Position numbers and translations under genes: made by a program
Notes under the pieces: generated by a model
What the model was told of the DNA's origin: nothing
The model's input: only the letters and a program-made list of their open reading frames with translations
The model's database searches: none
In this document: positions 1 through 46,631 of the stretch, piece by piece
How positions within the stretch are numbered: position 1 is the first letter of the stretch
Layout of the letters: each line of letters begins with the position of its first letter
Source: a virus
Reading direction: 5' to 3' (one strand)
Virus record (IMG/VR): IMGVR_UViG_3300009420_003532
Location: 1 to 46,631 of that record
DNA: 46,631 bases

Positions 1-839
1 ACGCAAGTAAATGTTTCCTCGTGTGAAGATGGCAACGAAATCTCGGCACACATATTTGAAGCATATACCCACATGCCCTTGTCTTTATAGACTTGGGGAC
101 GACCATCGTTTACGTTATCTGAGAATAGGATATAAGGATAACCAATTTCAGAACGGCGCTGCAATACCTTAGCCCACAAACGACGCTTCTCAGGATCGCC
201 TGCTTTCATCTCATCAATGAACTTGTTACTAACCGTTATACCTGTTGTAAGGCCTTGGATAGGGTTGCCTTCTGTACCAATGTCTAAGAACTCATCAGCA
301 TCTGCATGTTCAATATCTTGATATGCTGCAAAAAAACCACGACGCACTGAACCTTGAGATACAACTGATGCCAAAGTATCGTACATTTGCATAAAGTGTA
401 CTGAACCTGAGGACTCACCTGAATCGCGAATATGAGCACCACGATGACGGACAGCACCAAAATAACCCGATGTACCACCGCCGTTTTTCATCAGCATACC
501 GTTTTCAGCATGCCCAAACAAAATAGCTTCCATGCTATCATCGATGTACGATCCAAAACATGAAACTGGTAGTCCACGCGATTTACCGTAATTAGCCCAA
601 ATAGGTGATGCTAATGAGTAAAAGCCACGACTCATATAGTCATAGAACTTATTAGCAAAGCCATCATATTTAGCTTTAGCAGTTTTAGTCTTTGCCATAT
701 CTTTAAGGTACCATTCAGCCTTATCAGCAATAACACGGATGCGGTCTTGTGGCTTTTCTTTTTCTTCTAGATAACCGCGTGACAAGAATGTCTTTGAGTC
801 GTCATTTAGCCAATAGAATTTTTTATATTTTCTTGTCAT
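1..839 (-). CDS. nrdA: Ribonucleotide reductase class I, large (alpha) subunit, 3' part missing
   Basis: The frame opens with ATG at 839 and runs off the window start, giving about 279 residues of the N-terminal half. It reduces ribonucleotides to deoxyribonucleotides with NrdB. Visible landmarks are ASPIWANYG, the LPVSCFGSY segment carrying a redox-active Cys, the NGGGTSGYFG and SGSVRRGFFA loops, and NMCAEI, matching the catalytic N-x-C-x-E block of the family. The protein begins directly with the catalytic domain (MTRKYKKFYWLND) and has no N-terminal ATP-cone, which here sits on NrdB instead. It is last in the visible primase-DHFR-ThyA-NrdB-NrdA series and also has its own sigma70-like promoter at 891-919. 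Confidence 0.93.
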   Translation of the reverse strand, partial: MTRKYKKFYWLNDDSKTFLSRGYLEEKEKPQDRIRVIADKAEWYLKDMAKTKTAKAKYDGFANKFYDYMSRGFYSLASPIWANYGKSRGLPVSCFGSYIDDSMEAILFGHAENGMLMKNGGGTSGYFGAVRHRGAHIRDSGESSGSVHFMQMYDTLASVVSQGSVRRGFFAAYQDIEHADADEFLDIGTEGNPIQGLTTGITVSNKFIDEMKAGDPEKRRLWAKVLQRRSEIGYPYILFSDNVNDGRPQVYKDKGMWVYASNMCAEISLPSSHEETFTC

Positions 840-890
840 ATTTTCCTCTTTAGTGTGGTTTGTTTAATTGTGGGCACTGCCATTAGTATT

Positions 891-919
891 ATAATATCAT
901 TATTGTTGCTAAATGTCAA
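891..919 (-). promoter_or_regulatory. sigma70-type promoter upstream of nrdA
   Basis: The minus strand reads TTGACA (919-914), 17 bases, then TATTAT (896-891), with a TGA just before the -10 box (extended -10). It lies 52 bases upstream of the nrdA ATG, in the gap after nrdB. Confidence 0.7.
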
Positions 920-928
920 TATTAATCT

Positions 929-2206
929 TCAAAACAGGTCGTCCTCCGTGAAAGCTTTTGTTTTCTTTGAATAAGCGGTCGAGCGCTTGACGAAGAAATC
1001 TACGTTCTTAGTAGATAAAATTTCTTCAACAAACCAATCAGTACTTCGAACTGCCTCTTCATCTACCTCATATAGAGGCTTCATATCAATAGCTTTTAAC
1101 GATTGATTAAAACGATGCTTTAGGAATTCTTTTACTGTTGCTTTAGGTAAGAAGTCTAGATCGTGGTCAGCGTAAATCCAATCTACAATTGCTGACTCTG
1201 CTTTAAACGCATCACGACATAGGCGGTTAACTTCTGCATTGCTGTCCTTGTCAAACCAATCTGGGTTTTCTTCACGAATAATATTCACAAGTTCAAACCC
1301 GAAACGAGCGTGAATATCTTCTTCTTTTGATGTTGCTTCAACCGCGTTTGAAATGCCTTTGAGAACATTTCTATGTTTGTTGAATGCCATCATAATTAGA
1401 AACTGAGAGAACAAAGAAACGTTTTCAACAAACATAGAGAATAGAATAATTTTGTGGAAATAGTCTTTGTTATCTACTGGAGAACCAATCGATTGCTCAA
1501 GGTACGCAATGCGTTTTTTCATAGCTGGTACTTCAACTACTTTTTCAAACTCTTCATTGAGACCCATGATTTCAATAAGGTTTGAATAAGCATCTGCATG
1601 ACGTACTTCAGATTCACCAAAAGTAATACCAACCGCTGCGACTTCTGGTTTAGGGAAACGATCGCCAATTTTAGACCAGAATGTTTTAACCGCAACTTCG
1701 ATCTGCGAAATAGCAAGCATTGCTTTTTTTACAATTTCAACTTCGGCCGGATGCATCTTGACTTTCATATCCTGAATATCAGAAGAATAATTAAACTCTG
1801 TATGAACCCAATATGAATGTCGAATTGCGTCTGTGTACTCAACTAATTGCGGGTATTCGTATGGTTTTAGGGCGGCGCGTTTGCGAAAAATGTCTGGTTT
1901 GTTGTTGAAACGAAATAGAATATATTCCCGAGCTAAATCGTGAAGGCCCATATCCATGACTACATTTTCCACTGTCTTATGAATAGTGTCTACATTTACA
2001 ATAACATCATCTGTATCTAGGTTAATAGTATCAACAACATCCGCAGTGATTTCGTTTGATAATGTTTTACTCCTAATCCCGATACTTTTCATAGCCTTTT
2101 CAACAGCCTGAGTAATTTTATCTTTATCAAAATCTTTAGTTGTACCATCGCGTTTAGTAACATAGTTAACTCTTTTTACAAATTCTGAAGAAGCAGCTTG
2201 CAACAT
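929..2206 (-). CDS. nrdB: Ribonucleotide reductase class I, small (beta) subunit with N-terminal ATP-cone
   Basis: 425 residues. It supplies the tyrosyl-radical/dimetal cofactor for NrdA. Residues about 12-105 form an ATP-cone (VTKRDGTTKDFDKDKI, then a helical segment ending LAREYILFR), normally found on the large subunit. The beta core follows: probable metal ligands E170, E200, H203, E261, E296 and H299, with the radical Tyr at Y207 in EVRHADAY. The C-terminal tail ends FTEDDLF, the usual peptide that docks into NrdA. Length exceeds the roughly 320-375 residues of ordinary NrdB because of the cone. The function is secure. The consequence, allosteric activity control through beta, is inference from known NrdB proteins with ATP-cones. 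Confidence 0.95.
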   Translation of the reverse strand: MLQAASSEFVKRVNYVTKRDGTTKDFDKDKITQAVEKAMKSIGIRSKTLSNEITADVVDTINLDTDDVIVNVDTIHKTVENVVMDMGLHDLAREYILFRFNNKPDIFRKRAALKPYEYPQLVEYTDAIRHSYWVHTEFNYSSDIQDMKVKMHPAEVEIVKKAMLAISQIEVAVKTFWSKIGDRFPKPEVAAVGITFGESEVRHADAYSNLIEIMGLNEEFEKVVEVPAMKKRIAYLEQSIGSPVDNKDYFHKIILFSMFVENVSLFSQFLIMMAFNKHRNVLKGISNAVEATSKEEDIHARFGFELVNIIREENPDWFDKDSNAEVNRLCRDAFKAESAIVDWIYADHDLDFLPKATVKEFLKHRFNQSLKAIDMKPLYEVDEEAVRSTDWFVEEILSTKNVDFFVKRSTAYSKKTKAFTEDDLF

Positions 2207-2233
2207 ATTTAATACCTTTTAATTGAGTAAAGT

Positions 2234-2272
2234 AACCGTATCCCGCAATACGGTTTTTATTTTTTTTTATTA
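2234..2272 (+). terminator. Plus-strand-oriented intrinsic terminator
   Basis: AACCGTAT and ATACGGTT form an 8-bp stem around CCCGCA, followed on the plus strand by a T-rich run. All neighbouring genes are on the minus strand, so this would stop antisense transcription between thyA and nrdB. Confidence 0.5.
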
Positions 2273-2336
2273 TTTTGAGAATTACAGACGAAAGTTTGTC
2301 GACGTGTTATATTTATTATCATTGCTAGTAAAACAT

Positions 2337-2360
2337 GTGAAATGTTTCACCTTTTTTTTA
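2337..2360 (+). terminator. Second plus-strand-oriented terminator-like hairpin
   Basis: A GTGAA/TTCAC stem with a four-base loop is followed by C and a run of T on the plus strand, just beyond the thyA stop. It is weaker than the neighbouring hairpin but has the same orientation. Confidence 0.35.
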
Positions 2361-2366
2361 ATTATT

Positions 2367-3257
2367 TTACACAGCCATTGCCATTTTAATTTCTGGGTGA
2401 TGTTGATAATTGTTTAAAGTAAACATAGTGGAATCTTCCATTTTAAACCCGTTGGAAAGGCGGTCGATTAAATTAAATGAATTATCTATTTTTAAGGTTG
2501 GCAAAGGATAAGGATCTCTTTCTAATACTTCTGTAAGATCGTATATATGATTGTTGTATATATGAGCGTCTCCGATAGTATGAACATAGGTTCCAACTTC
2601 AAGATTACACTCTCTTGCAATTATATGTGTAAGCAGCGCATAAGATGCTATATTAAATGGTACACCCAAACCAACATCAGCAGATCGTTGATACATTTGG
2701 GAATGCAATTTCCCATTCCGAACTGCAAATTGAGACATAACATGGCACGGTGGCAAAGCCATTTGATGTAATTGATCGGGGTTCCACGCTGACAGAATAA
2801 GCCGCCTCGAGTCTGGGTTGGACTTAATCTCATCAATCAACCATTGGATTTGATCTGTTCCCGATTTTCCAAAACCTTGACCGCGAAATTCGCGCCATTG
2901 AAAGCCATAAACTGGGCCAAGGCCTTTGTACAGATCTTGATTTTCGTAACCAAGATCTTTACCTTGTTTGTCAGCGTTAGCAGTCCAGATAGTATTCCGG
3001 CCAATAAGCTCTTCTCGTGGTTTATTAAACGTGAGTTCAGCTAATCGACGTTCATCCGTGCTACCTTCGAGAAACCAAAGCAATTCACCAACTACAGATT
3101 TCCATGCAAGTTTTTTTACTGTTACAGCGGGAAACCCATCAGCAAGATTAAACTTCATTTGATAACCAAAAATAGAACGAGTACCTACGCCAGTTCTGTC
3201 ACTCACGTTTTCACCGTTTGTAATAATATCATTAATTAACTTTTTATATTGATACAT
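2367..3257 (-). CDS. thyA: Thymidylate synthase
   Basis: 296 residues from the ATG at 3257. It methylates dUMP to dTMP with methylene-tetrahydrofolate. The folate-type ThyA fold is clear: SDRTGVGTRSIFG near the N terminus, the PVYGFQWR block, the RRLILSAWNP strand and the catalytic cysteine C171 in LPPCHVMSQ. The start is chosen because the DHFR stop and this ATG overlap as TAATG and GGAAGA lies upstream. An in-frame ATG at 3272 would add five residues. Coupling to DHFR makes sense because ThyA produces the dihydrofolate that DHFR recycles. Confidence 0.96.
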   Translation of the reverse strand: MYQYKKLINDIITNGENVSDRTGVGTRSIFGYQMKFNLADGFPAVTVKKLAWKSVVGELLWFLEGSTDERRLAELTFNKPREELIGRNTIWTANADKQGKDLGYENQDLYKGLGPVYGFQWREFRGQGFGKSGTDQIQWLIDEIKSNPDSRRLILSAWNPDQLHQMALPPCHVMSQFAVRNGKLHSQMYQRSADVGLGVPFNIASYALLTHIIARECNLEVGTYVHTIGDAHIYNNHIYDLTEVLERDPYPLPTLKIDNSFNLIDRLSNGFKMEDSTMFTLNNYQHHPEIKMAMAV

Positions 3258-3730
3258 TATATTTTCTTCCACTTATCTATATACACGTCGCCTTCGAGTT
3301 GACTACTATAAAGTTCAAACGTCAATTCAATTAATGTTCTGGGCAGAAATGTGTCACAGTCATACGTTCCACTAATGCGGCTGAACCAAAACTCATCAAT
3401 GATAGGTAAGCTGTTTTCAATTAGGTGACAACCACCAATAATCCACGTGTTGTCGTTTTTACTAAGAAGGTCCATCCTTGATTTGTAAATATCAGAACGA
3501 ACTATTTCAATGTTTTTTTGCTGTTTCATAGTATTAGAAACTACAATATTTTTTCTGTTTGGTAAAGGCTTGAGTGGCAAGCTTTCCCAGGTTCGGCGGC
3601 CCATGACAACAGTTCCGTTCAATGTCATTTCTTTAAACCACTTTAAGTCTGCTGGATTGTTGGGCCAAGGTAATCCGCCGTCTTTTCCCATGCCCCACGC
3701 GTCATCGCATGCTAATATTGCTTTAATCAT
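3257..3730 (-). CDS. folA: Dihydrofolate reductase
   Basis: 157 residues. It reduces dihydrofolate to tetrahydrofolate with NADPH, regenerating the ThyA cofactor. The family pattern is complete: IKAILACDDAWGMGKDGGLPW at the start (written here as residue landmarks I2 to W22), MGRRTWESLP for NADPH and substrate contacts, NIVVSN, and IIGG near residue 98. The ATG at 3730 is preferred over an upstream GTG because it follows GGAG at good spacing and overlaps the primase stop as ATGA. Confidence 0.94.
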   Translation of the reverse strand: MIKAILACDDAWGMGKDGGLPWPNNPADLKWFKEMTLNGTVVMGRRTWESLPLKPLPNRKNIVVSNTMKQQKNIEIVRSDIYKSRMDLLSKNDNTWIIGGCHLIENSLPIIDEFWFSRISGTYDCDTFLPRTLIELTFELYSSQLEGDVYIDKWKKI

Positions 3731-4743
3731 ACTTTTCTCCACGCCATTAATTTTAAATTAGCTTCCAGACTATTATATGTATTAGCACGGATAATTTCTT
3801 CAACGTTATTTACACCAGCTAACACCATTTCGTTAATATCCTTCGCAGGAATATCTGACGGCCAAATGCATATTTTATGGCCTGATCGAATTATCTTTTC
3901 CATTCTTTTATGAATTTCGCGATTGCGAGGTTCAGCATCAAACACAAAAACACTATTGTTAACATTGTGTAATGCAGCCGTACTTCCTTCTGCACCAGCC
4001 ATCGCAACAGCATTTGAAAGGAACATACTATCGAGTGCGCCTTCAACTACGTAATACTTTTTATTAAAGTCAACTTTATCTAATCCAAAGATCTTTGGGC
4101 GGTCATCAAACATTATTGTAATATAGCGGATACCATTTGGATCAAATCCTCGCGCTGAAACGCCAAACACTTTACCCTTCTTATCTATGAAAGGTATTAC
4201 TAATCTCGGTTCATCTTTACCAACATTTTCAAATTTACCTGGTACAATACTATTAACCCAAGCTTTGAACTTCTGCGCATAAAACATGCGATAGTGATGT
4301 TCTGGGGGAATTCCCCTTTTCATTATATATTTTTTAAGAGGATGATCTACTTTTAATTGACTTATCTTTTTAAGTGTTTTAAGAGGATTTTTATTGAATA
4401 CCGGTGTTTCGAATTTTGTCTTTTCTAATGTTGTTTTTTCAGGTGGTTTTGTTTCACTTACTTTTTTAACAAACTTCTCAGATATATAATCGTTATATGC
4501 TAGATTGTCGATGCTCTTAAGAAAAAAAGAAAAAGACTGGCTAGCTCCACAGTTATGGCAGTAAAAATGAAAAGAGTTATCTTTTTCTAATAGCCATCCG
4601 CGAGCCTTCGTTCGTGATGTTTGAGAATCACCACAAGCCGGACACCTAAAATTTATTTTATATGGGTTTGTAGATCGGACACGAAATCGCTCCAATCTAT
4701 TCGATAGCATGGTTGCATAATGAAGATCGACATAATCTACCAT
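3727..4743 (-). CDS. 61: DNA primase, T4 gp61 type
   Basis: 338 residues, close to T4 gp61. It makes RNA primers with the gp41 helicase at the fork. A CHC2-type zinc finger uses C34, C37, C62 and C65 (CPACGDS ... CHNCG). A TOPRIM region follows, with YYVVEGALDSMF giving the acidic E and VFVFDAEPRN the D-x-E-like pair. A lysine- and proline-rich linker separates the two. First gene of the nucleotide-metabolism series, with a perfect sigma70 consensus at 4788-4816 upstream, which fits early expression. Confidence 0.93.
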   Translation of the reverse strand: MVDYVDLHYATMLSNRLERFRVRSTNPYKINFRCPACGDSQTSRTKARGWLLEKDNSFHFYCHNCGASQSFSFFLKSIDNLAYNDYISEKFVKKVSETKPPEKTTLEKTKFETPVFNKNPLKTLKKISQLKVDHPLKKYIMKRGIPPEHHYRMFYAQKFKAWVNSIVPGKFENVGKDEPRLVIPFIDKKGKVFGVSARGFDPNGIRYITIMFDDRPKIFGLDKVDFNKKYYVVEGALDSMFLSNAVAMAGAEGSTAALHNVNNSVFVFDAEPRNREIHKRMEKIIRSGHKICIWPSDIPAKDINEMVLAGVNNVEEIIRANTYNSLEANLKLMAWRKV

Positions 4744-4787
4744 TTAGTCTCACAGTTCAGTTTATGGTTATTATCTAGTATACTATC

Positions 4788-4816
4788 ATTATAATACTAT
4801 ACTAGGAAAATGTCAA
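4788..4816 (-). promoter_or_regulatory. Perfect-consensus sigma70 promoter upstream of primase
   Basis: The minus strand reads TTGACA (4816-4811), exactly 17 bases, then TATAAT (4793-4788). An inverted repeat of CTAGTATA and TATACTAG spans the -10 region. It lies 45 bases upstream of the primase ATG and overlaps the end of the preceding gene. Confidence 0.85.
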
Positions 4817-5283
4817 CTAAAAAATGACATAATAGCGTCTGATTTTGTTAAAATAAACACAAGTGCAGCTGAGACTCCGAGAATCCACCATCTCCAATTT
4901 TCCAATGCGCGAATTCTGCTATCTTGGACCTCTAATTTTTTATTAAGAGAGCTACTCATTTTTTGTAATGTGTCTAAAATTTCTTTATGACGGCGCTCTC
5001 TTTGTTTTTGAGCGTCTTCTTTCATCTCATTTAGAGATTTATTTAAATCTTTTCTGAATATTAATTCTTCTTCTGCGTGTTTTACGTAATTGTCTTCTAA
5101 AGTCTTAATCCGCCTTTCGGTATTTTCAAGAATAGTGTCTTGAACGGCTGATATTTTATGAAGTTTAGACATAGTATCCACTGCCGAATCTATTTTGTTA
5201 AACATACGCTCTATTTGTTTTATATCTTTTTTTATAAGAGCAACTTCAGTTCTTAAAAGATTTGTTATTTCTGTATCTGGCAC
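4813..5283 (-). CDS. Coiled-coil protein with C-terminal membrane anchor
   Basis: 156 residues, not recognised. Residues about 1-125 are highly charged heptad-like helix, and a single hydrophobic segment (WWILGVSAALVFIL) lies near residues 131-145 with a short tail. This is the layout of a tail-anchored rod in the inner membrane. It is the last gene of the lysis block, after the o-spanin. It could be a lysis accessory protein or simply a conserved membrane protein of marine T4-like phages, and I cannot decide between them. Confidence 0.75.
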   Translation of the reverse strand: MPDTEITNLLRTEVALIKKDIKQIERMFNKIDSAVDTMSKLHKISAVQDTILENTERRIKTLEDNYVKHAEEELIFRKDLNKSLNEMKEDAQKQRERRHKEILDTLQKMSSSLNKKLEVQDSRIRALENWRWWILGVSAALVFILTKSDAIMSFFS

Positions 5284-5339
5284 TAATTTCTATCGCTCCT
5301 GCGTTTACGACCGGAAATGTGCCGGGAAATATTTTTTAA

Positions 5340-5696
5340 TTATTTTTTCAAAGCTTCTTCATAATATACAATTATAGCTTTTTGTTCATTTATATAGCGG
5401 CGCATCTCTGCTATGCCAACTGCAAGATTTTCATATCCCTTAGCACCAACCGCAAACACAACAAAATTGCCGGTCTTAGTTTTAACCTCGGCCATTTTGG
5501 CATCAATATTATCTTCAGTAATAACCATCCATTCTACTGGCGGAAACTCGACCGATGGTGGTCTTGACTGAATGGGTACGTTTTGTTTCTGGTACTTAGT
5601 TTGAGTTACTATTTGCGGTTCCGGAGTTCTCCCCAGGCAACCCGTCAGTATCGTCAACGGTATCGCTAGGAGGAGAAGTTTCCTCGGTAATGTCAT
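5340..5696 (-). CDS. o-spanin-like lipoprotein
   Basis: 118 residues. A signal peptide (RKLLLLAIPL) ends in the lipobox LTGC with C20, predicting an outer-membrane lipoprotein facing the periplasm. Its first 101 bases overlap the preceding spanin gene in another frame, the classic Rz/Rz1 arrangement, and the endolysin lies just upstream. A proline-rich stretch follows the Cys, as in Rz1 proteins. The C-terminal part (GYENLAVGIAEMRRYINEQK) is longer than in a minimal Rz1 and helical. I chose the ATG at 5696; a GTG at 5717 is an alternative. Role: outer-membrane half of the lysis spanin. This rests on layout, not sequence identity. Confidence 0.72.
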   Translation of the reverse strand: MTLPRKLLLLAIPLTILTGCLGRTPEPQIVTQTKYQKQNVPIQSRPPSVEFPPVEWMVITEDNIDAKMAEVKTKTGNFVVFAVGAKGYENLAVGIAEMRRYINEQKAIIVYYEEALKK

Positions 5697-6045
5697 TGAT
5701 GAGTTTGTTAACTGCACGTTGAACCCTTTCTTCTAAGTTTACAGGATCCTGTAAAGCTTCCATAGTTAAATCAATACGGGCAAATTTACTACGTAAAGTG
5801 TTTAAATACTTGCTCGATTCTGCTAGCTGAGTTGTAAGGTTTTGATTCAGCGTTTCATTACGTTCTGCATCTGCAGCCATAGTATCTACGGTATTTTGTA
5901 GAGTCTCAGCTGCAGACACTAGTTTAACGTTGTTTTCACGAAGAGTTGAAATGGTTTTTTCAGACCATTCATAATAACTTTTAACACCATAACCGACACC
6001 GCCAAGGATACCAATTACGATAACTAAAAGATATAATTTTGCCAT
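5596..6045 (-). CDS. i-spanin-like (Rz-type) inner-membrane protein
   Basis: 149 residues. An N-terminal membrane segment (LYLLVIVIGILGGVGYGV) is followed by a periplasmic coiled coil (residues about 27-120) and an acidic Ser/Pro/Gly-rich tail. This is the i-spanin plan, and the o-spanin-like gene is nested out of frame in its 3' end. During lysis such pairs fuse the inner and outer membranes after the endolysin has cut the wall. The acidic tail (DDTDGLPGENSG) is encoded where the two frames overlap. Confidence 0.72.
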   Translation of the reverse strand: MAKLYLLVIVIGILGGVGYGVKSYYEWSEKTISTLRENNVKLVSAAETLQNTVDTMAADAERNETLNQNLTTQLAESSKYLNTLRSKFARIDLTMEALQDPVNLEERVQRAVNKLINDITEETSPPSDTVDDTDGLPGENSGTANSNSN

Positions 6046-6048
6046 AGC

Positions 6049-6318
6049 TTAGTCTTCATCTTCGTCGTCATCTTCGCCATCTTCGTCAGAATCATCTTCA
6101 TCATCAGATTCCATTTTAGCTTTTTTCTTACCGTAACCTTCGTCTACAGTGTCTTCGTCAGAATTCATTTCTTCAAGTTCTTCTGCGTCTACGTCAGCTG
6201 ATTCCATTTTTGCTTGAATTGCAGCTGCAACACGATTACGCATTTCTTCCTCTAGTGATTCTTTCATTCCAAGAGGATTTTTATTAACTGAGTGTTGTAT
6301 AATATCTCTTATTGACAT
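6049..6318 (-). CDS. Acidic small protein, possible prohead-core (gp67-like) component
   Basis: 89 residues. The N-terminal half is helical (KESLEEEMRNRVAAAIQAKM) and the C-terminal third is almost all Asp, Glu and Ser. The T4 prohead core protein gp67 has a similar plan, a short helix then an acidic tail, and possible L-x-E cut sites occur. The location next to the lysis genes is unlike T4, where gp67 sits in the head block, so the identity is tentative. A GATAAATA element at 6390-6397 could be a variant late promoter. Confidence 0.6.
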   Translation of the reverse strand: MSIRDIIQHSVNKNPLGMKESLEEEMRNRVAAAIQAKMESADVDAEELEEMNSDEDTVDEGYGKKKAKMESDDEDDSDEDGEDDDEDED

Positions 6319-6396
6319 TTTATGAGTCCTTTTTCTTATTTCTGGGTTAGTTTAAAACTTAGTTCTGTTGGAGTTTTTCACTTATAGACTATTTAT

Positions 6397-7254
6397 CTAT
6401 TTAAACATTTTTGCTTGTGTGTTTGGTCCAACTATACCGTCTGGAGTTAATTCATTTGCGCGTTGCCATTTTTTTACAACACCCAATGTTCCAAATCCAA
6501 AATCGCCATCTGCGGCAACACCCAAGGCTTTTTGCATCCTTTTAACATCATCGCCTTTCATACCACGCCGAAGTGTTCTTGCTTTAGACGAGCTACTTGA
6601 ACTTTTTTGTTGTGCTGGAATATCTGCCCCACCAAGAATACTTTTTGCTCTTGCATACCGTGATTTGCGGTCATCCAAACCTATCGTGCCACCATTAATA
6701 CGCTTTGTCATCGCCACAATATCATCGTTATCTGCATAGCGATCGATTTTATTTGTAGCCCAGAACCAACATGCCGATTCAAGAGCACCTTTTTTAGTAG
6801 AAACATATTCGCTAGCTTCTTCTGCTGACATTCCAACTGATTTGCCGAAGGCAGTATAGTTGTTGCGACCAGTTAATTGTTTAATTCCTCTACCACGAAA
6901 TCTCCATCCGTCGCCGTCTTTAGTGTTACCCATTTGTCCACGCTTAGAACGGAATTCATCTTGATAAACATAATTTGCGATTTTTTCAGGTTTGCGAGCG
7001 TAATCAGCCGCGTTTCTTTTACCCTTTCCAAAATACCTACCAAATACACCATTCAAAGCTTTTTCACTATAATTTAAGTTTTCTTCGAGCGCAGTAAAAT
7101 CAGCTGATTCATGACCGCATTGCGCCATAAAACCAGCAACGCGTAATGGTGTTACTATATCATATTTTTCAAACATGTCAACAACATTTTCATACCATTC
7201 TTTTGGTTCTTTATTTCTTGGTATCATTGCGCTAAATTGTTCTAAAGTAATCAT
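6397..7254 (-). CDS. Endolysin: GH19 (chitinase-like) muramidase with C-terminal peptidoglycan-binding domain
   Basis: 285 residues. Residues about 30-205 form a GH19/lysozyme-like catalytic domain, with probable acid E49 in CGHESADF and a second acidic cluster at E57-E58. The GRGIKQLTGRNNY block is typical of phage GH19 endolysins. A Ser-rich linker (about 215-225) leads to a PG_binding_1 domain at 228-283 (GMKGDDVKRMQKALGV ... DGIVGPNTQ). No signal peptide or anchor is seen, so export would need a holin, which I did not identify. The spanin pair lies downstream. Confidence 0.92.
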   Translation of the reverse strand: MITLEQFSAMIPRNKEPKEWYENVVDMFEKYDIVTPLRVAGFMAQCGHESADFTALEENLNYSEKALNGVFGRYFGKGKRNAADYARKPEKIANYVYQDEFRSKRGQMGNTKDGDGWRFRGRGIKQLTGRNNYTAFGKSVGMSAEEASEYVSTKKGALESACWFWATNKIDRYADNDDIVAMTKRINGGTIGLDDRKSRYARAKSILGGADIPAQQKSSSSSSKARTLRRGMKGDDVKRMQKALGVAADGDFGFGTLGVVKKWQRANELTPDGIVGPNTQAKMFK

Positions 7255-7862
7255 GTCTTATTCACTCCTATAATATCTCTTAATCTTTTTTTCTTAGATG
7301 ATTTATTGCTGTTCGTCCATTTTTTCTGGGCAGCTTTTGACATATGCCCGCCGTCCATACCAGCAATACCACCGCCACCCACGTTATTGGCAGGAACTTC
7401 TTCTTCAATTTCTGGATATAGATCTACAGATTTTTTTAGTTTTTCTAAAATAATGTCATCAGACTCAATTAAATGGTTGACATTTTCTGAGAGCGTGTTA
7501 TAATAGCTATATCTACTTAAAAATAATTCAAGCGATCGGTCAATACTTCTTTCAGTAATAGACTCATTAAGCATGCTTTTATCAGTAAAATGGTTCCATT
7601 CCTTGATTAACCAAAGAGCGGCCGCATAAGATGCAATTCTTGAAGAGCCACCAGGAATTTTTCCAAGAAGTTTTTTAAGTTTTAGCATCATAAGATCGTA
7701 TTTACCAAAGGAATCTTTTTCAGATTTTAAATTTCTTTCTTTTTTTCCTTTAAGTATATTACCATCTTTGTCTATTACGCCGGATTCAAACGATGGCCAT
7801 TTTTCAAATGGTGTAGCCAAGCGGCGGATAAATTGATAAACCAGAAATAGATCTAATACCAT
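7251..7862 (-). CDS. Conserved T4-like marine phage protein, probably virion-associated
   Basis: 203 residues. The N terminus (VLDLFLVYQFIRRLATPFEKWPSF) and the K-rich section resemble a protein I associate with many marine T4-like phages, usually unannotated or listed as structural. The C terminus holds a Gly-rich spacer (NNVGGGGIAGMDGG) and a very basic tail. No catalytic motif is seen. It overlaps the endolysin start by four bases and lies three bases from its upstream neighbour, so it belongs to the same transcript. Confidence 0.75.
   Translation of the reverse strand: MVLDLFLVYQFIRRLATPFEKWPSFESGVIDKDGNILKGKKERNLKSEKDSFGKYDLMMLKLKKLLGKIPGGSSRIASYAAALWLIKEWNHFTDKSMLNESITERSIDRSLELFLSRYSYYNTLSENVNHLIESDDIILEKLKKSVDLYPEIEEEVPANNVGGGGIAGMDGGHMSKAAQKKWTNSNKSSKKKRLRDIIGVNKT
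7477..7504 (+). promoter_or_regulatory. Antisense sigma70-consensus match on the plus strand
   Basis: The plus strand reads TTGACA (7477-7482), 16 bases, then TATAAT (7499-7504), with TGT before the -10 box. It lies inside a minus-strand gene and points against it. It may be a real antisense promoter or chance in AT-rich coding DNA. Confidence 0.35.
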
Positions 7863-7863
7863 T

Positions 7864-8238
7864 TTATATTTTCCTTAATATTTCTTCTATATGTTCATCA
7901 GATTTAAAGTGCCGATTATGAATTTTTTCGTCATCATACTCTATAAATTCTGGCATAAAGTTTAAATATACTACGAACGGCTTTAGATAATCATGGTATT
8001 CTTCTAGCTTCATAAAAAGCATATTTGTTGTTTCTATTCCAAAACAATTATATAAAATAATCAGATGATTGAGAATCAACCTTTCTTTAAGTTCTCCGGT
8101 TTGCTTATACCTACCGAAAAGCTTTCTTAAGTACTGCAGTCTTTTTAAGTCTTCTTCAAACTCCGCAAAATCCGAACAGTGTGGATTTTCATAATATTTT
8201 GCAGCATAAAGAAGAAAGGTTGATTCTCCTAATTTCAT
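7864..8238 (-). CDS. Small conserved marine T4-like phage protein
   Basis: 124 residues, mostly helical, starting MKLGESTFLLYAAKYY. The pattern (aromatic-rich start, then FEEDLKRLQYLRKLFGRY, then a hydrophobic HLIILYNCFG helix) recalls a short protein I associate with many marine T4-like phages next to virion genes. No signal peptide and no enzyme motif. It sits between two likely structural genes, with a two-base gap to the next one. Function unknown. Confidence 0.72.
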   Translation of the reverse strand: MKLGESTFLLYAAKYYENPHCSDFAEFEEDLKRLQYLRKLFGRYKQTGELKERLILNHLIILYNCFGIETTNMLFMKLEEYHDYLKPFVVYLNFMPEFIEYDDEKIHNRHFKSDEHIEEILRKI

Positions 8239-8258
8239 AATTTAATTTCTACTTTCAA

Positions 8259-8555
8259 TTATGCGTCAGCAGCAATTGAATCGTCGCCTGAACCAGTAAC
8301 ACCGAGATCGCCAGCGGCGCCCGCGGAAACTTTCATTGGTACTAAGCACTCAGCAAAGTGGCGGCCCCCTGATGTGTGATATACGTACCAACCTGGAGTT
8401 TTAAACCCCTTTGCTCGGTTAGCAGCAACTCCTGCTTCTGTTAAATCGATAAAAACTGCATTATCGCGGTCGTTCGATTTATTTGTATTTCCTGATGCGT
8501 CTTCTAACCATGTTGGTACTGAAGCTAACGCGTCTGTTTTTCCCCAAAGTGCCAT
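8259..8555 (-). CDS. Small virion structural-type protein
   Basis: 98 residues starting MALWGKTDALASVPTWL, with GVAANRAKGFKTPGWYVYHT in the middle and an Ala/Gly/Asp-rich end. This matches a short beta-rich protein that marine T4-like phages often carry and that is usually treated as a virion protein. It has its own late promoter (TATAAATA, 8595-8602) and ribosome site AAGGAGAAC, consistent with high late expression. Confidence 0.72.
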   Translation of the reverse strand: MALWGKTDALASVPTWLEDASGNTNKSNDRDNAVFIDLTEAGVAANRAKGFKTPGWYVYHTSGGRHFAECLVPMKVSAGAAGDLGVTGSGDDSIAADA

Positions 8556-8594
8556 TGTTTTTGTTCTCCTTGTTTGGGTTTAGTTTATTAACAA

Positions 8595-8602
8595 TATTTA
8601 TA
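8595..8602 (-). promoter_or_regulatory. T4-type late promoter
   Basis: TATAAATA on the minus strand, 40 bases upstream of the ATG at 8555. It follows directly after the terminator of the upstream gene. Confidence 0.75.
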
Positions 8603-8626
8603 TAATAATAAGCTCTTAGAAAGAGC
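8603..8626 (-). terminator. Intrinsic terminator after the 8629-9912 gene
   Basis: A GCTCTT/AAGAGC stem with a three-base loop (8612-8626) is followed on the minus strand by TTATTATTA, which runs into the late promoter TATAAATA. Confidence 0.65.
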
Positions 8627-8628
8627 GC

Positions 8629-9912
8629 TTATTTTGCATTAGGTAGCTTACCTTTGTTGAGGCCATTTTTAGCTATATAGTCTCTAAAGGTTGGAGTAAT
8701 TCCGCGCTTTGCAGCTTTAGCCCTTGCTTTATCTGTATCAAGCATATGCTTTGCATAACCCATTTTAGCCATTTTAGGATCTTGGGCTTTATGCTCAGCA
8801 TCTCTTTGAGCTGCTTTTTTCTTACGAATATCACTAAAGTTTTTCATTTTAGCCATTTTATCTTTGGAAGTAAATTTACCGCCCATTACGCCTTTTGCTC
8901 TAGCATATTTTGCAGATGTACCTACAGCTTCACCAAGCTTGGATTCAACGTGATAACCTCTGCCGTCACAATGATCGCAGCCAGCACCATCACATTTAGG
9001 GCATTCGACGTTGCCTTCTTTATACGCTTTAAGCAAAGCTTTCCCAGAAGTCTCTTTCATATCAACAATGGATGCGCCCATATCACCAATCGCAAACGTT
9101 ACATTACCAGTTGCTTTCTTACGTAAGAAGTATTTAACACCATTCGGATTATCTGCAGATTGAAGTGTAATCTTTTCTTGCTCAGACTTTTTGCCTTTTT
9201 GAACAATATTCTTAGCAGTTACTTTAAACGATTGATAATCAGCACCTTTTTTAACAGCGGAATTAAATTTAATTTGCACAGTAGAATTCTTCTTAAGATT
9301 GTTAAAAATCTTATTCATATCAGTTGCTTCATCAAGATTTGATTCTCTTATTGAAGCTTTGTACAATTCTAAACCTTTAGAATATGCTGGGTTCTTCATC
9401 ATTTGCTTTGCTTCAGCACTAGCAGGATTTTGATGAGCCATGCGAACTGTTGGTTCGTCTAATTTATTGGCTTTCATATGCTTTTTATATGCATCAAACT
9501 TTTTAGAATCTACTGCTGGACCAAATCTGTTTCTCATCGGCGTGGTTATTTCATTAACAGATTCAGCAAGCTTCCAACCCTTTGCAAGATATTCTTTTTG
9601 TTTAGTCTTATCAATAACAATAGTTTTGCCGGCATTATCTACAACCATAACTTCAGTTTTAGGATTTTTTAACTGACGAGCTTCTGCAACTTGTTCTTTC
9701 ATTGCTAATGTTTTAACAAACGCGTGAAACATATCATCAGCGCCTATCATATCATGAGCGGTTTGTCTAAAAATCTTATGCTCTCTACCACCGTGGTATT
9801 TTTTATATAACACGTCGAATTTCTTTTTCTGCGCATCAGTCATTGGCTTATCTCTAAGTGGCGTGCGTGTGCCGCGCGCTTCGTTAACTGTAAATTGCTT
9901 AAAACTTTTCAT
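8629..9912 (-). CDS. Probable capsid-targeted polyprotein with DnaJ-type zinc motif
   Basis: 427 residues. The leader MKSFKQFTVNEA resembles the capsid-targeting sequence of T4 internal proteins, which the prohead protease gp21 removes after (I/L)-x-E. Further hydrophobic-x-E sites followed by Ala or Ser occur at residues 77, 117, 190, 195 and 328, so the chain could be cut into separate peptides. Residues about 199-285 look like a compact beta domain (NSTVQIKF ... VTFAIGDMGA). Residues 304-320 carry CPKCDGAGCDHCDGRGY, a DnaJ-like C-x2-C-x-G-x-G pair that likely binds zinc. The last 90 residues are very basic. Late promoter at 9946-9953. The packaged, processed state is inference. Confidence 0.75.
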   Translation of the reverse strand: MKSFKQFTVNEARGTRTPLRDKPMTDAQKKKFDVLYKKYHGGREHKIFRQTAHDMIGADDMFHAFVKTLAMKEQVAEARQLKNPKTEVMVVDNAGKTIVIDKTKQKEYLAKGWKLAESVNEITTPMRNRFGPAVDSKKFDAYKKHMKANKLDEPTVRMAHQNPASAEAKQMMKNPAYSKGLELYKASIRESNLDEATDMNKIFNNLKKNSTVQIKFNSAVKKGADYQSFKVTAKNIVQKGKKSEQEKITLQSADNPNGVKYFLRKKATGNVTFAIGDMGASIVDMKETSGKALLKAYKEGNVECPKCDGAGCDHCDGRGYHVESKLGEAVGTSAKYARAKGVMGGKFTSKDKMAKMKNFSDIRKKKAAQRDAEHKAQDPKMAKMGYAKHMLDTDKARAKAAKRGITPTFRDYIAKNGLNKGKLPNAK

Positions 9913-9945
9913 TTTATCCTACCGAGTTTAATTGTGCGTTATCTA

Positions 9946-9953
9946 TATTTATA
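9946..9953 (-). promoter_or_regulatory. T4-type late promoter
   Basis: TATAAATA on the minus strand, 34 bases upstream of the ATG at 9912. Its first T is also the last T of the terminator of the upstream gene. Confidence 0.8.
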
Positions 9954-9977
9954 AAAAAGCGGTAGCTACTCTACCAC
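9953..9977 (-). terminator. Intrinsic terminator fused to a late promoter
   Basis: On the minus strand GTGGTAG and CTACCGC pair around AGTAG and are followed by six T. The stop codon of the upstream gene (9971-9973) lies inside the hairpin. Confidence 0.8.
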
Positions 9978-10279
9978 TTTTCTTTGTCTGCCCAATATGC
10001 GCCAGACATTTTACCCTTTGCAATATTCTTTCCATGACGAGCTTTAAACGATTTACGTTTTGCTTTCATTTTATCTGACTCACCTTTTTTAGGATCGCCA
10101 GCAGTTGAAGCGCCCTGTTCTCCAAACCGAATAGTCTTAATTTTATCGCCGTCCTTAGCTACAACGATATGACTTTTCTTTGGATGTGACGGAGTTCTCT
10201 TAGCTTTATTATAACCATCCACGCCAGCTTTAGCTAATCGCGAATCTTTTTCTTCACAGAACGTTTTAAAGCTATCCAT
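9971..10279 (-). CDS. Leader-tagged small basic protein, probable internal virion protein
   Basis: 102 residues starting MDSFKTFCEEKDSRLAKAG, a variant of the capsid-targeting leader. The body is strongly basic, with KKSHIVVAKDGDKIKTIRFGEQG (beta) and KAKRKSFKARHGKNI near the C terminus. It resembles a short domain I associate with marine phages as a protein of unknown function. A basic packaged protein could bind DNA in the head. It shares an almost identical 32-base segment with the next gene upstream. Confidence 0.7.
   Translation of the reverse strand: MDSFKTFCEEKDSRLAKAGVDGYNKAKRTPSHPKKSHIVVAKDGDKIKTIRFGEQGASTAGDPKKGESDKMKAKRKSFKARHGKNIAKGKMSGAYWADKEKW
10224..10255 (-). repeat. Direct repeat, copy 1 (leader/EKDSRLAKAG module)
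   Basis: 32 bases that match 10540-10571 with one mismatch, encoding EEKDSRLAKAG right after the SFK leader. The two copies lie at the 5' ends of adjacent genes. Confidence 0.85.
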
Positions 10280-10283
10280 TACA

Positions 10284-10595
10284 TTAAACCTTTTGTATCA
10301 TGTACATTTGTACGGATTCAGTTGGGACGATTCCGCCTTTCCAAACCTTTGGTGCGATAAGAACACGCGGTCCTCTTAACTCTCTAACAACATATATAAG
10401 TTTAGCTTCAGCAGGTGAATCGGTGTATTGCTTTTTAAGACGAACTTCATCGCCAGCTTTAATACCAGTTCCTTCAGAAACCGTACTATTAGGAGTATCC
10501 TTTTTTAATCTAGCTAATAGACGAGGTGTACCTTCATCACCAGCTTTAGCTAATCGCGAATCCTTTTCTTCAATATAAGATTTAAAACTATACAA
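10284..10595 (-). CDS. Leader-tagged small protein with beta-barrel-like body
   Basis: 103 residues starting MYSFKSYIEEKDSRLAKAG, giving a gp21-like site at IEE. After a linker with a second possible site (VSE before GTGIKAGD), the rest looks like a small five-strand domain (AGDEVRLKKQY ... KLIYVVRELRGPRVLIAP) of the SH3/KOW type. Function unknown. Probable internal virion protein, by the leader and by the neighbourhood of similar genes. Confidence 0.68.
   Translation of the reverse strand: MYSFKSYIEEKDSRLAKAGDEGTPRLLARLKKDTPNSTVSEGTGIKAGDEVRLKKQYTDSPAEAKLIYVVRELRGPRVLIAPKVWKGGIVPTESVQMYMIQKV
10540..10571 (-). repeat. Direct repeat, copy 2 (leader/EKDSRLAKAG module)
   Basis: Second copy of the 32-base segment at 10224-10255, one mismatch. 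Confidence 0.85.
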
Positions 10596-10884
10596 TTTTC
10601 TTCCCCTTACTATCCCATTCGCCCAGTTTCATAATGTTTGCTTTAGCGTACGATTTAGAACCATATGTTTCGCCCCATTCCCAATCTTTCATACGCGTAT
10701 TCCATTCAAACATTAACCATTCACCCTTATGTCTTATGTCGCCGGTTTTCATATTCGTATCGTAAAACTTCTCAATACGGAATTTACGAGTAGGAAAGGC
10801 AATCTCCATCTCGCCATCATTACCAACCTTTTTCCATTTAGGCAATTTAACAGCTTCGGCTATATGAATTTTAAAACTTTTCAT
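10588..10884 (-). CDS. Leader-tagged small protein
   Basis: 98 residues from the ATG at 10884, starting MKSFKIHIAEAVKLPKWKKVG. I chose this start over 10911 because it places the SFK leader at the N terminus and because it sits directly after the upstream stop. IAE followed by Ala is a textbook gp21-type site. The mature part is rich in Trp and Lys (EWLMFEWNTRMKDWEWGETYG) and ends with a basic tail. I do not recognise it. Likely packaged in the head. Confidence 0.68.
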   Translation of the reverse strand: MKSFKIHIAEAVKLPKWKKVGNDGEMEIAFPTRKFRIEKFYDTNMKTGDIRHKGEWLMFEWNTRMKDWEWGETYGSKSYAKANIMKLGEWDSKGKKIV

Positions 10885-10885
10885 A

Positions 10886-11443
10886 TTAGTATTCCTTGAT
10901 CTTCTTTTCAATAGCAGTCATAATCTTGTTATGGGTTTTACTTAAATACCTGTCTTTTCTAAGACGAGCTAATGCTAATCTTGTTTGGTCAGCGTATCGC
11001 TTTTGAAAGTCAGCAGGCCTTGTATCAATATCTTGTACATTAGCAAGACGATCGGCAAGCTTAACTACTAATGCCCAGCTTGACATCTTAGCCATTTTGC
11101 CAGCGATATACTCACCTTTACCAATAGCGTCTGATGCCGCTTTATCTGTAGTTAATTGCTGAACCATATCTGCTACCAATGCACCGAACTGTTTAACTAA
11201 GTCTGCATAAGTAGTATCAGTGTCTTCCAGTGTGTCGTGTAGATATGCTGCTTGGATCATTGCAGAAAGATTATTAGACTTTTTAAACTTCTTTACAAAC
11301 CGAGCAACTTCTTTAGGGTGGTCAATATAATCTCCACCACTCTTCCTAGATTGACCAGAATGTGCTGCAGTTGCGACTCTTAAAGCTTTGAGCGCGTTTT
11401 CATTTAATGTTTCTTCGGCTAAGTATTTTTTAAAACTTTTCAT
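10886..11443 (-). CDS. Leader-tagged HD-domain (p)ppGpp hydrolase-like protein
   Basis: 185 residues. The leader MKSFKKYLAEE carries a clear LAE cut site. The body is a single HD hydrolase domain of the SpoT/MESH1 type: H28 and H42 in AAHSGQSRKSGGDYIDHP, H69-D70 with E73-D74 in AAYLHDTLEDTDTTYADL, and D131 in VVKLADRLANVQ. These are the metal and catalytic residues that remove pyrophosphate from alarmones. The usual DRLHN is DRLAN here. There is no synthetase, TGS or ACT domain, so it is a stand-alone small hydrolase. If packaged, it would reach the host with the DNA. Substrate not proven; it could act on other nucleotides. Confidence 0.85.
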   Translation of the reverse strand: MKSFKKYLAEETLNENALKALRVATAAHSGQSRKSGGDYIDHPKEVARFVKKFKKSNNLSAMIQAAYLHDTLEDTDTTYADLVKQFGALVADMVQQLTTDKAASDAIGKGEYIAGKMAKMSSWALVVKLADRLANVQDIDTRPADFQKRYADQTRLALARLRKDRYLSKTHNKIMTAIEKKIKEY

Positions 11444-11733
11444 TTCATTAATTTCTGTATCGTTGCTAATGCTTTTTTACCGTCTGGGTGTTTTGGATTA
11501 ATACTTACTTCTTCACCGTTTACAAAGTCCGATATATTGGCGGACTTGCCAAGCGCATTTATAGCTTTGTGCAATGGATCTTTAGGATCAAATGTGGTTT
11601 CAAAGTTTGGTTTGCCACGAAGTTCAACCCAAGACTTTTCTTTTGTATCCCACATCTTAAGTACACCCATGTTCTTGTCACGGATATATTTAAGCTTAAT
11701 GCCTTCAGAAATATATTGTTTAAAACTATCCAC
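11440..11733 (-). CDS. Leader-tagged small protein with GTG start
   Basis: 97 residues starting (GTG)DSFKQYISEGIKLKY. The GTG at 11733 overlaps the upstream stop (GTGGATAG) and puts the leader at the N terminus, so I prefer it to the ATG at 11751. ISE is a gp21-type site. The mature part contains NMGVLKMWDTKEKSWVELRG, which looks like a short beta unit, and ISDFVNGEEVSINPKHPDG. Unknown function, probable internal virion protein. Confidence 0.65.
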   Translation of the reverse strand: MDSFKQYISEGIKLKYIRDKNMGVLKMWDTKEKSWVELRGKPNFETTFDPKDPLHKAINALGKSANISDFVNGEEVSINPKHPDGKKALATIQKLMK

Positions 11734-11968
11734 CAAACTCGTGTCCTGCAACGCGTTTCATTTGTTTGTTGAATTCTGCCTGGGAAGGTTTTTCTTTATA
11801 CAATTTAATGGAAATCTCAGGTCGGTCTTTACCTTTAATTCTCCAATTCAAGCCCTTTTCTTTGTGCTCTGGTTTTGTAGTTTTGACTACTCTGCGCTTA
11901 TAACCAGCTTCCCAAGTTTCAGATCCTTCGACAACGGGTTTAGTTACAAAATCTTTAAATCTAAGCAT
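11726..11968 (-). CDS. Leader-tagged small basic protein
   Basis: 80 residues from the ATG at 11968, starting MLRFKDFVTKPVVEGSETW. The leader is a variant (L-R-F-K) with a possible cut after VVE. The body is basic and beta-like (YKRRVVKTTKPEHKEKGLNWRIKG), and RPEISIKLYKEKPSQAEFNKQMKR follows near the end. The ATG at 11968 is chosen because of the leader; starts at 11983 or 12043 are possible. Unknown function. Confidence 0.6.
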   Translation of the reverse strand: MLRFKDFVTKPVVEGSETWEAGYKRRVVKTTKPEHKEKGLNWRIKGKDRPEISIKLYKEKPSQAEFNKQMKRVAGHEFGG

Positions 11969-12080
11969 TTTTAGTTTCCACATTTTTGGTAGCGGTTTCA
12001 CACTTGCCGCAACATTGTGGCGTACCGCAATGCTGGTGTTCATTTAATTTCGGGGCTGGTTCTTTAATCAATGTCATCAT
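11961..12080 (-). CDS. Tiny Cys-rich protein
   Basis: 39 residues (MMTLIKEPAPKLNEHQHCG ... ) with HCGTPQCCGKC, a cluster of His and four Cys that could bind a metal. It exactly bridges two genes: its start overlaps the end of the large polyprotein by 17 bases and its stop overlaps the next start by 8 bases, as translationally coupled phage genes do. A start at 12077 is equally possible. Function unknown. Confidence 0.45.
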   Translation of the reverse strand: MMTLIKEPAPKLNEHQHCGTPQCCGKCETATKNVETKNA

Positions 12081-14349
12081 GTTTCACGGTATATACTTTA
12101 CCGTCTCCTGTTCTTATTCTCGCACGTCCTGTATCTTTGTCTGTGCCGACAAATATTCCGGCGAGATTTTCTTCTTCATCTGTAATTAAAACGTGTTTAA
12201 ACGTAACAGAGTCTCCACGACTTATATTAGAATTTAAAGAAGCTTCTTCAATTTCTTGTCCTGGCGTGCTTTTTTTATAGTTTTTAGTTAACTCGTCAGT
12301 TCCCCATTCTCTTTCGTCTGGAGAATCTTCGTTGTTTTTTTCAGCTTTATAACCGTATTTTTTAAGAAGTTGATTTCTTTTTAATAAATTTTTTGAACCC
12401 GATTTTACTTCACCATATTTTTTTATGTATTCCATTTCTAATTTACGTGGGCCGTGCTGAATATTTGTAAGTGTTGCTATTTGATTAGTTATATCTGCAA
12501 GATCTTCACCTTGTGAGACGTGTTTATGTATCTTATCAAGAAGTTTATCTAACATAGTTTGTTCGCTTAATCCAGAAATCTCATTTTCTTGGTTAGTTGT
12601 CAAACTAAAGTCTTCCTTTCTAACTTTATCAGCTAAGTCTTTATCTGCTTTTCCCCAGGTTCCTTTACCTTTGGTCGCAAACGAATTAACTCTAGCGAAA
12701 CCCCATTGAGTTGGGTTTGTTCCGGGTCTATGGCCTGTTCTCCAGGCAGCGACTCCTCTATCAAAAACTGTTTTTAAAACACCATACGATATTCCAGTCT
12801 TTTCTGATTTTTTCTTTAATGCTACTTTTGGATCTGCTTCCATTAAAACGTCAAACTCTTCAGACATGATAAACTCACCCATATCAGAAACAAGTTTTGA
12901 AATATCCTCAGCAAAATCTTTGTGATTTTCGTTTACTTGGTGTTGTTCTTTTGGTTTAAACATTCTAAAGCGCTTATCAAACTTAACAGAACCATTTTTT
13001 TCCAAGGCCATATGTGGTCTTTTTTTAACTTTAGTATCGCCAAGACACGCTTCACCGAACATGTCTTTAAATTTCTTTGTGTGTACAGAAGGCTTTGTTT
13101 TAGCTTCCTTATCTCCAGGTGCGGGTTTATATGCGTCTGGGTTATCGTCATCCATTTTACCGTACTTTGCAAAATGGCGAGCTCTATCATCCTTCTTATC
13201 TTTTTCTACGCCTTTATAATAACTTTTTGGCTGAGATCCAGGCATGTCCTTTACATCAGGATCCTGCGACTTTTCAGATCTTGATTCCATAAACAAGTCA
13301 AACATGTTATTAATTTCGTAAATGTCTTCTTTCTTTTGCGGATTTAAAACACTTGCAAGACGCTCTTTTTCAGCGGTTCGGACTTTTGGTAACAGTCGAG
13401 TTGCAATACGATCTATTGTTTTACCTGGAATTTTTTGTAATCTTTTGTCCAAAGTAATCTTTTCAGCTGTTGACATTGCAGAATATTTCTTATTTACAGA
13501 TAACCTATTTCGCATAAAATTAAGTGCTGCTTTTCTAGATCGCGATAACAGTTTATCCTTTGGAGCCATTTTTCTTTTAGCTCTTTCCTTCGCCATCTTT
13601 ATCTTTGTTTTATATCTTCTCATAATCAAACCCCGTTTTCTTCTCTGTTGAATAGAGAGAGGTCCGCTTTCTGCGAGGTTATCTTCGTTATCTTCTGCTA
13701 GTTCTTCAGAAATGTTCATACCCTTGCGGATATCGTTCATAATCTGTACTGCTGATCCTTTTAGTTTGTTAGGTAATCCCTGCTTAAAAGAAGCAATGTC
13801 GCCGGTTGCAGCGGCCGCTCTCATTTTAGAAGCTGACATTCCAGATACACTATCAGAGTCGGGATCTCTTTCGCCTGCTGATACTATTTCGATGTTTTCA
13901 AAACTATAGTCAAGCTCGTTATATTTGTTTAAAAGGGCTTCGAATTCCTTAACTCTGTCAGAACCTACTACTAATACAAGTTCAGTATATTTTTTAGACA
14001 ATTCTTTTAAAACTTCGATAATTGTTCTTGCAGGTGATTTTTTCACAATCGCACCAAAAGCTTTTTGGCCAAGGGCAATTTTCTTGTCATATGACAAAGG
14101 ATTATTTCTTGAGTCTTGTGAATGAGACATGTAAACCGCGGCATCAGCTTTGCGCTTAACTGCTACGGATATAACTTTGTTTATTAATTTTTCATGTCCA
14201 ACAGTAACAGGATTAAATCTACCGAAACTTGCAACTACAGTTTTTTTCAAAGCTTCGCTCATAGTCGGCGCGGTTTCAATATGATTACTTGGATCATGGC
14301 TTTTTAATTTTTTAAGATCTTTTTTCTTATTCTTAATATCTTTAGACAT
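12064..14349 (-). CDS. Modular polyprotein: nucleotidylyltransferase plus several phage modules
   Basis: 761 residues from the ATG at 14349 (AGGGGT upstream). Residues about 34-190 are a HIGH-superfamily nucleotidylyltransferase: GRFNPVTVGHEKL holds T-x-G-H and MSASKMRAA the ISxT-like motif, as in NMN adenylyltransferases. After LAE227 comes a very basic helical module (LSIQQRRKRG); after FME355 a segment with QDPDVKDMPGSQP and PSVHTKKFKDMFGE433; after LME504 a module GISYGVLKTVFDRGVAAWRTG known from marine phage proteins; after IEE702 a small beta domain. Every module border is a hydrophobic-x-E followed by Ala or Ser, the prohead-protease pattern. No SFK leader is seen. Late promoter at 14408-14415. 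Confidence 0.78.
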   Translation of the reverse strand: MSKDIKNKKKDLKKLKSHDPSNHIETAPTMSEALKKTVVASFGRFNPVTVGHEKLINKVISVAVKRKADAAVYMSHSQDSRNNPLSYDKKIALGQKAFGAIVKKSPARTIIEVLKELSKKYTELVLVVGSDRVKEFEALLNKYNELDYSFENIEIVSAGERDPDSDSVSGMSASKMRAAAATGDIASFKQGLPNKLKGSAVQIMNDIRKGMNISEELAEDNEDNLAESGPLSIQQRRKRGLIMRRYKTKIKMAKERAKRKMAPKDKLLSRSRKAALNFMRNRLSVNKKYSAMSTAEKITLDKRLQKIPGKTIDRIATRLLPKVRTAEKERLASVLNPQKKEDIYEINNMFDLFMESRSEKSQDPDVKDMPGSQPKSYYKGVEKDKKDDRARHFAKYGKMDDDNPDAYKPAPGDKEAKTKPSVHTKKFKDMFGEACLGDTKVKKRPHMALEKNGSVKFDKRFRMFKPKEQHQVNENHKDFAEDISKLVSDMGEFIMSEEFDVLMEADPKVALKKKSEKTGISYGVLKTVFDRGVAAWRTGHRPGTNPTQWGFARVNSFATKGKGTWGKADKDLADKVRKEDFSLTTNQENEISGLSEQTMLDKLLDKIHKHVSQGEDLADITNQIATLTNIQHGPRKLEMEYIKKYGEVKSGSKNLLKRNQLLKKYGYKAEKNNEDSPDEREWGTDELTKNYKKSTPGQEIEEASLNSNISRGDSVTFKHVLITDEEENLAGIFVGTDKDTGRARIRTGDGKVYTVKHDDID

Positions 14350-14407
14350 CAAATACCCCTAGGTAGTGCAAGTTTATTTTTAATATTTTTCAAGCTGATT
14401 ATTAATT

Positions 14408-14415
14408 TATTTATA
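14408..14415 (-). promoter_or_regulatory. T4-type late promoter
   Basis: TATAAATA on the minus strand, 59 bases upstream of the polyprotein ATG. An ATACTA/TAGTAT dyad that contains the stop codon of the upstream gene lies directly before it. Confidence 0.75.
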
Positions 14416-14418
14416 ATA

Positions 14419-14979
14419 CTAGTCCCTTAGTATAAAATTACTTTTAGAAAAAAACGTATTCATACAATATTCCCTTTCTACAGGATAGTCATGAGGACAC
14501 CCTCTTTCTCTTTTTTTCTCAGGATCTGTAAAAGTTGCGGATTCTTTCCAATCAAACCCGTATACAGTAACATTTTTTGGATTGCATGTCGATATGTAAT
14601 CGAGTGTAATTAACCCAGTTGTTGGATTTCTATGTCTGCCTGACTTTAGCTTTAAAGGCTTATACAAACTTTCAGGATATACAAAATCGATAGCATGAAT
14701 ATTGTTTGGAGTTCTTGCTTGGTGACCTGCATGCATTTTTTTAACGTGCCCGGGTATTTTGCTGAAAAAACTCTTATATTCAGATGTACTCCAAAATACC
14801 CAAACGTTAGTTTTCTTGCCGTGACTAAGTTTTACGTCCATTCTCGTGTATAACATCGCAGCCTTATTTAATCTTACTACCACGTCGTGAGAATCAATTT
14901 CATCCCCGTGTTGCTTTTTAAATAAAGCCATTGCATTGCCAACGACGGCAACTGTTTTTCCTTCAAACCATTCTTTCAT
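14419..14979 (-). CDS. GT29-like (sialyltransferase-type) glycosyltransferase, copy 1
   Basis: 186 residues. It carries the sialyl-motif pattern of GT29: KTVAVVGNA near the start (nucleotide-donor loop), DSHDVVVRLNKA, then NPTTGLITLDYI and NVTVYGFDW in the second half. GT29 enzymes use CMP-activated sugars. It is a close paralogue of the next gene and of 22528-23064, each starting MKE-x-FEGKTV. No membrane segment, so it acts in the cytoplasm. The acceptor is unknown. Phage-encoded KdsA and KdsB suggest CMP-Kdo as a donor, which is inference. Confidence 0.82.
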   Translation of the reverse strand: MKEWFEGKTVAVVGNAMALFKKQHGDEIDSHDVVVRLNKAAMLYTRMDVKLSHGKKTNVWVFWSTSEYKSFFSKIPGHVKKMHAGHQARTPNNIHAIDFVYPESLYKPLKLKSGRHRNPTTGLITLDYISTCNPKNVTVYGFDWKESATFTDPEKKRERGCPHDYPVEREYCMNTFFSKSNFILRD

Positions 14980-15485
14980 TTTTTTAATTTAAAAACCTCT
15001 TTTTGCTTTTCGAAAAACCGCCTATGGCAATAGTCTTCTTCTAAAGCAAAGTTGTGTCTTTCGTCAATCATTTTTTTATCATGAAATGAGGGTGTTTTTT
15101 TCCAATCAAAACCGTAAACATTTACAGTCTTTGGGTTGTATAAAGATATTAAATGTAATATTCTTAGTCCAGTTGACGGCCGGTGATGACCTAAATCAGC
15201 TTTTAACCATTCTGCATCTATTGCAGGATGGTGCAAAATTTCAACGATATGATCGCATGTTTTACTTGTCATTCGGTTTGGGTTCATTGTTTTAAACCAA
15301 TTTAAAAACCATACATCAGTTCGGTTTCCGTGAGATACTAAATCTTGTGGCTTTAACATAAAAAAACCGCGTTTAATTCTACAAACAATTTCAGCTGTAT
15401 CTATTTCTTTACCGTATTTGCTATCAAACAAACTTCTTGCGTTGCCAACGACGGAAACAGTTTTTCCTTCAAACACTTCTTTCAT
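14976..15485 (-). CDS. GT29-like glycosyltransferase, copy 2
   Basis: 169 residues, overlapping copy 1 by four bases. Same plan: KTVSVVGNARSLF, DTAEIVCRIKRG, RPSTGLRILHLI and TVNVYGFDWKK. It is slightly shorter than copies 1 and 3 in the middle region and has diverged at the DVVVR block to EIVCR, so donor or acceptor may differ. The tandem position suggests local duplication. Confidence 0.8.
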   Translation of the reverse strand: MKEVFEGKTVSVVGNARSLFDSKYGKEIDTAEIVCRIKRGFFMLKPQDLVSHGNRTDVWFLNWFKTMNPNRMTSKTCDHIVEILHHPAIDAEWLKADLGHHRPSTGLRILHLISLYNPKTVNVYGFDWKKTPSFHDKKMIDERHNFALEEDYCHRRFFEKQKEVFKLKK

Positions 15486-15491
15486 AATATA

Positions 15492-16169
15492 TTACAATCC
15501 GTATTGCTGGCTATAATCCATATATATTCTTTCGCGATGCCATTCATCTGCCATGGGCGTTGTTGCAAAATCGTGAAAGCACGGAGTACCCAATGTATAA
15601 TGCAAAAGCTTAGCTTCTTTATTTTCGCCGAGCTCGTCTGGCAACCAATTCCACTCGATTGGCAGTTCTCCAATTTGGTCATCTTCGAGCCAAGTAAATC
15701 TATGAACCTGAGCACCTGTCGCGTTTGAAACAAAGTCTGTTGTTACAATACGATTTTCCTCATGACCACAATTCCATAATATTACACTTGACCAATTTTT
15801 GCGCGGGTAATCTTCGTTTTTTGATCCCAAATATTTTTCAGACACTTTAGTTTTATAATTGTGTTTTACGACCATTACCGCTTTTGAATCGTCGCGCAAT
15901 TCCCAAAGCTTTGCTATGTCATCGCGTAACAGCATATCGCCGTCTATAAAAATAGCCCAGCCTTTATATCCCATTAAATGCGGAATAAGAAACCTACTAT
16001 ATATAAAATGGTTACTACCATCTGAATGTTTTTCTTCATATCCGTTTAACAGATTAAGTGATAAGGGGTTTAAACTAATTGGACTCGTTGCGTGCCTTAT
16101 GATTGAATTCGTGCACACATGATACGCCGCAGCTTCTCGCTTGTCATATCCTATAAAAATCGGTATCAT
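15492..16169 (-). CDS. GT-A type glycosyltransferase (GT8-like)
   Basis: 225 residues. It begins IPIFIGYDKREAAAYHVC, as glycogenin-like enzymes do, and has the metal/nucleotide-sugar D-x-D motif in WAIFIDGDMLL (about residues 91-101). NWSSVILWNC and the late LLHYTLGTPCF correspond to the acceptor-side and HxxG-like elements of GT8. Soluble, no signal peptide. It joins the GT29 genes in one transcript and overlaps the SDR gene start by four bases. Donor unknown. Confidence 0.78.
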   Translation of the reverse strand: MIPIFIGYDKREAAAYHVCTNSIIRHATSPISLNPLSLNLLNGYEEKHSDGSNHFIYSRFLIPHLMGYKGWAIFIDGDMLLRDDIAKLWELRDDSKAVMVVKHNYKTKVSEKYLGSKNEDYPRKNWSSVILWNCGHEENRIVTTDFVSNATGAQVHRFTWLEDDQIGELPIEWNWLPDELGENKEAKLLHYTLGTPCFHDFATTPMADEWHRERIYMDYSQQYGL

Positions 16170-16711
16170 AATGTTGTCCTCTTTCTTCTACTGTGCATAA
16201 TATCTAAAGTTAAGTTTTTTATTATTATATCTTTGGGTTGTTGCATAATCCATTTAATAGTGTCTGTAACGTATTTGGTTTCAATTCTGGGATACTCTTT
16301 GCGGTGTTCAGTCATCGGTGTATTCATTCTGCCGAGTTGCATATGAACAACTTTGCAATCGCCGTCTATAAGTTGTAATTGAGAACAAGCTTTTTTAAGC
16401 GATGCTTTATGAATAGCGTATTCGTTAACTACATCTTTATTTCCTTCAGCGCTCACGCTTCCAATATTAATAATTGTGCAATCTTTATATTGATTTTTAG
16501 TGAACAGCTTATATAAAAGATCTGTTTGTGAATGTTCGCAATACGCGTTGTTTATGTAAACGTCAAAGTCATCTGCTACAAATTGCTCTAAATCTTTACT
16601 TAAATCGTATCCATTTTTTCTACTCATACCAACGACGTCGTTATCCCTTGATAGCTCATCATATAAAGCTTTTCCTAATCCACTCGTATGACCAGTAATT
16701 ACTATTTTCAT
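16166..16711 (-). CDS. Short-chain dehydrogenase/reductase
   Basis: 181 residues. The Rossmann start is VITGHTSGLGKAL (T-G-x3-G-x-G, NAD(P) binding), NNAY is the NNAG-like motif, S in NIGSVSAEG and Y-A-I-H-K complete the catalytic Ser-Tyr-Lys set. It is shorter than most SDRs at the C terminus. Its position right after a GDP-mannose dehydratase and a ColD-like enzyme makes it a candidate 4-keto sugar reductase finishing a deoxysugar, but classical SDRs of this size do many reactions. Inference only for the substrate. Confidence 0.8.
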   Translation of the reverse strand: MKIVITGHTSGLGKALYDELSRDNDVVGMSRKNGYDLSKDLEQFVADDFDVYINNAYCEHSQTDLLYKLFTKNQYKDCTIINIGSVSAEGNKDVVNEYAIHKASLKKACSQLQLIDGDCKVVHMQLGRMNTPMTEHRKEYPRIETKYVTDTIKWIMQQPKDIIIKNLTLDIMHSRRKRTTL

Positions 16712-17682
16712 TTTGAATACCTACGTATATCGGCTTCAACCATTTCAGTTATCATTGTTTCGAACTCGTATTTAGGTTCCCAATTTAAAACTGTCTTTGC
16801 TTTGTTCGAATCAGCGTGTAAACTATGAAGTTCGTTTGGTCTTTCAAATTCCTTTTCACTTGTAACGTAATTTTCCCAATTACTAATACCAGCTACATCA
16901 AATGCTATTTTACACAAATCGCGCACGCTATTTTTAATTCCAGTCGCAATAATAAAATCATCCGGGGTTTCTTGTTGCAACATTAACCACTGGGCATGAA
17001 CATAGTCTTCTGCATGGCCCCAATCTCTTTCTGCATCTAAATTACCGAGAACAATTTTATCACTTAAACCACTTTTAATTCTAGCAACACCGTCGGTAAT
17101 TTTTCTTGAAACAAATTCAATACCGCGTATCGGAGACTCGTGATTGAATAATATTCCCGTACAAGTAAAAGCATCATAACTTTCTCGATAGTTTTTTGTG
17201 ATATGATAACCGTATAGTTTAGCAATGCCATACGGGCTCGCAGGTTCAAACGGTGTCTTTTCTGTTTGCCTCCCGTTTATATTACTGTTTCCAAACATTT
17301 CACTAGTTCCAGCTTGATAGAACTTGGTGTCGGGTTTAATACGACGTATTGCTTCTAAGCAATTAAGAGGGCCGATAGCGTCAACGTGGGTTGTTACATA
17401 AGCAAGTCTCCAAGAACCACCAACGAAGCTCTGAGCCGCAAGGTTATAAAATTCGTCGGGTTGTACTATCTCCATTACATCCATCATACTGCAAGGGTCT
17501 GTAACATCCCCTACGATGGTTTTAAGACCTTTGTTGTACAAATCTAAATATTCTATGTTACTCCAATTTGGGCTACTGTATCTCTTAACCAAGCCATAAA
17601 CTTCATATCCCTTTTCGAGTAATAGTTTACCAAGGTAGCAGGCGTCTTGTCCAGGAAAGCCAGTAATTAACGCCGTTTTCAT
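16708..17682 (-). CDS. gmd: GDP-mannose 4,6-dehydratase
   Basis: 324 residues. It converts GDP-D-mannose to GDP-4-keto-6-deoxy-D-mannose. The extended-SDR pattern is complete: ITGFPGQDACYLGKLL for NADP, NLAAQSFVG, TSEMFGN with the catalytic Thr/Ser-Glu, SPYGIAKLYGY with the YxxxK pair, FNHESPIRG, and RDWGHAEDYVHAQW, which is diagnostic for Gmd. The product is the known substrate of ColD, encoded by the neighbouring gene with a four-base overlap. Confidence 0.93.
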   Translation of the reverse strand: MKTALITGFPGQDACYLGKLLLEKGYEVYGLVKRYSSPNWSNIEYLDLYNKGLKTIVGDVTDPCSMMDVMEIVQPDEFYNLAAQSFVGGSWRLAYVTTHVDAIGPLNCLEAIRRIKPDTKFYQAGTSEMFGNSNINGRQTEKTPFEPASPYGIAKLYGYHITKNYRESYDAFTCTGILFNHESPIRGIEFVSRKITDGVARIKSGLSDKIVLGNLDAERDWGHAEDYVHAQWLMLQQETPDDFIIATGIKNSVRDLCKIAFDVAGISNWENYVTSEKEFERPNELHSLHADSNKAKTVLNWEPKYEFETMITEMVEADIRRYSK

Positions 17683-18839
17683 TCTATATTCCTTATTACA
17701 TCAGCTGCCATGTTTATATTTTCAGATAAATCTGCGCAATCGTTACCTATAAAAAATCCGTCGTAATGAAGCTTGTCGGTTCCTTCAAAGGTTCCGCTTT
17801 TATCCCAATTTAATTTATCTATAACAGGATTACGCATAAAATTACCAGCAACAATAGGGCGAGTTTCAACACCGTGTTTTGTAAGCTCTTCAATTACTGT
17901 TTTTCTTTTTCCAGCTAAATCGCCTTCGAGAACTAAACCAAAACCAAACCAACTGCTCTTTTCGTGTTCAACTTGTAATCTTATATTAGGAACATCTGCA
18001 AAAACTTTTTTTGCAATTTCAGCGTTCTTTCTTCGATCTATCATCATCTGCGGCCATTTTTTTAATTGCTCTTGACCAATAGCACCACTCATTTCGAGCG
18101 GTCTTACACAATAGCCAGGTAATATAAACTTAAAACTATCTTCAAACGGATCGCCGGATTTTGCAAATAAAGGATCATCTGAAGTGCTATCTCTTATCCA
18201 CCCGTGAGCTCGGAGACTCTTTAAGTATTCGTAGGTAGTATCGTCATTAGTAAGAACCATACCGCCTTCCATGGTTTGCATGTGGTGGCTAAAGAAAAAG
18301 CTAAAAGTTCCCATTTCTCCAACAGATCCGCAGTGCTTATTGTATTCTAATGCACCTAAGCTTTCGCAATTATCTTCTAAAAGGGTAATGTCTCGTTTAT
18401 CACATATCTCTTTAATTTTATTAAGTTCTGCTGGATTACCTAAAAGGTTTACAGCAAATACAGCCGCGGTGTCTTCATCAATAGCTGCTTCTAGTTTACT
18501 CGGATCTATATTAAATGTGTACGGATCAACATCGACAAATCGAATAGTATAACCTAATTGGTGTATTGGAAAATAAGTTGTGCTCCAACTTACGGCTGGG
18601 ACAACTATATTTCCTTTATTTTTATATTTTGGATTTAGCGCGAGAGCTGATATAGTAATAAGATTAGCACTACTTCCGCTATTTGTCATAACGGCATGTT
18701 TACTTCCAAAGAATTTAGCAAACTGTTTTTCGTATTCTTTGACTTCTTCACCCATAGTATATCTGCCACTGGCGATTACACGCTGTATGGCGTCAATTTC
18801 CTCTTGGGCCCATGTGTCATTTGCTAATTTATATTTCAC
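17679..18839 (-). CDS. ColD-like PLP-dependent sugar 3-dehydratase (DegT/AHBA fold)
   Basis: 386 residues from the GTG at 18839, which overlaps the upstream stop and follows AAGGGG; an ATG at 18857 is possible. The fold is that of sugar aminotransferases (TMGEEVKEYEKQFAKFFGS, NSGSSANLI, EDNCESLGA). However, the PLP-lysine site reads FSFFFSHHMQTMEGGM, with His where aminotransferases have Lys. That substitution marks the dehydratases ColD and E1, which use PLP or PMP to remove the 3-hydroxyl. With Gmd next door, the expected product is GDP-4-keto-3,6-dideoxy-mannose on the way to colitose or a relative. Not a standard aminotransferase. Confidence 0.85.
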   Translation of the reverse strand: MKYKLANDTWAQEEIDAIQRVIASGRYTMGEEVKEYEKQFAKFFGSKHAVMTNSGSSANLITISALALNPKYKNKGNIVVPAVSWSTTYFPIHQLGYTIRFVDVDPYTFNIDPSKLEAAIDEDTAAVFAVNLLGNPAELNKIKEICDKRDITLLEDNCESLGALEYNKHCGSVGEMGTFSFFFSHHMQTMEGGMVLTNDDTTYEYLKSLRAHGWIRDSTSDDPLFAKSGDPFEDSFKFILPGYCVRPLEMSGAIGQEQLKKWPQMMIDRRKNAEIAKKVFADVPNIRLQVEHEKSSWFGFGLVLEGDLAGKRKTVIEELTKHGVETRPIVAGNFMRNPVIDKLNWDKSGTFEGTDKLHYDGFFIGNDCADLSENINMAADVIRNIE

Positions 18840-19723
18840 GGGGTTTCCCCTTTCCATTGTTTAACTGAATTTATATATTTAAAAGTTTCCGGGCTACGTG
18901 CTTCTGCTAATGTAAATTGGCCATGTGCAAGACTTTCAAAAAGTGGTAATCTTTCCTTTTCCTTAAGGTTTTCTATTTCACTTATAGAATGCGATAAAGG
19001 AAACGCAGGACAAAATCTATCGCATATTACTGGTATACCCATGCGTAAAGCGTCTAAAGCAACTGTAGTGTTATACGCAACTACACAATACGCATCACTT
19101 AAAACTTCTTCTAAGGTTTCTGCATATACCTGTTTCGGTTTTACTTTTATAGGATTATATAATAAATCACATATACTATTGCCCGGTTTGTTTCTTACGA
19201 CAATTGGCTTATCTGTAAATTTTCTTAGTCTTGCAATTATATCTTGCTCCCATGAATATTTATCAAAAACTTTAGTTACTACATGGCTCGGCGGGAATAT
19301 TACTATGTTTTTTTTGTCTTTAAAATTGTAATCTTCAAATTGTAAATTAAAATTGTTTTTAAACCTGACCGGATCCTCATTTGTGGTAATAGAATTTTGA
19401 GCAAATCCGTTTTTTGTTATTCGCATCCAATACGGCGTGCGGTATCCACTATTAAAATACGCGTGGTCTAAATAATAATAATCGATACCGTGCTTTTTTG
19501 CCATATTAAATAAATGCGCATTGCCTCGGAGTATTCCGCAAAAAACAATTGCTGTAATTCCAGACGGGAAATTTCTTTTCGTAACTTTTGCTGGAAGATC
19601 GTTATGAGCCAATCTTTTTGTAATGATATGTCTAGTGTGCACTGTTTTTGCGCCAATCCCTGCCGCAAAAGATTTTACAAATTTGTCCTGTTCACTTTTA
19701 CCAGTTAAAAAGGCGTATATCAT
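18836..19723 (-). CDS. GT-B-like glycosyltransferase of the capsule type, paralogue A
   Basis: 295 residues. The C-terminal half has FTDKPIVVRNKPG, a beta-strand/His-Pro-like element, then AYCVVAYNTTVALDALRMGIPVICD, the pattern seen in capsule and polyphosphate-type GT-B enzymes, where a nucleotide-binding loop precedes a conserved Gly-x-Pro. Two further genes (20508-21413 and 21480-22526) share this order. The N-terminal half is poorly conserved. Cytoplasmic. Donor and acceptor unknown. Confidence 0.65.
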   Translation of the reverse strand: MIYAFLTGKSEQDKFVKSFAAGIGAKTVHTRHIITKRLAHNDLPAKVTKRNFPSGITAIVFCGILRGNAHLFNMAKKHGIDYYYLDHAYFNSGYRTPYWMRITKNGFAQNSITTNEDPVRFKNNFNLQFEDYNFKDKKNIVIFPPSHVVTKVFDKYSWEQDIIARLRKFTDKPIVVRNKPGNSICDLLYNPIKVKPKQVYAETLEEVLSDAYCVVAYNTTVALDALRMGIPVICDRFCPAFPLSHSISEIENLKEKERLPLFESLAHGQFTLAEARSPETFKYINSVKQWKGETP

Positions 19724-20511
19724 CTCACATTATCCCAGTACGAAGTTTTTCTTTGAACAACAAGATCTTTTTTATGGCTCGTACCCTTTTGTTTTCTTGG
19801 GCCCTTCATATGATCCATAAATTCGCCAAGAGGCCCGTTTATAAATGGATGGTTATTTTTTACTGGTGGGCTTAAGTTGTGCCAATGTGTCTGATTAAAG
19901 TTTTTCATAGCTCCGTCATACGTATGACAATCAGTCCAGAATTCTAATTTAAAAATGCTGTCATCCAAATAGTATTGTTTCCAAGCATGGAGAAAATCTT
20001 TAGCAATTTCATGACCCATATCAAAAATATGAAATCCAGTTTCTGTGTATAACCATGGACGAGCAAGATACCCCGCGAACTTTCCTTCCGGGCACCAATT
20101 TGATATATCGCTTCTTTTAACTGGCGAGTGCGTTCTGCTATCGCCGTCTAACCATATTAAAATATCAGTTTTATCTTCTTGTAAAAATTGAAAGAGAGCA
20201 AATACTTTATGACTAAACCGTACGGCGTCATAGCGATAATTTGAAGCTCCTTTTGAAGCATGTTTTCCTAATCCGTTCGCTTCAGGATTATTTTTATGCC
20301 TATCTTTAAAGGACACGAGATCTTTGTAATCTAATATTTTATACGAAACTCTTGAATCTCTTATTAAATCTTTTTTTGGAATTGGATCGTCGACATAAAC
20401 AGTTAATGATACATCATCAGGCCAATTTTTTATAAACCCTTGCACTAAAAGACTTCCTGTTTCTCTCCATCCCTGGAGATTAAAACACGTAACTGCATTA
20501 ATTTTTTTCAT
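19720..20511 (-). CDS. GT-A-like glycosyltransferase
   Basis: 263 residues. It begins KINAVTCFNLQGWRETG and has ILIWLDGDSRTHSP around residue 120, a D-x-D-type metal/nucleotide motif preceded by hydrophobic residues. Later HTYDGAMKNFNQTHWHNLS resembles the acceptor-side aspartate region. No membrane segments. Overlaps both neighbours by four bases, so it is translated in concert with the GT-B-like genes. Confidence 0.68.
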   Translation of the reverse strand: MKKINAVTCFNLQGWRETGSLLVQGFIKNWPDDVSLTVYVDDPIPKKDLIRDSRVSYKILDYKDLVSFKDRHKNNPEANGLGKHASKGASNYRYDAVRFSHKVFALFQFLQEDKTDILIWLDGDSRTHSPVKRSDISNWCPEGKFAGYLARPWLYTETGFHIFDMGHEIAKDFLHAWKQYYLDDSIFKLEFWTDCHTYDGAMKNFNQTHWHNLSPPVKNNHPFINGPLGEFMDHMKGPRKQKGTSHKKDLVVQRKTSYWDNVR

Positions 20512-21413
20512 TTTTTATTTACACCTATAAAATAATCGTTTACACTTTCCCACAACAGGCCTTTTTTAATGTCTTCAATACTAAAATGAGACATAGCGAG
20601 TTTTTGTATCCAAGATTTTCTATCAGGCAGAGCCGGGTCCTCTATCTTAGATATGTCGTAATTGCCAACAGGAGCTGCAGGACTTTTTTGCCAATCGTTA
20701 TCGGTTATAAAAACTGGTACGCCTTCTAATACACTTACAGGCCCGGGCGAGCTGTTGTGCGATATTGAACACCATGCGTTTTTTAAATCTTGCACGATGT
20801 TCTTATTTTCAGATAAAGTTACTTTTTTATTACGTGCCATCATTAAATAATTTTCTTTGTGTTTTATATCAGACGGGTGCATTCTTATTACAATTGGCCT
20901 ATCTGTATGTTTTCTTATTTTATCTATAGTTTCAGAACACCATAGTATATTGCTTTTTTCTTCCATCGTCCAACCAGAATCTTTTTGCAATAATATAAGA
21001 ATATGCTCACCTTCTTGTCTCCAACTTTTTAAATCGAAACCGATTGTGCTTTTTATCCTTTCCCACCTATTAGAATCTATTGTGTTATCAAAATAATACC
21101 CAGTGTTTGCGTAAATTCCATTTAAGCTATATCTAAAATATATGCCTTGTGACAAGTAATTAAATATGTTTCCATCTATTGTAAGAACGTTTTTATTTTT
21201 TTCTCGTTGGGTTTTAATAACTGACTTTCGTAAAAGATTGTGCCCGCCTTGGCTTTTTTTCTTTGACCAACCCTGTATAATTGCAAGATCGCAATCCTGA
21301 ACGTTGTTATAACCTCTTGCAATGTTGCAATTAGGAAATGTATCAGCAATTGCGTTAAACCTATCATCGACTCTAATTGATTTTAAGGTATTATAAAATA
21401 TTGTACTTTTCAT
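20508..21413 (-). CDS. GT-B-like glycosyltransferase of the capsule type, paralogue B
   Basis: 301 residues. IRKHTDRPIVIRMHPSD and AWCSISHNSSPGPVSVLEGVPVFITD correspond, in the same order and spacing, to the two motifs in paralogues A and C. The N-terminal part contains a DLAIIQGW strand typical of a first Rossmann domain. Function by fold only. It is coupled to the next gene by ATGA-type overlap. Confidence 0.65.
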   Translation of the reverse strand: MKSTIFYNTLKSIRVDDRFNAIADTFPNCNIARGYNNVQDCDLAIIQGWSKKKSQGGHNLLRKSVIKTQREKNKNVLTIDGNIFNYLSQGIYFRYSLNGIYANTGYYFDNTIDSNRWERIKSTIGFDLKSWRQEGEHILILLQKDSGWTMEEKSNILWCSETIDKIRKHTDRPIVIRMHPSDIKHKENYLMMARNKKVTLSENKNIVQDLKNAWCSISHNSSPGPVSVLEGVPVFITDNDWQKSPAAPVGNYDISKIEDPALPDRKSWIQKLAMSHFSIEDIKKGLLWESVNDYFIGVNKK

Positions 21414-21487
21414 CCATTATTTATTTCAAACACGAGGCCTCTTATTGACACGAACTGCTGCCGCGGAGATCTTATTTCGTTATTCAT
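21410..21487 (-). CDS. Tiny coupled ORF
   Basis: 25 residues (MNNEIRSPRQQFVSIRGLVF then EINNG). Its ATG overlaps the stop of paralogue C and its TGA overlaps the ATG of paralogue B, filling the only gap in this gene string. It may be a real small protein or a ribosome-relay ORF that keeps translation coupled. Confidence 0.35.
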   Translation of the reverse strand: MNNEIRSPRQQFVSIRGLVFEINNG

Positions 21488-22526
21488 TATTCTTCCTTAC
21501 TAGCTTTTCAAGTGTATGCACTATGTTTGGTGAAATGATATCTTCCTGAGTAAATTCAGTGCAGGACATTTTATTGGTCCAGTTGAGTATTTCTTTTTGA
21601 GTCGCAAAGTAAGGATCGCATATATTGTTTAGATCCGTGTTGTGTAATAAAGATCCGAAGTTTGCGTCTGAGCAGAAAGTTGGTATTCCTGCGTCTATCA
21701 GTTCAAAGATGCCTGTTGAATTGTCTATCACAGCGCAGTACATGTCCTGATATAAGTTTTGAATAGAAACGCGTTTTTCTATTAAATCTACGTTCTTATA
21801 GTTTTTTAACTTGAGTCTGATTGCTTTATGATTTTTTGAGCCAGGATGTACTTTTATACATATTCTTCTATTCGTATGGTTTCTTATCTTTTTTATAGAA
21901 CTTGCGATAAATTGTTCGATTGGCATGGTACTAGTTGGGTCCGTCTTAAGACCGGTAAATATGTATATGCTACCTTCTTTCTCTGATTTCCATTGGTGAT
22001 TATAAAGACGCGATGCATTTACAGTTCTTACGTCGTCCACATCGTTTTCATCCAACCACTTGCCGTCACCGTATGACCAACTGTCCAAGCCAATCCTTAC
22101 AAAATTTTTGTGATCGTAATCTTTAGCATAATTTTTTTCGGCTCGAGACAAAGTTGCACTCTCTAAAACGATAATCGGCTTTTTCTGTTTCCTCGCAAGT
22201 AGCACTAGTTCTGAATTAATGTAATCCAATATTGCAGTTCTGCTTTTGTCAGGTACTTTGTTTCCCTTGTAAACGTGCCTAGGAATATTCCCATCTTTCC
22301 AGACTTCATTCTCGCACTTTGGCAAATATAATTTCTTTCTTAGTTTGGAACCCCATGTACCGTTGAGTATTAAAGCATCTGAATTATCAAAGTGGTGTTT
22401 AAAGTCCTTTGGCATTACATGCTTTGGTATAGTAGTATTTTCAGAGAAATACTTAATTCTTGGCGAGCCCAATACTTCTGCTATATGTGCAGTAGCCTTT
22501 GAAGATGATGCCACGAAAAAGTTCAT
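21480..22526 (-). CDS. GT-B-like glycosyltransferase of the capsule type, paralogue C
   Basis: 348 residues. IRNHTNRRICIKVHPGSK and MYCAVIDNSTGIFELIDAGIPTFCSD mirror paralogues A and B. The N-terminal domain has GSPRIKYFSEN and DALILNGTWGS. It starts one base after the GT29 copy 3 stop. Three diverged copies of this family in one string suggest stepwise addition of different residues to the same glycan. Confidence 0.65.
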   Translation of the reverse strand: MNFFVASSSKATAHIAEVLGSPRIKYFSENTTIPKHVMPKDFKHHFDNSDALILNGTWGSKLRKKLYLPKCENEVWKDGNIPRHVYKGNKVPDKSRTAILDYINSELVLLARKQKKPIIVLESATLSRAEKNYAKDYDHKNFVRIGLDSWSYGDGKWLDENDVDDVRTVNASRLYNHQWKSEKEGSIYIFTGLKTDPTSTMPIEQFIASSIKKIRNHTNRRICIKVHPGSKNHKAIRLKLKNYKNVDLIEKRVSIQNLYQDMYCAVIDNSTGIFELIDAGIPTFCSDANFGSLLHNTDLNNICDPYFATQKEILNWTNKMSCTEFTQEDIISPNIVHTLEKLVRKNNE

Positions 22527-22527
22527 T

Positions 22528-23064
22528 TCAATTCCTTAATTCAAATTGGTTATTAAAAAAGTTATCATAGCAATACTTCTTTTCTTCCTCAAAGTTGTGT
22601 GCTATACATTTTCTTTTTTCGTGCCAAGAATATGTTTGTTTCCAATCAAAACCGTAGACATTAACATTTTTCGGATTTTGCTTAGAAATATAATAAAGTA
22701 CTCTTAGTCCTGTTGACGACTTTTTTGTTAGGTTACTATCTAAAGAGTTCCTATCGTCATTTGAAAAAACTACGTCGGCCATGTTAGCAAATTCTGGTGA
22801 TACGTCAATCGTATCCATTTGCATTTTATGTGCATTTTTTGAAGCTGGCTGTTGGGCCCACGGCTTATTTTGGCGTATGTTTTGCATACACCATACATCG
22901 AGCTTCATACCCATTTTATTACTGAATTGAGTGAATTTATATCCACCGCGATTAATTCTTACAACAACCTCTGCGGTATCTATTTCTTTACCGTAATTTT
23001 TTTCTAAAAGAGACGCGGCATTTCCCACAACCGCTACGGTCTTACCTTCAAACCATTCTTTCAT
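22528..23064 (-). CDS. GT29-like glycosyltransferase, copy 3
   Basis: 178 residues with KTVAVVGNAASLLEKNYG, DTAEVVVRINRGG, KSSTGLRVLYYI and NVNVYGFDWKQT. It is first in the glycan transcript, directly behind a late promoter (23114-23121). It lies 7.5 kb from copies 1 and 2, so the duplication is not only tandem. Same donor argument as copy 1: GT29 enzymes use CMP-sugars. Confidence 0.82.
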   Translation of the reverse strand: MKEWFEGKTVAVVGNAASLLEKNYGKEIDTAEVVVRINRGGYKFTQFSNKMGMKLDVWCMQNIRQNKPWAQQPASKNAHKMQMDTIDVSPEFANMADVVFSNDDRNSLDSNLTKKSSTGLRVLYYISKQNPKNVNVYGFDWKQTYSWHEKRKCIAHNFEEEKKYCYDNFFNNQFELRN

Positions 23065-23087
23065 AGTATATTATCCCTGTTAACAAA

Positions 23088-23113
23088 AAAGGCAGAGAAC
23101 CTGTCCCTGCCTT
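23088..23113 (-). terminator. Terminator hairpin that overlaps a late-promoter start site
   Basis: On the minus strand AAAGGCAG and CTGCCTTT pair (8 bp, with further inner pairs) and are followed by a run of six T. By T4 late-promoter geometry, transcription from 23114-23121 would start inside the 5' arm. Confidence 0.75.
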
Positions 23114-23121
23114 TATTTATA
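23114..23121 (-). promoter_or_regulatory. T4-type late promoter for the glycan block
   Basis: TATAAATA on the minus strand, 50 bases upstream of the ATG at 23064 and directly upstream of the terminator hairpin. Confidence 0.75.
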
Positions 23122-23155
23122 TTTACTTACAAAACTAATTATACTAAATTCACTG

Positions 23156-23266
23156 TTATCTTAGCATTACTTTTCTTGCTTCTTCTACATAGCCTTGTTC
23201 ACACAATTTTGAGGCAAGAACTGCGTTGTTAAATCCACTAATACTATTTAATATAAATTTAAGCAT
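23156..23266 (-). CDS. Very small protein next to the DUF1127 gene
   Basis: 36 residues (MLKFILNSISGFNNAVLASK, then a C-terminal EEARKVMLR). It starts inside the stop region of the preceding gene, as coupled phage genes do, and ends before the terminator. The tail has a short helix-turn-helix-like repeat feel (ASKLCEQGYVEEARK), as in small alphaproteobacterial peptides. Function unknown. Confidence 0.5.
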   Translation of the reverse strand: MLKFILNSISGFNNAVLASKLCEQGYVEEARKVMLR

Positions 23267-23456
23267 TAGATAATGTTCTTCCAAAGCGTTCTTCTTTAGC
23301 TTCTGCTTTTAACTTTGCTAATCTTTGAACTGCATCTTCGCGGGCTTCATACAAGCCTTTCATGTGCGATGCTGTAATTCCTGGTGATCCGATCATCGAA
23401 CCAATAGCTCTGCTATAACCAAGAATTTCTAATCTTGCGTATATACGATCTAACAT
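23259..23456 (-). CDS. Small helical protein, middle gene of the DUF1127 trio
   Basis: 65 residues (MLDRIYARLEILGYSRAIGS ... ). Entirely helical by composition, basic, with ITASHMKGLYEAREDAVQRLAKL. It begins one base after the DUF1127 stop. No recognised domain. It may act with its neighbours. Confidence 0.6.
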   Translation of the reverse strand: MLDRIYARLEILGYSRAIGSMIGSPGITASHMKGLYEAREDAVQRLAKLKAEAKEERFGRTLSNA

Positions 23457-23457
23457 A

Positions 23458-23745
23458 TTATGTCCACCCTTTAAGATTTCTGTTTACTTCTGCAGTTGTT
23501 TCTCTTTCGCGGATAGAGTCACGGTAAAACTGGTCGTTAACAACAGCCATGATGTCGCCACGGCACAAGCCAATGTCTCTTAATTCTCTATTTGAAAGGG
23601 AGGATAATTCTTTATATGATTGGCGTCTTAGTGCGCGCTTATTCATAAATTTGTCTAAAGCTACGAGTAAAGCTTTGATTTTTGCAAATACTGCTGATAT
23701 CGTAGTAAATTTATATAAAGGTTGTGATTGAAGTGTGTGTGCCAC
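23458..23745 (-). CDS. DUF1127 (YjiS-like) protein
   Basis: 95 residues from a GTG at 23745 with AAGGAGAT in front. Residues about 40-68 match the DUF1127 signature: RRQSYKELSSLSNRELRDIGLCRGDI, an Arg-rich helix ending in D-I-G-L-x-R. Such small proteins are abundant in alphaproteobacteria, where they have been linked to phosphate and carbon metabolism and RNA turnover. The N-terminal 35 residues are an extra hydrophobic helix. Its presence supports an alphaproteobacterial host and suggests capture of a host regulator. Confidence 0.82.
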   Translation of the reverse strand: MAHTLQSQPLYKFTTISAVFAKIKALLVALDKFMNKRALRRQSYKELSSLSNRELRDIGLCRGDIMAVVNDQFYRDSIRERETTAEVNRNLKGWT

Positions 23746-23793
23746 GTTGCATCTCCTTAACGCATATGATTGTTTTCTATTGAATTACAATTA

Positions 23794-23801
23794 TATTTAT
23801 T
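23794..23801 (-). promoter_or_regulatory. Possible variant late promoter
   Basis: AATAAATA on the minus strand, 49 bases upstream of the DUF1127 start. One mismatch from TATAAATA, so weak evidence. Confidence 0.3.
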
Positions 23802-23886
23802 AAGGAAATACGAAAATAAGGCCTAATTTAGGATGCCAATTTGGTATAGTCGGTATTCACTAGTGGCAACTGTGACAACGTGACTA

Positions 23887-25128
23887 CTACTTTTGCCAAC
23901 CTTTTATATACTTGTCTGAGAAATTAGCGGCACTAAACTGTAAACGATCAACTAATTTTAAAGCGTTTTTACCATAACGGTCTATTGCCACAAAGCCCTC
24001 TTGCCCCGTAACTTCATAGCCTTTATTAGTTTTGAGTAGCGTTTTTAACCCATCGACGTGGTCTAATTTAGAGATAATCATATGCTTTGCATCAACAATT
24101 AGATTGTACATAGTAAACAAATTTTCTAAGTCGCGTGGTTTGACTTCTTTAAAAAATGACATAGAATTGTCTTTTTTGCTTTGCCAAGTTGCTTTACCCT
24201 TTGGCGATTTCTTTGCATCTATTTCTTTATCATAATAATCACTTAAATACTTTTGCAAGCCTTTAACGAATGCCTTTGGATTACCAATTCTCTCACCAGC
24301 ACGAACTTTCGTATTGATGTAGGTATTAACACGCATGTTAATATCGTACTGTGATCCTGGCTTAAGCGCGTCGAAGGTTGTTTTTGGAATTGTTTTAAAT
24401 AACGAACCGACCTGTGAAATAACTCTTGTAATTTCTTTTGTTTCTTTTGCTGTAAAAGTTGCATTGCCAGATTGGTCTTTAAAAATTGCGTCTACTGACC
24501 AGACCGACGGGACTGTTTTAAGACCGCTTGCAATCTCCTCTCCAAAACTTGCAGACATTTTTTCAAGGCTTGATCCTCGGTATACAGTATGCCAGACCAC
24601 TCCGACCTTGGATCTGAGTATTGTTTTAGCAAGCTTTGATGATTTAGGTATCGCATAAACAATCGTATTAGGATGGAAAGTAATATGCGGTTCGCCGTCA
24701 ATCGTGTCTTCTTTAATATCACTTTTTTCATATAAAAAATCGCCTTGTACTACACCTTTAATTCCTAGTTTTGAAAACTCGTCTAATGCAATTTTTAGTT
24801 TTGCATTCAGCTCTGCCTTACCTACAGTATCAGCGTCAACATCATCGTGGGTTTTGTATAGCTTGGGGTTCTTGTTAAAAATACCCTTTTTAGCAACAAA
24901 GAATTTTCCATCGCTTGGATCAATACCAGCAAATACTGCTGGAGCTCCGTCCCATTTAACACTTATGTTTACCGGTGCTTTTGTATTACCTGCAAGCATA
25001 TCTCTAATATTACGGAGATAGTTTATCACGTTTCGCGTACCAATAACGCCTCCGTCAATAACAGCGTCTTCGGCATGGGTCATGTGCAGGTTTTTTTCTT
25101 CTGTCATATATTTTTTAAATGATAGCAT
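23887..25128 (-). CDS. Leader-tagged ligase-like nucleotidyltransferase
   Basis: 413 residues. The leader MLSFKKYMTEE fits the capsid-targeting pattern. The body shows the order of motifs of ATP-dependent polynucleotide ligases: motif I K58-W-D-G in NISVKWDGAPAVFAG, a motif III-like GD in VVQGDFLYEK (about 130), motif IV EGFVAIDRYG and motif V LKLVDR near residues 375-390. Such enzymes adenylylate Lys and seal nucleic acid ends. There is no separate OB domain obvious at the C terminus. It is directly downstream of a leader-tagged nuclease-like gene. Enzyme class is likely; DNA versus RNA substrate is unknown. Confidence 0.7.
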   Translation of the reverse strand: MLSFKKYMTEEKNLHMTHAEDAVIDGGVIGTRNVINYLRNIRDMLAGNTKAPVNISVKWDGAPAVFAGIDPSDGKFFVAKKGIFNKNPKLYKTHDDVDADTVGKAELNAKLKIALDEFSKLGIKGVVQGDFLYEKSDIKEDTIDGEPHITFHPNTIVYAIPKSSKLAKTILRSKVGVVWHTVYRGSSLEKMSASFGEEIASGLKTVPSVWSVDAIFKDQSGNATFTAKETKEITRVISQVGSLFKTIPKTTFDALKPGSQYDINMRVNTYINTKVRAGERIGNPKAFVKGLQKYLSDYYDKEIDAKKSPKGKATWQSKKDNSMSFFKEVKPRDLENLFTMYNLIVDAKHMIISKLDHVDGLKTLLKTNKGYEVTGQEGFVAIDRYGKNALKLVDRLQFSAANFSDKYIKGWQK

Positions 25129-26427
25129 TTATTTAATTCCATTAAATTTAATAGCGAGATTAAAACCTTGCGCAATTTTATTTTCGGGTGGAGATTTGTT
25201 TGAACGAACTGACATATTCATAGTCAGTTTTTCGCCTTTACCAGCATCTAATTCAATAAACCAGTTTTGTTTTGATGCTGTCGACGCGTAAGCTTTCACA
25301 GTTTTTATCTTTGGTAAAAACGCAGCTAAATCGTCTTCATCTGTTACCATTTTATATTTAAGACCAATTGCTTTTACAACAACTAAAGGAACGTTATCAT
25401 CCTTTTTTAAAACTTGTTTTTGTATATATTCAATGGTTTTATTTTTATTTTTTCCTACTATTTTTATTATGTTATTACGAATTAATTCTAACATTTTGTT
25501 ATACATTTTTTCGTACTCAACTGATTTTTTATTCTTAAAATCTGTTATAACACTAATAGATTTTTTCTTTTTAGATCTGCTATCCCAATCAGCTGGTAAT
25601 AATAGTTTTGAATGTATGTCGTCATATACTAATTTCTGAACAATCTTTTTTTCGTTTGCGTATCCAAAATCATCAAACATTTTATTCACGTATGTGTTTA
25701 ATTGGGGCTCTGCCGTTTTTTCGCCGCCAGCTTTTAGCGACACTCCTAGCATATTTCCATTTTTAAATTTGATAAAAAGATCGCCTTTATGCGAGGCTGC
25801 AATACCAGCTGGCTTTGCGCGATAACCCCAATACACTTGTTGTATCGGGGTTTGCTTATCAAGATTTTTTAAGTAATCTAAAATAGCTAAAGCATTTTGC
25901 ATTTTTTCAACATACTTAGATGATGTTGGCATTACTTCAATGAATTGTACACCCGCTTCAGCGTCACGGCTGTTTACGTAAACACCGTATTTACTTCCAT
26001 CAGCTTCAGAAATAAAGTCGTATAAATCATTTATATTAGAAAAGCTTTTCTTCGACATAAACGCTAGAGAAGGAACTAACTCAGTAATAGTAGAATTAAG
26101 AGTTGTTTCGGACATTCCGCCCGATGTTGGCTTATATGTAACCTGAATAGAATGCGAACCCATTTTTGCAATCGTAGAACCAACGGAACCACCAGCCGTG
26201 CTTAATGCATAATCAATGCTTGCGTCATCGAGTTTCTTTTCTAAATCAAGTTTTACTCTGTCGCGATCATTTTTCGGTGAACGGACAACCAAAACTGTTT
26301 TCTTTGACGTAGAATTTTTAACAGTATAGACATATGGCTCTATCGCTGCGTCAAATTTTGCTCTATCTTGCTGGGACACAAAAAGCATTTCATTATTCTC
26401 TCTTATAAATTTTTTAAACGAAATCAT
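25129..26427 (-). CDS. Leader-tagged PD-(D/E)XK-like protein
   Basis: 432 residues. The leader MISFKKFIREN has a gp21-like IRE site. Around residues 214-234 HKGDLFIKFKNGNMLGVSLK matches the restriction-endonuclease-like core: an invariant G-D, a beta strand, then a S-x-K pair (D216 and K232). The rest includes a long N-terminal segment and a Lys-rich helical part (about 285-345). Late promoter at 26459-26466. It could be a nuclease that acts on host DNA after entry, or a catalytically altered relative. Activity not proven. Confidence 0.62.
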   Translation of the reverse strand: MISFKKFIRENNEMLFVSQQDRAKFDAAIEPYVYTVKNSTSKKTVLVVRSPKNDRDRVKLDLEKKLDDASIDYALSTAGGSVGSTIAKMGSHSIQVTYKPTSGGMSETTLNSTITELVPSLAFMSKKSFSNINDLYDFISEADGSKYGVYVNSRDAEAGVQFIEVMPTSSKYVEKMQNALAILDYLKNLDKQTPIQQVYWGYRAKPAGIAASHKGDLFIKFKNGNMLGVSLKAGGEKTAEPQLNTYVNKMFDDFGYANEKKIVQKLVYDDIHSKLLLPADWDSRSKKKKSISVITDFKNKKSVEYEKMYNKMLELIRNNIIKIVGKNKNKTIEYIQKQVLKKDDNVPLVVVKAIGLKYKMVTDEDDLAAFLPKIKTVKAYASTASKQNWFIELDAGKGEKLTMNMSVRSNKSPPENKIAQGFNLAIKFNGIK

Positions 26428-26458
26428 ATCTATTCTCTAATTATGTTTATATATGTTT

Positions 26459-26466
26459 TATTTATA
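26459..26466 (-). promoter_or_regulatory. T4-type late promoter
   Basis: TATAAATA on the minus strand, 32 bases upstream of the ATG at 26427. It would drive the nuclease-like and ligase-like pair. Confidence 0.75.
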
Positions 26467-26480
26467 AGACTTTGTAACTA

Positions 26481-26675
26481 CTATGCGGATTTCAATAGAG
26501 ACCGTTTAGTAAAAAATAATGGAGTCCATCCTTCAAATCCGCTTCCCAAGTTTAATTTCCTGCACGTAGCCCTTACATCACTTTCCCTTTCGGCCATGCC
26601 AATCTCGATTAAAGTACCACTCTTTTTTTCTAGAATATTATAATAGCTTTGATTCTTTTTTACGGTGTAACTCAT
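26481..26675 (-). CDS. Small conserved protein downstream of helicase gp41
   Basis: 64 residues starting MSYTVKKNQSYYNILEKKSG and ending near GFEGWTPLFF. Similar short proteins occur beside gp41 in marine T4-like phages, as far as I recall. It overlaps the gp41 stop by four bases. The compact beta/alpha pattern (SYYNILEKKSGTLIEIG, then RATCRKLNLGSGFEG) suggests a small regulatory fold. Unknown function. Confidence 0.65.
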   Translation of the reverse strand: MSYTVKKNQSYYNILEKKSGTLIEIGMAERESDVRATCRKLNLGSGFEGWTPLFFTKRSLLKSA

Positions 26676-28102
26676 TGTAATTCTCCTACTTCAAACAAAC
26701 TTTTCTTTTTCTTCGGTTTTATATCCCATTGTTGGCCAAACGAGGATTTGTCGAACGTAGCCGTAGAGTCGTTATCATTTTTTTTGTTATTGAAAGATTC
26801 TGATTGAATACCATCCTGAGCGCGATCTTCAAGATTAAACAATTTCATTTTTGCTCTTTCAATTCCTACGACAAATCTGCGATAATAACCCAAATCACCC
26901 CAGCGATTTTTAAGTTGTTTAATCATAAGCTGACCTCTTGAATCCAAATCTTCTGATGTAATAAGACCAAGAATACAATCCGCAGTATGAGTAATACCCA
27001 TTGATTCAGAAGTATTTGTAAGATCTACATCTGAATTATCGTAACCTGAGCGATTAAATTGTGATGAAGTAACAACAGCAATATCAAATTCCATGGCAAG
27101 GCCGCGGATTTCTTCTGCAATTGATTTTACAAGTGTATACGAATTTGCAGCTGCTGCGCCTTTTACTCTTGCTGATGCACAAATATTCAGATAATCAATA
27201 AAGACAATATCAGGTTTAAAGTTTTTCTTTAATTGCATTTCATTTAGCAAGTGCCTGAAATGTCCAGAATGCGCTGAACCTGTAGGGTATTCTTTAATAA
27301 CTAATTTTCCAGTAGTTTTACTCTTATATCTGTCCATTCTTTTTTGAAGCACATCAAGCGGAACTTCCTTTACTTCGTCGAGAGTAATATCCATTATGTT
27401 AGCGTCAATTCGGCGTGCAACTTCTTCTTCAGCAAGTTCCATTGTAACATACAAAACATTTTTACCATGCATCAAACTAGACGCAGCCATGTGGCATTTG
27501 AACAATGATTTACCGCCACCAGTTGTCGCTAGCAACACAGTCATTGATTTGCGAGGCAATCCGCCTTTTGTGATACTGTTTAGAATATCAATATCAAAGG
27601 GAATACGCTCTTCTTTACGGTGGTAATATTCGTGCCGTGACTCAACATCTTCGAGAAAATCGTGGCCAATATGAGTGTCGAAGCTAATTCCAAGTGAATC
27701 AGAAAGAATTCCTGGAATTGCACCTTTGTCGTTTTCTTTGTCTTGGCCATCGAGAATAAGAATAGCTTTACGAATAGAATTATACAAATCTTTGTTTTGA
27801 CAAAACTTTTCTGTTTCATCTACTAAGAATGCTTCATTTGTGTTTTCGTCTGTTTTTAGCTCATCAATTAAATTAGTAACTTCTTTATATGCGCTTTCGT
27901 TTAAATCTTTGCGTTTATCTACAGAAATTTTAAGAGCTTCAATAGAAGGTGGTTCCTTATATTCATTCATATATTCTGAATACGTTGCAAAGATTTTTCG
28001 AAGACTATTGTCTTCAAAATATTCTTCTTTGACGTAAGGAAACACTTTCCGGCAGTAAGCTTCATTATAAATTAAATTAGATAATATTGTTTTTTCAATC
28101 AT
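26672..28102 (-). CDS. 41: Replicative DNA helicase, T4 gp41/DnaB type
   Basis: 476 residues. It unwinds DNA 5' to 3' at the fork and works with gp61 primase and gp59 loader. The DnaB-like N-terminal domain (about 1-150) is followed by the RecA-like core: Walker A TTGGGKS at 193-199, YVTMELAEEEVARR (motif 1a), DIVFIDYLN (Walker B), VVTSSQFNRSG and the late RWGDLGYYRRF element with LKNRWG. Length equals T4 gp41. A sigma70 promoter and a leader hairpin lie just upstream. Confidence 0.95.
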   Translation of the reverse strand: MIEKTILSNLIYNEAYCRKVFPYVKEEYFEDNSLRKIFATYSEYMNEYKEPPSIEALKISVDKRKDLNESAYKEVTNLIDELKTDENTNEAFLVDETEKFCQNKDLYNSIRKAILILDGQDKENDKGAIPGILSDSLGISFDTHIGHDFLEDVESRHEYYHRKEERIPFDIDILNSITKGGLPRKSMTVLLATTGGGKSLFKCHMAASSLMHGKNVLYVTMELAEEEVARRIDANIMDITLDEVKEVPLDVLQKRMDRYKSKTTGKLVIKEYPTGSAHSGHFRHLLNEMQLKKNFKPDIVFIDYLNICASARVKGAAAANSYTLVKSIAEEIRGLAMEFDIAVVTSSQFNRSGYDNSDVDLTNTSESMGITHTADCILGLITSEDLDSRGQLMIKQLKNRWGDLGYYRRFVVGIERAKMKLFNLEDRAQDGIQSESFNNKKNDNDSTATFDKSSFGQQWDIKPKKKKSLFEVGELQ

Positions 28103-28125
28103 GCTAATTTCCGTTGCTGAATGTT

Positions 28126-28153
28126 AAAAAGGTGGCGCTATTACAGCGCCACC
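28126..28153 (-). terminator. Strong hairpin with T-run in the gp41 leader
   Basis: GGTGGCGC and GCGCCACC form a perfect 8-bp stem with a seven-base loop, followed by five T on the minus strand. It lies between the promoter at 28171-28199 and the gp41 ATG, so it may act as an attenuator as well as ending the uvsX transcript. Confidence 0.75.
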
Positions 28154-28170
28154 AACGTAGTAATAAATTT

Positions 28171-28199
28171 ATAATATAACAGTTTTATTAATATGTCAA
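28171..28199 (-). promoter_or_regulatory. sigma70-type promoter upstream of gp41
   Basis: TTGACA (28199-28194), 17 bases, TATTAT (28176-28171) on the minus strand. It starts just after the uvsX stop. Confidence 0.75.
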
Positions 28200-28202
28200 C
28201 TG

Positions 28203-29273
28203 TTAAATTGCATCATTGATAGGTGCAACCTGATCGTCTTCACGCATAATACTACCTGAGGCACCGATAGTAAAGTTTTTACGAACAAATTCTTTGAAAT
28301 CTGTTTTTTCAAACATCATATTCCAAAAATCGCCGTTGTCATTTACTTCTTTAGCTCGCATTAGTTTATCTGAAATAATTTCACCAGTTGCAGGATCAAC
28401 TGCTTCGTACCAACCAACTTTTGGCTTGCGAAGATATCCACCCTTTTCAGCAACATCCATTAGACCAGACCATTTAACAATACCGCCTTCCCAAGACACG
28501 GAAATTGGAATTTTAGATTTTTCCTTAACGTGTCTTGATTTTTCAATATTAATTACAAAGTGATAACCTTGGATCTCAGTGCCAACTTTATCTTGTTGAC
28601 GACCGACGATCCAAATAGCGTCAGCCGAATAGTAGATGCCCGTACCGCCCGATACGATAGCCTTAGGAAATAGACCAATCTCTTGATATGTGTGGTTAAC
28701 AGCAATCAAAGGAATATCTTTAAGATTAAGGTGTGGAGTTATAATACGAAACAACGACTTAAGAGCTTTTGCGCGAGACATATCAGCGACTGATTTCTCG
28801 TTCATTGCGTCTTCAACTTCTTTCTTTGAAGCCAAGTTACCAACTGAGTCAATGATAATACATACGTGATCTTTCTTATCAATTTGATCAAGTTGGCTAG
28901 CAATATCAAACTTAAGCTCTTCGACGTTCGTAATAGGCGTATGTACTACACGATCCATATTGATGCCAAAAGACTCAAAATAAGATTGTGGTGTGCCAAA
29001 TTCAGAATCATAGAACAACATTATAGCATCTTCGTATTTGTTCATATAAGCGGCCGCGGTGAGCAGAGCAAATGCAGATTTAAAGTGTTTAGATGGACCA
29101 GCTAATACTAGCAATCCTGGGCTTAAGCCACCGTCAATGTCGCCAGACAACGCGACATTAACCATAGGAACTGGCGTTGGTGCCATCTCCTTTTTACCAA
29201 AAACTTTTGACTCTGATAATTGAGCTGTAAGTTTAATAGTACTATTTTTTACGAGTTTGTCTAATAGACTCAT
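28203..29273 (-). CDS. uvsX: Recombinase UvsX (RecA family)
   Basis: 356 residues. It forms filaments on ssDNA for strand exchange and recombination-dependent replication. Walker A is GPSKHFKS at 59-66, the form seen in T4 UvsX. HVCIIIDSVGNLASKKE holds Walker B, PLIAVNHTYQE the sensor strand, and VSGGTGIYYSADAIW the L2-like region. The acidic C terminus (REDDQ) is typical. The start overlaps the stop of the preceding small gene. Confidence 0.95.
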   Translation of the reverse strand: MSLLDKLVKNSTIKLTAQLSESKVFGKKEMAPTPVPMVNVALSGDIDGGLSPGLLVLAGPSKHFKSAFALLTAAAYMNKYEDAIMLFYDSEFGTPQSYFESFGINMDRVVHTPITNVEELKFDIASQLDQIDKKDHVCIIIDSVGNLASKKEVEDAMNEKSVADMSRAKALKSLFRIITPHLNLKDIPLIAVNHTYQEIGLFPKAIVSGGTGIYYSADAIWIVGRQQDKVGTEIQGYHFVINIEKSRHVKEKSKIPISVSWEGGIVKWSGLMDVAEKGGYLRKPKVGWYEAVDPATGEIISDKLMRAKEVNDNGDFWNMMFEKTDFKEFVRKNFTIGASGSIMREDDQVAPINDAI

Positions 29274-29599
29274 TATTTTCCCTCTACGATTGAAAGTAGT
29301 TTACTCTGATAAGATTGAATTTTAGAAACTCTGTCTGGCCAATAAATGGTAGATTTATCAGGATTTTTACAAAGATTATTTAAAAATGGAACAACTGATT
29401 TATACAGAAGCTCTAATCTGTATTCTAAGTCGTCCGCAGTTACCTTAGCGTCAACAAGTTGGTCTTCAAGCGATTGCTTTTCGGAGCTTACTTGTTGAAT
29501 AGTTTCCTCAGCAGCAGCTTCTTTTTCCTGCAGTTCTTCATCTATAAAAGTAAATCCGAAATCAAAATCTAAAACTTCTTCATATGTTTTGTTAGCCAT
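29273..29599 (-). CDS. Small protein between gp32 and uvsX
   Basis: 108 residues. The N terminus YEEVLDFDFGFTFIDEEL is followed by a coiled coil (about 24-75) and a final KNPDKSTIYWPDRVSKIQSYQSK segment. I recall proteins with this plan between gp32 and uvsX in marine T4-like phages, so it is likely a conserved accessory of recombination or fork proteins. No enzymatic motif. It is coupled to uvsX by ATGA-type overlap. Confidence 0.72.
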   Translation of the reverse strand: MANKTYEEVLDFDFGFTFIDEELQEKEAAAEETIQQVSSEKQSLEDQLVDAKVTADDLEYRLELLYKSVVPFLNNLCKNPDKSTIYWPDRVSKIQSYQSKLLSIVEGK

Positions 29600-29620
29600 G
29601 TGTTAACCTCCTGGATGTAA

Positions 29621-29640
29621 GAAGGGGCCTAAGCCCCTTC
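29621..29640 (-). terminator. GC-rich hairpin after gp32
   Basis: GAAGGGGC and GCCCCTTC form an 8-bp stem with a four-base loop between the gp32 stop and the next start. The T-run is poor on the minus strand, so it may attenuate or stabilise the gp32 mRNA end more than terminate. Confidence 0.5.
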
Positions 29641-29646
29641 CTTTTG

Positions 29647-30576
29647 TTAGCCTTTAACGAGGTCTCTAAACATTGCAAGATCTTCATCATCGTCACTGAT
29701 AGTATCTGCTTGTGCGGTAGATGTCTCTTCTTTCATTGTAGGCGCCTCAACACTTTTACCAAACTTGCTCATGTCAAGATCGTTGTCAGTTTCATCTTCT
29801 GCCGTGTTTGTCGACAGAGGAGAATCACCAGTAAGATTTAATACACGATACAGTTTGGCTTTAAGATCTCCATAAGACTTAAAGTTCTTTTCATCAACCA
29901 ATTCTTGTAGCGGGTGCTGTTGTTTCCAAGTGCTCTCCAATTTGTCGTCATCATCAAATAGCGGAGAAGGACTATCAAATTCAGATTTATCGTAGTTTGG
30001 ATAACCTTCGAATTGGCGGATTTTCAAACGGAAATTTGCACCTTCCCAGAAGTCAAACGGATTTACCGCTGCTTCATCTTCAAAAGATGGGTTCATCAAA
30101 TCATTCAGTTTGTCAAAGATTTTCTTACCAAACTGATACATGAACACTTTTCCATCATTATCAGGATTACCGCTATCCTTAATTACAAGGATGTTCGATA
30201 TATACTTAAGGCGACGCTTTTGTTTACGGGCTTGCTCTTTATCTGCATCAACTCCAGAATTCCACAGCTTACCATTAAATTCTGATACTGGGTCATCTTT
30301 TCCGATGGTCGTGAGTGAGTTTTCGATATACCATAGACCGGTTGGACCTTGAAATCCGTGGTCCCAGATTCTGGTGAATGGCATTTCTTCTCCTGATGTA
30401 GGAGGAAGGAAGCGAATGATTGCGAAGCCGTTACCCGCTTTATCACGTGTTGGTTTCCAAAATTTACCTTCGTTGGGGTCTGAGTAGCTCTTTGTAGCGA
30501 TTGACGAGAGCTGTGAGTTCAACTTATCGAGTGAAGATGAACGGTTCTTTTTAAGTGCATCAAATGACATTGTCAT
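29647..30576 (-). CDS. 32: Single-stranded DNA-binding protein gp32
   Basis: 309 residues from the ATG at 30576, which follows AGGAGAT. It coats ssDNA and organises UvsX, gp59 and polymerase. The basic N terminus (LKKNRSSSLDKLNSQL) corresponds to the T4 LAST-type cooperativity motif. The core holds FAIIRFLPPTSGEEMPFTRIWDHGF and the C terminus is acidic (ISDDDEDLAMF), the partner-binding tail of gp32. The T4 zinc Cys set is not obvious. Late promoter at 30652-30659 gives separate late expression. Confidence 0.92.
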   Translation of the reverse strand: MTMSFDALKKNRSSSLDKLNSQLSSIATKSYSDPNEGKFWKPTRDKAGNGFAIIRFLPPTSGEEMPFTRIWDHGFQGPTGLWYIENSLTTIGKDDPVSEFNGKLWNSGVDADKEQARKQKRRLKYISNILVIKDSGNPDNDGKVFMYQFGKKIFDKLNDLMNPSFEDEAAVNPFDFWEGANFRLKIRQFEGYPNYDKSEFDSPSPLFDDDDKLESTWKQQHPLQELVDEKNFKSYGDLKAKLYRVLNLTGDSPLSTNTAEDETDNDLDMSKFGKSVEAPTMKEETSTAQADTISDDDEDLAMFRDLVKG

Positions 30577-30650
30577 ATTTGTATCTCCTGATTTTGCGTT
30601 ATATAGCATTGGTTTGTATTGCGATGTATGTTGTGGATCTATTCCACCAT

Positions 30651-31253
30651 CTATTTATATTCAAAAAAGTGTTCTTTAGTAATCTTTGAAAACTTTTTTT
30701 GATCTATATCTAAGAACGGATAGTATTTCTTAGATAATTTCATTATATCACGTGCAACGAATTTGTCAACTACTTTTTCTTCCCAATAGTCATAAACATT
30801 AGAAATTTTTGAAAGTATAGTGAACGTTTCAATAGATATTTCCTTCTGAAAATACATAGACATAATATGAGGGTGTTGCCCACTAATAACTGATAAGTTG
30901 TCGTGATAATTGTCTTTTAGTTTTTTTAAATCTGTTTTATACAAATGAGTTAAAGAATCCATCTTTCTTTCCCATTCCGCATAAATTTCTTCTCCGCGGT
31001 CTTCAACTATTTCACGTATCCAAGCCTTAGGGTTGTGCACCAAATTGGCGATAAGAATTTTTAATGGATCGTCTTTTTTAGATAGTTTATAGAAGAAGAA
31101 CGCGTCGTTTCGTGTTTGAAATTTTTCAAAAGAAGCTCGTATTTTACCATTATATTTGTGGTAATCATAACTATCAGTATCAAAATGTTTCTTAAGTGCT
31201 AGGTAGTTAACATAAACTCGAAATGAAGCTTCGTTAGCATAATTCAATGGCAC
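30651..31253 (-). CDS. 59: Helicase loader gp59
   Basis: 200 residues from a GTG at 31253, inside the end of the preceding gene. The N terminus FRVYVNYLALKKHFDTDSYDYHKYNGK matches T4 gp59 (listed as landmarks: Y14, L18, H23, D30, Y31), and RNDAFFFYKLSKK follows, as in the loader family. It loads gp41 onto gp32-coated forks. Mostly helical, basic. Stop overlaps the late promoter for gp32. Confidence 0.88.
   Translation of the reverse strand: MPLNYANEASFRVYVNYLALKKHFDTDSYDYHKYNGKIRASFEKFQTRNDAFFFYKLSKKDDPLKILIANLVHNPKAWIREIVEDRGEEIYAEWERKMDSLTHLYKTDLKKLKDNYHDNLSVISGQHPHIMSMYFQKEISIETFTILSKISNVYDYWEEKVVDKFVARDIMKLSKKYYPFLDIDQKKFSKITKEHFFEYK
30652..30659 (-). promoter_or_regulatory. T4-type late promoter for gp32
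   Basis: TATAAATA on the minus strand, 76 bases upstream of the gp32 ATG and overlapping the gp59 stop. Confidence 0.65.
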
Positions 31254-31467
31254 CGTTCTGTTCCCTTTTTACCAATTTCATTAGTACAGCTTCAGATCTA
31301 ATTTTTTCTTTTATGATAGAGGATTTTTTAACTATATTAGCAACAGTTTCTATTTCAAGATTGTTCTGCTTCGCGTAATCAACTAGCGCATCGATATATG
31401 TTGCTCCGTTTTTTAGCTTTTCTTCTATAGCCATGTGTATTTTTTCAGGTGTTCTAGTTTCTATCAT
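31234..31467 (-). CDS. 33: gp33-like late transcription coactivator
   Basis: 77 residues. The plan (HMAIEEKLKNGATYIDALVDY, NNLEIETVANIVK, then KIRSEAVLMKLVKRE) matches the short coactivator family typified by T4 gp33, which bridges RNA polymerase and the sliding clamp at TATAAATA promoters. Its presence fits the many such promoters in this window. It is smaller than T4 gp33 (112 residues). It overlaps gp59 by 20 bases. Confidence 0.68.
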   Translation of the reverse strand: MIETRTPEKIHMAIEEKLKNGATYIDALVDYAKQNNLEIETVANIVKKSSIIKEKIRSEAVLMKLVKREQNGAIELC

Positions 31468-31468
31468 A

Positions 31469-31666
31469 TTATCCTTTTAAAACCCCGATCGTGTCAATCC
31501 AATTTTGAGCTTGTTCTTCAACAAACTCGATACCTTGGTTAAATGTTTTCTGGGTTTGCATAGTTTCATTAATAAAATATTTAACGTTATATCCATTCGT
31601 GTCAGAATGAATTTCTGCGCGCAGTGTTTGACCTGATTTTTCTTTTAAAAATTGGTTCACAATCAT
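31469..31666 (-). CDS. Small conserved marine T4-like protein
   Basis: 65 residues (MIVNQFLKEKSGQTLRAEIH ... ). A compact alpha/beta pattern with SDTNGYNVKYFINE and a C-terminal helix VEEQAQNWIDTI. Short proteins with this start accompany gp33 and gp59 in marine T4-like phages, as far as I recall. Unknown function. First gene after the sigma70 promoter at 31794-31822. Confidence 0.68.
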   Translation of the reverse strand: MIVNQFLKEKSGQTLRAEIHSDTNGYNVKYFINETMQTQKTFNQGIEFVEEQAQNWIDTIGVLKG

Positions 31667-31793
31667 TTACGTTTCCTTTATATGTTTAATGTGAGAAGTT
31701 GCTTTTTTCTCACCGCAATTACTACAACAACACAATGTTATTAAATATTTGTGTCCTGAAACAATCACAATTGTTTTACTCCTAATAATATTA

Positions 31794-31822
31794 ATATTAT
31801 CACAACAATGCAGATGTGTCAA
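31794..31822 (-). promoter_or_regulatory. sigma70-type promoter for the gp33-gp59-gp32 block
   Basis: TTGACA (31822-31817), 17 bases, TAATAT (31799-31794) with TGA before the -10 box. The -35 box overlaps the stop codon of the upstream gene. The 130-base leader that follows carries a GTGAGAA/TTCTCAC hairpin near 31690. Confidence 0.75.
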
Positions 31823-32478
31823 CTGTTTTGTTCTTCTTCTTTAGTTTTATATTGCCACTCGTCAGTGTGCCCAACAGACCATTTCGGTTCTGTTTCGACT
31901 GCGTAATTTTGAGTACATACTCTGAAATCGGGGCGCTTTAATTCGCTCGGAGTCAAAGAGCTGTCTCTCCAAATTACTCTATTGTTTGGCTGTGCTGCAA
32001 ATTGTCCGTTGTCGAGCTTGATAATATTGAATGATTTGTGCTCGGGATCTTGCTCACTAAAATTGGTGTCAATGGTGGAAGTGTCACGATGCGCATTATC
32101 AATGGTAAATTCGTATTCACCTGGATGCATTTTTCTATCTTTACCAAAAACTTCACATCTTGACAGGATTGGTTTTTGGATAACCGTGATATCGTAGTCA
32201 AAACAATCCCATAGTTGCAATACATCAAGAGGAAGCTGATCACTATGGTAATAATCAGATTTCCAAACGAATGCTGAAATAGGTAATTTATCATAAAGTG
32301 CCCCATAATCTGTTAATAACGTTTCAAAATATAATGCTTTTGATTGTGTTGATTTAACTGAAATCCAAATCCCGGGAGTTAACTTACCCCAGCTGGAGTG
32401 GTTTGGATCCAAATCATAAAGATATTCCATCTTCACAAAAACATTTACGGGTGGCAATGGATGAACTAAAAAGGCCAT
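31819..32478 (-). CDS. Conserved marine T4-like phage protein downstream of bilin reductase
   Basis: 219 residues beginning MAFLVHPLPPVNVFVKMEYLYDL. Blocks such as GIWISVKSTQSKALYFETLLTDYGALYDKLPISAFVWK and NIIKLDNGQFAAQPNNRV (quoted as landmarks: G37, W39, Y53, L64, F70, W72) recall a protein I associate with many marine T4-like phages. No known catalytic motif. It starts directly after the bilin reductase stop, so it is the third gene of that transcript, although the family is not usually tied to bilins. Confidence 0.75.
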   Translation of the reverse strand: MAFLVHPLPPVNVFVKMEYLYDLDPNHSSWGKLTPGIWISVKSTQSKALYFETLLTDYGALYDKLPISAFVWKSDYYHSDQLPLDVLQLWDCFDYDITVIQKPILSRCEVFGKDRKMHPGEYEFTIDNAHRDTSTIDTNFSEQDPEHKSFNIIKLDNGQFAAQPNNRVIWRDSSLTPSELKRPDFRVCTQNYAVETEPKWSVGHTDEWQYKTKEEEQNS

Positions 32479-33168
32479 TTATTTTTCCTCAAATAATACA
32501 TTGTTTACATAATGATTTTTATCTTCTTCAGATACTCCCATAGCTAAGATTGAACTGTGCAATCGCGGATCCATTTTTTTATTTTGGCAATATCTGTTGA
32601 GCAGTGGAAGAGTGTCACGGTTTGATACAAACGCGTTTTCTTCTAAATTTTCAATATAAAAATCTATCAAATCAGTTGTTACTTGAATGAATTGGTCAAG
32701 TTCTACGCCATTGCCGATGTTACCAACTGCAATCGCATCACCTGAAAATATTTCTCGAGCCCAGAGTGGCAAGTCTATTGTGTTATTCCATTTCAAATTA
32801 TCAATTCGGCGTTCCATATAGTCACTATACGGGTGAGGAAATCCAAACAAAGGTGAAAAATCCATAAATGCGCCTGCAATATTTTCAGTACTGGCTACGA
32901 TATCAAATCCAAGAATTGGAAGTTCTACACTTTCACGTGGAAACACATTAACATGCATTAGCCACAATCCCTTATTATCTTTAGGCATGATTGTTTTTAA
33001 ATGGCACTTGCTAACAGACTCTGAAGACCAAAACGTGTCGTTCCAATTTTCAAATTTTAGATTATTCATTTTTGGTTCTTCGTAGCGATTAAGCGCTTCG
33101 TCGAACTTTGTTTCTATATGTTTAGAAACTGCATTAAGTTTTTGCCACAGTTTTGGTGTCTGTTTCAT
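32479..33168 (-). CDS. Ferredoxin-dependent bilin reductase (PcyA/PebS/PcyX family)
   Basis: 229 residues. It would reduce biliverdin, made by the heme oxygenase next door, using reduced ferredoxin. Family landmarks are ELPILGFDIVAS (D89), AFMDFSPLFGFPHP (D103, the central acidic residue) and the C-terminal KKMDPRLHSSILAMG with D200, then NHYVNNVLF. D200 is the type of second acidic residue seen in reductases making phycoerythrobilin. Oceanic phage reductases such as PebS and PcyX are known. I read this as the PcyX-like branch but cannot confirm it by eye. The start overlaps the heme oxygenase gene by 35 bases, with GGAAGA upstream. Confidence 0.88.
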   Translation of the reverse strand: MKQTPKLWQKLNAVSKHIETKFDEALNRYEEPKMNNLKFENWNDTFWSSESVSKCHLKTIMPKDNKGLWLMHVNVFPRESVELPILGFDIVASTENIAGAFMDFSPLFGFPHPYSDYMERRIDNLKWNNTIDLPLWAREIFSGDAIAVGNIGNGVELDQFIQVTTDLIDFYIENLEENAFVSNRDTLPLLNRYCQNKKMDPRLHSSILAMGVSEEDKNHYVNNVLFEEK

Positions 33169-33715
33169 TAAAATATTCTTCCAATTCTTCTAAGAAATTT
33201 TGAACCATCGCGAAACAAACTTTAGCTTCGTCAACGAGTCCATCGTGCAATTTTTCTCTTATTACGTTTTTAAGGTCTTCGGTGTTACCTTCAAATTCAT
33301 AAAAGCTAATTGGTCCTGGAACTAATTTTTTAATAATTTGCCCGCCCGATAAATCTCCCATATGTCTTACATAGACGTGAGCAAAAAGTTTATCTTTGTT
33401 AGAGTGTATATCCCTAATGTGTGTTACATAATCTTTCGACGCCTGAAAAATTGGTGCTTGTTTAAAGTCATTTTCGGTTTCTATACGCAAGACATCCTCA
33501 GTTAACGGAAGTACTCTTTGAAGGTTTGACATTTCACCAGCGAAAATACCCTGCATTTCAGCGTAGTATTCTAAATTAGTATAAACATATAATTGATTTT
33601 TGAGATATACGTAATATTGCTCTGGAGTAATATTCTTTTTTATCATCCTGTTCATAAATGCTGCTCTTTCAGCATTGCGATGTGCTTCTTTGGTAAGTTC
33701 TTTTAAATTATTCAT
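33134..33715 (-). CDS. Heme oxygenase
   Basis: 193 residues. It opens heme to biliverdin, iron and CO with reduced ferredoxin. Proximal His H12 lies in ELTKEAHRNAER and the distal helix is YVRHMGDLSGGQIIKK (G120-G125), the signature of HO-1/PbsA-type enzymes. Short and soluble, without the C-terminal anchor of animal HO. It is first in the operon behind a perfect sigma70 promoter (33743-33771) and its 3' end overlaps the bilin reductase. Confidence 0.93.
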   Translation of the reverse strand: MNNLKELTKEAHRNAERAAFMNRMIKKNITPEQYYVYLKNQLYVYTNLEYYAEMQGIFAGEMSNLQRVLPLTEDVLRIETENDFKQAPIFQASKDYVTHIRDIHSNKDKLFAHVYVRHMGDLSGGQIIKKLVPGPISFYEFEGNTEDLKNVIREKLHDGLVDEAKVCFAMVQNFLEELEEYFNETDTKTVAKT

Positions 33716-33742
33716 TGTTTAATGCCCCGCCTTTATTCAATT

Positions 33743-33771
33743 ATTATATACAGTTTTTTTGAATTTGTCAA
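33743..33771 (-). promoter_or_regulatory. Perfect-consensus sigma70 promoter for the bilin operon
   Basis: TTGACA (33771-33766), exactly 17 bases, TATAAT (33748-33743) on the minus strand, 28 bases upstream of the heme oxygenase ATG. It predicts early, strong transcription. Confidence 0.85.
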
Positions 33772-33789
33772 TAGATTAATTTAAAATTT

Positions 33790-34113
33790 CTACTTTTTTT
33801 TCTTAGATAGCTTTGCTTTCATATCAGCAAGCTGTTTTTGTTTTATTAATGTCGGATTTGTCTCGGCTTGTAATTCGGGTTTGGTACTCCCGGCCGAAAC
33901 ATTACTACTGGGTTGTAGTCGTGCAGGCGGTGGCTCTGAGCGCGAAACCCCTGGTGTTTGATCACTAAGGGTTTCTCTAACTCTTTCGATTCTCTCTCTG
34001 AGCTGTTGTTGCTGTTGTTCTCTGTATCTTTCAATCATGTTCTCCTCAAAACGCTGATCTACTAACTTGTCTACATGTCGCTTAAGCAGTAAATTAAATA
34101 AACTGTCTATCAT
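33790..34113 (-). CDS. Small Gln-rich protein of unknown function
   Basis: 107 residues from the ATG at 34113 (a TTG at 34149 would add 12). A helical, charged first half contains a five-Gln run in ERYREQQQQQLRERIERV, then a low-complexity Pro/Ser linker and a basic tail ending KLSKKKK. It resembles small linker-like structural or chaperone-type phage proteins, but I do not recognise it. Confidence 0.6.
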   Translation of the reverse strand: MIDSLFNLLLKRHVDKLVDQRFEENMIERYREQQQQQLRERIERVRETLSDQTPGVSRSEPPPARLQPSSNVSAGSTKPELQAETNPTLIKQKQLADMKAKLSKKKK

Positions 34114-34129
34114 AAAATACTTATCAATT

Positions 34130-34204
34130 TTATTTACCTTTTGAGCCAAATTTAGTAGACGCTTTGAGATTATCTTTTTTCTTGGTTGCCCACGATTTAG
34201 CCAT
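34130..34204 (-). CDS. Tiny basic protein
   Basis: 24 residues (MAKSWATKKKDNLKASTKFG then SKGK). It follows the next gene upstream with a one-base gap and runs into the region of the gene downstream. Composition is strongly basic. Weak evidence beyond position and overlap. Confidence 0.35.
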   Translation of the reverse strand: MAKSWATKKKDNLKASTKFGSKGK

Positions 34205-34205
34205 G

Positions 34206-34364
34206 TTATTCAGCCTTCCAAATAGTCCATGCACCCCAAGCAATTGCAACACCTGCTGCGATTTTAGCCAATGGTGCCATAAACAACACGAGTAGACCAA
34301 GGACTACCAACGCTCCACCGTCCCAAGTTGTTCTTTCTTTTAATCTGTTTTTAATCCAATTCAT
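34206..34364 (-). CDS. Small membrane protein
   Basis: 52 residues starting MNWIKNRLKERTTWDGGALV. A basic amphipathic start is followed by one long hydrophobic stretch (LGLLVLFMAPLAKIAAGVAIAWGAW). I recall short proteins of this type (NRLKERTSWDG) in marine T4-like phages. Its ATG overlaps the stop of the upstream gene as ATGA. Function unknown; small inner-membrane protein. Confidence 0.65.
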   Translation of the reverse strand: MNWIKNRLKERTTWDGGALVVLGLLVLFMAPLAKIAAGVAIAWGAWTIWKAE

Positions 34365-34561
34365 TTCTTTTTTCTCCTTTTTAAGATGTTAGACATTACG
34401 TCTGTAGCAGTATGCTTAAAAAATCGTGGTGCTACTGCGTGTACCAAAAGTGCTGGTACAAGTAATTGTAACTTGACTGCAGATTTAACAGCATATAATG
34501 CATGTTGCAATCCAGTCTCACCCACTTCTTCAAGATGTGCCTTACATTGTTTACTTAACAT
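34361..34561 (-). CDS. DUF6356-like small membrane protein
   Basis: 66 residues. CKAHLEEVGETGLQHALYAV followed by LLVPALLVHAVAPRFFKHTATDV recalls the alphaproteobacterial DUF6356 pattern (H-x-x-E-V-x-E-T, a hydrophobic helix, then H-A-x-x-P-x-x-F). C-terminal basic tail. Supports an alphaproteobacterial link. The family assignment is from memory of the motif. Confidence 0.6.
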   Translation of the reverse strand: MLSKQCKAHLEEVGETGLQHALYAVKSAVKLQLLVPALLVHAVAPRFFKHTATDVMSNILKRRKKK

Positions 34562-34892
34562 TCTTATTATCTTTCTGGCGAATCACCTTAGTCTTAGTAC
34601 CATTTTCTAGATTTTTAATCTTTACTTTTAAGATACTAATTTCATTTTCCATTGTATCGATCTTTTTAGTTACCTTAGGGTAACGTTTACGCCACGCTTC
34701 CGGATCGTCTTGCAGCCATTCCCAGCCGAACTGATCTACTAAATAATCCATAAATCTGTCAAAATTTCCCATTAACCATAGCGCAGCTTTTGTGTTTCTA
34801 AACCACGCTAAAAATCCAGCGCCAATTATAGATCCGCCAATGGCAGTATAGATCCACAATGTATCGCCGAATATTCTTGTTAGCATTTCCAT
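34551..34892 (-). CDS. Membrane protein with C-terminal coiled coil
   Basis: 113 residues from the ATG at 34892 (GGAGG upstream; the longer frame begins with TTG). One hydrophobic segment (IYTAIGGSIIGAGFLAWF) is followed by a Trp-rich patch FGWEWLQDDPEAWRKRYP and a coiled coil (MENEISILKVKIKNLENG). The layout suggests a membrane-attached rod facing the cytoplasm. Unknown function. Confidence 0.65.
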   Translation of the reverse strand: MEMLTRIFGDTLWIYTAIGGSIIGAGFLAWFRNTKAALWLMGNFDRFMDYLVDQFGWEWLQDDPEAWRKRYPKVTKKIDTMENEISILKVKIKNLENGTKTKVIRQKDNKNVK

Positions 34893-34893
34893 T

Positions 34894-35130
34894 TTATCCT
34901 CCAAATGTATTAACTATCGAAGGCCCAAAAACTGTTGTAGCCCACGCTAGAACGCCAACCGCTGCAAGGCCAACTATAATCCATTTCATTTTAAAATCAT
35001 CAACTTTCATTGAAAAGCCTATAACTTCGTTATTCATAACTCTTAAACTAAGGTCGAATGTGCCTTCTGGAGTATCAGAATCTTTAATAGGTTCTTGTGC
35101 TGTGATTGTTATTTTTTCTGGTATTGGCAT
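34894..35130 (-). CDS. Small membrane protein
   Basis: 78 residues. A polar N-terminal half (KITITAQEPIKDSDTPEG) is followed by one hydrophobic helix near the C terminus (IIVGLAAVGVLAWATTVFG). Its start codon lies one base after the lipase stop. Unknown function, probably inner membrane. Confidence 0.6.
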   Translation of the reverse strand: MPIPEKITITAQEPIKDSDTPEGTFDLSLRVMNNEVIGFSMKVDDFKMKWIIVGLAAVGVLAWATTVFGPSIVNTFGG

Positions 35131-35131
35131 T

Positions 35132-35851
35132 TTAATTTTCCTTTGTATATTTACAATAATGGTTCATACCGTGGTCGTATGCACCGTCAAAAGGCATGCC
35201 TTTTTTTATAGCTCTCCATCGGCCACGCCACTTATCTTTTAATCTTTGAGTTGGTGTAAACGGTCTAATGTTACCATGATAATTAATATAACGAGGAGGG
35301 CAATGGTGTACATAACCCATAAGAGCTAGCGGTATTGATGTAACTATATCGTTGTTATTTACATGTCGATAATGTTCTACATTAGAAAAAGATTTTACAA
35401 ACTTACGCGTTCCAACTCTCGGAGAGCCATATGTGTACAGAGCTTCTACTTCATCTTTTAAACGGCTAGCAGCAATTGTTGCCATTGCCCCACCTAACGA
35501 GTGCCCAGTAATATATAGTTCTTTATCTTTATCCATTTCAATTAATTCAACTATTTTGTCCCAAATTTTTTCTAATTCGTTTTGAAATCCATTATGAACT
35601 CTTCCACCTACTTGAGCTTTATCAGGCCAAGCGTTAAGATCTGCTAATATATCAGAAAATTCATTCGGCTCTGTTCCTCTAAAGCACAATACAATTTCTT
35701 CATCATTCCATACAACATGACATTGAGCGCCATCGTTTTCAATAAAAGAGTGCCCGGGGTATCCGAGTTTTTTATATTTAGCCTTACCTGGAGATTTATC
35801 GAGGTATGCTATTCCTGCCATTGCGGCCATTTTGGAACAATGTATTAACAT
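35132..35851 (-). CDS. Class 3 lipase-like alpha/beta hydrolase
   Basis: 239 residues. The nucleophile elbow is TGHSLGGAMA with S118, the acid is probably D168 in NNNDIVTSIP, and the late YDHGMNHY supplies a His. VLCFRGTEP and YGSPRVG are family landmarks of lipase_3. No signal peptide is visible, so it may act in the cytoplasm or be carried in the virion. It could alter host membrane lipids or aid lysis. Start ATG at 35851 with AAGGAAA upstream. Confidence 0.88.
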   Translation of the reverse strand: MLIHCSKMAAMAGIAYLDKSPGKAKYKKLGYPGHSFIENDGAQCHVVWNDEEIVLCFRGTEPNEFSDILADLNAWPDKAQVGGRVHNGFQNELEKIWDKIVELIEMDKDKELYITGHSLGGAMATIAASRLKDEVEALYTYGSPRVGTRKFVKSFSNVEHYRHVNNNDIVTSIPLALMGYVHHCPPRYINYHGNIRPFTPTQRLKDKWRGRWRAIKKGMPFDGAYDHGMNHYCKYTKEN

Positions 35852-35862
35852 GGGTTTCCTTT

Positions 35863-36558
35863 CTACTTTGATAACGGATTATCAAATGCTTCTTGAATTA
35901 ACTCACGGATATCATCATCTAATTTATTCATTTTGGCTTCTATTTCAGCAACAATAGTTTTCATAAAATCACGAGTATCTTTTTCTGATCCTCTTACTGT
36001 ACTTTCAACTTCGCGGATACTAGCTGTAGTATCTTTTTGTAGTTGGTTCATTTCATTCCGAATGCTTTCAAGGGTATCACCAATATTATTTTGTGTTGCC
36101 TTAATTCTTGCTTCGCTAGTCTCAAGATTTGTACTGATTTTATCCCGCACATTAGCTATCGTATCTTGATTATCTTTTAATGTTATTCGTAAACGTTCTT
36201 CGAATGTATCTAATTTTGCAAGAACGTCGCTGCGAACTTCTCTTACGGCATTTTCTGCAGTAATAACATCATCTTCAAGTGTATCGATTAAGTTCTCAAG
36301 TCTATTAATATCTGCTTTTAAATCGTCTTTAATAACAGTAGTATAACCAATAGCATCTTCTAATTTTTGAAGTTGCAGTTCATTAGCAGAGCTAATCGCA
36401 TCAATATCAATATTCTGAACAACTTCTTTCATATCCATATAATCAGAATAAAATTCAAATCCTGCCCACGCGCCACCACCAAGTGTCGACAACGCAGTAA
36501 GAATAGCAAACATTTTGCCACCTTTAAATGTCATTCCGCCAAATTCAACTTCTGCCAT
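35863..36558 (-). CDS. Membrane-anchored long coiled-coil protein
   Basis: 231 residues. One hydrophobic segment (MFAILTALSTLGGGAWAGF) near residues 16-34 is followed by about 180 residues of coiled coil with a repeating acidic/basic heptad pattern. The beginning AEVEFGGMTFKGGKM resembles a protein I associate with many marine T4-like phages. Role unknown; a rod on the inner membrane is likely. Confidence 0.72.
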   Translation of the reverse strand: MAEVEFGGMTFKGGKMFAILTALSTLGGGAWAGFEFYSDYMDMKEVVQNIDIDAISSANELQLQKLEDAIGYTTVIKDDLKADINRLENLIDTLEDDVITAENAVREVRSDVLAKLDTFEERLRITLKDNQDTIANVRDKISTNLETSEARIKATQNNIGDTLESIRNEMNQLQKDTTASIREVESTVRGSEKDTRDFMKTIVAEIEAKMNKLDDDIRELIQEAFDNPLSK

Positions 36559-36559
36559 G

Positions 36560-36904
36560 CTAGTCCCCTAAAAAATATTCTATTCCAATTACAAATGTAA
36601 TATCATTATCTTCATTAAGAGTTGGAGTTGCAAAGTAATATTCGTAATTGAATTTTAAAAAAGGAACTATACCTTTTTTTCCTAATCCGTAATATCCGTC
36701 TACAATACCATATTCTATATCTAAATCTCTATATAGCGCATGTTTAAATCCCGCATATATGCTAGCTTTTTCAAAGCTATTTAAATACACACCAGAAACA
36801 TATTTTCCGCATTCCATTTTTCCATGTGGATGTATTTCATTAAAGTCTTTAGTTGTATTTAAATGTGCAGATAGCGCTAATCCTATTAAATAATTACAAA
36901 CCAA
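36560..36904 (-). CDS. Small outer-membrane-like beta protein
   Basis: 114 residues, most likely from a TTG at 36904. The middle VSGVYLNSFEKASIYAGFKHAL recalls a phage family with a Y-x-N-S ... S-x-Y-A-G motif of alternating hydrophobic strands, ending in FVIGIEYFLGD. The N-terminal hydrophobic segment may be a signal. Probably envelope-located. The start is uncertain because no ATG fits. Confidence 0.55.
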   Translation of the reverse strand: MVCNYLIGLALSAHLNTTKDFNEIHPHGKMECGKYVSGVYLNSFEKASIYAGFKHALYRDLDIEYGIVDGYYGLGKKGIVPFLKFNYEYYFATPTLNEDNDITFVIGIEYFLGD

Positions 36905-36919
36905 AACACACGTTCCTTA

Positions 36920-37315
36920 TTAATTTTCGAACTGCAATTCTCTCAGATTATTAATTTCTTGCTCAAGTTTCATTACTTCTAATTGTTTTTTTCTTAACTC
37001 TAATTCGTATAACCTGTTACAATCTATTCTTGTTTTTGCTACCTTGCCAAGGGGAATTACTACTCTCGCGTAAACTCCAACATCACCAACAGATTTTCGC
37101 TCACTCGCGTTTCCATTATCTATTAACCCAGTAACTCCAAATTCCATTTGAGTTGCTGAGCCAATCGCGTTTGAACAATCTAAATCTCCAGCTCTGAATT
37201 TATCAGATTGATAATTCATTGGCAGATTTGGCAACGACAAATTCAAAGAATTGGTATCAGCATATAATATATTGCATGATAGCACGTATGTAATAATAAT
37301 GTATGTTAGCCTCAA
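36920..37315 (-). CDS. Secreted protein with C-terminal coiled coil
   Basis: 131 residues. A signal peptide (RLTYIIITYVLSCNILYA) is followed by SLNLSLPNLP and DKFRAGDLDCSNAIG, a beta-like section ARVVIPLGKVAKTRIDC and a C-terminal coiled coil (ELELRKKQLEVMKLEQEI). Two Cys could pair in the periplasm. Unknown function. It sits in a run of six secreted proteins. Confidence 0.65.
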   Translation of the reverse strand: MRLTYIIITYVLSCNILYADTNSLNLSLPNLPMNYQSDKFRAGDLDCSNAIGSATQMEFGVTGLIDNGNASERKSVGDVGVYARVVIPLGKVAKTRIDCNRLYELELRKKQLEVMKLEQEINNLRELQFEN

Positions 37316-37324
37316 TTTTTTATC

Positions 37325-37702
37325 TCACTTTATTTTAGAGCAAATTTTAGAAGTAATAGCAGTATACTTCACAGCACCTTTTAATATTTTAGAAACACTG
37401 CAAACATAAAATACTTTGTTTTTTTCTTTTTTCCTAAAATATAATTCAACTTTCTTTTCCTTTAAATACTCTATTCTTAGTATTTTACTATTCGACGCGA
37501 AAGGAATTTTATTCCAATATTCGTCAAAAGCTTGCAACTCATAATATTTCACATCAGCTCGCCTGTTAAATATTTGCATACTTGTAGAATAAACATTGTC
37601 TATATACGAAGGTTTGATTTCAAAGTATGTTGGCGTCATCTCATGCCCATGAACATGAGATGCATATAATATAAACGCCATAAAATAAGTTACAAATTTC
37701 AT
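37325..37702 (-). CDS. Secreted protein, possibly chaperone-like
   Basis: 125 residues. Signal peptide (YFMAFILYASHVHG), then FEIKPSYIDNVYSTSMQIFNRR, a beta-rich segment that recalls the first strands of PapD-type periplasmic chaperones, and YELQAFDEYWNKIPFAS. Two Cys near the end. It precedes the pilin-like gene's downstream side, so a pilus-chaperone role is a guess only. Confidence 0.55.
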   Translation of the reverse strand: MKFVTYFMAFILYASHVHGHEMTPTYFEIKPSYIDNVYSTSMQIFNRRADVKYYELQAFDEYWNKIPFASNSKILRIEYLKEKKVELYFRKKEKNKVFYVCSVSKILKGAVKYTAITSKICSKIK

Positions 37703-37709
37703 AATAATA

Positions 37710-38213
37710 TTATTTTGCTATACACTCAGCAACTGCGATAGACGCATAATCACCCGCTGGAAATGCTTTGTTATATCCGTATAGCGCCTTAGACTCTACT
37801 TCGAACCAGGATGTTCCAGCAACAGTCAGATCAAATTCGGTCGTGTTATCATATTGTATTTTAGCTGTTTCGTAATTAGCCATAAGAACGTCTGAGACTT
37901 CAGACACAGTAACATCTCCAGTCCACGCGACTTGATCTGCTAAAACTGGGCTTGACGAAAATGAATTTGGATATGATATAACTGCTTTGTAGTAGTCAGG
38001 CGCTGCTACATCATATCTGATGACTGGCATAACACCTCCATCAACTCTATCTGTGCTTAATTCGTACGGTGTAGGACTGCCATACACGCCTTGGACGTCA
38101 GTAAAAATAGAGCATTTTGATTGAACTGTGCCAGTGATAGGGACGCTTTCAGCGCTTGCAACGCCACCAAAAGTTATTGTAGCTATAGCAAGTATATTTA
38201 ATTGTTTTAACAT
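37710..38213 (-). CDS. Secreted pilin-like protein
   Basis: 167 residues. Signal peptide (LNILAIATITFGGVASA) then GTVQSKCSIFTD, resembling the first strand and first Cys of fimbrial or spore-coat-U subunits. A second Cys lies near the end (VAECIAK). The rest is beta-rich. Late expression from the promoter at 39636-39643 is likely. It could be a surface fibre subunit or a decoy. Confidence 0.55.
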   Translation of the reverse strand: MLKQLNILAIATITFGGVASAESVPITGTVQSKCSIFTDVQGVYGSPTPYELSTDRVDGGVMPVIRYDVAAPDYYKAVISYPNSFSSSPVLADQVAWTGDVTVSEVSDVLMANYETAKIQYDNTTEFDLTVAGTSWFEVESKALYGYNKAFPAGDYASIAVAECIAK

Positions 38214-38240
38214 GTAAAATTCTCCAGTTATTAGTTTTTA

Positions 38241-39122
38241 TTAATTATCATACTGTAATCTAACCATGGATTTATGTAAAGAATCTTGAGCTAAGTTTCT
38301 CATCCCCGCTGCATTATCTGGAAGTTCGGTATCTTGAAGTGTGATTGTTTCTTCATATACTCCACCTGTAATTTTCACGTCATAGTAATTTTCAAAATTA
38401 GGAATCATTGATAAAGATACCATAATACTGTTTTGAATTGCAGGATCTACTAAAGCTGATATAGAAGCACCAGCGTTTAACAATTCTATTTCTTCATCTA
38501 CTATTTCATCTTCTTCAGTTTTTGTTTCATCTTCTTCTAAGTCAGTTTCCTTGTTTAACGCAGCTTGAACTAGTTCGTCGTAATAAGGATCGTTTGCGTT
38601 TGCATCTTCTGGTAATAATCCGTTTTCTTTCAGCCAATCATAAAGAGCGTTTACGTATCCAGGGCAACTAGGATCAGATAACGGCACATAACAAGGGTCT
38701 AACCTATAAGAATATCTAACAACAGGATCACTTACATTACCATCGCCAATTGCATCTATAGAACCTTGGCCAAAATATTCCATCGGTATATTACCTAACG
38801 GAACTAATTTGCTAATTGTGCTCCCCGGTAAATTGGACCAATCATCAGTTTCTTTAAATATATATCCATCACCTAAAGCGTTTTCATTCTGAACACTTAC
38901 TTCAAACCCAGCTGCTTGATCCTTTTCAACGGTATATTTATATACAACTCCATTAATTAAAAGACCTCCAGGCACAGGCAGGATGTTTTGCATATCCCAA
39001 GTTAAACTTTGTCCAGAAACTGCGTTATTTGTTACGCCGTATTCCGGTACAGTTTCAGAGTAGGAGTAGGAGTAGGAGACTAAGAACGCCGCCAGCGCCC
39101 CATAAAGTACTTTTTGTGTCAT
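38241..39122 (-). CDS. Secreted protein of unknown function
   Basis: 293 residues from the ATG at 39122, chosen because it begins a signal peptide (TQKVLYGALAAFLVSYSYSYSE). The exported part has LTWDMQNILPVPGG, a run of strands and the Cys-bearing YRLDPCYVPLSDPSCPGY, then an acidic repeat-rich stretch (TDLEEDETKTEEDEIVDEE). Overlaps the preceding gene by 68 bases in a second frame. I do not recognise it. Confidence 0.6.
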   Translation of the reverse strand: MTQKVLYGALAAFLVSYSYSYSETVPEYGVTNNAVSGQSLTWDMQNILPVPGGLLINGVVYKYTVEKDQAAGFEVSVQNENALGDGYIFKETDDWSNLPGSTISKLVPLGNIPMEYFGQGSIDAIGDGNVSDPVVRYSYRLDPCYVPLSDPSCPGYVNALYDWLKENGLLPEDANANDPYYDELVQAALNKETDLEEDETKTEEDEIVDEEIELLNAGASISALVDPAIQNSIMVSLSMIPNFENYYDVKITGGVYEETITLQDTELPDNAAGMRNLAQDSLHKSMVRLQYDN

Positions 39123-39606
39123 TACTAATATCCGATTTATTTTCGTTTCCTGGGACTTCATTTTGATTTGCTTTCCACATCGCTCTTGCTTGTGATCCAA
39201 TCATTCCATCGTACGGGCAAGGTGTTCCGGCTTGCATCATTGCGTCAAAAACACGTTTGTCTTGGCACATCGTTGATACTGCAGCAACTTTCATTCCCAT
39301 ATCATACAACGTCTTAGCATTTTTTAGTTGCTCGCAGTTCATATCCCGAACAGTTTTACCAGCTGAAATACCGAGGATTTGTGTTTGAACCGCACCAGAC
39401 ACGCCAACTGTGCACAAATCCGAATTAGATGTATTAATAGATGGTGAAATCGCAGAAGGTGGTGGTGATTTCACTGTAGTGGTAGAATTTGAATTAGAAT
39501 TTATGTTACTATCTGTAGTATTTTCAGTAATAATTGCATTCTGAGCTGCAGCTGAATAACTAAAAAGCAATGTTGTGATTATAATCGTTGTTAAAAGTTT
39601 TATCAT
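39055..39606 (-). CDS. Secreted protein with C-terminal hydrophobic anchor
   Basis: 183 residues. Signal peptide (LLTTIIITTLLFSYSAAA), a Ser/Thr/Asn-rich linker (VKSPPPSAISPSINTSNSD), then a Cys-containing helical domain DLCTVGVSGAVQTQILG ... MNCEQLKNAKTLYDMGMKV ... MCQDKRVFDAM and a Leu-rich end (seven Leu at the stop) that may anchor it in a membrane. I recall similar proteins in marine T4-like phages. First gene after the late promoter at 39636-39643. Confidence 0.65.
   Translation of the reverse strand: MIKLLTTIIITTLLFSYSAAAQNAIITENTTDSNINSNSNSTTTVKSPPPSAISPSINTSNSDLCTVGVSGAVQTQILGISAGKTVRDMNCEQLKNAKTLYDMGMKVAAVSTMCQDKRVFDAMMQAGTPCPYDGMIGSQARAMWKANQNEVPGNENKSDISNDTKSTLWGAGGVLSLLLLLLL
39058..39078. 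repeat. Six-base tandem repeat read in two frames
   Basis: GAGTAG is repeated three times in a row. One frame reads it as the Leu-rich end of the 39055-39606 protein, the other as the Ser-Tyr repeat in the signal peptide of the 38241-39122 protein. Confidence 0.8.
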
Positions 39607-39635
39607 AATTTTATAAATCCATTGTTGTTTTATAC

Positions 39636-39643
39636 TATTTATA
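39636..39643 (-). promoter_or_regulatory. T4-type late promoter of the secreted-protein island
   Basis: TATAAATA on the minus strand, 30 bases upstream of the ATG at 39606. Its first T is the last T of the terminator T-run. Confidence 0.8.
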
Positions 39644-39672
39644 AAAAAAAGGAGGAACCGAAGCTCCTCCTT
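39643..39672 (-). terminator. Strong terminator with cUUCGg-type loop, fused to a late promoter
   Basis: AAGGAGGAGC and GTTCCTCCTT pair over 10 bases with a TTCG loop (39649-39672), followed by eight T that run into TATAAATA. It ends the porin transcript. Confidence 0.88.
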
Positions 39673-39717
39673 AATTTAAACGACGTAATGTCAGTTCTTG
39701 CGCCAGAGGCGATTAGT

Positions 39718-40512
39718 TTAGAAGTTAAAGCTTAGTTTAATAGTTGGAGAAAGCTCTTCTGAGTTAAGGTTATAAGATGCTCCGCCAGTAATATCTGCGC
39801 CACCAAAACCGTAAACATATTCAGCGCCTACATTTTGTAATGCGTCATCGCTATCACCGTTCAAATATCCTACAGCACCGAATGCATTAGCAACAAGTTC
39901 GTAACCAGCTGTTTCAGCATCTACGTCATATGTTAATGCACCACCAAGTGATGCAACACCAAGATCCACGCCGTTAACGCCAGCGCCAACAACGATGTTT
40001 TCTGAGTCTAGGTTATAATCACCGGCTGCAGTGATACCCATCCCTGCAAAGCTACCGAGGGAAAGTGAGCCTTGGACATTGCTAATATCTGTAATATCAG
40101 ATGTGTAATCAGTAAAACCGATGGCAACAGATGCGACCCCCATAGTTACTTGAATTGATTCAGCCATTGCTGGAGCAGCAAGAGTTTGCTCACCTTCAGC
40201 GCCTGGCATTAAGCCATTGTCATCTCCGATTTGCATCGCAAGCGCGCCAACAGTTGTACCGACTGTCCAGTTGTCTAATACAACAGCGTTACCGTCAGAT
40301 GTTGAAAAGTCAAGATCAACTGACGCCATGCCAGCCGCATTAATGCCTAAATCTACACCAGTAGTAGCGCCCCAGTCGCCAGCTGCTGTTTCAGCGAAAC
40401 CAATTGAGAGTTCGCCTGATAGTGTTGGTCCTGTTGGGGCCGGTGTGCCTTCAGCGTATACCGCGTTAGCTAAAACAGTTGTGACTGCTGTTGTGATGAG
40501 TAAATTGCGCAT
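39718..40512 (-). CDS. Outer-membrane porin-like beta-barrel
   Basis: 264 residues from the ATG at 40512 (AAGGAAAG upstream). Signal peptide RNLLITTAVTTVLANAVYA with cleavage before EG. The mature protein is a string of short amphipathic strands with Gly/Ala/Asp loops, as in trimeric or small porins (LSGELSIGFAET ... GVNGVDLGVASLGGALTYD), and it ends in the aromatic SFNF, the signal that outer-membrane barrels use for insertion. No T4 counterpart. Expression of such a barrel could mask or replace a host receptor or alter nutrient uptake. Confidence 0.82.
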   Translation of the reverse strand: MRNLLITTAVTTVLANAVYAEGTPAPTGPTLSGELSIGFAETAAGDWGATTGVDLGINAAGMASVDLDFSTSDGNAVVLDNWTVGTTVGALAMQIGDDNGLMPGAEGEQTLAAPAMAESIQVTMGVASVAIGFTDYTSDITDISNVQGSLSLGSFAGMGITAAGDYNLDSENIVVGAGVNGVDLGVASLGGALTYDVDAETAGYELVANAFGAVGYLNGDSDDALQNVGAEYVYGFGGADITGGASYNLNSEELSPTIKLSFNF

Positions 40513-40596
40513 CTTTATTCTTTCCTTTTGATTTTTAATACTTGTTGTGAATATACACGACTTTTCTGTTGCTAGGTAAGCCGCCAACCCCCTTTG

Positions 40597-40674
40597 TTAG
40601 GCTGCTAAGGCAGCGTAACCAGAAGGTGCAAAGTTATTGTTTGCGTTTAGTAGTTTTGATCTATGCGCGATCAT
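40597..40674 (-). CDS. Tiny coupled ORF downstream of the zinc-ribbon gene
   Basis: 25 residues (MIAHRSKLLNANNNFAPSGY then AALAA). Its ATG overlaps the zinc-ribbon stop as ATGA. Small size makes it uncertain, but the overlap and clean composition favour a real gene. Confidence 0.35.
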   Translation of the reverse strand: MIAHRSKLLNANNNFAPSGYAALAA

Positions 40675-40859
40675 CCGGTAAACTCCACTTTCATCTTCAC
40701 ACCTGTCGATCCTATTTCTGGCCCATCATAATGACATTTTTCCCCACAGTGAGTGCAATATAATTTTGTTGGCTGCCAGTCTTCCATAGTCGCAACTGAC
40801 CACCACCCCTTACAATGAGTGCAAACTAAATGCCATATTATCTCTCTGCTTCGTTCCAT
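40671..40859 (-). CDS. Zinc-ribbon protein
   Basis: 62 residues from the ATG at 40859, starting MERSREIIWHLVCTHCKGWW. Two CxxC pairs (CTHC and CTHC) in a 25-residue span form a zinc ribbon. Trp-rich helices around them (GWWSVATMEDWQP) may bind nucleic acid or protein. Short ribbons of this type are frequent in T4-like phages. The promoter at 40939-40967 is of the early type. Confidence 0.75.
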   Translation of the reverse strand: MERSREIIWHLVCTHCKGWWSVATMEDWQPTKLYCTHCGEKCHYDGPEIGSTGVKMKVEFTG

Positions 40860-40938
40860 AAATGTCCTTATGGTGGACCAGCTCGGTACTGCCCCGAGGT
40901 CCAGAATGTGTCCACGTTGCTTCAACGCTTACTAGTTA

Positions 40939-40967
40939 TATATAACACGGAACAGGAGAATTGTCAA
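40939..40967 (-). promoter_or_regulatory. sigma70-type promoter upstream of the zinc-ribbon gene
   Basis: TTGACA (40967-40962), 17 bases, TATATA (40944-40939) on the minus strand, 79 bases upstream of the ATG. Confidence 0.65.
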
Positions 40968-41009
40968 CATATAAAAAAAGTATATTACAGTGTAACTTTT
41001 TTGTACCTA

Positions 41010-41198
41010 TCAAGATGCTTCTCTAAACATCGTTTTTCTACCTTCTATACCTATTTGAGTGTCATATATATCTTTTAGCGCTATTTGCATTACACTGGCA
41101 AGCATTAATATCTCTTCATTGCTATCACACATCATAATAGCCTTATCAATCGGCCGCCTGAGTTCTATCATACGCAATTTTACTTTATCATCATCCAT
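41010..41198 (-). CDS. Small helical protein of a conserved T4-like type
   Basis: 62 residues from the ATG at 41198, which overlaps the KdsB stop. DDDKVKLRMIELRRPIDKAI then MMCDSNEEILMLASVMQIAL is a two-helix pattern shared, as I recall, with small marine phage proteins. Unknown function. Confidence 0.6.
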   Translation of the reverse strand: MDDDKVKLRMIELRRPIDKAIMMCDSNEEILMLASVMQIALKDIYDTQIGIEGRKTMFREAS

Positions 41199-41862
41199 TC
41201 CATCTCTCCGCATCTTCTGGGGCGTTTATTTCTATTCCGTTAAACTCAGTTGGAAATACTCCAATGTCCCATCCGTTTTTAAGCCACCGTATTTGCTCTA
41301 AAGCTTCAACCCGTTCTTCCTTAGTATTGGTGAGACCGGGATACATTTCCAATGCCCATCGTTTATATCCATATATACCTAAGTGGTGATCACCATAACC
41401 AGTGATACCTCTTCCAAACCATAGACATTTATCAGCTGCTCTTACTAGCTTAACAGTATTAGGATCATTCTGCAACTCGGGTGGCATTATTGCGCACATA
41501 GTTGTTACGTTGTAGTTTTGCAAATGCCACTCAGTCTTTTCAATCATGTGTTGAGTTACATCAGGCATATCCCCCTGGACATTGATAAACTTATCATAGC
41601 TACTAAAGAAAGAGTTCTTGATAGCACCTGCGCATCGTGCTGTGCCATTTTCATATTCACCCTCTTCAATCCAACACTTGCTCGATCCAAATAAATTAAA
41701 CACTCTCAGATCATCTGTAAGTACATATGTATCTAGACCTGACTTCTTGCACTCATCATATACTCGTTGTATCATGGGGACACCGCCAAGCAGAGTCAAA
41801 GGTTTACCTGGAAATCGCGTGCTTGCAAATCTAGCCGGTATCAGTATTGCCGTTTTAGTCAT
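41191..41862 (-). CDS. kdsB: CMP-Kdo synthetase (KdsB)
   Basis: 223 residues. It activates Kdo to CMP-Kdo with CTP. The start TAILIPARFASTRFPGKPL is the family signature with the CTP-binding loop, followed by VYDECKKSG, NGTARCAGA, KFINVQGDMPDV (the D of the metal site) and HLGIYGYKRWAL. Slightly shorter than bacterial KdsB (about 250). It may feed the GT29-like transferases. A four-base overlap couples it to the preceding gene. Confidence 0.93.
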   Translation of the reverse strand: MTKTAILIPARFASTRFPGKPLTLLGGVPMIQRVYDECKKSGLDTYVLTDDLRVFNLFGSSKCWIEEGEYENGTARCAGAIKNSFFSSYDKFINVQGDMPDVTQHMIEKTEWHLQNYNVTTMCAIMPPELQNDPNTVKLVRAADKCLWFGRGITGYGDHHLGIYGYKRWALEMYPGLTNTKEERVEALEQIRWLKNGWDIGVFPTEFNGIEINAPEDAERWNG

Positions 41863-42002
41863 TGCTTTTTTACATCCATGTTATAGTGTTCGTGGTTCTC
41901 GGTATGATTATCTATTAAACGTTGTATAAACCAATACGGAAGCAAGGAAATTATTATCCAAACACTCCAGAATATTAAATTCCATAAAATTATATCAAAC
42001 AT
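41859..42002 (-). CDS. Small membrane protein between kdsA and kdsB
   Basis: 47 residues. A hydrophobic first half (IILWNLIFWSVWIIISLLPY) with a polar His/Asn-rich end. Its stop overlaps the kdsB start as ATGA, and GGAG lies upstream of the ATG at 42002. Unknown function; inner-membrane by composition. Confidence 0.6.
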   Translation of the reverse strand: MFDIILWNLIFWSVWIIISLLPYWFIQRLIDNHTENHEHYNMDVKKQ

Positions 42003-42035
42003 TAGTTATCTCCAAAACCTTCTGAAGGGTTAGCA

Positions 42036-42857
42036 TCATTTTCCACACCTTTTACAACGTTGATGCGCTTCGTTATTATCAGGTTCTAATGCTTTGCTAA
42101 TCTTAACGATATCACGCACAACTTTTTCAAAGTCATCTAAGCGTAGCATATTAGGCCCATCGGATGGGGCGTTATCGGGATCCGGGTGCACCTCTAAGAA
42201 GAAGTCAGTAATACCCAAAGCAGCAGCAGAACGAGTGAGACCTGGCACGTAAGCACGATTCCCACCAGAACTTTTACCGCTTCCACCAGGTTTTTGGCAC
42301 GAGTGTGTCGCATCAAATACGATCGGAACGCTAAAGTTATCAAGCATGTACTGAATGCCGTTAAAATCAACCACAAGGTTATTATATCCAAAACTAGTTC
42401 CCCTTTCAGTAATCCACACTTCTTTTGCTACGCTGGTCTTACTCAAGATACCACTAACATCCCACGGAGCAAGAAATTGACCCTTCTTAATATTAACAAT
42501 TTTATCCGTCTCACAAGCAGCTTCTAGTAAATCTGTCTGACGACACAGAAATGCTGGGATTTGTAGTACATCTACAGCATCGTTAAATTGTCTTGTAATG
42601 CGATGTACTTGTGTCTTATCATGCACGTCAGTTAGCGTCTTTACATTTAGTGTTTCTTTAATAACCGAAAAATCGCGTAGTGTGGTTCCTATGCCAACGC
42701 CGCGCTGGCCTTCAATACTAGTGCGGTTAGCTTTATCATAGCTGGCTTTAAAAATATATTCAACACCATATTTTGCACAAGTATCAGCGCAATGTTTAGC
42801 AATATCTAATGACATTGATAAGTTTTCGTGTTGGCAAGGACCTGCAATAATTCTCAT
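42036..42857 (-). CDS. kdsA: Kdo-8-phosphate synthase (KdsA)
   Basis: 273 residues. It condenses phosphoenolpyruvate and arabinose-5-phosphate. Landmarks are IAGPCQHENLS (the PEP-binding start), FKASYDKANRTS, TDVHDKTQV, LQIPAFLCRQTDLL, NIKKGQFLAPWD and VFDATHSCQKPGG, all in family order; FLEVHPDPDNAPSDGPNML closes the barrel. The C-terminal tail RCKRCGK with two Cys is unusual. The phage lacks a visible KdsC or KdsD, so the host would supply these steps. Confidence 0.94.
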   Translation of the reverse strand: MRIIAGPCQHENLSMSLDIAKHCADTCAKYGVEYIFKASYDKANRTSIEGQRGVGIGTTLRDFSVIKETLNVKTLTDVHDKTQVHRITRQFNDAVDVLQIPAFLCRQTDLLEAACETDKIVNIKKGQFLAPWDVSGILSKTSVAKEVWITERGTSFGYNNLVVDFNGIQYMLDNFSVPIVFDATHSCQKPGGSGKSSGGNRAYVPGLTRSAAALGITDFFLEVHPDPDNAPSDGPNMLRLDDFEKVVRDIVKISKALEPDNNEAHQRCKRCGK

Positions 42858-43217
42858 TTACTTTCCCTTAACTTCAGTGCCACTTGTGCGACGGACAATG
42901 TCATTATGATTAAATTCTGCCCAGTACAATTCAAAAGCAACGCCGTCTTCTAAACCTTCGAACTGATGAATCTTACCAGGCTTCACTTGTGTAAAGTCTC
43001 CTGCGTTAAGAATAGTTTCATCAACTAGGCCTTGGTCGTCTTGCCATACGCGCACAATCATTTGGCCCGATTCTACATAGAAACCATTCCATTTAAACTC
43101 GTGTGCATGTTCTGAACACTTGTATCCTGCATTAAATTCAATGCGGTGAAACTCTAATACACCATTTGCATGAATCAATTCAGTGCCACCCCAAATTTTA
43201 CCAGCCTTTACACCCAT
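42858..43217 (-). CDS. Cupin-fold protein
   Basis: 119 residues from the ATG at 43217 (GAGGAG upstream). The metal-binding core is H-x-H in CSEHAHEFKWNGFYVESGQM and a later GDFTQVKPGKIHQFEG, the two cupin motifs. It precedes kdsA directly in the transcript. Could be a sugar isomerase or a small-molecule sensor in the glycan pathway. Substrate not determined. Confidence 0.82.
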   Translation of the reverse strand: MGVKAGKIWGGTELIHANGVLEFHRIEFNAGYKCSEHAHEFKWNGFYVESGQMIVRVWQDDQGLVDETILNAGDFTQVKPGKIHQFEGLEDGVAFELYWAEFNHNDIVRRTSGTEVKGK

Positions 43218-43293
43218 GTTTTTCTCCTCAAAAATAAAAAAAAGGTTAACCATTGACCTTTGCGGGTTTATTACGGAACCACCCGATTACTAA

Positions 43294-43800
43294 TTAATTT
43301 AAAGACATCTGAATGCGAACTTTTTGTCCTAAAACATACCGCTTAGTGGTTTCTTGCGTATAGGATGATCCGTTGTATTCATACCGAATAGTATAGCTAT
43401 AAATCGTCGGTTCATTTACACGCACCGCCACGTTGTCACACTGCTCCTGAATACGATATCCTGTAACTTCCTGGACGCGCCTATTTGATGCTTGGTTTGC
43501 ACCAAAGATTGCGCCTAATCCGGTCATAACATCTTTGCCGTTTCCGTTGCCAAACTGATTACCAACAGCAGCGCCTATGATACCACCGATGAGAGCATCC
43601 GCGCCTGAACCTTGAACAACACGTTCTCTGTATATGGGAACTTCAACGTTATAGCATTCTTTATCATATTGAGTTACGTAATTATTTTTATACATCGGAT
43701 TAACTGATGTAATTGTAGCATAATTATTTTCTCCTGCAAAAGAAAGTGTTGGCAAGATTGAAATTGCGCAGACCGCAACAGTAGTTTTTATATTCATCAT
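43294..43800 (-). CDS. Secreted glycine-zipper protein
   Basis: 168 residues. Signal peptide (TTVAVCAISILPTLSFA). The middle ALIGGIIGAAVGNQFGNGNG and GLGAIFGANQ form a glycine-zipper 2TM segment, like the Rickettsia 17-kDa antigen family. Cys pair in EQCDNV and KECYNV may pair. Envelope-located by inference. The two Met at the start give a choice of 43800 or 43797. A sigma70-type promoter lies upstream. Confidence 0.78.
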   Translation of the reverse strand: MMNIKTTVAVCAISILPTLSFAGENNYATITSVNPMYKNNYVTQYDKECYNVEVPIYRERVVQGSGADALIGGIIGAAVGNQFGNGNGKDVMTGLGAIFGANQASNRRVQEVTGYRIQEQCDNVAVRVNEPTIYSYTIRYEYNGSSYTQETTKRYVLGQKVRIQMSLN

Positions 43801-43822
43801 TGTGATTCTCCTTGTAATTTAT

Positions 43823-43851
43823 ATAATACACTGTAATATACTAAATGTCAA
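43823..43851 (-). promoter_or_regulatory. sigma70-type promoter upstream of the glycine-zipper gene
   Basis: TTGACA (43851-43846), 17 bases, TATTAT (43828-43823) on the minus strand. The -35 box overlaps the stop of the upstream gene. Confidence 0.7.
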
Positions 43852-44327
43852 TAAAAATTATTAGCATAATGATCAGCTCCAGCGATCGCAGCTAGAACAT
43901 TTGGCTTTAGCTTTATATTTTTTTCATCAAGGCCAGTTACTCCTAGCACATAACCCGCTGCTTGTTGGGCTACACAGTTAGATCCATGAATTGGATTTGT
44001 ATTAACATCAAGGTGTATTTCTACGTTAAACTCATCGATAAACGGAACTAACTGTGTGTATAATTCACAAGATTTCATTACCTCATTCATTAACCTTAGA
44101 GAAGGCCTGTTCTTTTTTACGTCGTAATCTTTTTCAATAGATTTTTGTTTAAACACTTTACAACCATGCTGGCCATTCATATGCACTACACAAACAGATG
44201 CGTATTTTGCGTACCAATCACCGTCTTTATTAAAACGAACAGAATCAGTTCCTATATATATTTGGGTGTTTTCGTCTAAAGAATATAATAAATTAACTAA
44301 CTTTTCAATTTGGTTTTGATCAAACAC
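43848..44327 (-). CDS. RNase H-like protein of the DUF458/YkuK type
   Basis: 159 residues. QIYIGTDSVRF has the first-strand Asp of the RNase H fold, and the GDWYAKYASVCVVHMNGQHG and EKDYDVKKNRPSLRLMNEV blocks match YkuK-like proteins. VEIHLDVNTNP and the final GADHYAN supply further acidic or His residues. Such proteins occur in marine T4-like phages, as I recall. Nuclease activity not proven. Confidence 0.72.
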   Translation of the reverse strand: MFDQNQIEKLVNLLYSLDENTQIYIGTDSVRFNKDGDWYAKYASVCVVHMNGQHGCKVFKQKSIEKDYDVKKNRPSLRLMNEVMKSCELYTQLVPFIDEFNVEIHLDVNTNPIHGSNCVAQQAAGYVLGVTGLDEKNIKLKPNVLAAIAGADHYANNFY

Positions 44328-44559
44328 TTTTCAATTTCCTGTTAGAAATATATGCGCCCTCAGGTTGTTTCATCGACTCCAGTAATTCATAAAACATAGG
44401 GGCGGACATTACAACAAAATCGTAGGAATCTTCAGTTGGATCAAATTGTCTAATATAGACTTCAGTTTCATCCATGAAGATTCCAATATCTTCGTATTGT
44501 CCTTCGTCGTCAAGTATTGTTATAATCGTTTCGTCGAAATCCATTTCATTAGTAAACAC
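44320..44559 (-). CDS. Small acidic conserved phage protein
   Basis: 79 residues. FDETIITILDDEGQYEDIGI then EVYIRQFDPTEDSYDFVVMS and MFYELLESMKQPEGAY form a compact acidic alpha/beta protein. I recall homologous proteins in marine T4-like phages. Overlaps its downstream neighbour by eight bases. Unknown function. Confidence 0.65.
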   Translation of the reverse strand: MFTNEMDFDETIITILDDEGQYEDIGIFMDETEVYIRQFDPTEDSYDFVVMSAPMFYELLESMKQPEGAYISNRKLKSV

Positions 44560-44786
44560 TAAGGTAAATTCCTTCGCTTCTTTTTTTGTTTTTCTAAAAT
44601 TCTTCTAGTGCGTAATCTAGCACTTGCTTCTTGTTGTTCTTTTAATAAACAAAATTGTTTAACTATTTTTGTTTCTTTACGCCTAATGCGCGCGGTCACG
44701 GATTTTTTGATGCGGTCAGCTCGTGTTGGCTTATCAATTATTGTTCCAATTGGTTCAATATTAACGTCGATTTCTGTTCCTAGCAT
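44559..44786 (-). CDS. Small basic protein
   Basis: 75 residues. A short N-terminal beta part (DVNIEPIGTIIDKPT) then a very basic helix (ARIRRKETKIVKQFC ... LRTRRILEKQKKKRR). A nucleic-acid or ribosome binder by composition. It overlaps the next gene by one base. The 180-base gap upstream holds no gene that I see, only a CACCC/GGGTG hairpin near 44945. Confidence 0.55.
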   Translation of the reverse strand: MLGTEIDVNIEPIGTIIDKPTRADRIKKSVTARIRRKETKIVKQFCLLKEQQEASARLRTRRILEKQKKKRRNLP

Positions 44787-44966
44787 TGTTGTACCCTCTT
44801 TTAAAAAGTTTGATAAAAAATAAAGTTAAGTTTAATTCCTGTTTATTAATATATCCCTTCCGTGCGCACTCTGTTTACAGATTTATTTATTCTAATTGGA
44901 CCCTTATTCATTATCCGATTGCTCGGCAGTCTATATCAGGTCTCACCCGCTGGAGGGTGTAGTGTT

Positions 44967-45043
44967 TGGTATGGGTGGTGGGATTCGAACCCACACTGTT
45001 AAGATTTTAAGTCTCCTGTCTCCTACCGTTGGACTACACCCAC
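44967..45043 (-). tRNA. tRNA with UAA anticodon (Leu codon UUA) but class I shape
   Basis: Acceptor GTGGGTG pairs with CACCCAT, then ACCA is encoded. The T-arm is GTGGG-TTCGAAT-CCCAC. The anticodon loop CTTAAAA gives UAA between AGA and TCT. A leucine tRNA should have a long variable arm and this one has only five bases, so its amino acid is open. Confidence 0.75.
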
Positions 45044-45142
45044 AAATGATATCATGATATTACTAATACCCCATTTAGGTTAATAAATGATATCATAGTA
45101 TCATTTATTAACGTCTGTACTCATTCCAACATGATGACAAAC

Positions 45143-45219
45143 TGGTGGGTCCTCCGAGACTCGAACTCGGAACCGTTCCGTTATGAGCGGAAAGCTCTAA
45201 CCAATTGAGCTAAGGACCC
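45143..45219 (-). tRNA. tRNA-Met (CAU)
   Basis: All arms pair: GGGTCCT/AGGACCC, GCTC/GAGC, TTCCG/CGGAA, CCGAG/CTCGG, ACCA encoded. Loop CTCATAA gives anticodon CAU. Could also be the Ile-CAU type if modified by TilS. Confidence 0.88.
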
Positions 45220-45227
45220 ATGTTGTT

Positions 45228-45301
45228 TGGAGCGGGTAAGGAGAATCGAACTCCTATCAACAGCTTGGAAGGCTACCGCATTACCACTATGCTATACCCG
45301 C
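45228..45301 (-). tRNA. tRNA-Gly (UCC)
   Basis: GCGGGTA acceptor with a matching 3' end TACCCGC and TCCA. Loop CTTCCAA gives UCC. T-arm GGAG-TTCGATT-CTCC. Confidence 0.88.
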
Positions 45302-45312
45302 AAAATACTTTA

Positions 45313-45389
45313 TGGTGGTCCCTATAGGATTCGAACCTATGACCTGCACTTTAGAAGAGAGCTGCTCTATCCGGCTGAGCTAAGGAACC
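45313..45389 (-). tRNA. tRNA-Arg (UCU)
   Basis: GGTTCCT/AGGGACC acceptor with ACCA, D-arm GCTC/GAGC, loop CTTCTAA giving UCU (AGA codons), T-arm ATAGG-TTCGAAT-CCTAT. One mismatch in the anticodon stem. Confidence 0.85.
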
Positions 45390-45414
45390 ATCAAAAAATA
45401 TTTACTATAATACT

Positions 45415-45443
45415 ATATTAACATGCGTTGTTAAAAATGTCAA
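45415..45443 (-). promoter_or_regulatory. sigma70-type promoter upstream of the tRNA-Arg end of the cluster
   Basis: TTGACA (45443-45438), 17 bases, TAATAT (45420-45415) on the minus strand, 26 bases upstream of the tRNA-Arg 5' end. It can drive the four tRNAs at 44967-45389. Confidence 0.7.
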
Positions 45444-45483
45444 TAGTTGTTTACAGAAATTGTGCTATTAGTGTTGTTATATT

Positions 45484-45567
45484 TGGTACCTGGCTGAGGA
45501 GTTGAACCTCACTGTAGTAATGGCATGACGCCTAGATGCCGGGCACTACATGCAGACCCGCGCCGGT
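45484..45567 (-). tRNA. tRNA-like element, irregular
   Basis: It has a good T-arm (TGAGG-TTCAACT-CCTCA), an encoded ACCA end and an acceptor that pairs only with a bulge (ACCGGC against GCC-A-GGT). A GGCAT/ATGCC stem carries a nine-base loop, so no clean anticodon can be read. Degenerate tRNA or a tRNA mimic. Confidence 0.4.
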
Positions 45568-45571
45568 ATAA

Positions 45572-45757
45572 TTATTTTTTTCTATTTGCGCCGCGACGCA
45601 TATTACGCAGCCAATGAGCGCGTTCTTTTTTCTGCTTATTTGTTGTATTATTATAGATTTTATCTAATTCAGCAAGTGTCGCTCCGTCAGGAATACCGTA
45701 ATTATTGTGTGTAGTAGGCGCAGCTTCTACATTTAAATATTCTTTAAAAGATTTCAT
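45572..45757 (-). CDS. Leader-tagged small basic peptide
   Basis: 61 residues starting MKSFKEYLNVEAAPTTHNN. The leader is the same M-K-S-F-K type as the internal-protein genes at 8629-11968, with a possible cut after NVE before Ala. The remainder is helical and basic (KQKKERAHWLRNMRRGANRKK). It lies alone between tRNA-like genes with its own late promoter 20 bases upstream and AAGGAG in front. Probable capsid-packaged peptide. Confidence 0.7.
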   Translation of the reverse strand: MKSFKEYLNVEAAPTTHNNYGIPDGATLAELDKIYNNTTNKQKKERAHWLRNMRRGANRKK

Positions 45758-45776
45758 AATAGGACTCCTTTAATAA

Positions 45777-45784
45777 TATTTATA
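45777..45784 (-). promoter_or_regulatory. T4-type late promoter
   Basis: TATAAATA on the minus strand, 20 bases upstream of the ATG at 45757. Confidence 0.72.
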
Positions 45785-45924
45785 ATTTAATTCCAATAAC
45801 ATATTATTAAGCAGTTTAAGGTCCTGCTTAGGACATCCTGGGCACCATTCATTTAATTATTTTAAGAGAGAAATGAAACTCTAAAACGTGTACGCGCTAA
45901 CGGCTTACACAGCCGGGATATTTT

Positions 45925-46002
45925 TGGTCTCTCGGGCTGGAGTTGAACCAGCGTTCTCCTGGTCCCAAACCAGGCGGATTAACCAGACTTTCCTACCGAG
46001 AG
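45925..46002 (-). tRNA. tRNA-Pro (UGG)
   Basis: CTCTCGG/CCGAGAG acceptor with ACCA, anticodon stem CCTGG/CCAGG around TTTGGGA (UGG), T-arm GCTGG-TTCAACT-CCAGC. All stems pair. Confidence 0.9.
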
Positions 46003-46010
46003 GTTATCTT

Positions 46011-46099
46011 TGGAACCGTTATCGAGAATTGAACTCGAGTCTTCCTATATCCTACTAGTATACTTGCAATAGGTAGCACTACCACTGTGCTATAACGGT
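46011..46099 (-). tRNA. tRNA-like element with GCA region and extra loop
   Basis: ACCGTTA/TAACGGT acceptor with TCCA, D-arm GCAC/GTGC and T-arm TCGAG-TTCAATT-CTCGA all pair. The anticodon region reads TTGCAAG, which would give GCA (Cys), but the flanking CCTAT/ATAGG stem encloses 20 bases instead of seven. Either an insertion or an unusual long arm. Confidence 0.55.
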
Positions 46100-46104
46100 A
46101 TAAA

Positions 46105-46395
46105 ATTACGTGGCTCTAGGGCAAATTTATTAATAGTCCCTAGCGCCGACAGTCACTATGTGATCTGTACCTCATCGTCATTGGTACGAGCGCTGTCTTT
46201 TAAGACTACTTACTACTGCACCCCTTGAATCATCGTCACTTTCAGTACACTCGATCTTACTGGTGTTGCCGCTATAGCAGCTCACATGCGATCACCTTAC
46301 CGGTAACTTTCTTTAGCTTCAAACACATTTGGAACATTTTTCTCTGGGGGGATCAATCCCCGCGAGTGTTCGGATGCAGCAGAAAATAGTCTTCT
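46105..46395 (-). ncRNA. Structured non-coding region of unknown type
   Basis: About 290 bases without a supported gene. On the minus strand it opens with a GGGGA-TTGA-TCCCC hairpin flanked by CTC/GAG, contains a TGACGATGA element twice near GTAC, a GTACC/GGTAC hairpin, and ends in a long stem CTAGGG/CCCTAG extended by GGC/GCC. It sits between a secreted-peptide gene and the tRNAs. I do not recognise it as tmRNA or another known RNA. Confidence 0.4.
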
Positions 46396-46397
46396 TT

Positions 46398-46625
46398 TTA
46401 TCGTTTGCAAGTTACTTCATATACAGTTGCATAGTTAGCCGCTGCCGTTAAATAAAATTGCGCTTTTTTTTCATCCTTTGATTTCCAAGCCTTATCAGCT
46501 AAGTCAAGAAACAATCCAATCGCATCATACATCGGTTTGCAAAATTCTTTTGGGTATTGTCCTTCAGCAAAACTAGTTGTTGGTATAGCTATTGATATTG
46601 CTAGTATTGTTATTAGTTTTTTCAT
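46398..46625 (-). CDS. Small secreted protein
   Basis: 75 residues with a signal peptide (KLITILAISIAIPTTSFA) and a mature helical domain with two Cys (FCKPMYDAIGLFLDLADKAW and VTCKR), which could form a disulfide. The 5' end is at the edge of the window but the ATG is present. Function unknown. Confidence 0.65.
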   Translation of the reverse strand: MKKLITILAISIAIPTTSFAEGQYPKEFCKPMYDAIGLFLDLADKAWKSKDEKKAQFYLTAAANYATVYEVTCKR

Positions 46626-46631
46626 TTTAGT

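Follow-up and report, generated by a model that had tools for sequence, protein, structure and literature searches.

A heme oxygenase and bilin reductase cassette of a T4-like marine phage belonging to a viral clade with lysine at the PcyX catalytic aspartate position

Heme oxygenases convert heme to biliverdin, CO and Fe2+, and ferredoxin-dependent bilin reductases (FDBRs) reduce biliverdin using electrons from ferredoxin. The genes hemO, pcyA/X and alaS have been described in marine and freshwater phages, the activity of the viral heme oxygenase (vHemO) has been demonstrated, and cassettes that combine hemO with pcyX are known from pelagiphages such as Mosig (PMC11480375, Wegner et al. 2024). 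Published marine FDBRs have been placed inside PcyX, for which Asp55 is named as a specific catalytic residue (PMC11480375), while Glu76 is specific to PcyA and missing in PcyX (PMC10151467). The acid at this position is the current marker separating the PCB-making PcyA (Glu76) from the PEB-making PcyX (Asp55). The phage cassette of hemO and an FDBR is a kind already known, and pelagiphage Mosig provides a precedent for such a pair in phages whose hosts are not photosynthetic.

We analysed a 46,631-nucleotide stretch of viral DNA (IMG/VR record IMGVR_UViG_3300009420_003532; hereafter the window) that encodes a heme oxygenase and an FDBR within a T4-like gene neighbourhood (Table 1). The heme oxygenase matches its Pfam profile, finds its best PDB homologues at E 5e-14 and carries both the proximal histidine H12 and the distal motif GDLSGG (pattern GDxSGG), the two motifs that an earlier note on this DNA had read from the sequence. 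The ORF coordinates agree with the overlap described there, the heme oxygenase gene lying upstream and sharing 35 bases (33134-33168) with the FDBR gene. The FDBR scores 51.8 bits against PF05996 (Fe_bilin_red; curated cut-off 31), and its nearest solved chain is PcyX_EBK42635 (5owg) at E 4.1e-29, with PcyA trailing at E 3e-8. The AlphaFold model of the FDBR has a mean pLDDT of 88, and Foldseek matched it to structures of PcyA, PcyX, PebB and PebS, with E about 1e-11 for PcyA and PcyX. Both genes are under purifying selection, with dN/dS of ~0.02-0.13 in close pairs and ~0.2 between the window and copies of the type found in the relative G003. Both products are predicted on these grounds to be active enzymes.

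Table 1. Positions of the cassette and of associated features in the window
Feature	Positions	Strand	Evidence and remarks
UvsX recombinase	28203..29273	-	conserved neighbour of cassette
gp32 ssDNA-binding protein	29647..30609	-	conserved neighbour of cassette
gp59 helicase loader	30651..31253	-	conserved neighbour of cassette
gp33-like late transcription coactivator	31234..31467	-	PF16805 E 2e-12; conserved neighbour of cassette
Third ORF abutting FDBR, T4-like phage gene	31819..32478	-	phrog_3704 E 1e-99
FDBR, 229 aa, Lys58 viral clade	32479..33168	-	Pfam PF05996 E 1.2e-13
Heme oxygenase, 193 aa (H12, GDLSGG)	33134..33715	-	Pfam PF01126 E 4.2e-25, 89.2 bits
Perfect sigma70-type promoter of cassette, TTGACA-N17-TATAAT	33743..33771	-	conserved in subgroup relatives
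Outer-membrane-like protein	39718..40587	-	usually between tmRNA and cassette in clade
Alphaproteobacterial-type permuted tmRNA, tag ANNNFAPSGYAALAA	40555..40981	-	RF01849 100.3 bits; ARAGORN; upstream of cassette

The closest described counterpart is the cassette of Mosig EXVC030M, which related metagenomic phages also carry. Mosig too is a T4-like phage in which the heme oxygenase gene immediately precedes the FDBR gene and overlaps it, and it has a non-photosynthetic alphaproteobacterial host, a kind of host that is probable for the window as well. However, the two cassettes share only 28.6% (FDBR) and 36.9% (heme oxygenase) identity, and the Mosig pair is flanked by a 2OG-oxygenase cluster and by neck genes, whereas that of the window stands beside gp33-gp59-gp32-uvsX. 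They also differ at the catalytic site, with Asp55 in Mosig and Lys58 in the window, whose FDBR falls in a tree clade of its own.

This catalytic-site substitution is the most unusual point of the cassette and was absent from the earlier note. Residue K58 (motif H56-L57-K58) aligns with PcyX Asp55 and PcyA Glu76, so the window FDBR has neither the PcyX-specific aspartate nor an equivalent of the PcyA glutamate. Two IMG/VR scans, the first with patterns that did not include this position, found 493 and 194 relatives, and up to 80 of the best from each were retained. Among the 101 distinct FDBRs in these sets, which are those closest to each query and could miss intermediates at position 58, the residue is Lys in 43 of 43 window-type and Asp in 58 of 58 PcyX-type sequences. 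The remainder of the site is more conventional. H56, H72 and D89 are retained as in PcyX, and D89, the counterpart of the central catalytic aspartate of PcyA (Asp105), is present in all 101 aligned sequences. The aspartates D89, D103 and D200 pointed out previously are all in place, and D103 is as invariant as D89 (101/101), but position 200 is N in 99 of the 101; D200 was rejected as a conserved catalytic residue, being found solely in the window and its 99% relative (2/101).

Comparison with characterized reductases leads to the same site. PcyX_EBK42635 has the FDBR fold, H56, H72 and D89 in common with the window and, like most relatives of the window, N at position 200, but differs in its catalytic Asp55, replaced by Lys clade-wide, and in lacking the D200 of the window. 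PcyA of cyanobacteria, cyanophages and phage CB_2 shares the fold and the equivalents of its His88 and Asp105; its Glu76 is Lys in the window, which falls outside the PcyA branch. PebS of cyanophage P-SSM2 is likewise a phage FDBR, and in our own reading of the alignment its D105/D206 correspond to D89/D200 of the window, yet it is very distant in the tree.

A phylogeny against PcyA, PebS and PcyX had been suggested in the earlier note and, once run, placed the window FDBR in a separate sister clade of PcyX. In the maximum-likelihood tree the Lys58 group forms one clade (100/95) that is sister to PcyX (94/98), with PcyA outside, and the window FDBR lies inside the Lys58 clade (98/93) and not among the PcyX sequences. 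The Lys58 FDBRs are a common viral branch. A cellular source for the clade was considered and rejected: a genome scan recovered four Lys58 genes and four Asp genes on MAG contigs, Lys58 occurred only on those four contigs, and the ones examined bear phage genes. A search of plasmids with a cyanophage PcyA query gave no match. Judged against the literature examined, the Lys58 clade, together with the promoter and heme oxygenase variants found in it, is a new form of this cassette.

Because Lys replaces Asp55/Glu76, the residue rule that distinguishes PEB from PCB makers cannot predict the product of the window FDBR. A 15,16-dihydrobiliverdin- or phycoerythrobilin-type bilin is the likeliest product, although the sequence does not assign it, and K58 could make the protein a two-electron reductase, a slow enzyme or a non-catalytic bilin binder. 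One reading, which we regard as possible but rather doubtful, is that K58 is neutral and the enzyme is a phycoerythrobilin synthase like that of Mosig. Among solved structures PcyX matches far better than any other, and it is also the sister clade; the gene order and overlap are those of Mosig, and H56, H72 and D89 are kept, but identity to the Mosig FDBR is 28.6% and the lysine is fixed clade-wide at what is the PcyX-specific catalytic Asp55 (PMC11480375). We tentatively put forward instead that the Lys58 clade may be a new functional class of bilin reductase, making a bilin other than PEB or PCB (e.g. a two-electron product, or one reduced at another position) that the phages would use inside non-photosynthetic marine alphaproteobacteria in a role outside light harvesting. 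A fixed lysine in a fixed two-gene cassette under strong purifying selection offers a direct test of how this residue sets the product.

The organization of the cassette is highly conserved. A heme oxygenase accompanies the FDBR in 150 of 162 loci, the 12 exceptions being truncated close to the start of the contig, and the cassette occupies one T4-like locus in the order HO-FDBR-gp33-gp59-gp32-uvsX. Across 85 clade loci, the downstream genes include gp33 in 77, gp59 in 72, gp32 in 66 and uvsX in 53, a shortfall that largely reflects short contigs. The third ORF, immediately downstream of the FDBR in the window and not pointed out in the earlier note, is missing from the relatives G002 and G003 and has 78.5% identity to a protein of Synechococcus phage S-SSM5. 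It is labelled ferredoxin in PHROGs, but having only three cysteines and no Pfam match, in a window with no Fer2 domain, it is not an electron donor. Across cyanophages this gene is annotated as PurM or ferredoxin, neither feature being present in the window, and it is S-SSM5-like though the nearest relatives of the UvsX are non-cyanophages. On the upstream side, a conserved block includes a class 3 lipase (35132-35851, minus strand) that is 80-85% identical in G002 and G003. Further upstream, the family at the position of the outer-membrane-like protein occurs in 40 clade loci, at a median of 1.8 kb upstream of the FDBR; the window protein matched no Pfam family, and its real start is probably a downstream ATG because the called start overlaps the 3' end of the tmRNA.

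Expression signals divide the clade. The perfect TTGACA-N17-TATAAT site reported ahead of the cassette was recovered and is retained in related cassettes; the window has four perfect sites with spacing 16-18 compared with 0.02 expected from shuffles. Its description as an early promoter applies, as sequence, to the subgroup of the window only; a T4 late promoter takes its place in the majority of the clade. This subgroup (the window, L004/L037, L038 from G002, L006, and L039 of the G003 type) combines the perfect sigma70-type promoter with the GDLSGG heme oxygenase. Among the other Lys58 cassettes, 27 of the 40 distinct upstream regions have the T4 late promoter TATAAATA ~40 nt before the heme oxygenase, where random stretches give 1.4 and the PcyX side has 3 of 53, and GELHGG replaces GDLSGG in 35 of 36 heme oxygenases outside the subgroup (e.g. 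L046, L062, L068), which still match the Pfam Heme_oxygenase family (E 1e-19). The timing implied by these promoters, early or late, is read from their sequence. The heme oxygenase tree conflicts with the FDBR tree, and a constraint uniting the groups of the FDBR tree was rejected (AU p 1.6e-45). Most simply, heme oxygenase and promoter may have been exchanged as a unit in the subgroup, although rapid divergence could alternatively account for the conflict.

Sequence features indicate that the host is probably a non-photosynthetic alphaproteobacterium, because the tmRNA, terminase, MAG binning and DUF1127 protein all point to this class and the long relatives lack psbA, phycobilisome and phytochrome genes. 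The hint of a non-cyanobacterial, alphaproteobacterial host in the earlier note is thus supported, and its observation of no photosystem or phycobilisome gene extends to the two long collinear relatives of the window, G002 (201 kb) and G003 (183 kb), in which neither psbA nor phycobilisome domains were found. A permuted tmRNA is present in the window, in G002 and G003 and in most clade loci that reach far enough, and is a lineage-wide trait. Its covariance model RF01849 matched Caulobacter only among 14 control genomes. The phage tags fit either the AN(D/E/N)NFAPSG-x-ALAA or the ANANRAP pattern and vary across these T4-like phages (e.g. ANENFAPSGFALAA and ANANRAPKMALAA). Three Lys58 contigs fall in a Rhodobacteraceae bin whose own tmRNA has the similar tag ANDNKAPMALAA. 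In a DNA search of 142 genomes of the class, the G003 tmRNA matched only in this bin with its phage contigs, so this search does not fix the host order, and Rhodobacterales is only suggested. The G003 terminase is nearest to those of Sinorhizobium phages (59%), and the window UvsX is nearest to that of a non-cyanophage. A DUF1127 protein (23458-23745, minus strand), of a family typical of alphaproteobacteria, occurs in the window and G003. FDBR genes were found in 3 of 385 sampled alphaproteobacterial genomes, in one of the three through the phage contigs themselves. We consider it very improbable that the phage infects cyanobacteria and that the pair boosts light harvesting. T4-like core genes are common to the window and cyanophages, and the third ORF, at 78% identity to proteins of Synechococcus phages, is a cyanophage-like trait, but this reading conflicts with the alphaproteobacterial tmRNA, the carriage of DUF1127, the terminase and UvsX affinities, and the failure to find psbA or phycobilisome genes in the 201-kb and 183-kb relatives.

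The likely biochemistry of the cassette is that the heme oxygenase would open heme to biliverdin, CO and iron, and that the FDBR would at once reduce the biliverdin to a reduced linear tetrapyrrole. The donor would be host ferredoxin because no Fer2 (2Fe-2S) ferredoxin was found in the eight phage records. An intact 5-ALA synthase, which would feed this pathway, is encoded in four of these eight records (G002, G395, G396 and G397), and none was found in the window, G003, G398 and G399, several of the eight being fragments. Two of the 5-ALA synthases appeared to have in-frame stops, but these lie just past the protein end and the genes are intact. The four records thus resemble the described vAlaS-vHemO-vPcyA/X cassettes in combining 5-ALA synthase, heme oxygenase and FDBR (PMC11480375), but here the 5-ALA synthase is far from the other two genes, by about 70 kb in G002. 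A ferrochelatase was considered and rejected: the 'putative ferrochelatase' of Mosig matches proteins of G002 and G003 that read as 2OG-Fe(II) oxygenases, and the Mosig protein itself has no Pfam ferrochelatase match.

With 5-ALA synthase encoded in half of these eight records, the reduced bilin, and not the iron, would be the selected product of the cassette. We favour, with reasonable though limited confidence, the reading that the heme oxygenase and FDBR constitute a phage pathway cassette making a reduced bilin, one that evolved apart from its sister, the phage PcyX cassette, and is carried by T4-like marine phages of alphaproteobacteria. Heme synthesis and heme cleavage in one phage make more sense if a tetrapyrrole is the product than if iron is to be released, which weakens the simple iron release raised in the earlier note; a 5-ALA synthase that restores heme lost to the oxygenase is possible. 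It is unlikely, in our view, that the heme oxygenase serves to free iron or remove heme and the FDBR only to clear inhibitory biliverdin. An iron role has been discussed for such cassettes (PMC11480375), and an IscA/ErpA-like Fe-S biogenesis gene (PF01521) lies near the cassette in L058 (3751-4035) and 14 further clade loci. However, the 5-ALA synthase would feed heme synthesis and so iron use, and a dedicated FDBR under strong purifying selection is more than clearance requires. Less probable still is that the cassette provides, during infection, the chromophore of a bilin-binding photoreceptor or globin of the host. In E. coli, the vHemO and vPcyA of phage CB_2 do provide phytochrome with a functional chromophore (PMC11480375), but no phytochrome (PHY) or phycobilisome domain turned up in those relatives that were searched, and the search for a bilin-binding protein that the earlier note proposed accordingly returned neither phytochrome nor phycobiliprotein from them. 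For the favoured reading of a bilin-making cassette, its placement under a putative late promoter in most of the Lys58 clade and the enzyme starting heme synthesis in half of the records both sharpen the question of why phages whose hosts do not photosynthesize would make bilins.

Several further observations concern related contigs and other parts of the window. Contig L200 (335 kb, binned as Neomarinimicrobiota) has an Asp-type FDBR and a heme oxygenase with an alphaproteobacterial-type tmRNA 9 kb away, and probably represents the genome of a large phage that was binned into a MAG. In the window, adjoining phage genes for a KdsB-like CMP-KDO synthetase and the KDO-8-phosphate synthase KdsA are located at 41191-42857 (minus strand), the kdsB gene having matches in only six known phage records. 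Three related proteins at 14419-15485 and 22528-23064 (minus strand), two of which match GT29 sialyltransferase, sit in a large block of sugar-modification genes together with GT8, SDR, aminotransferase-like and dehydratase-like genes.
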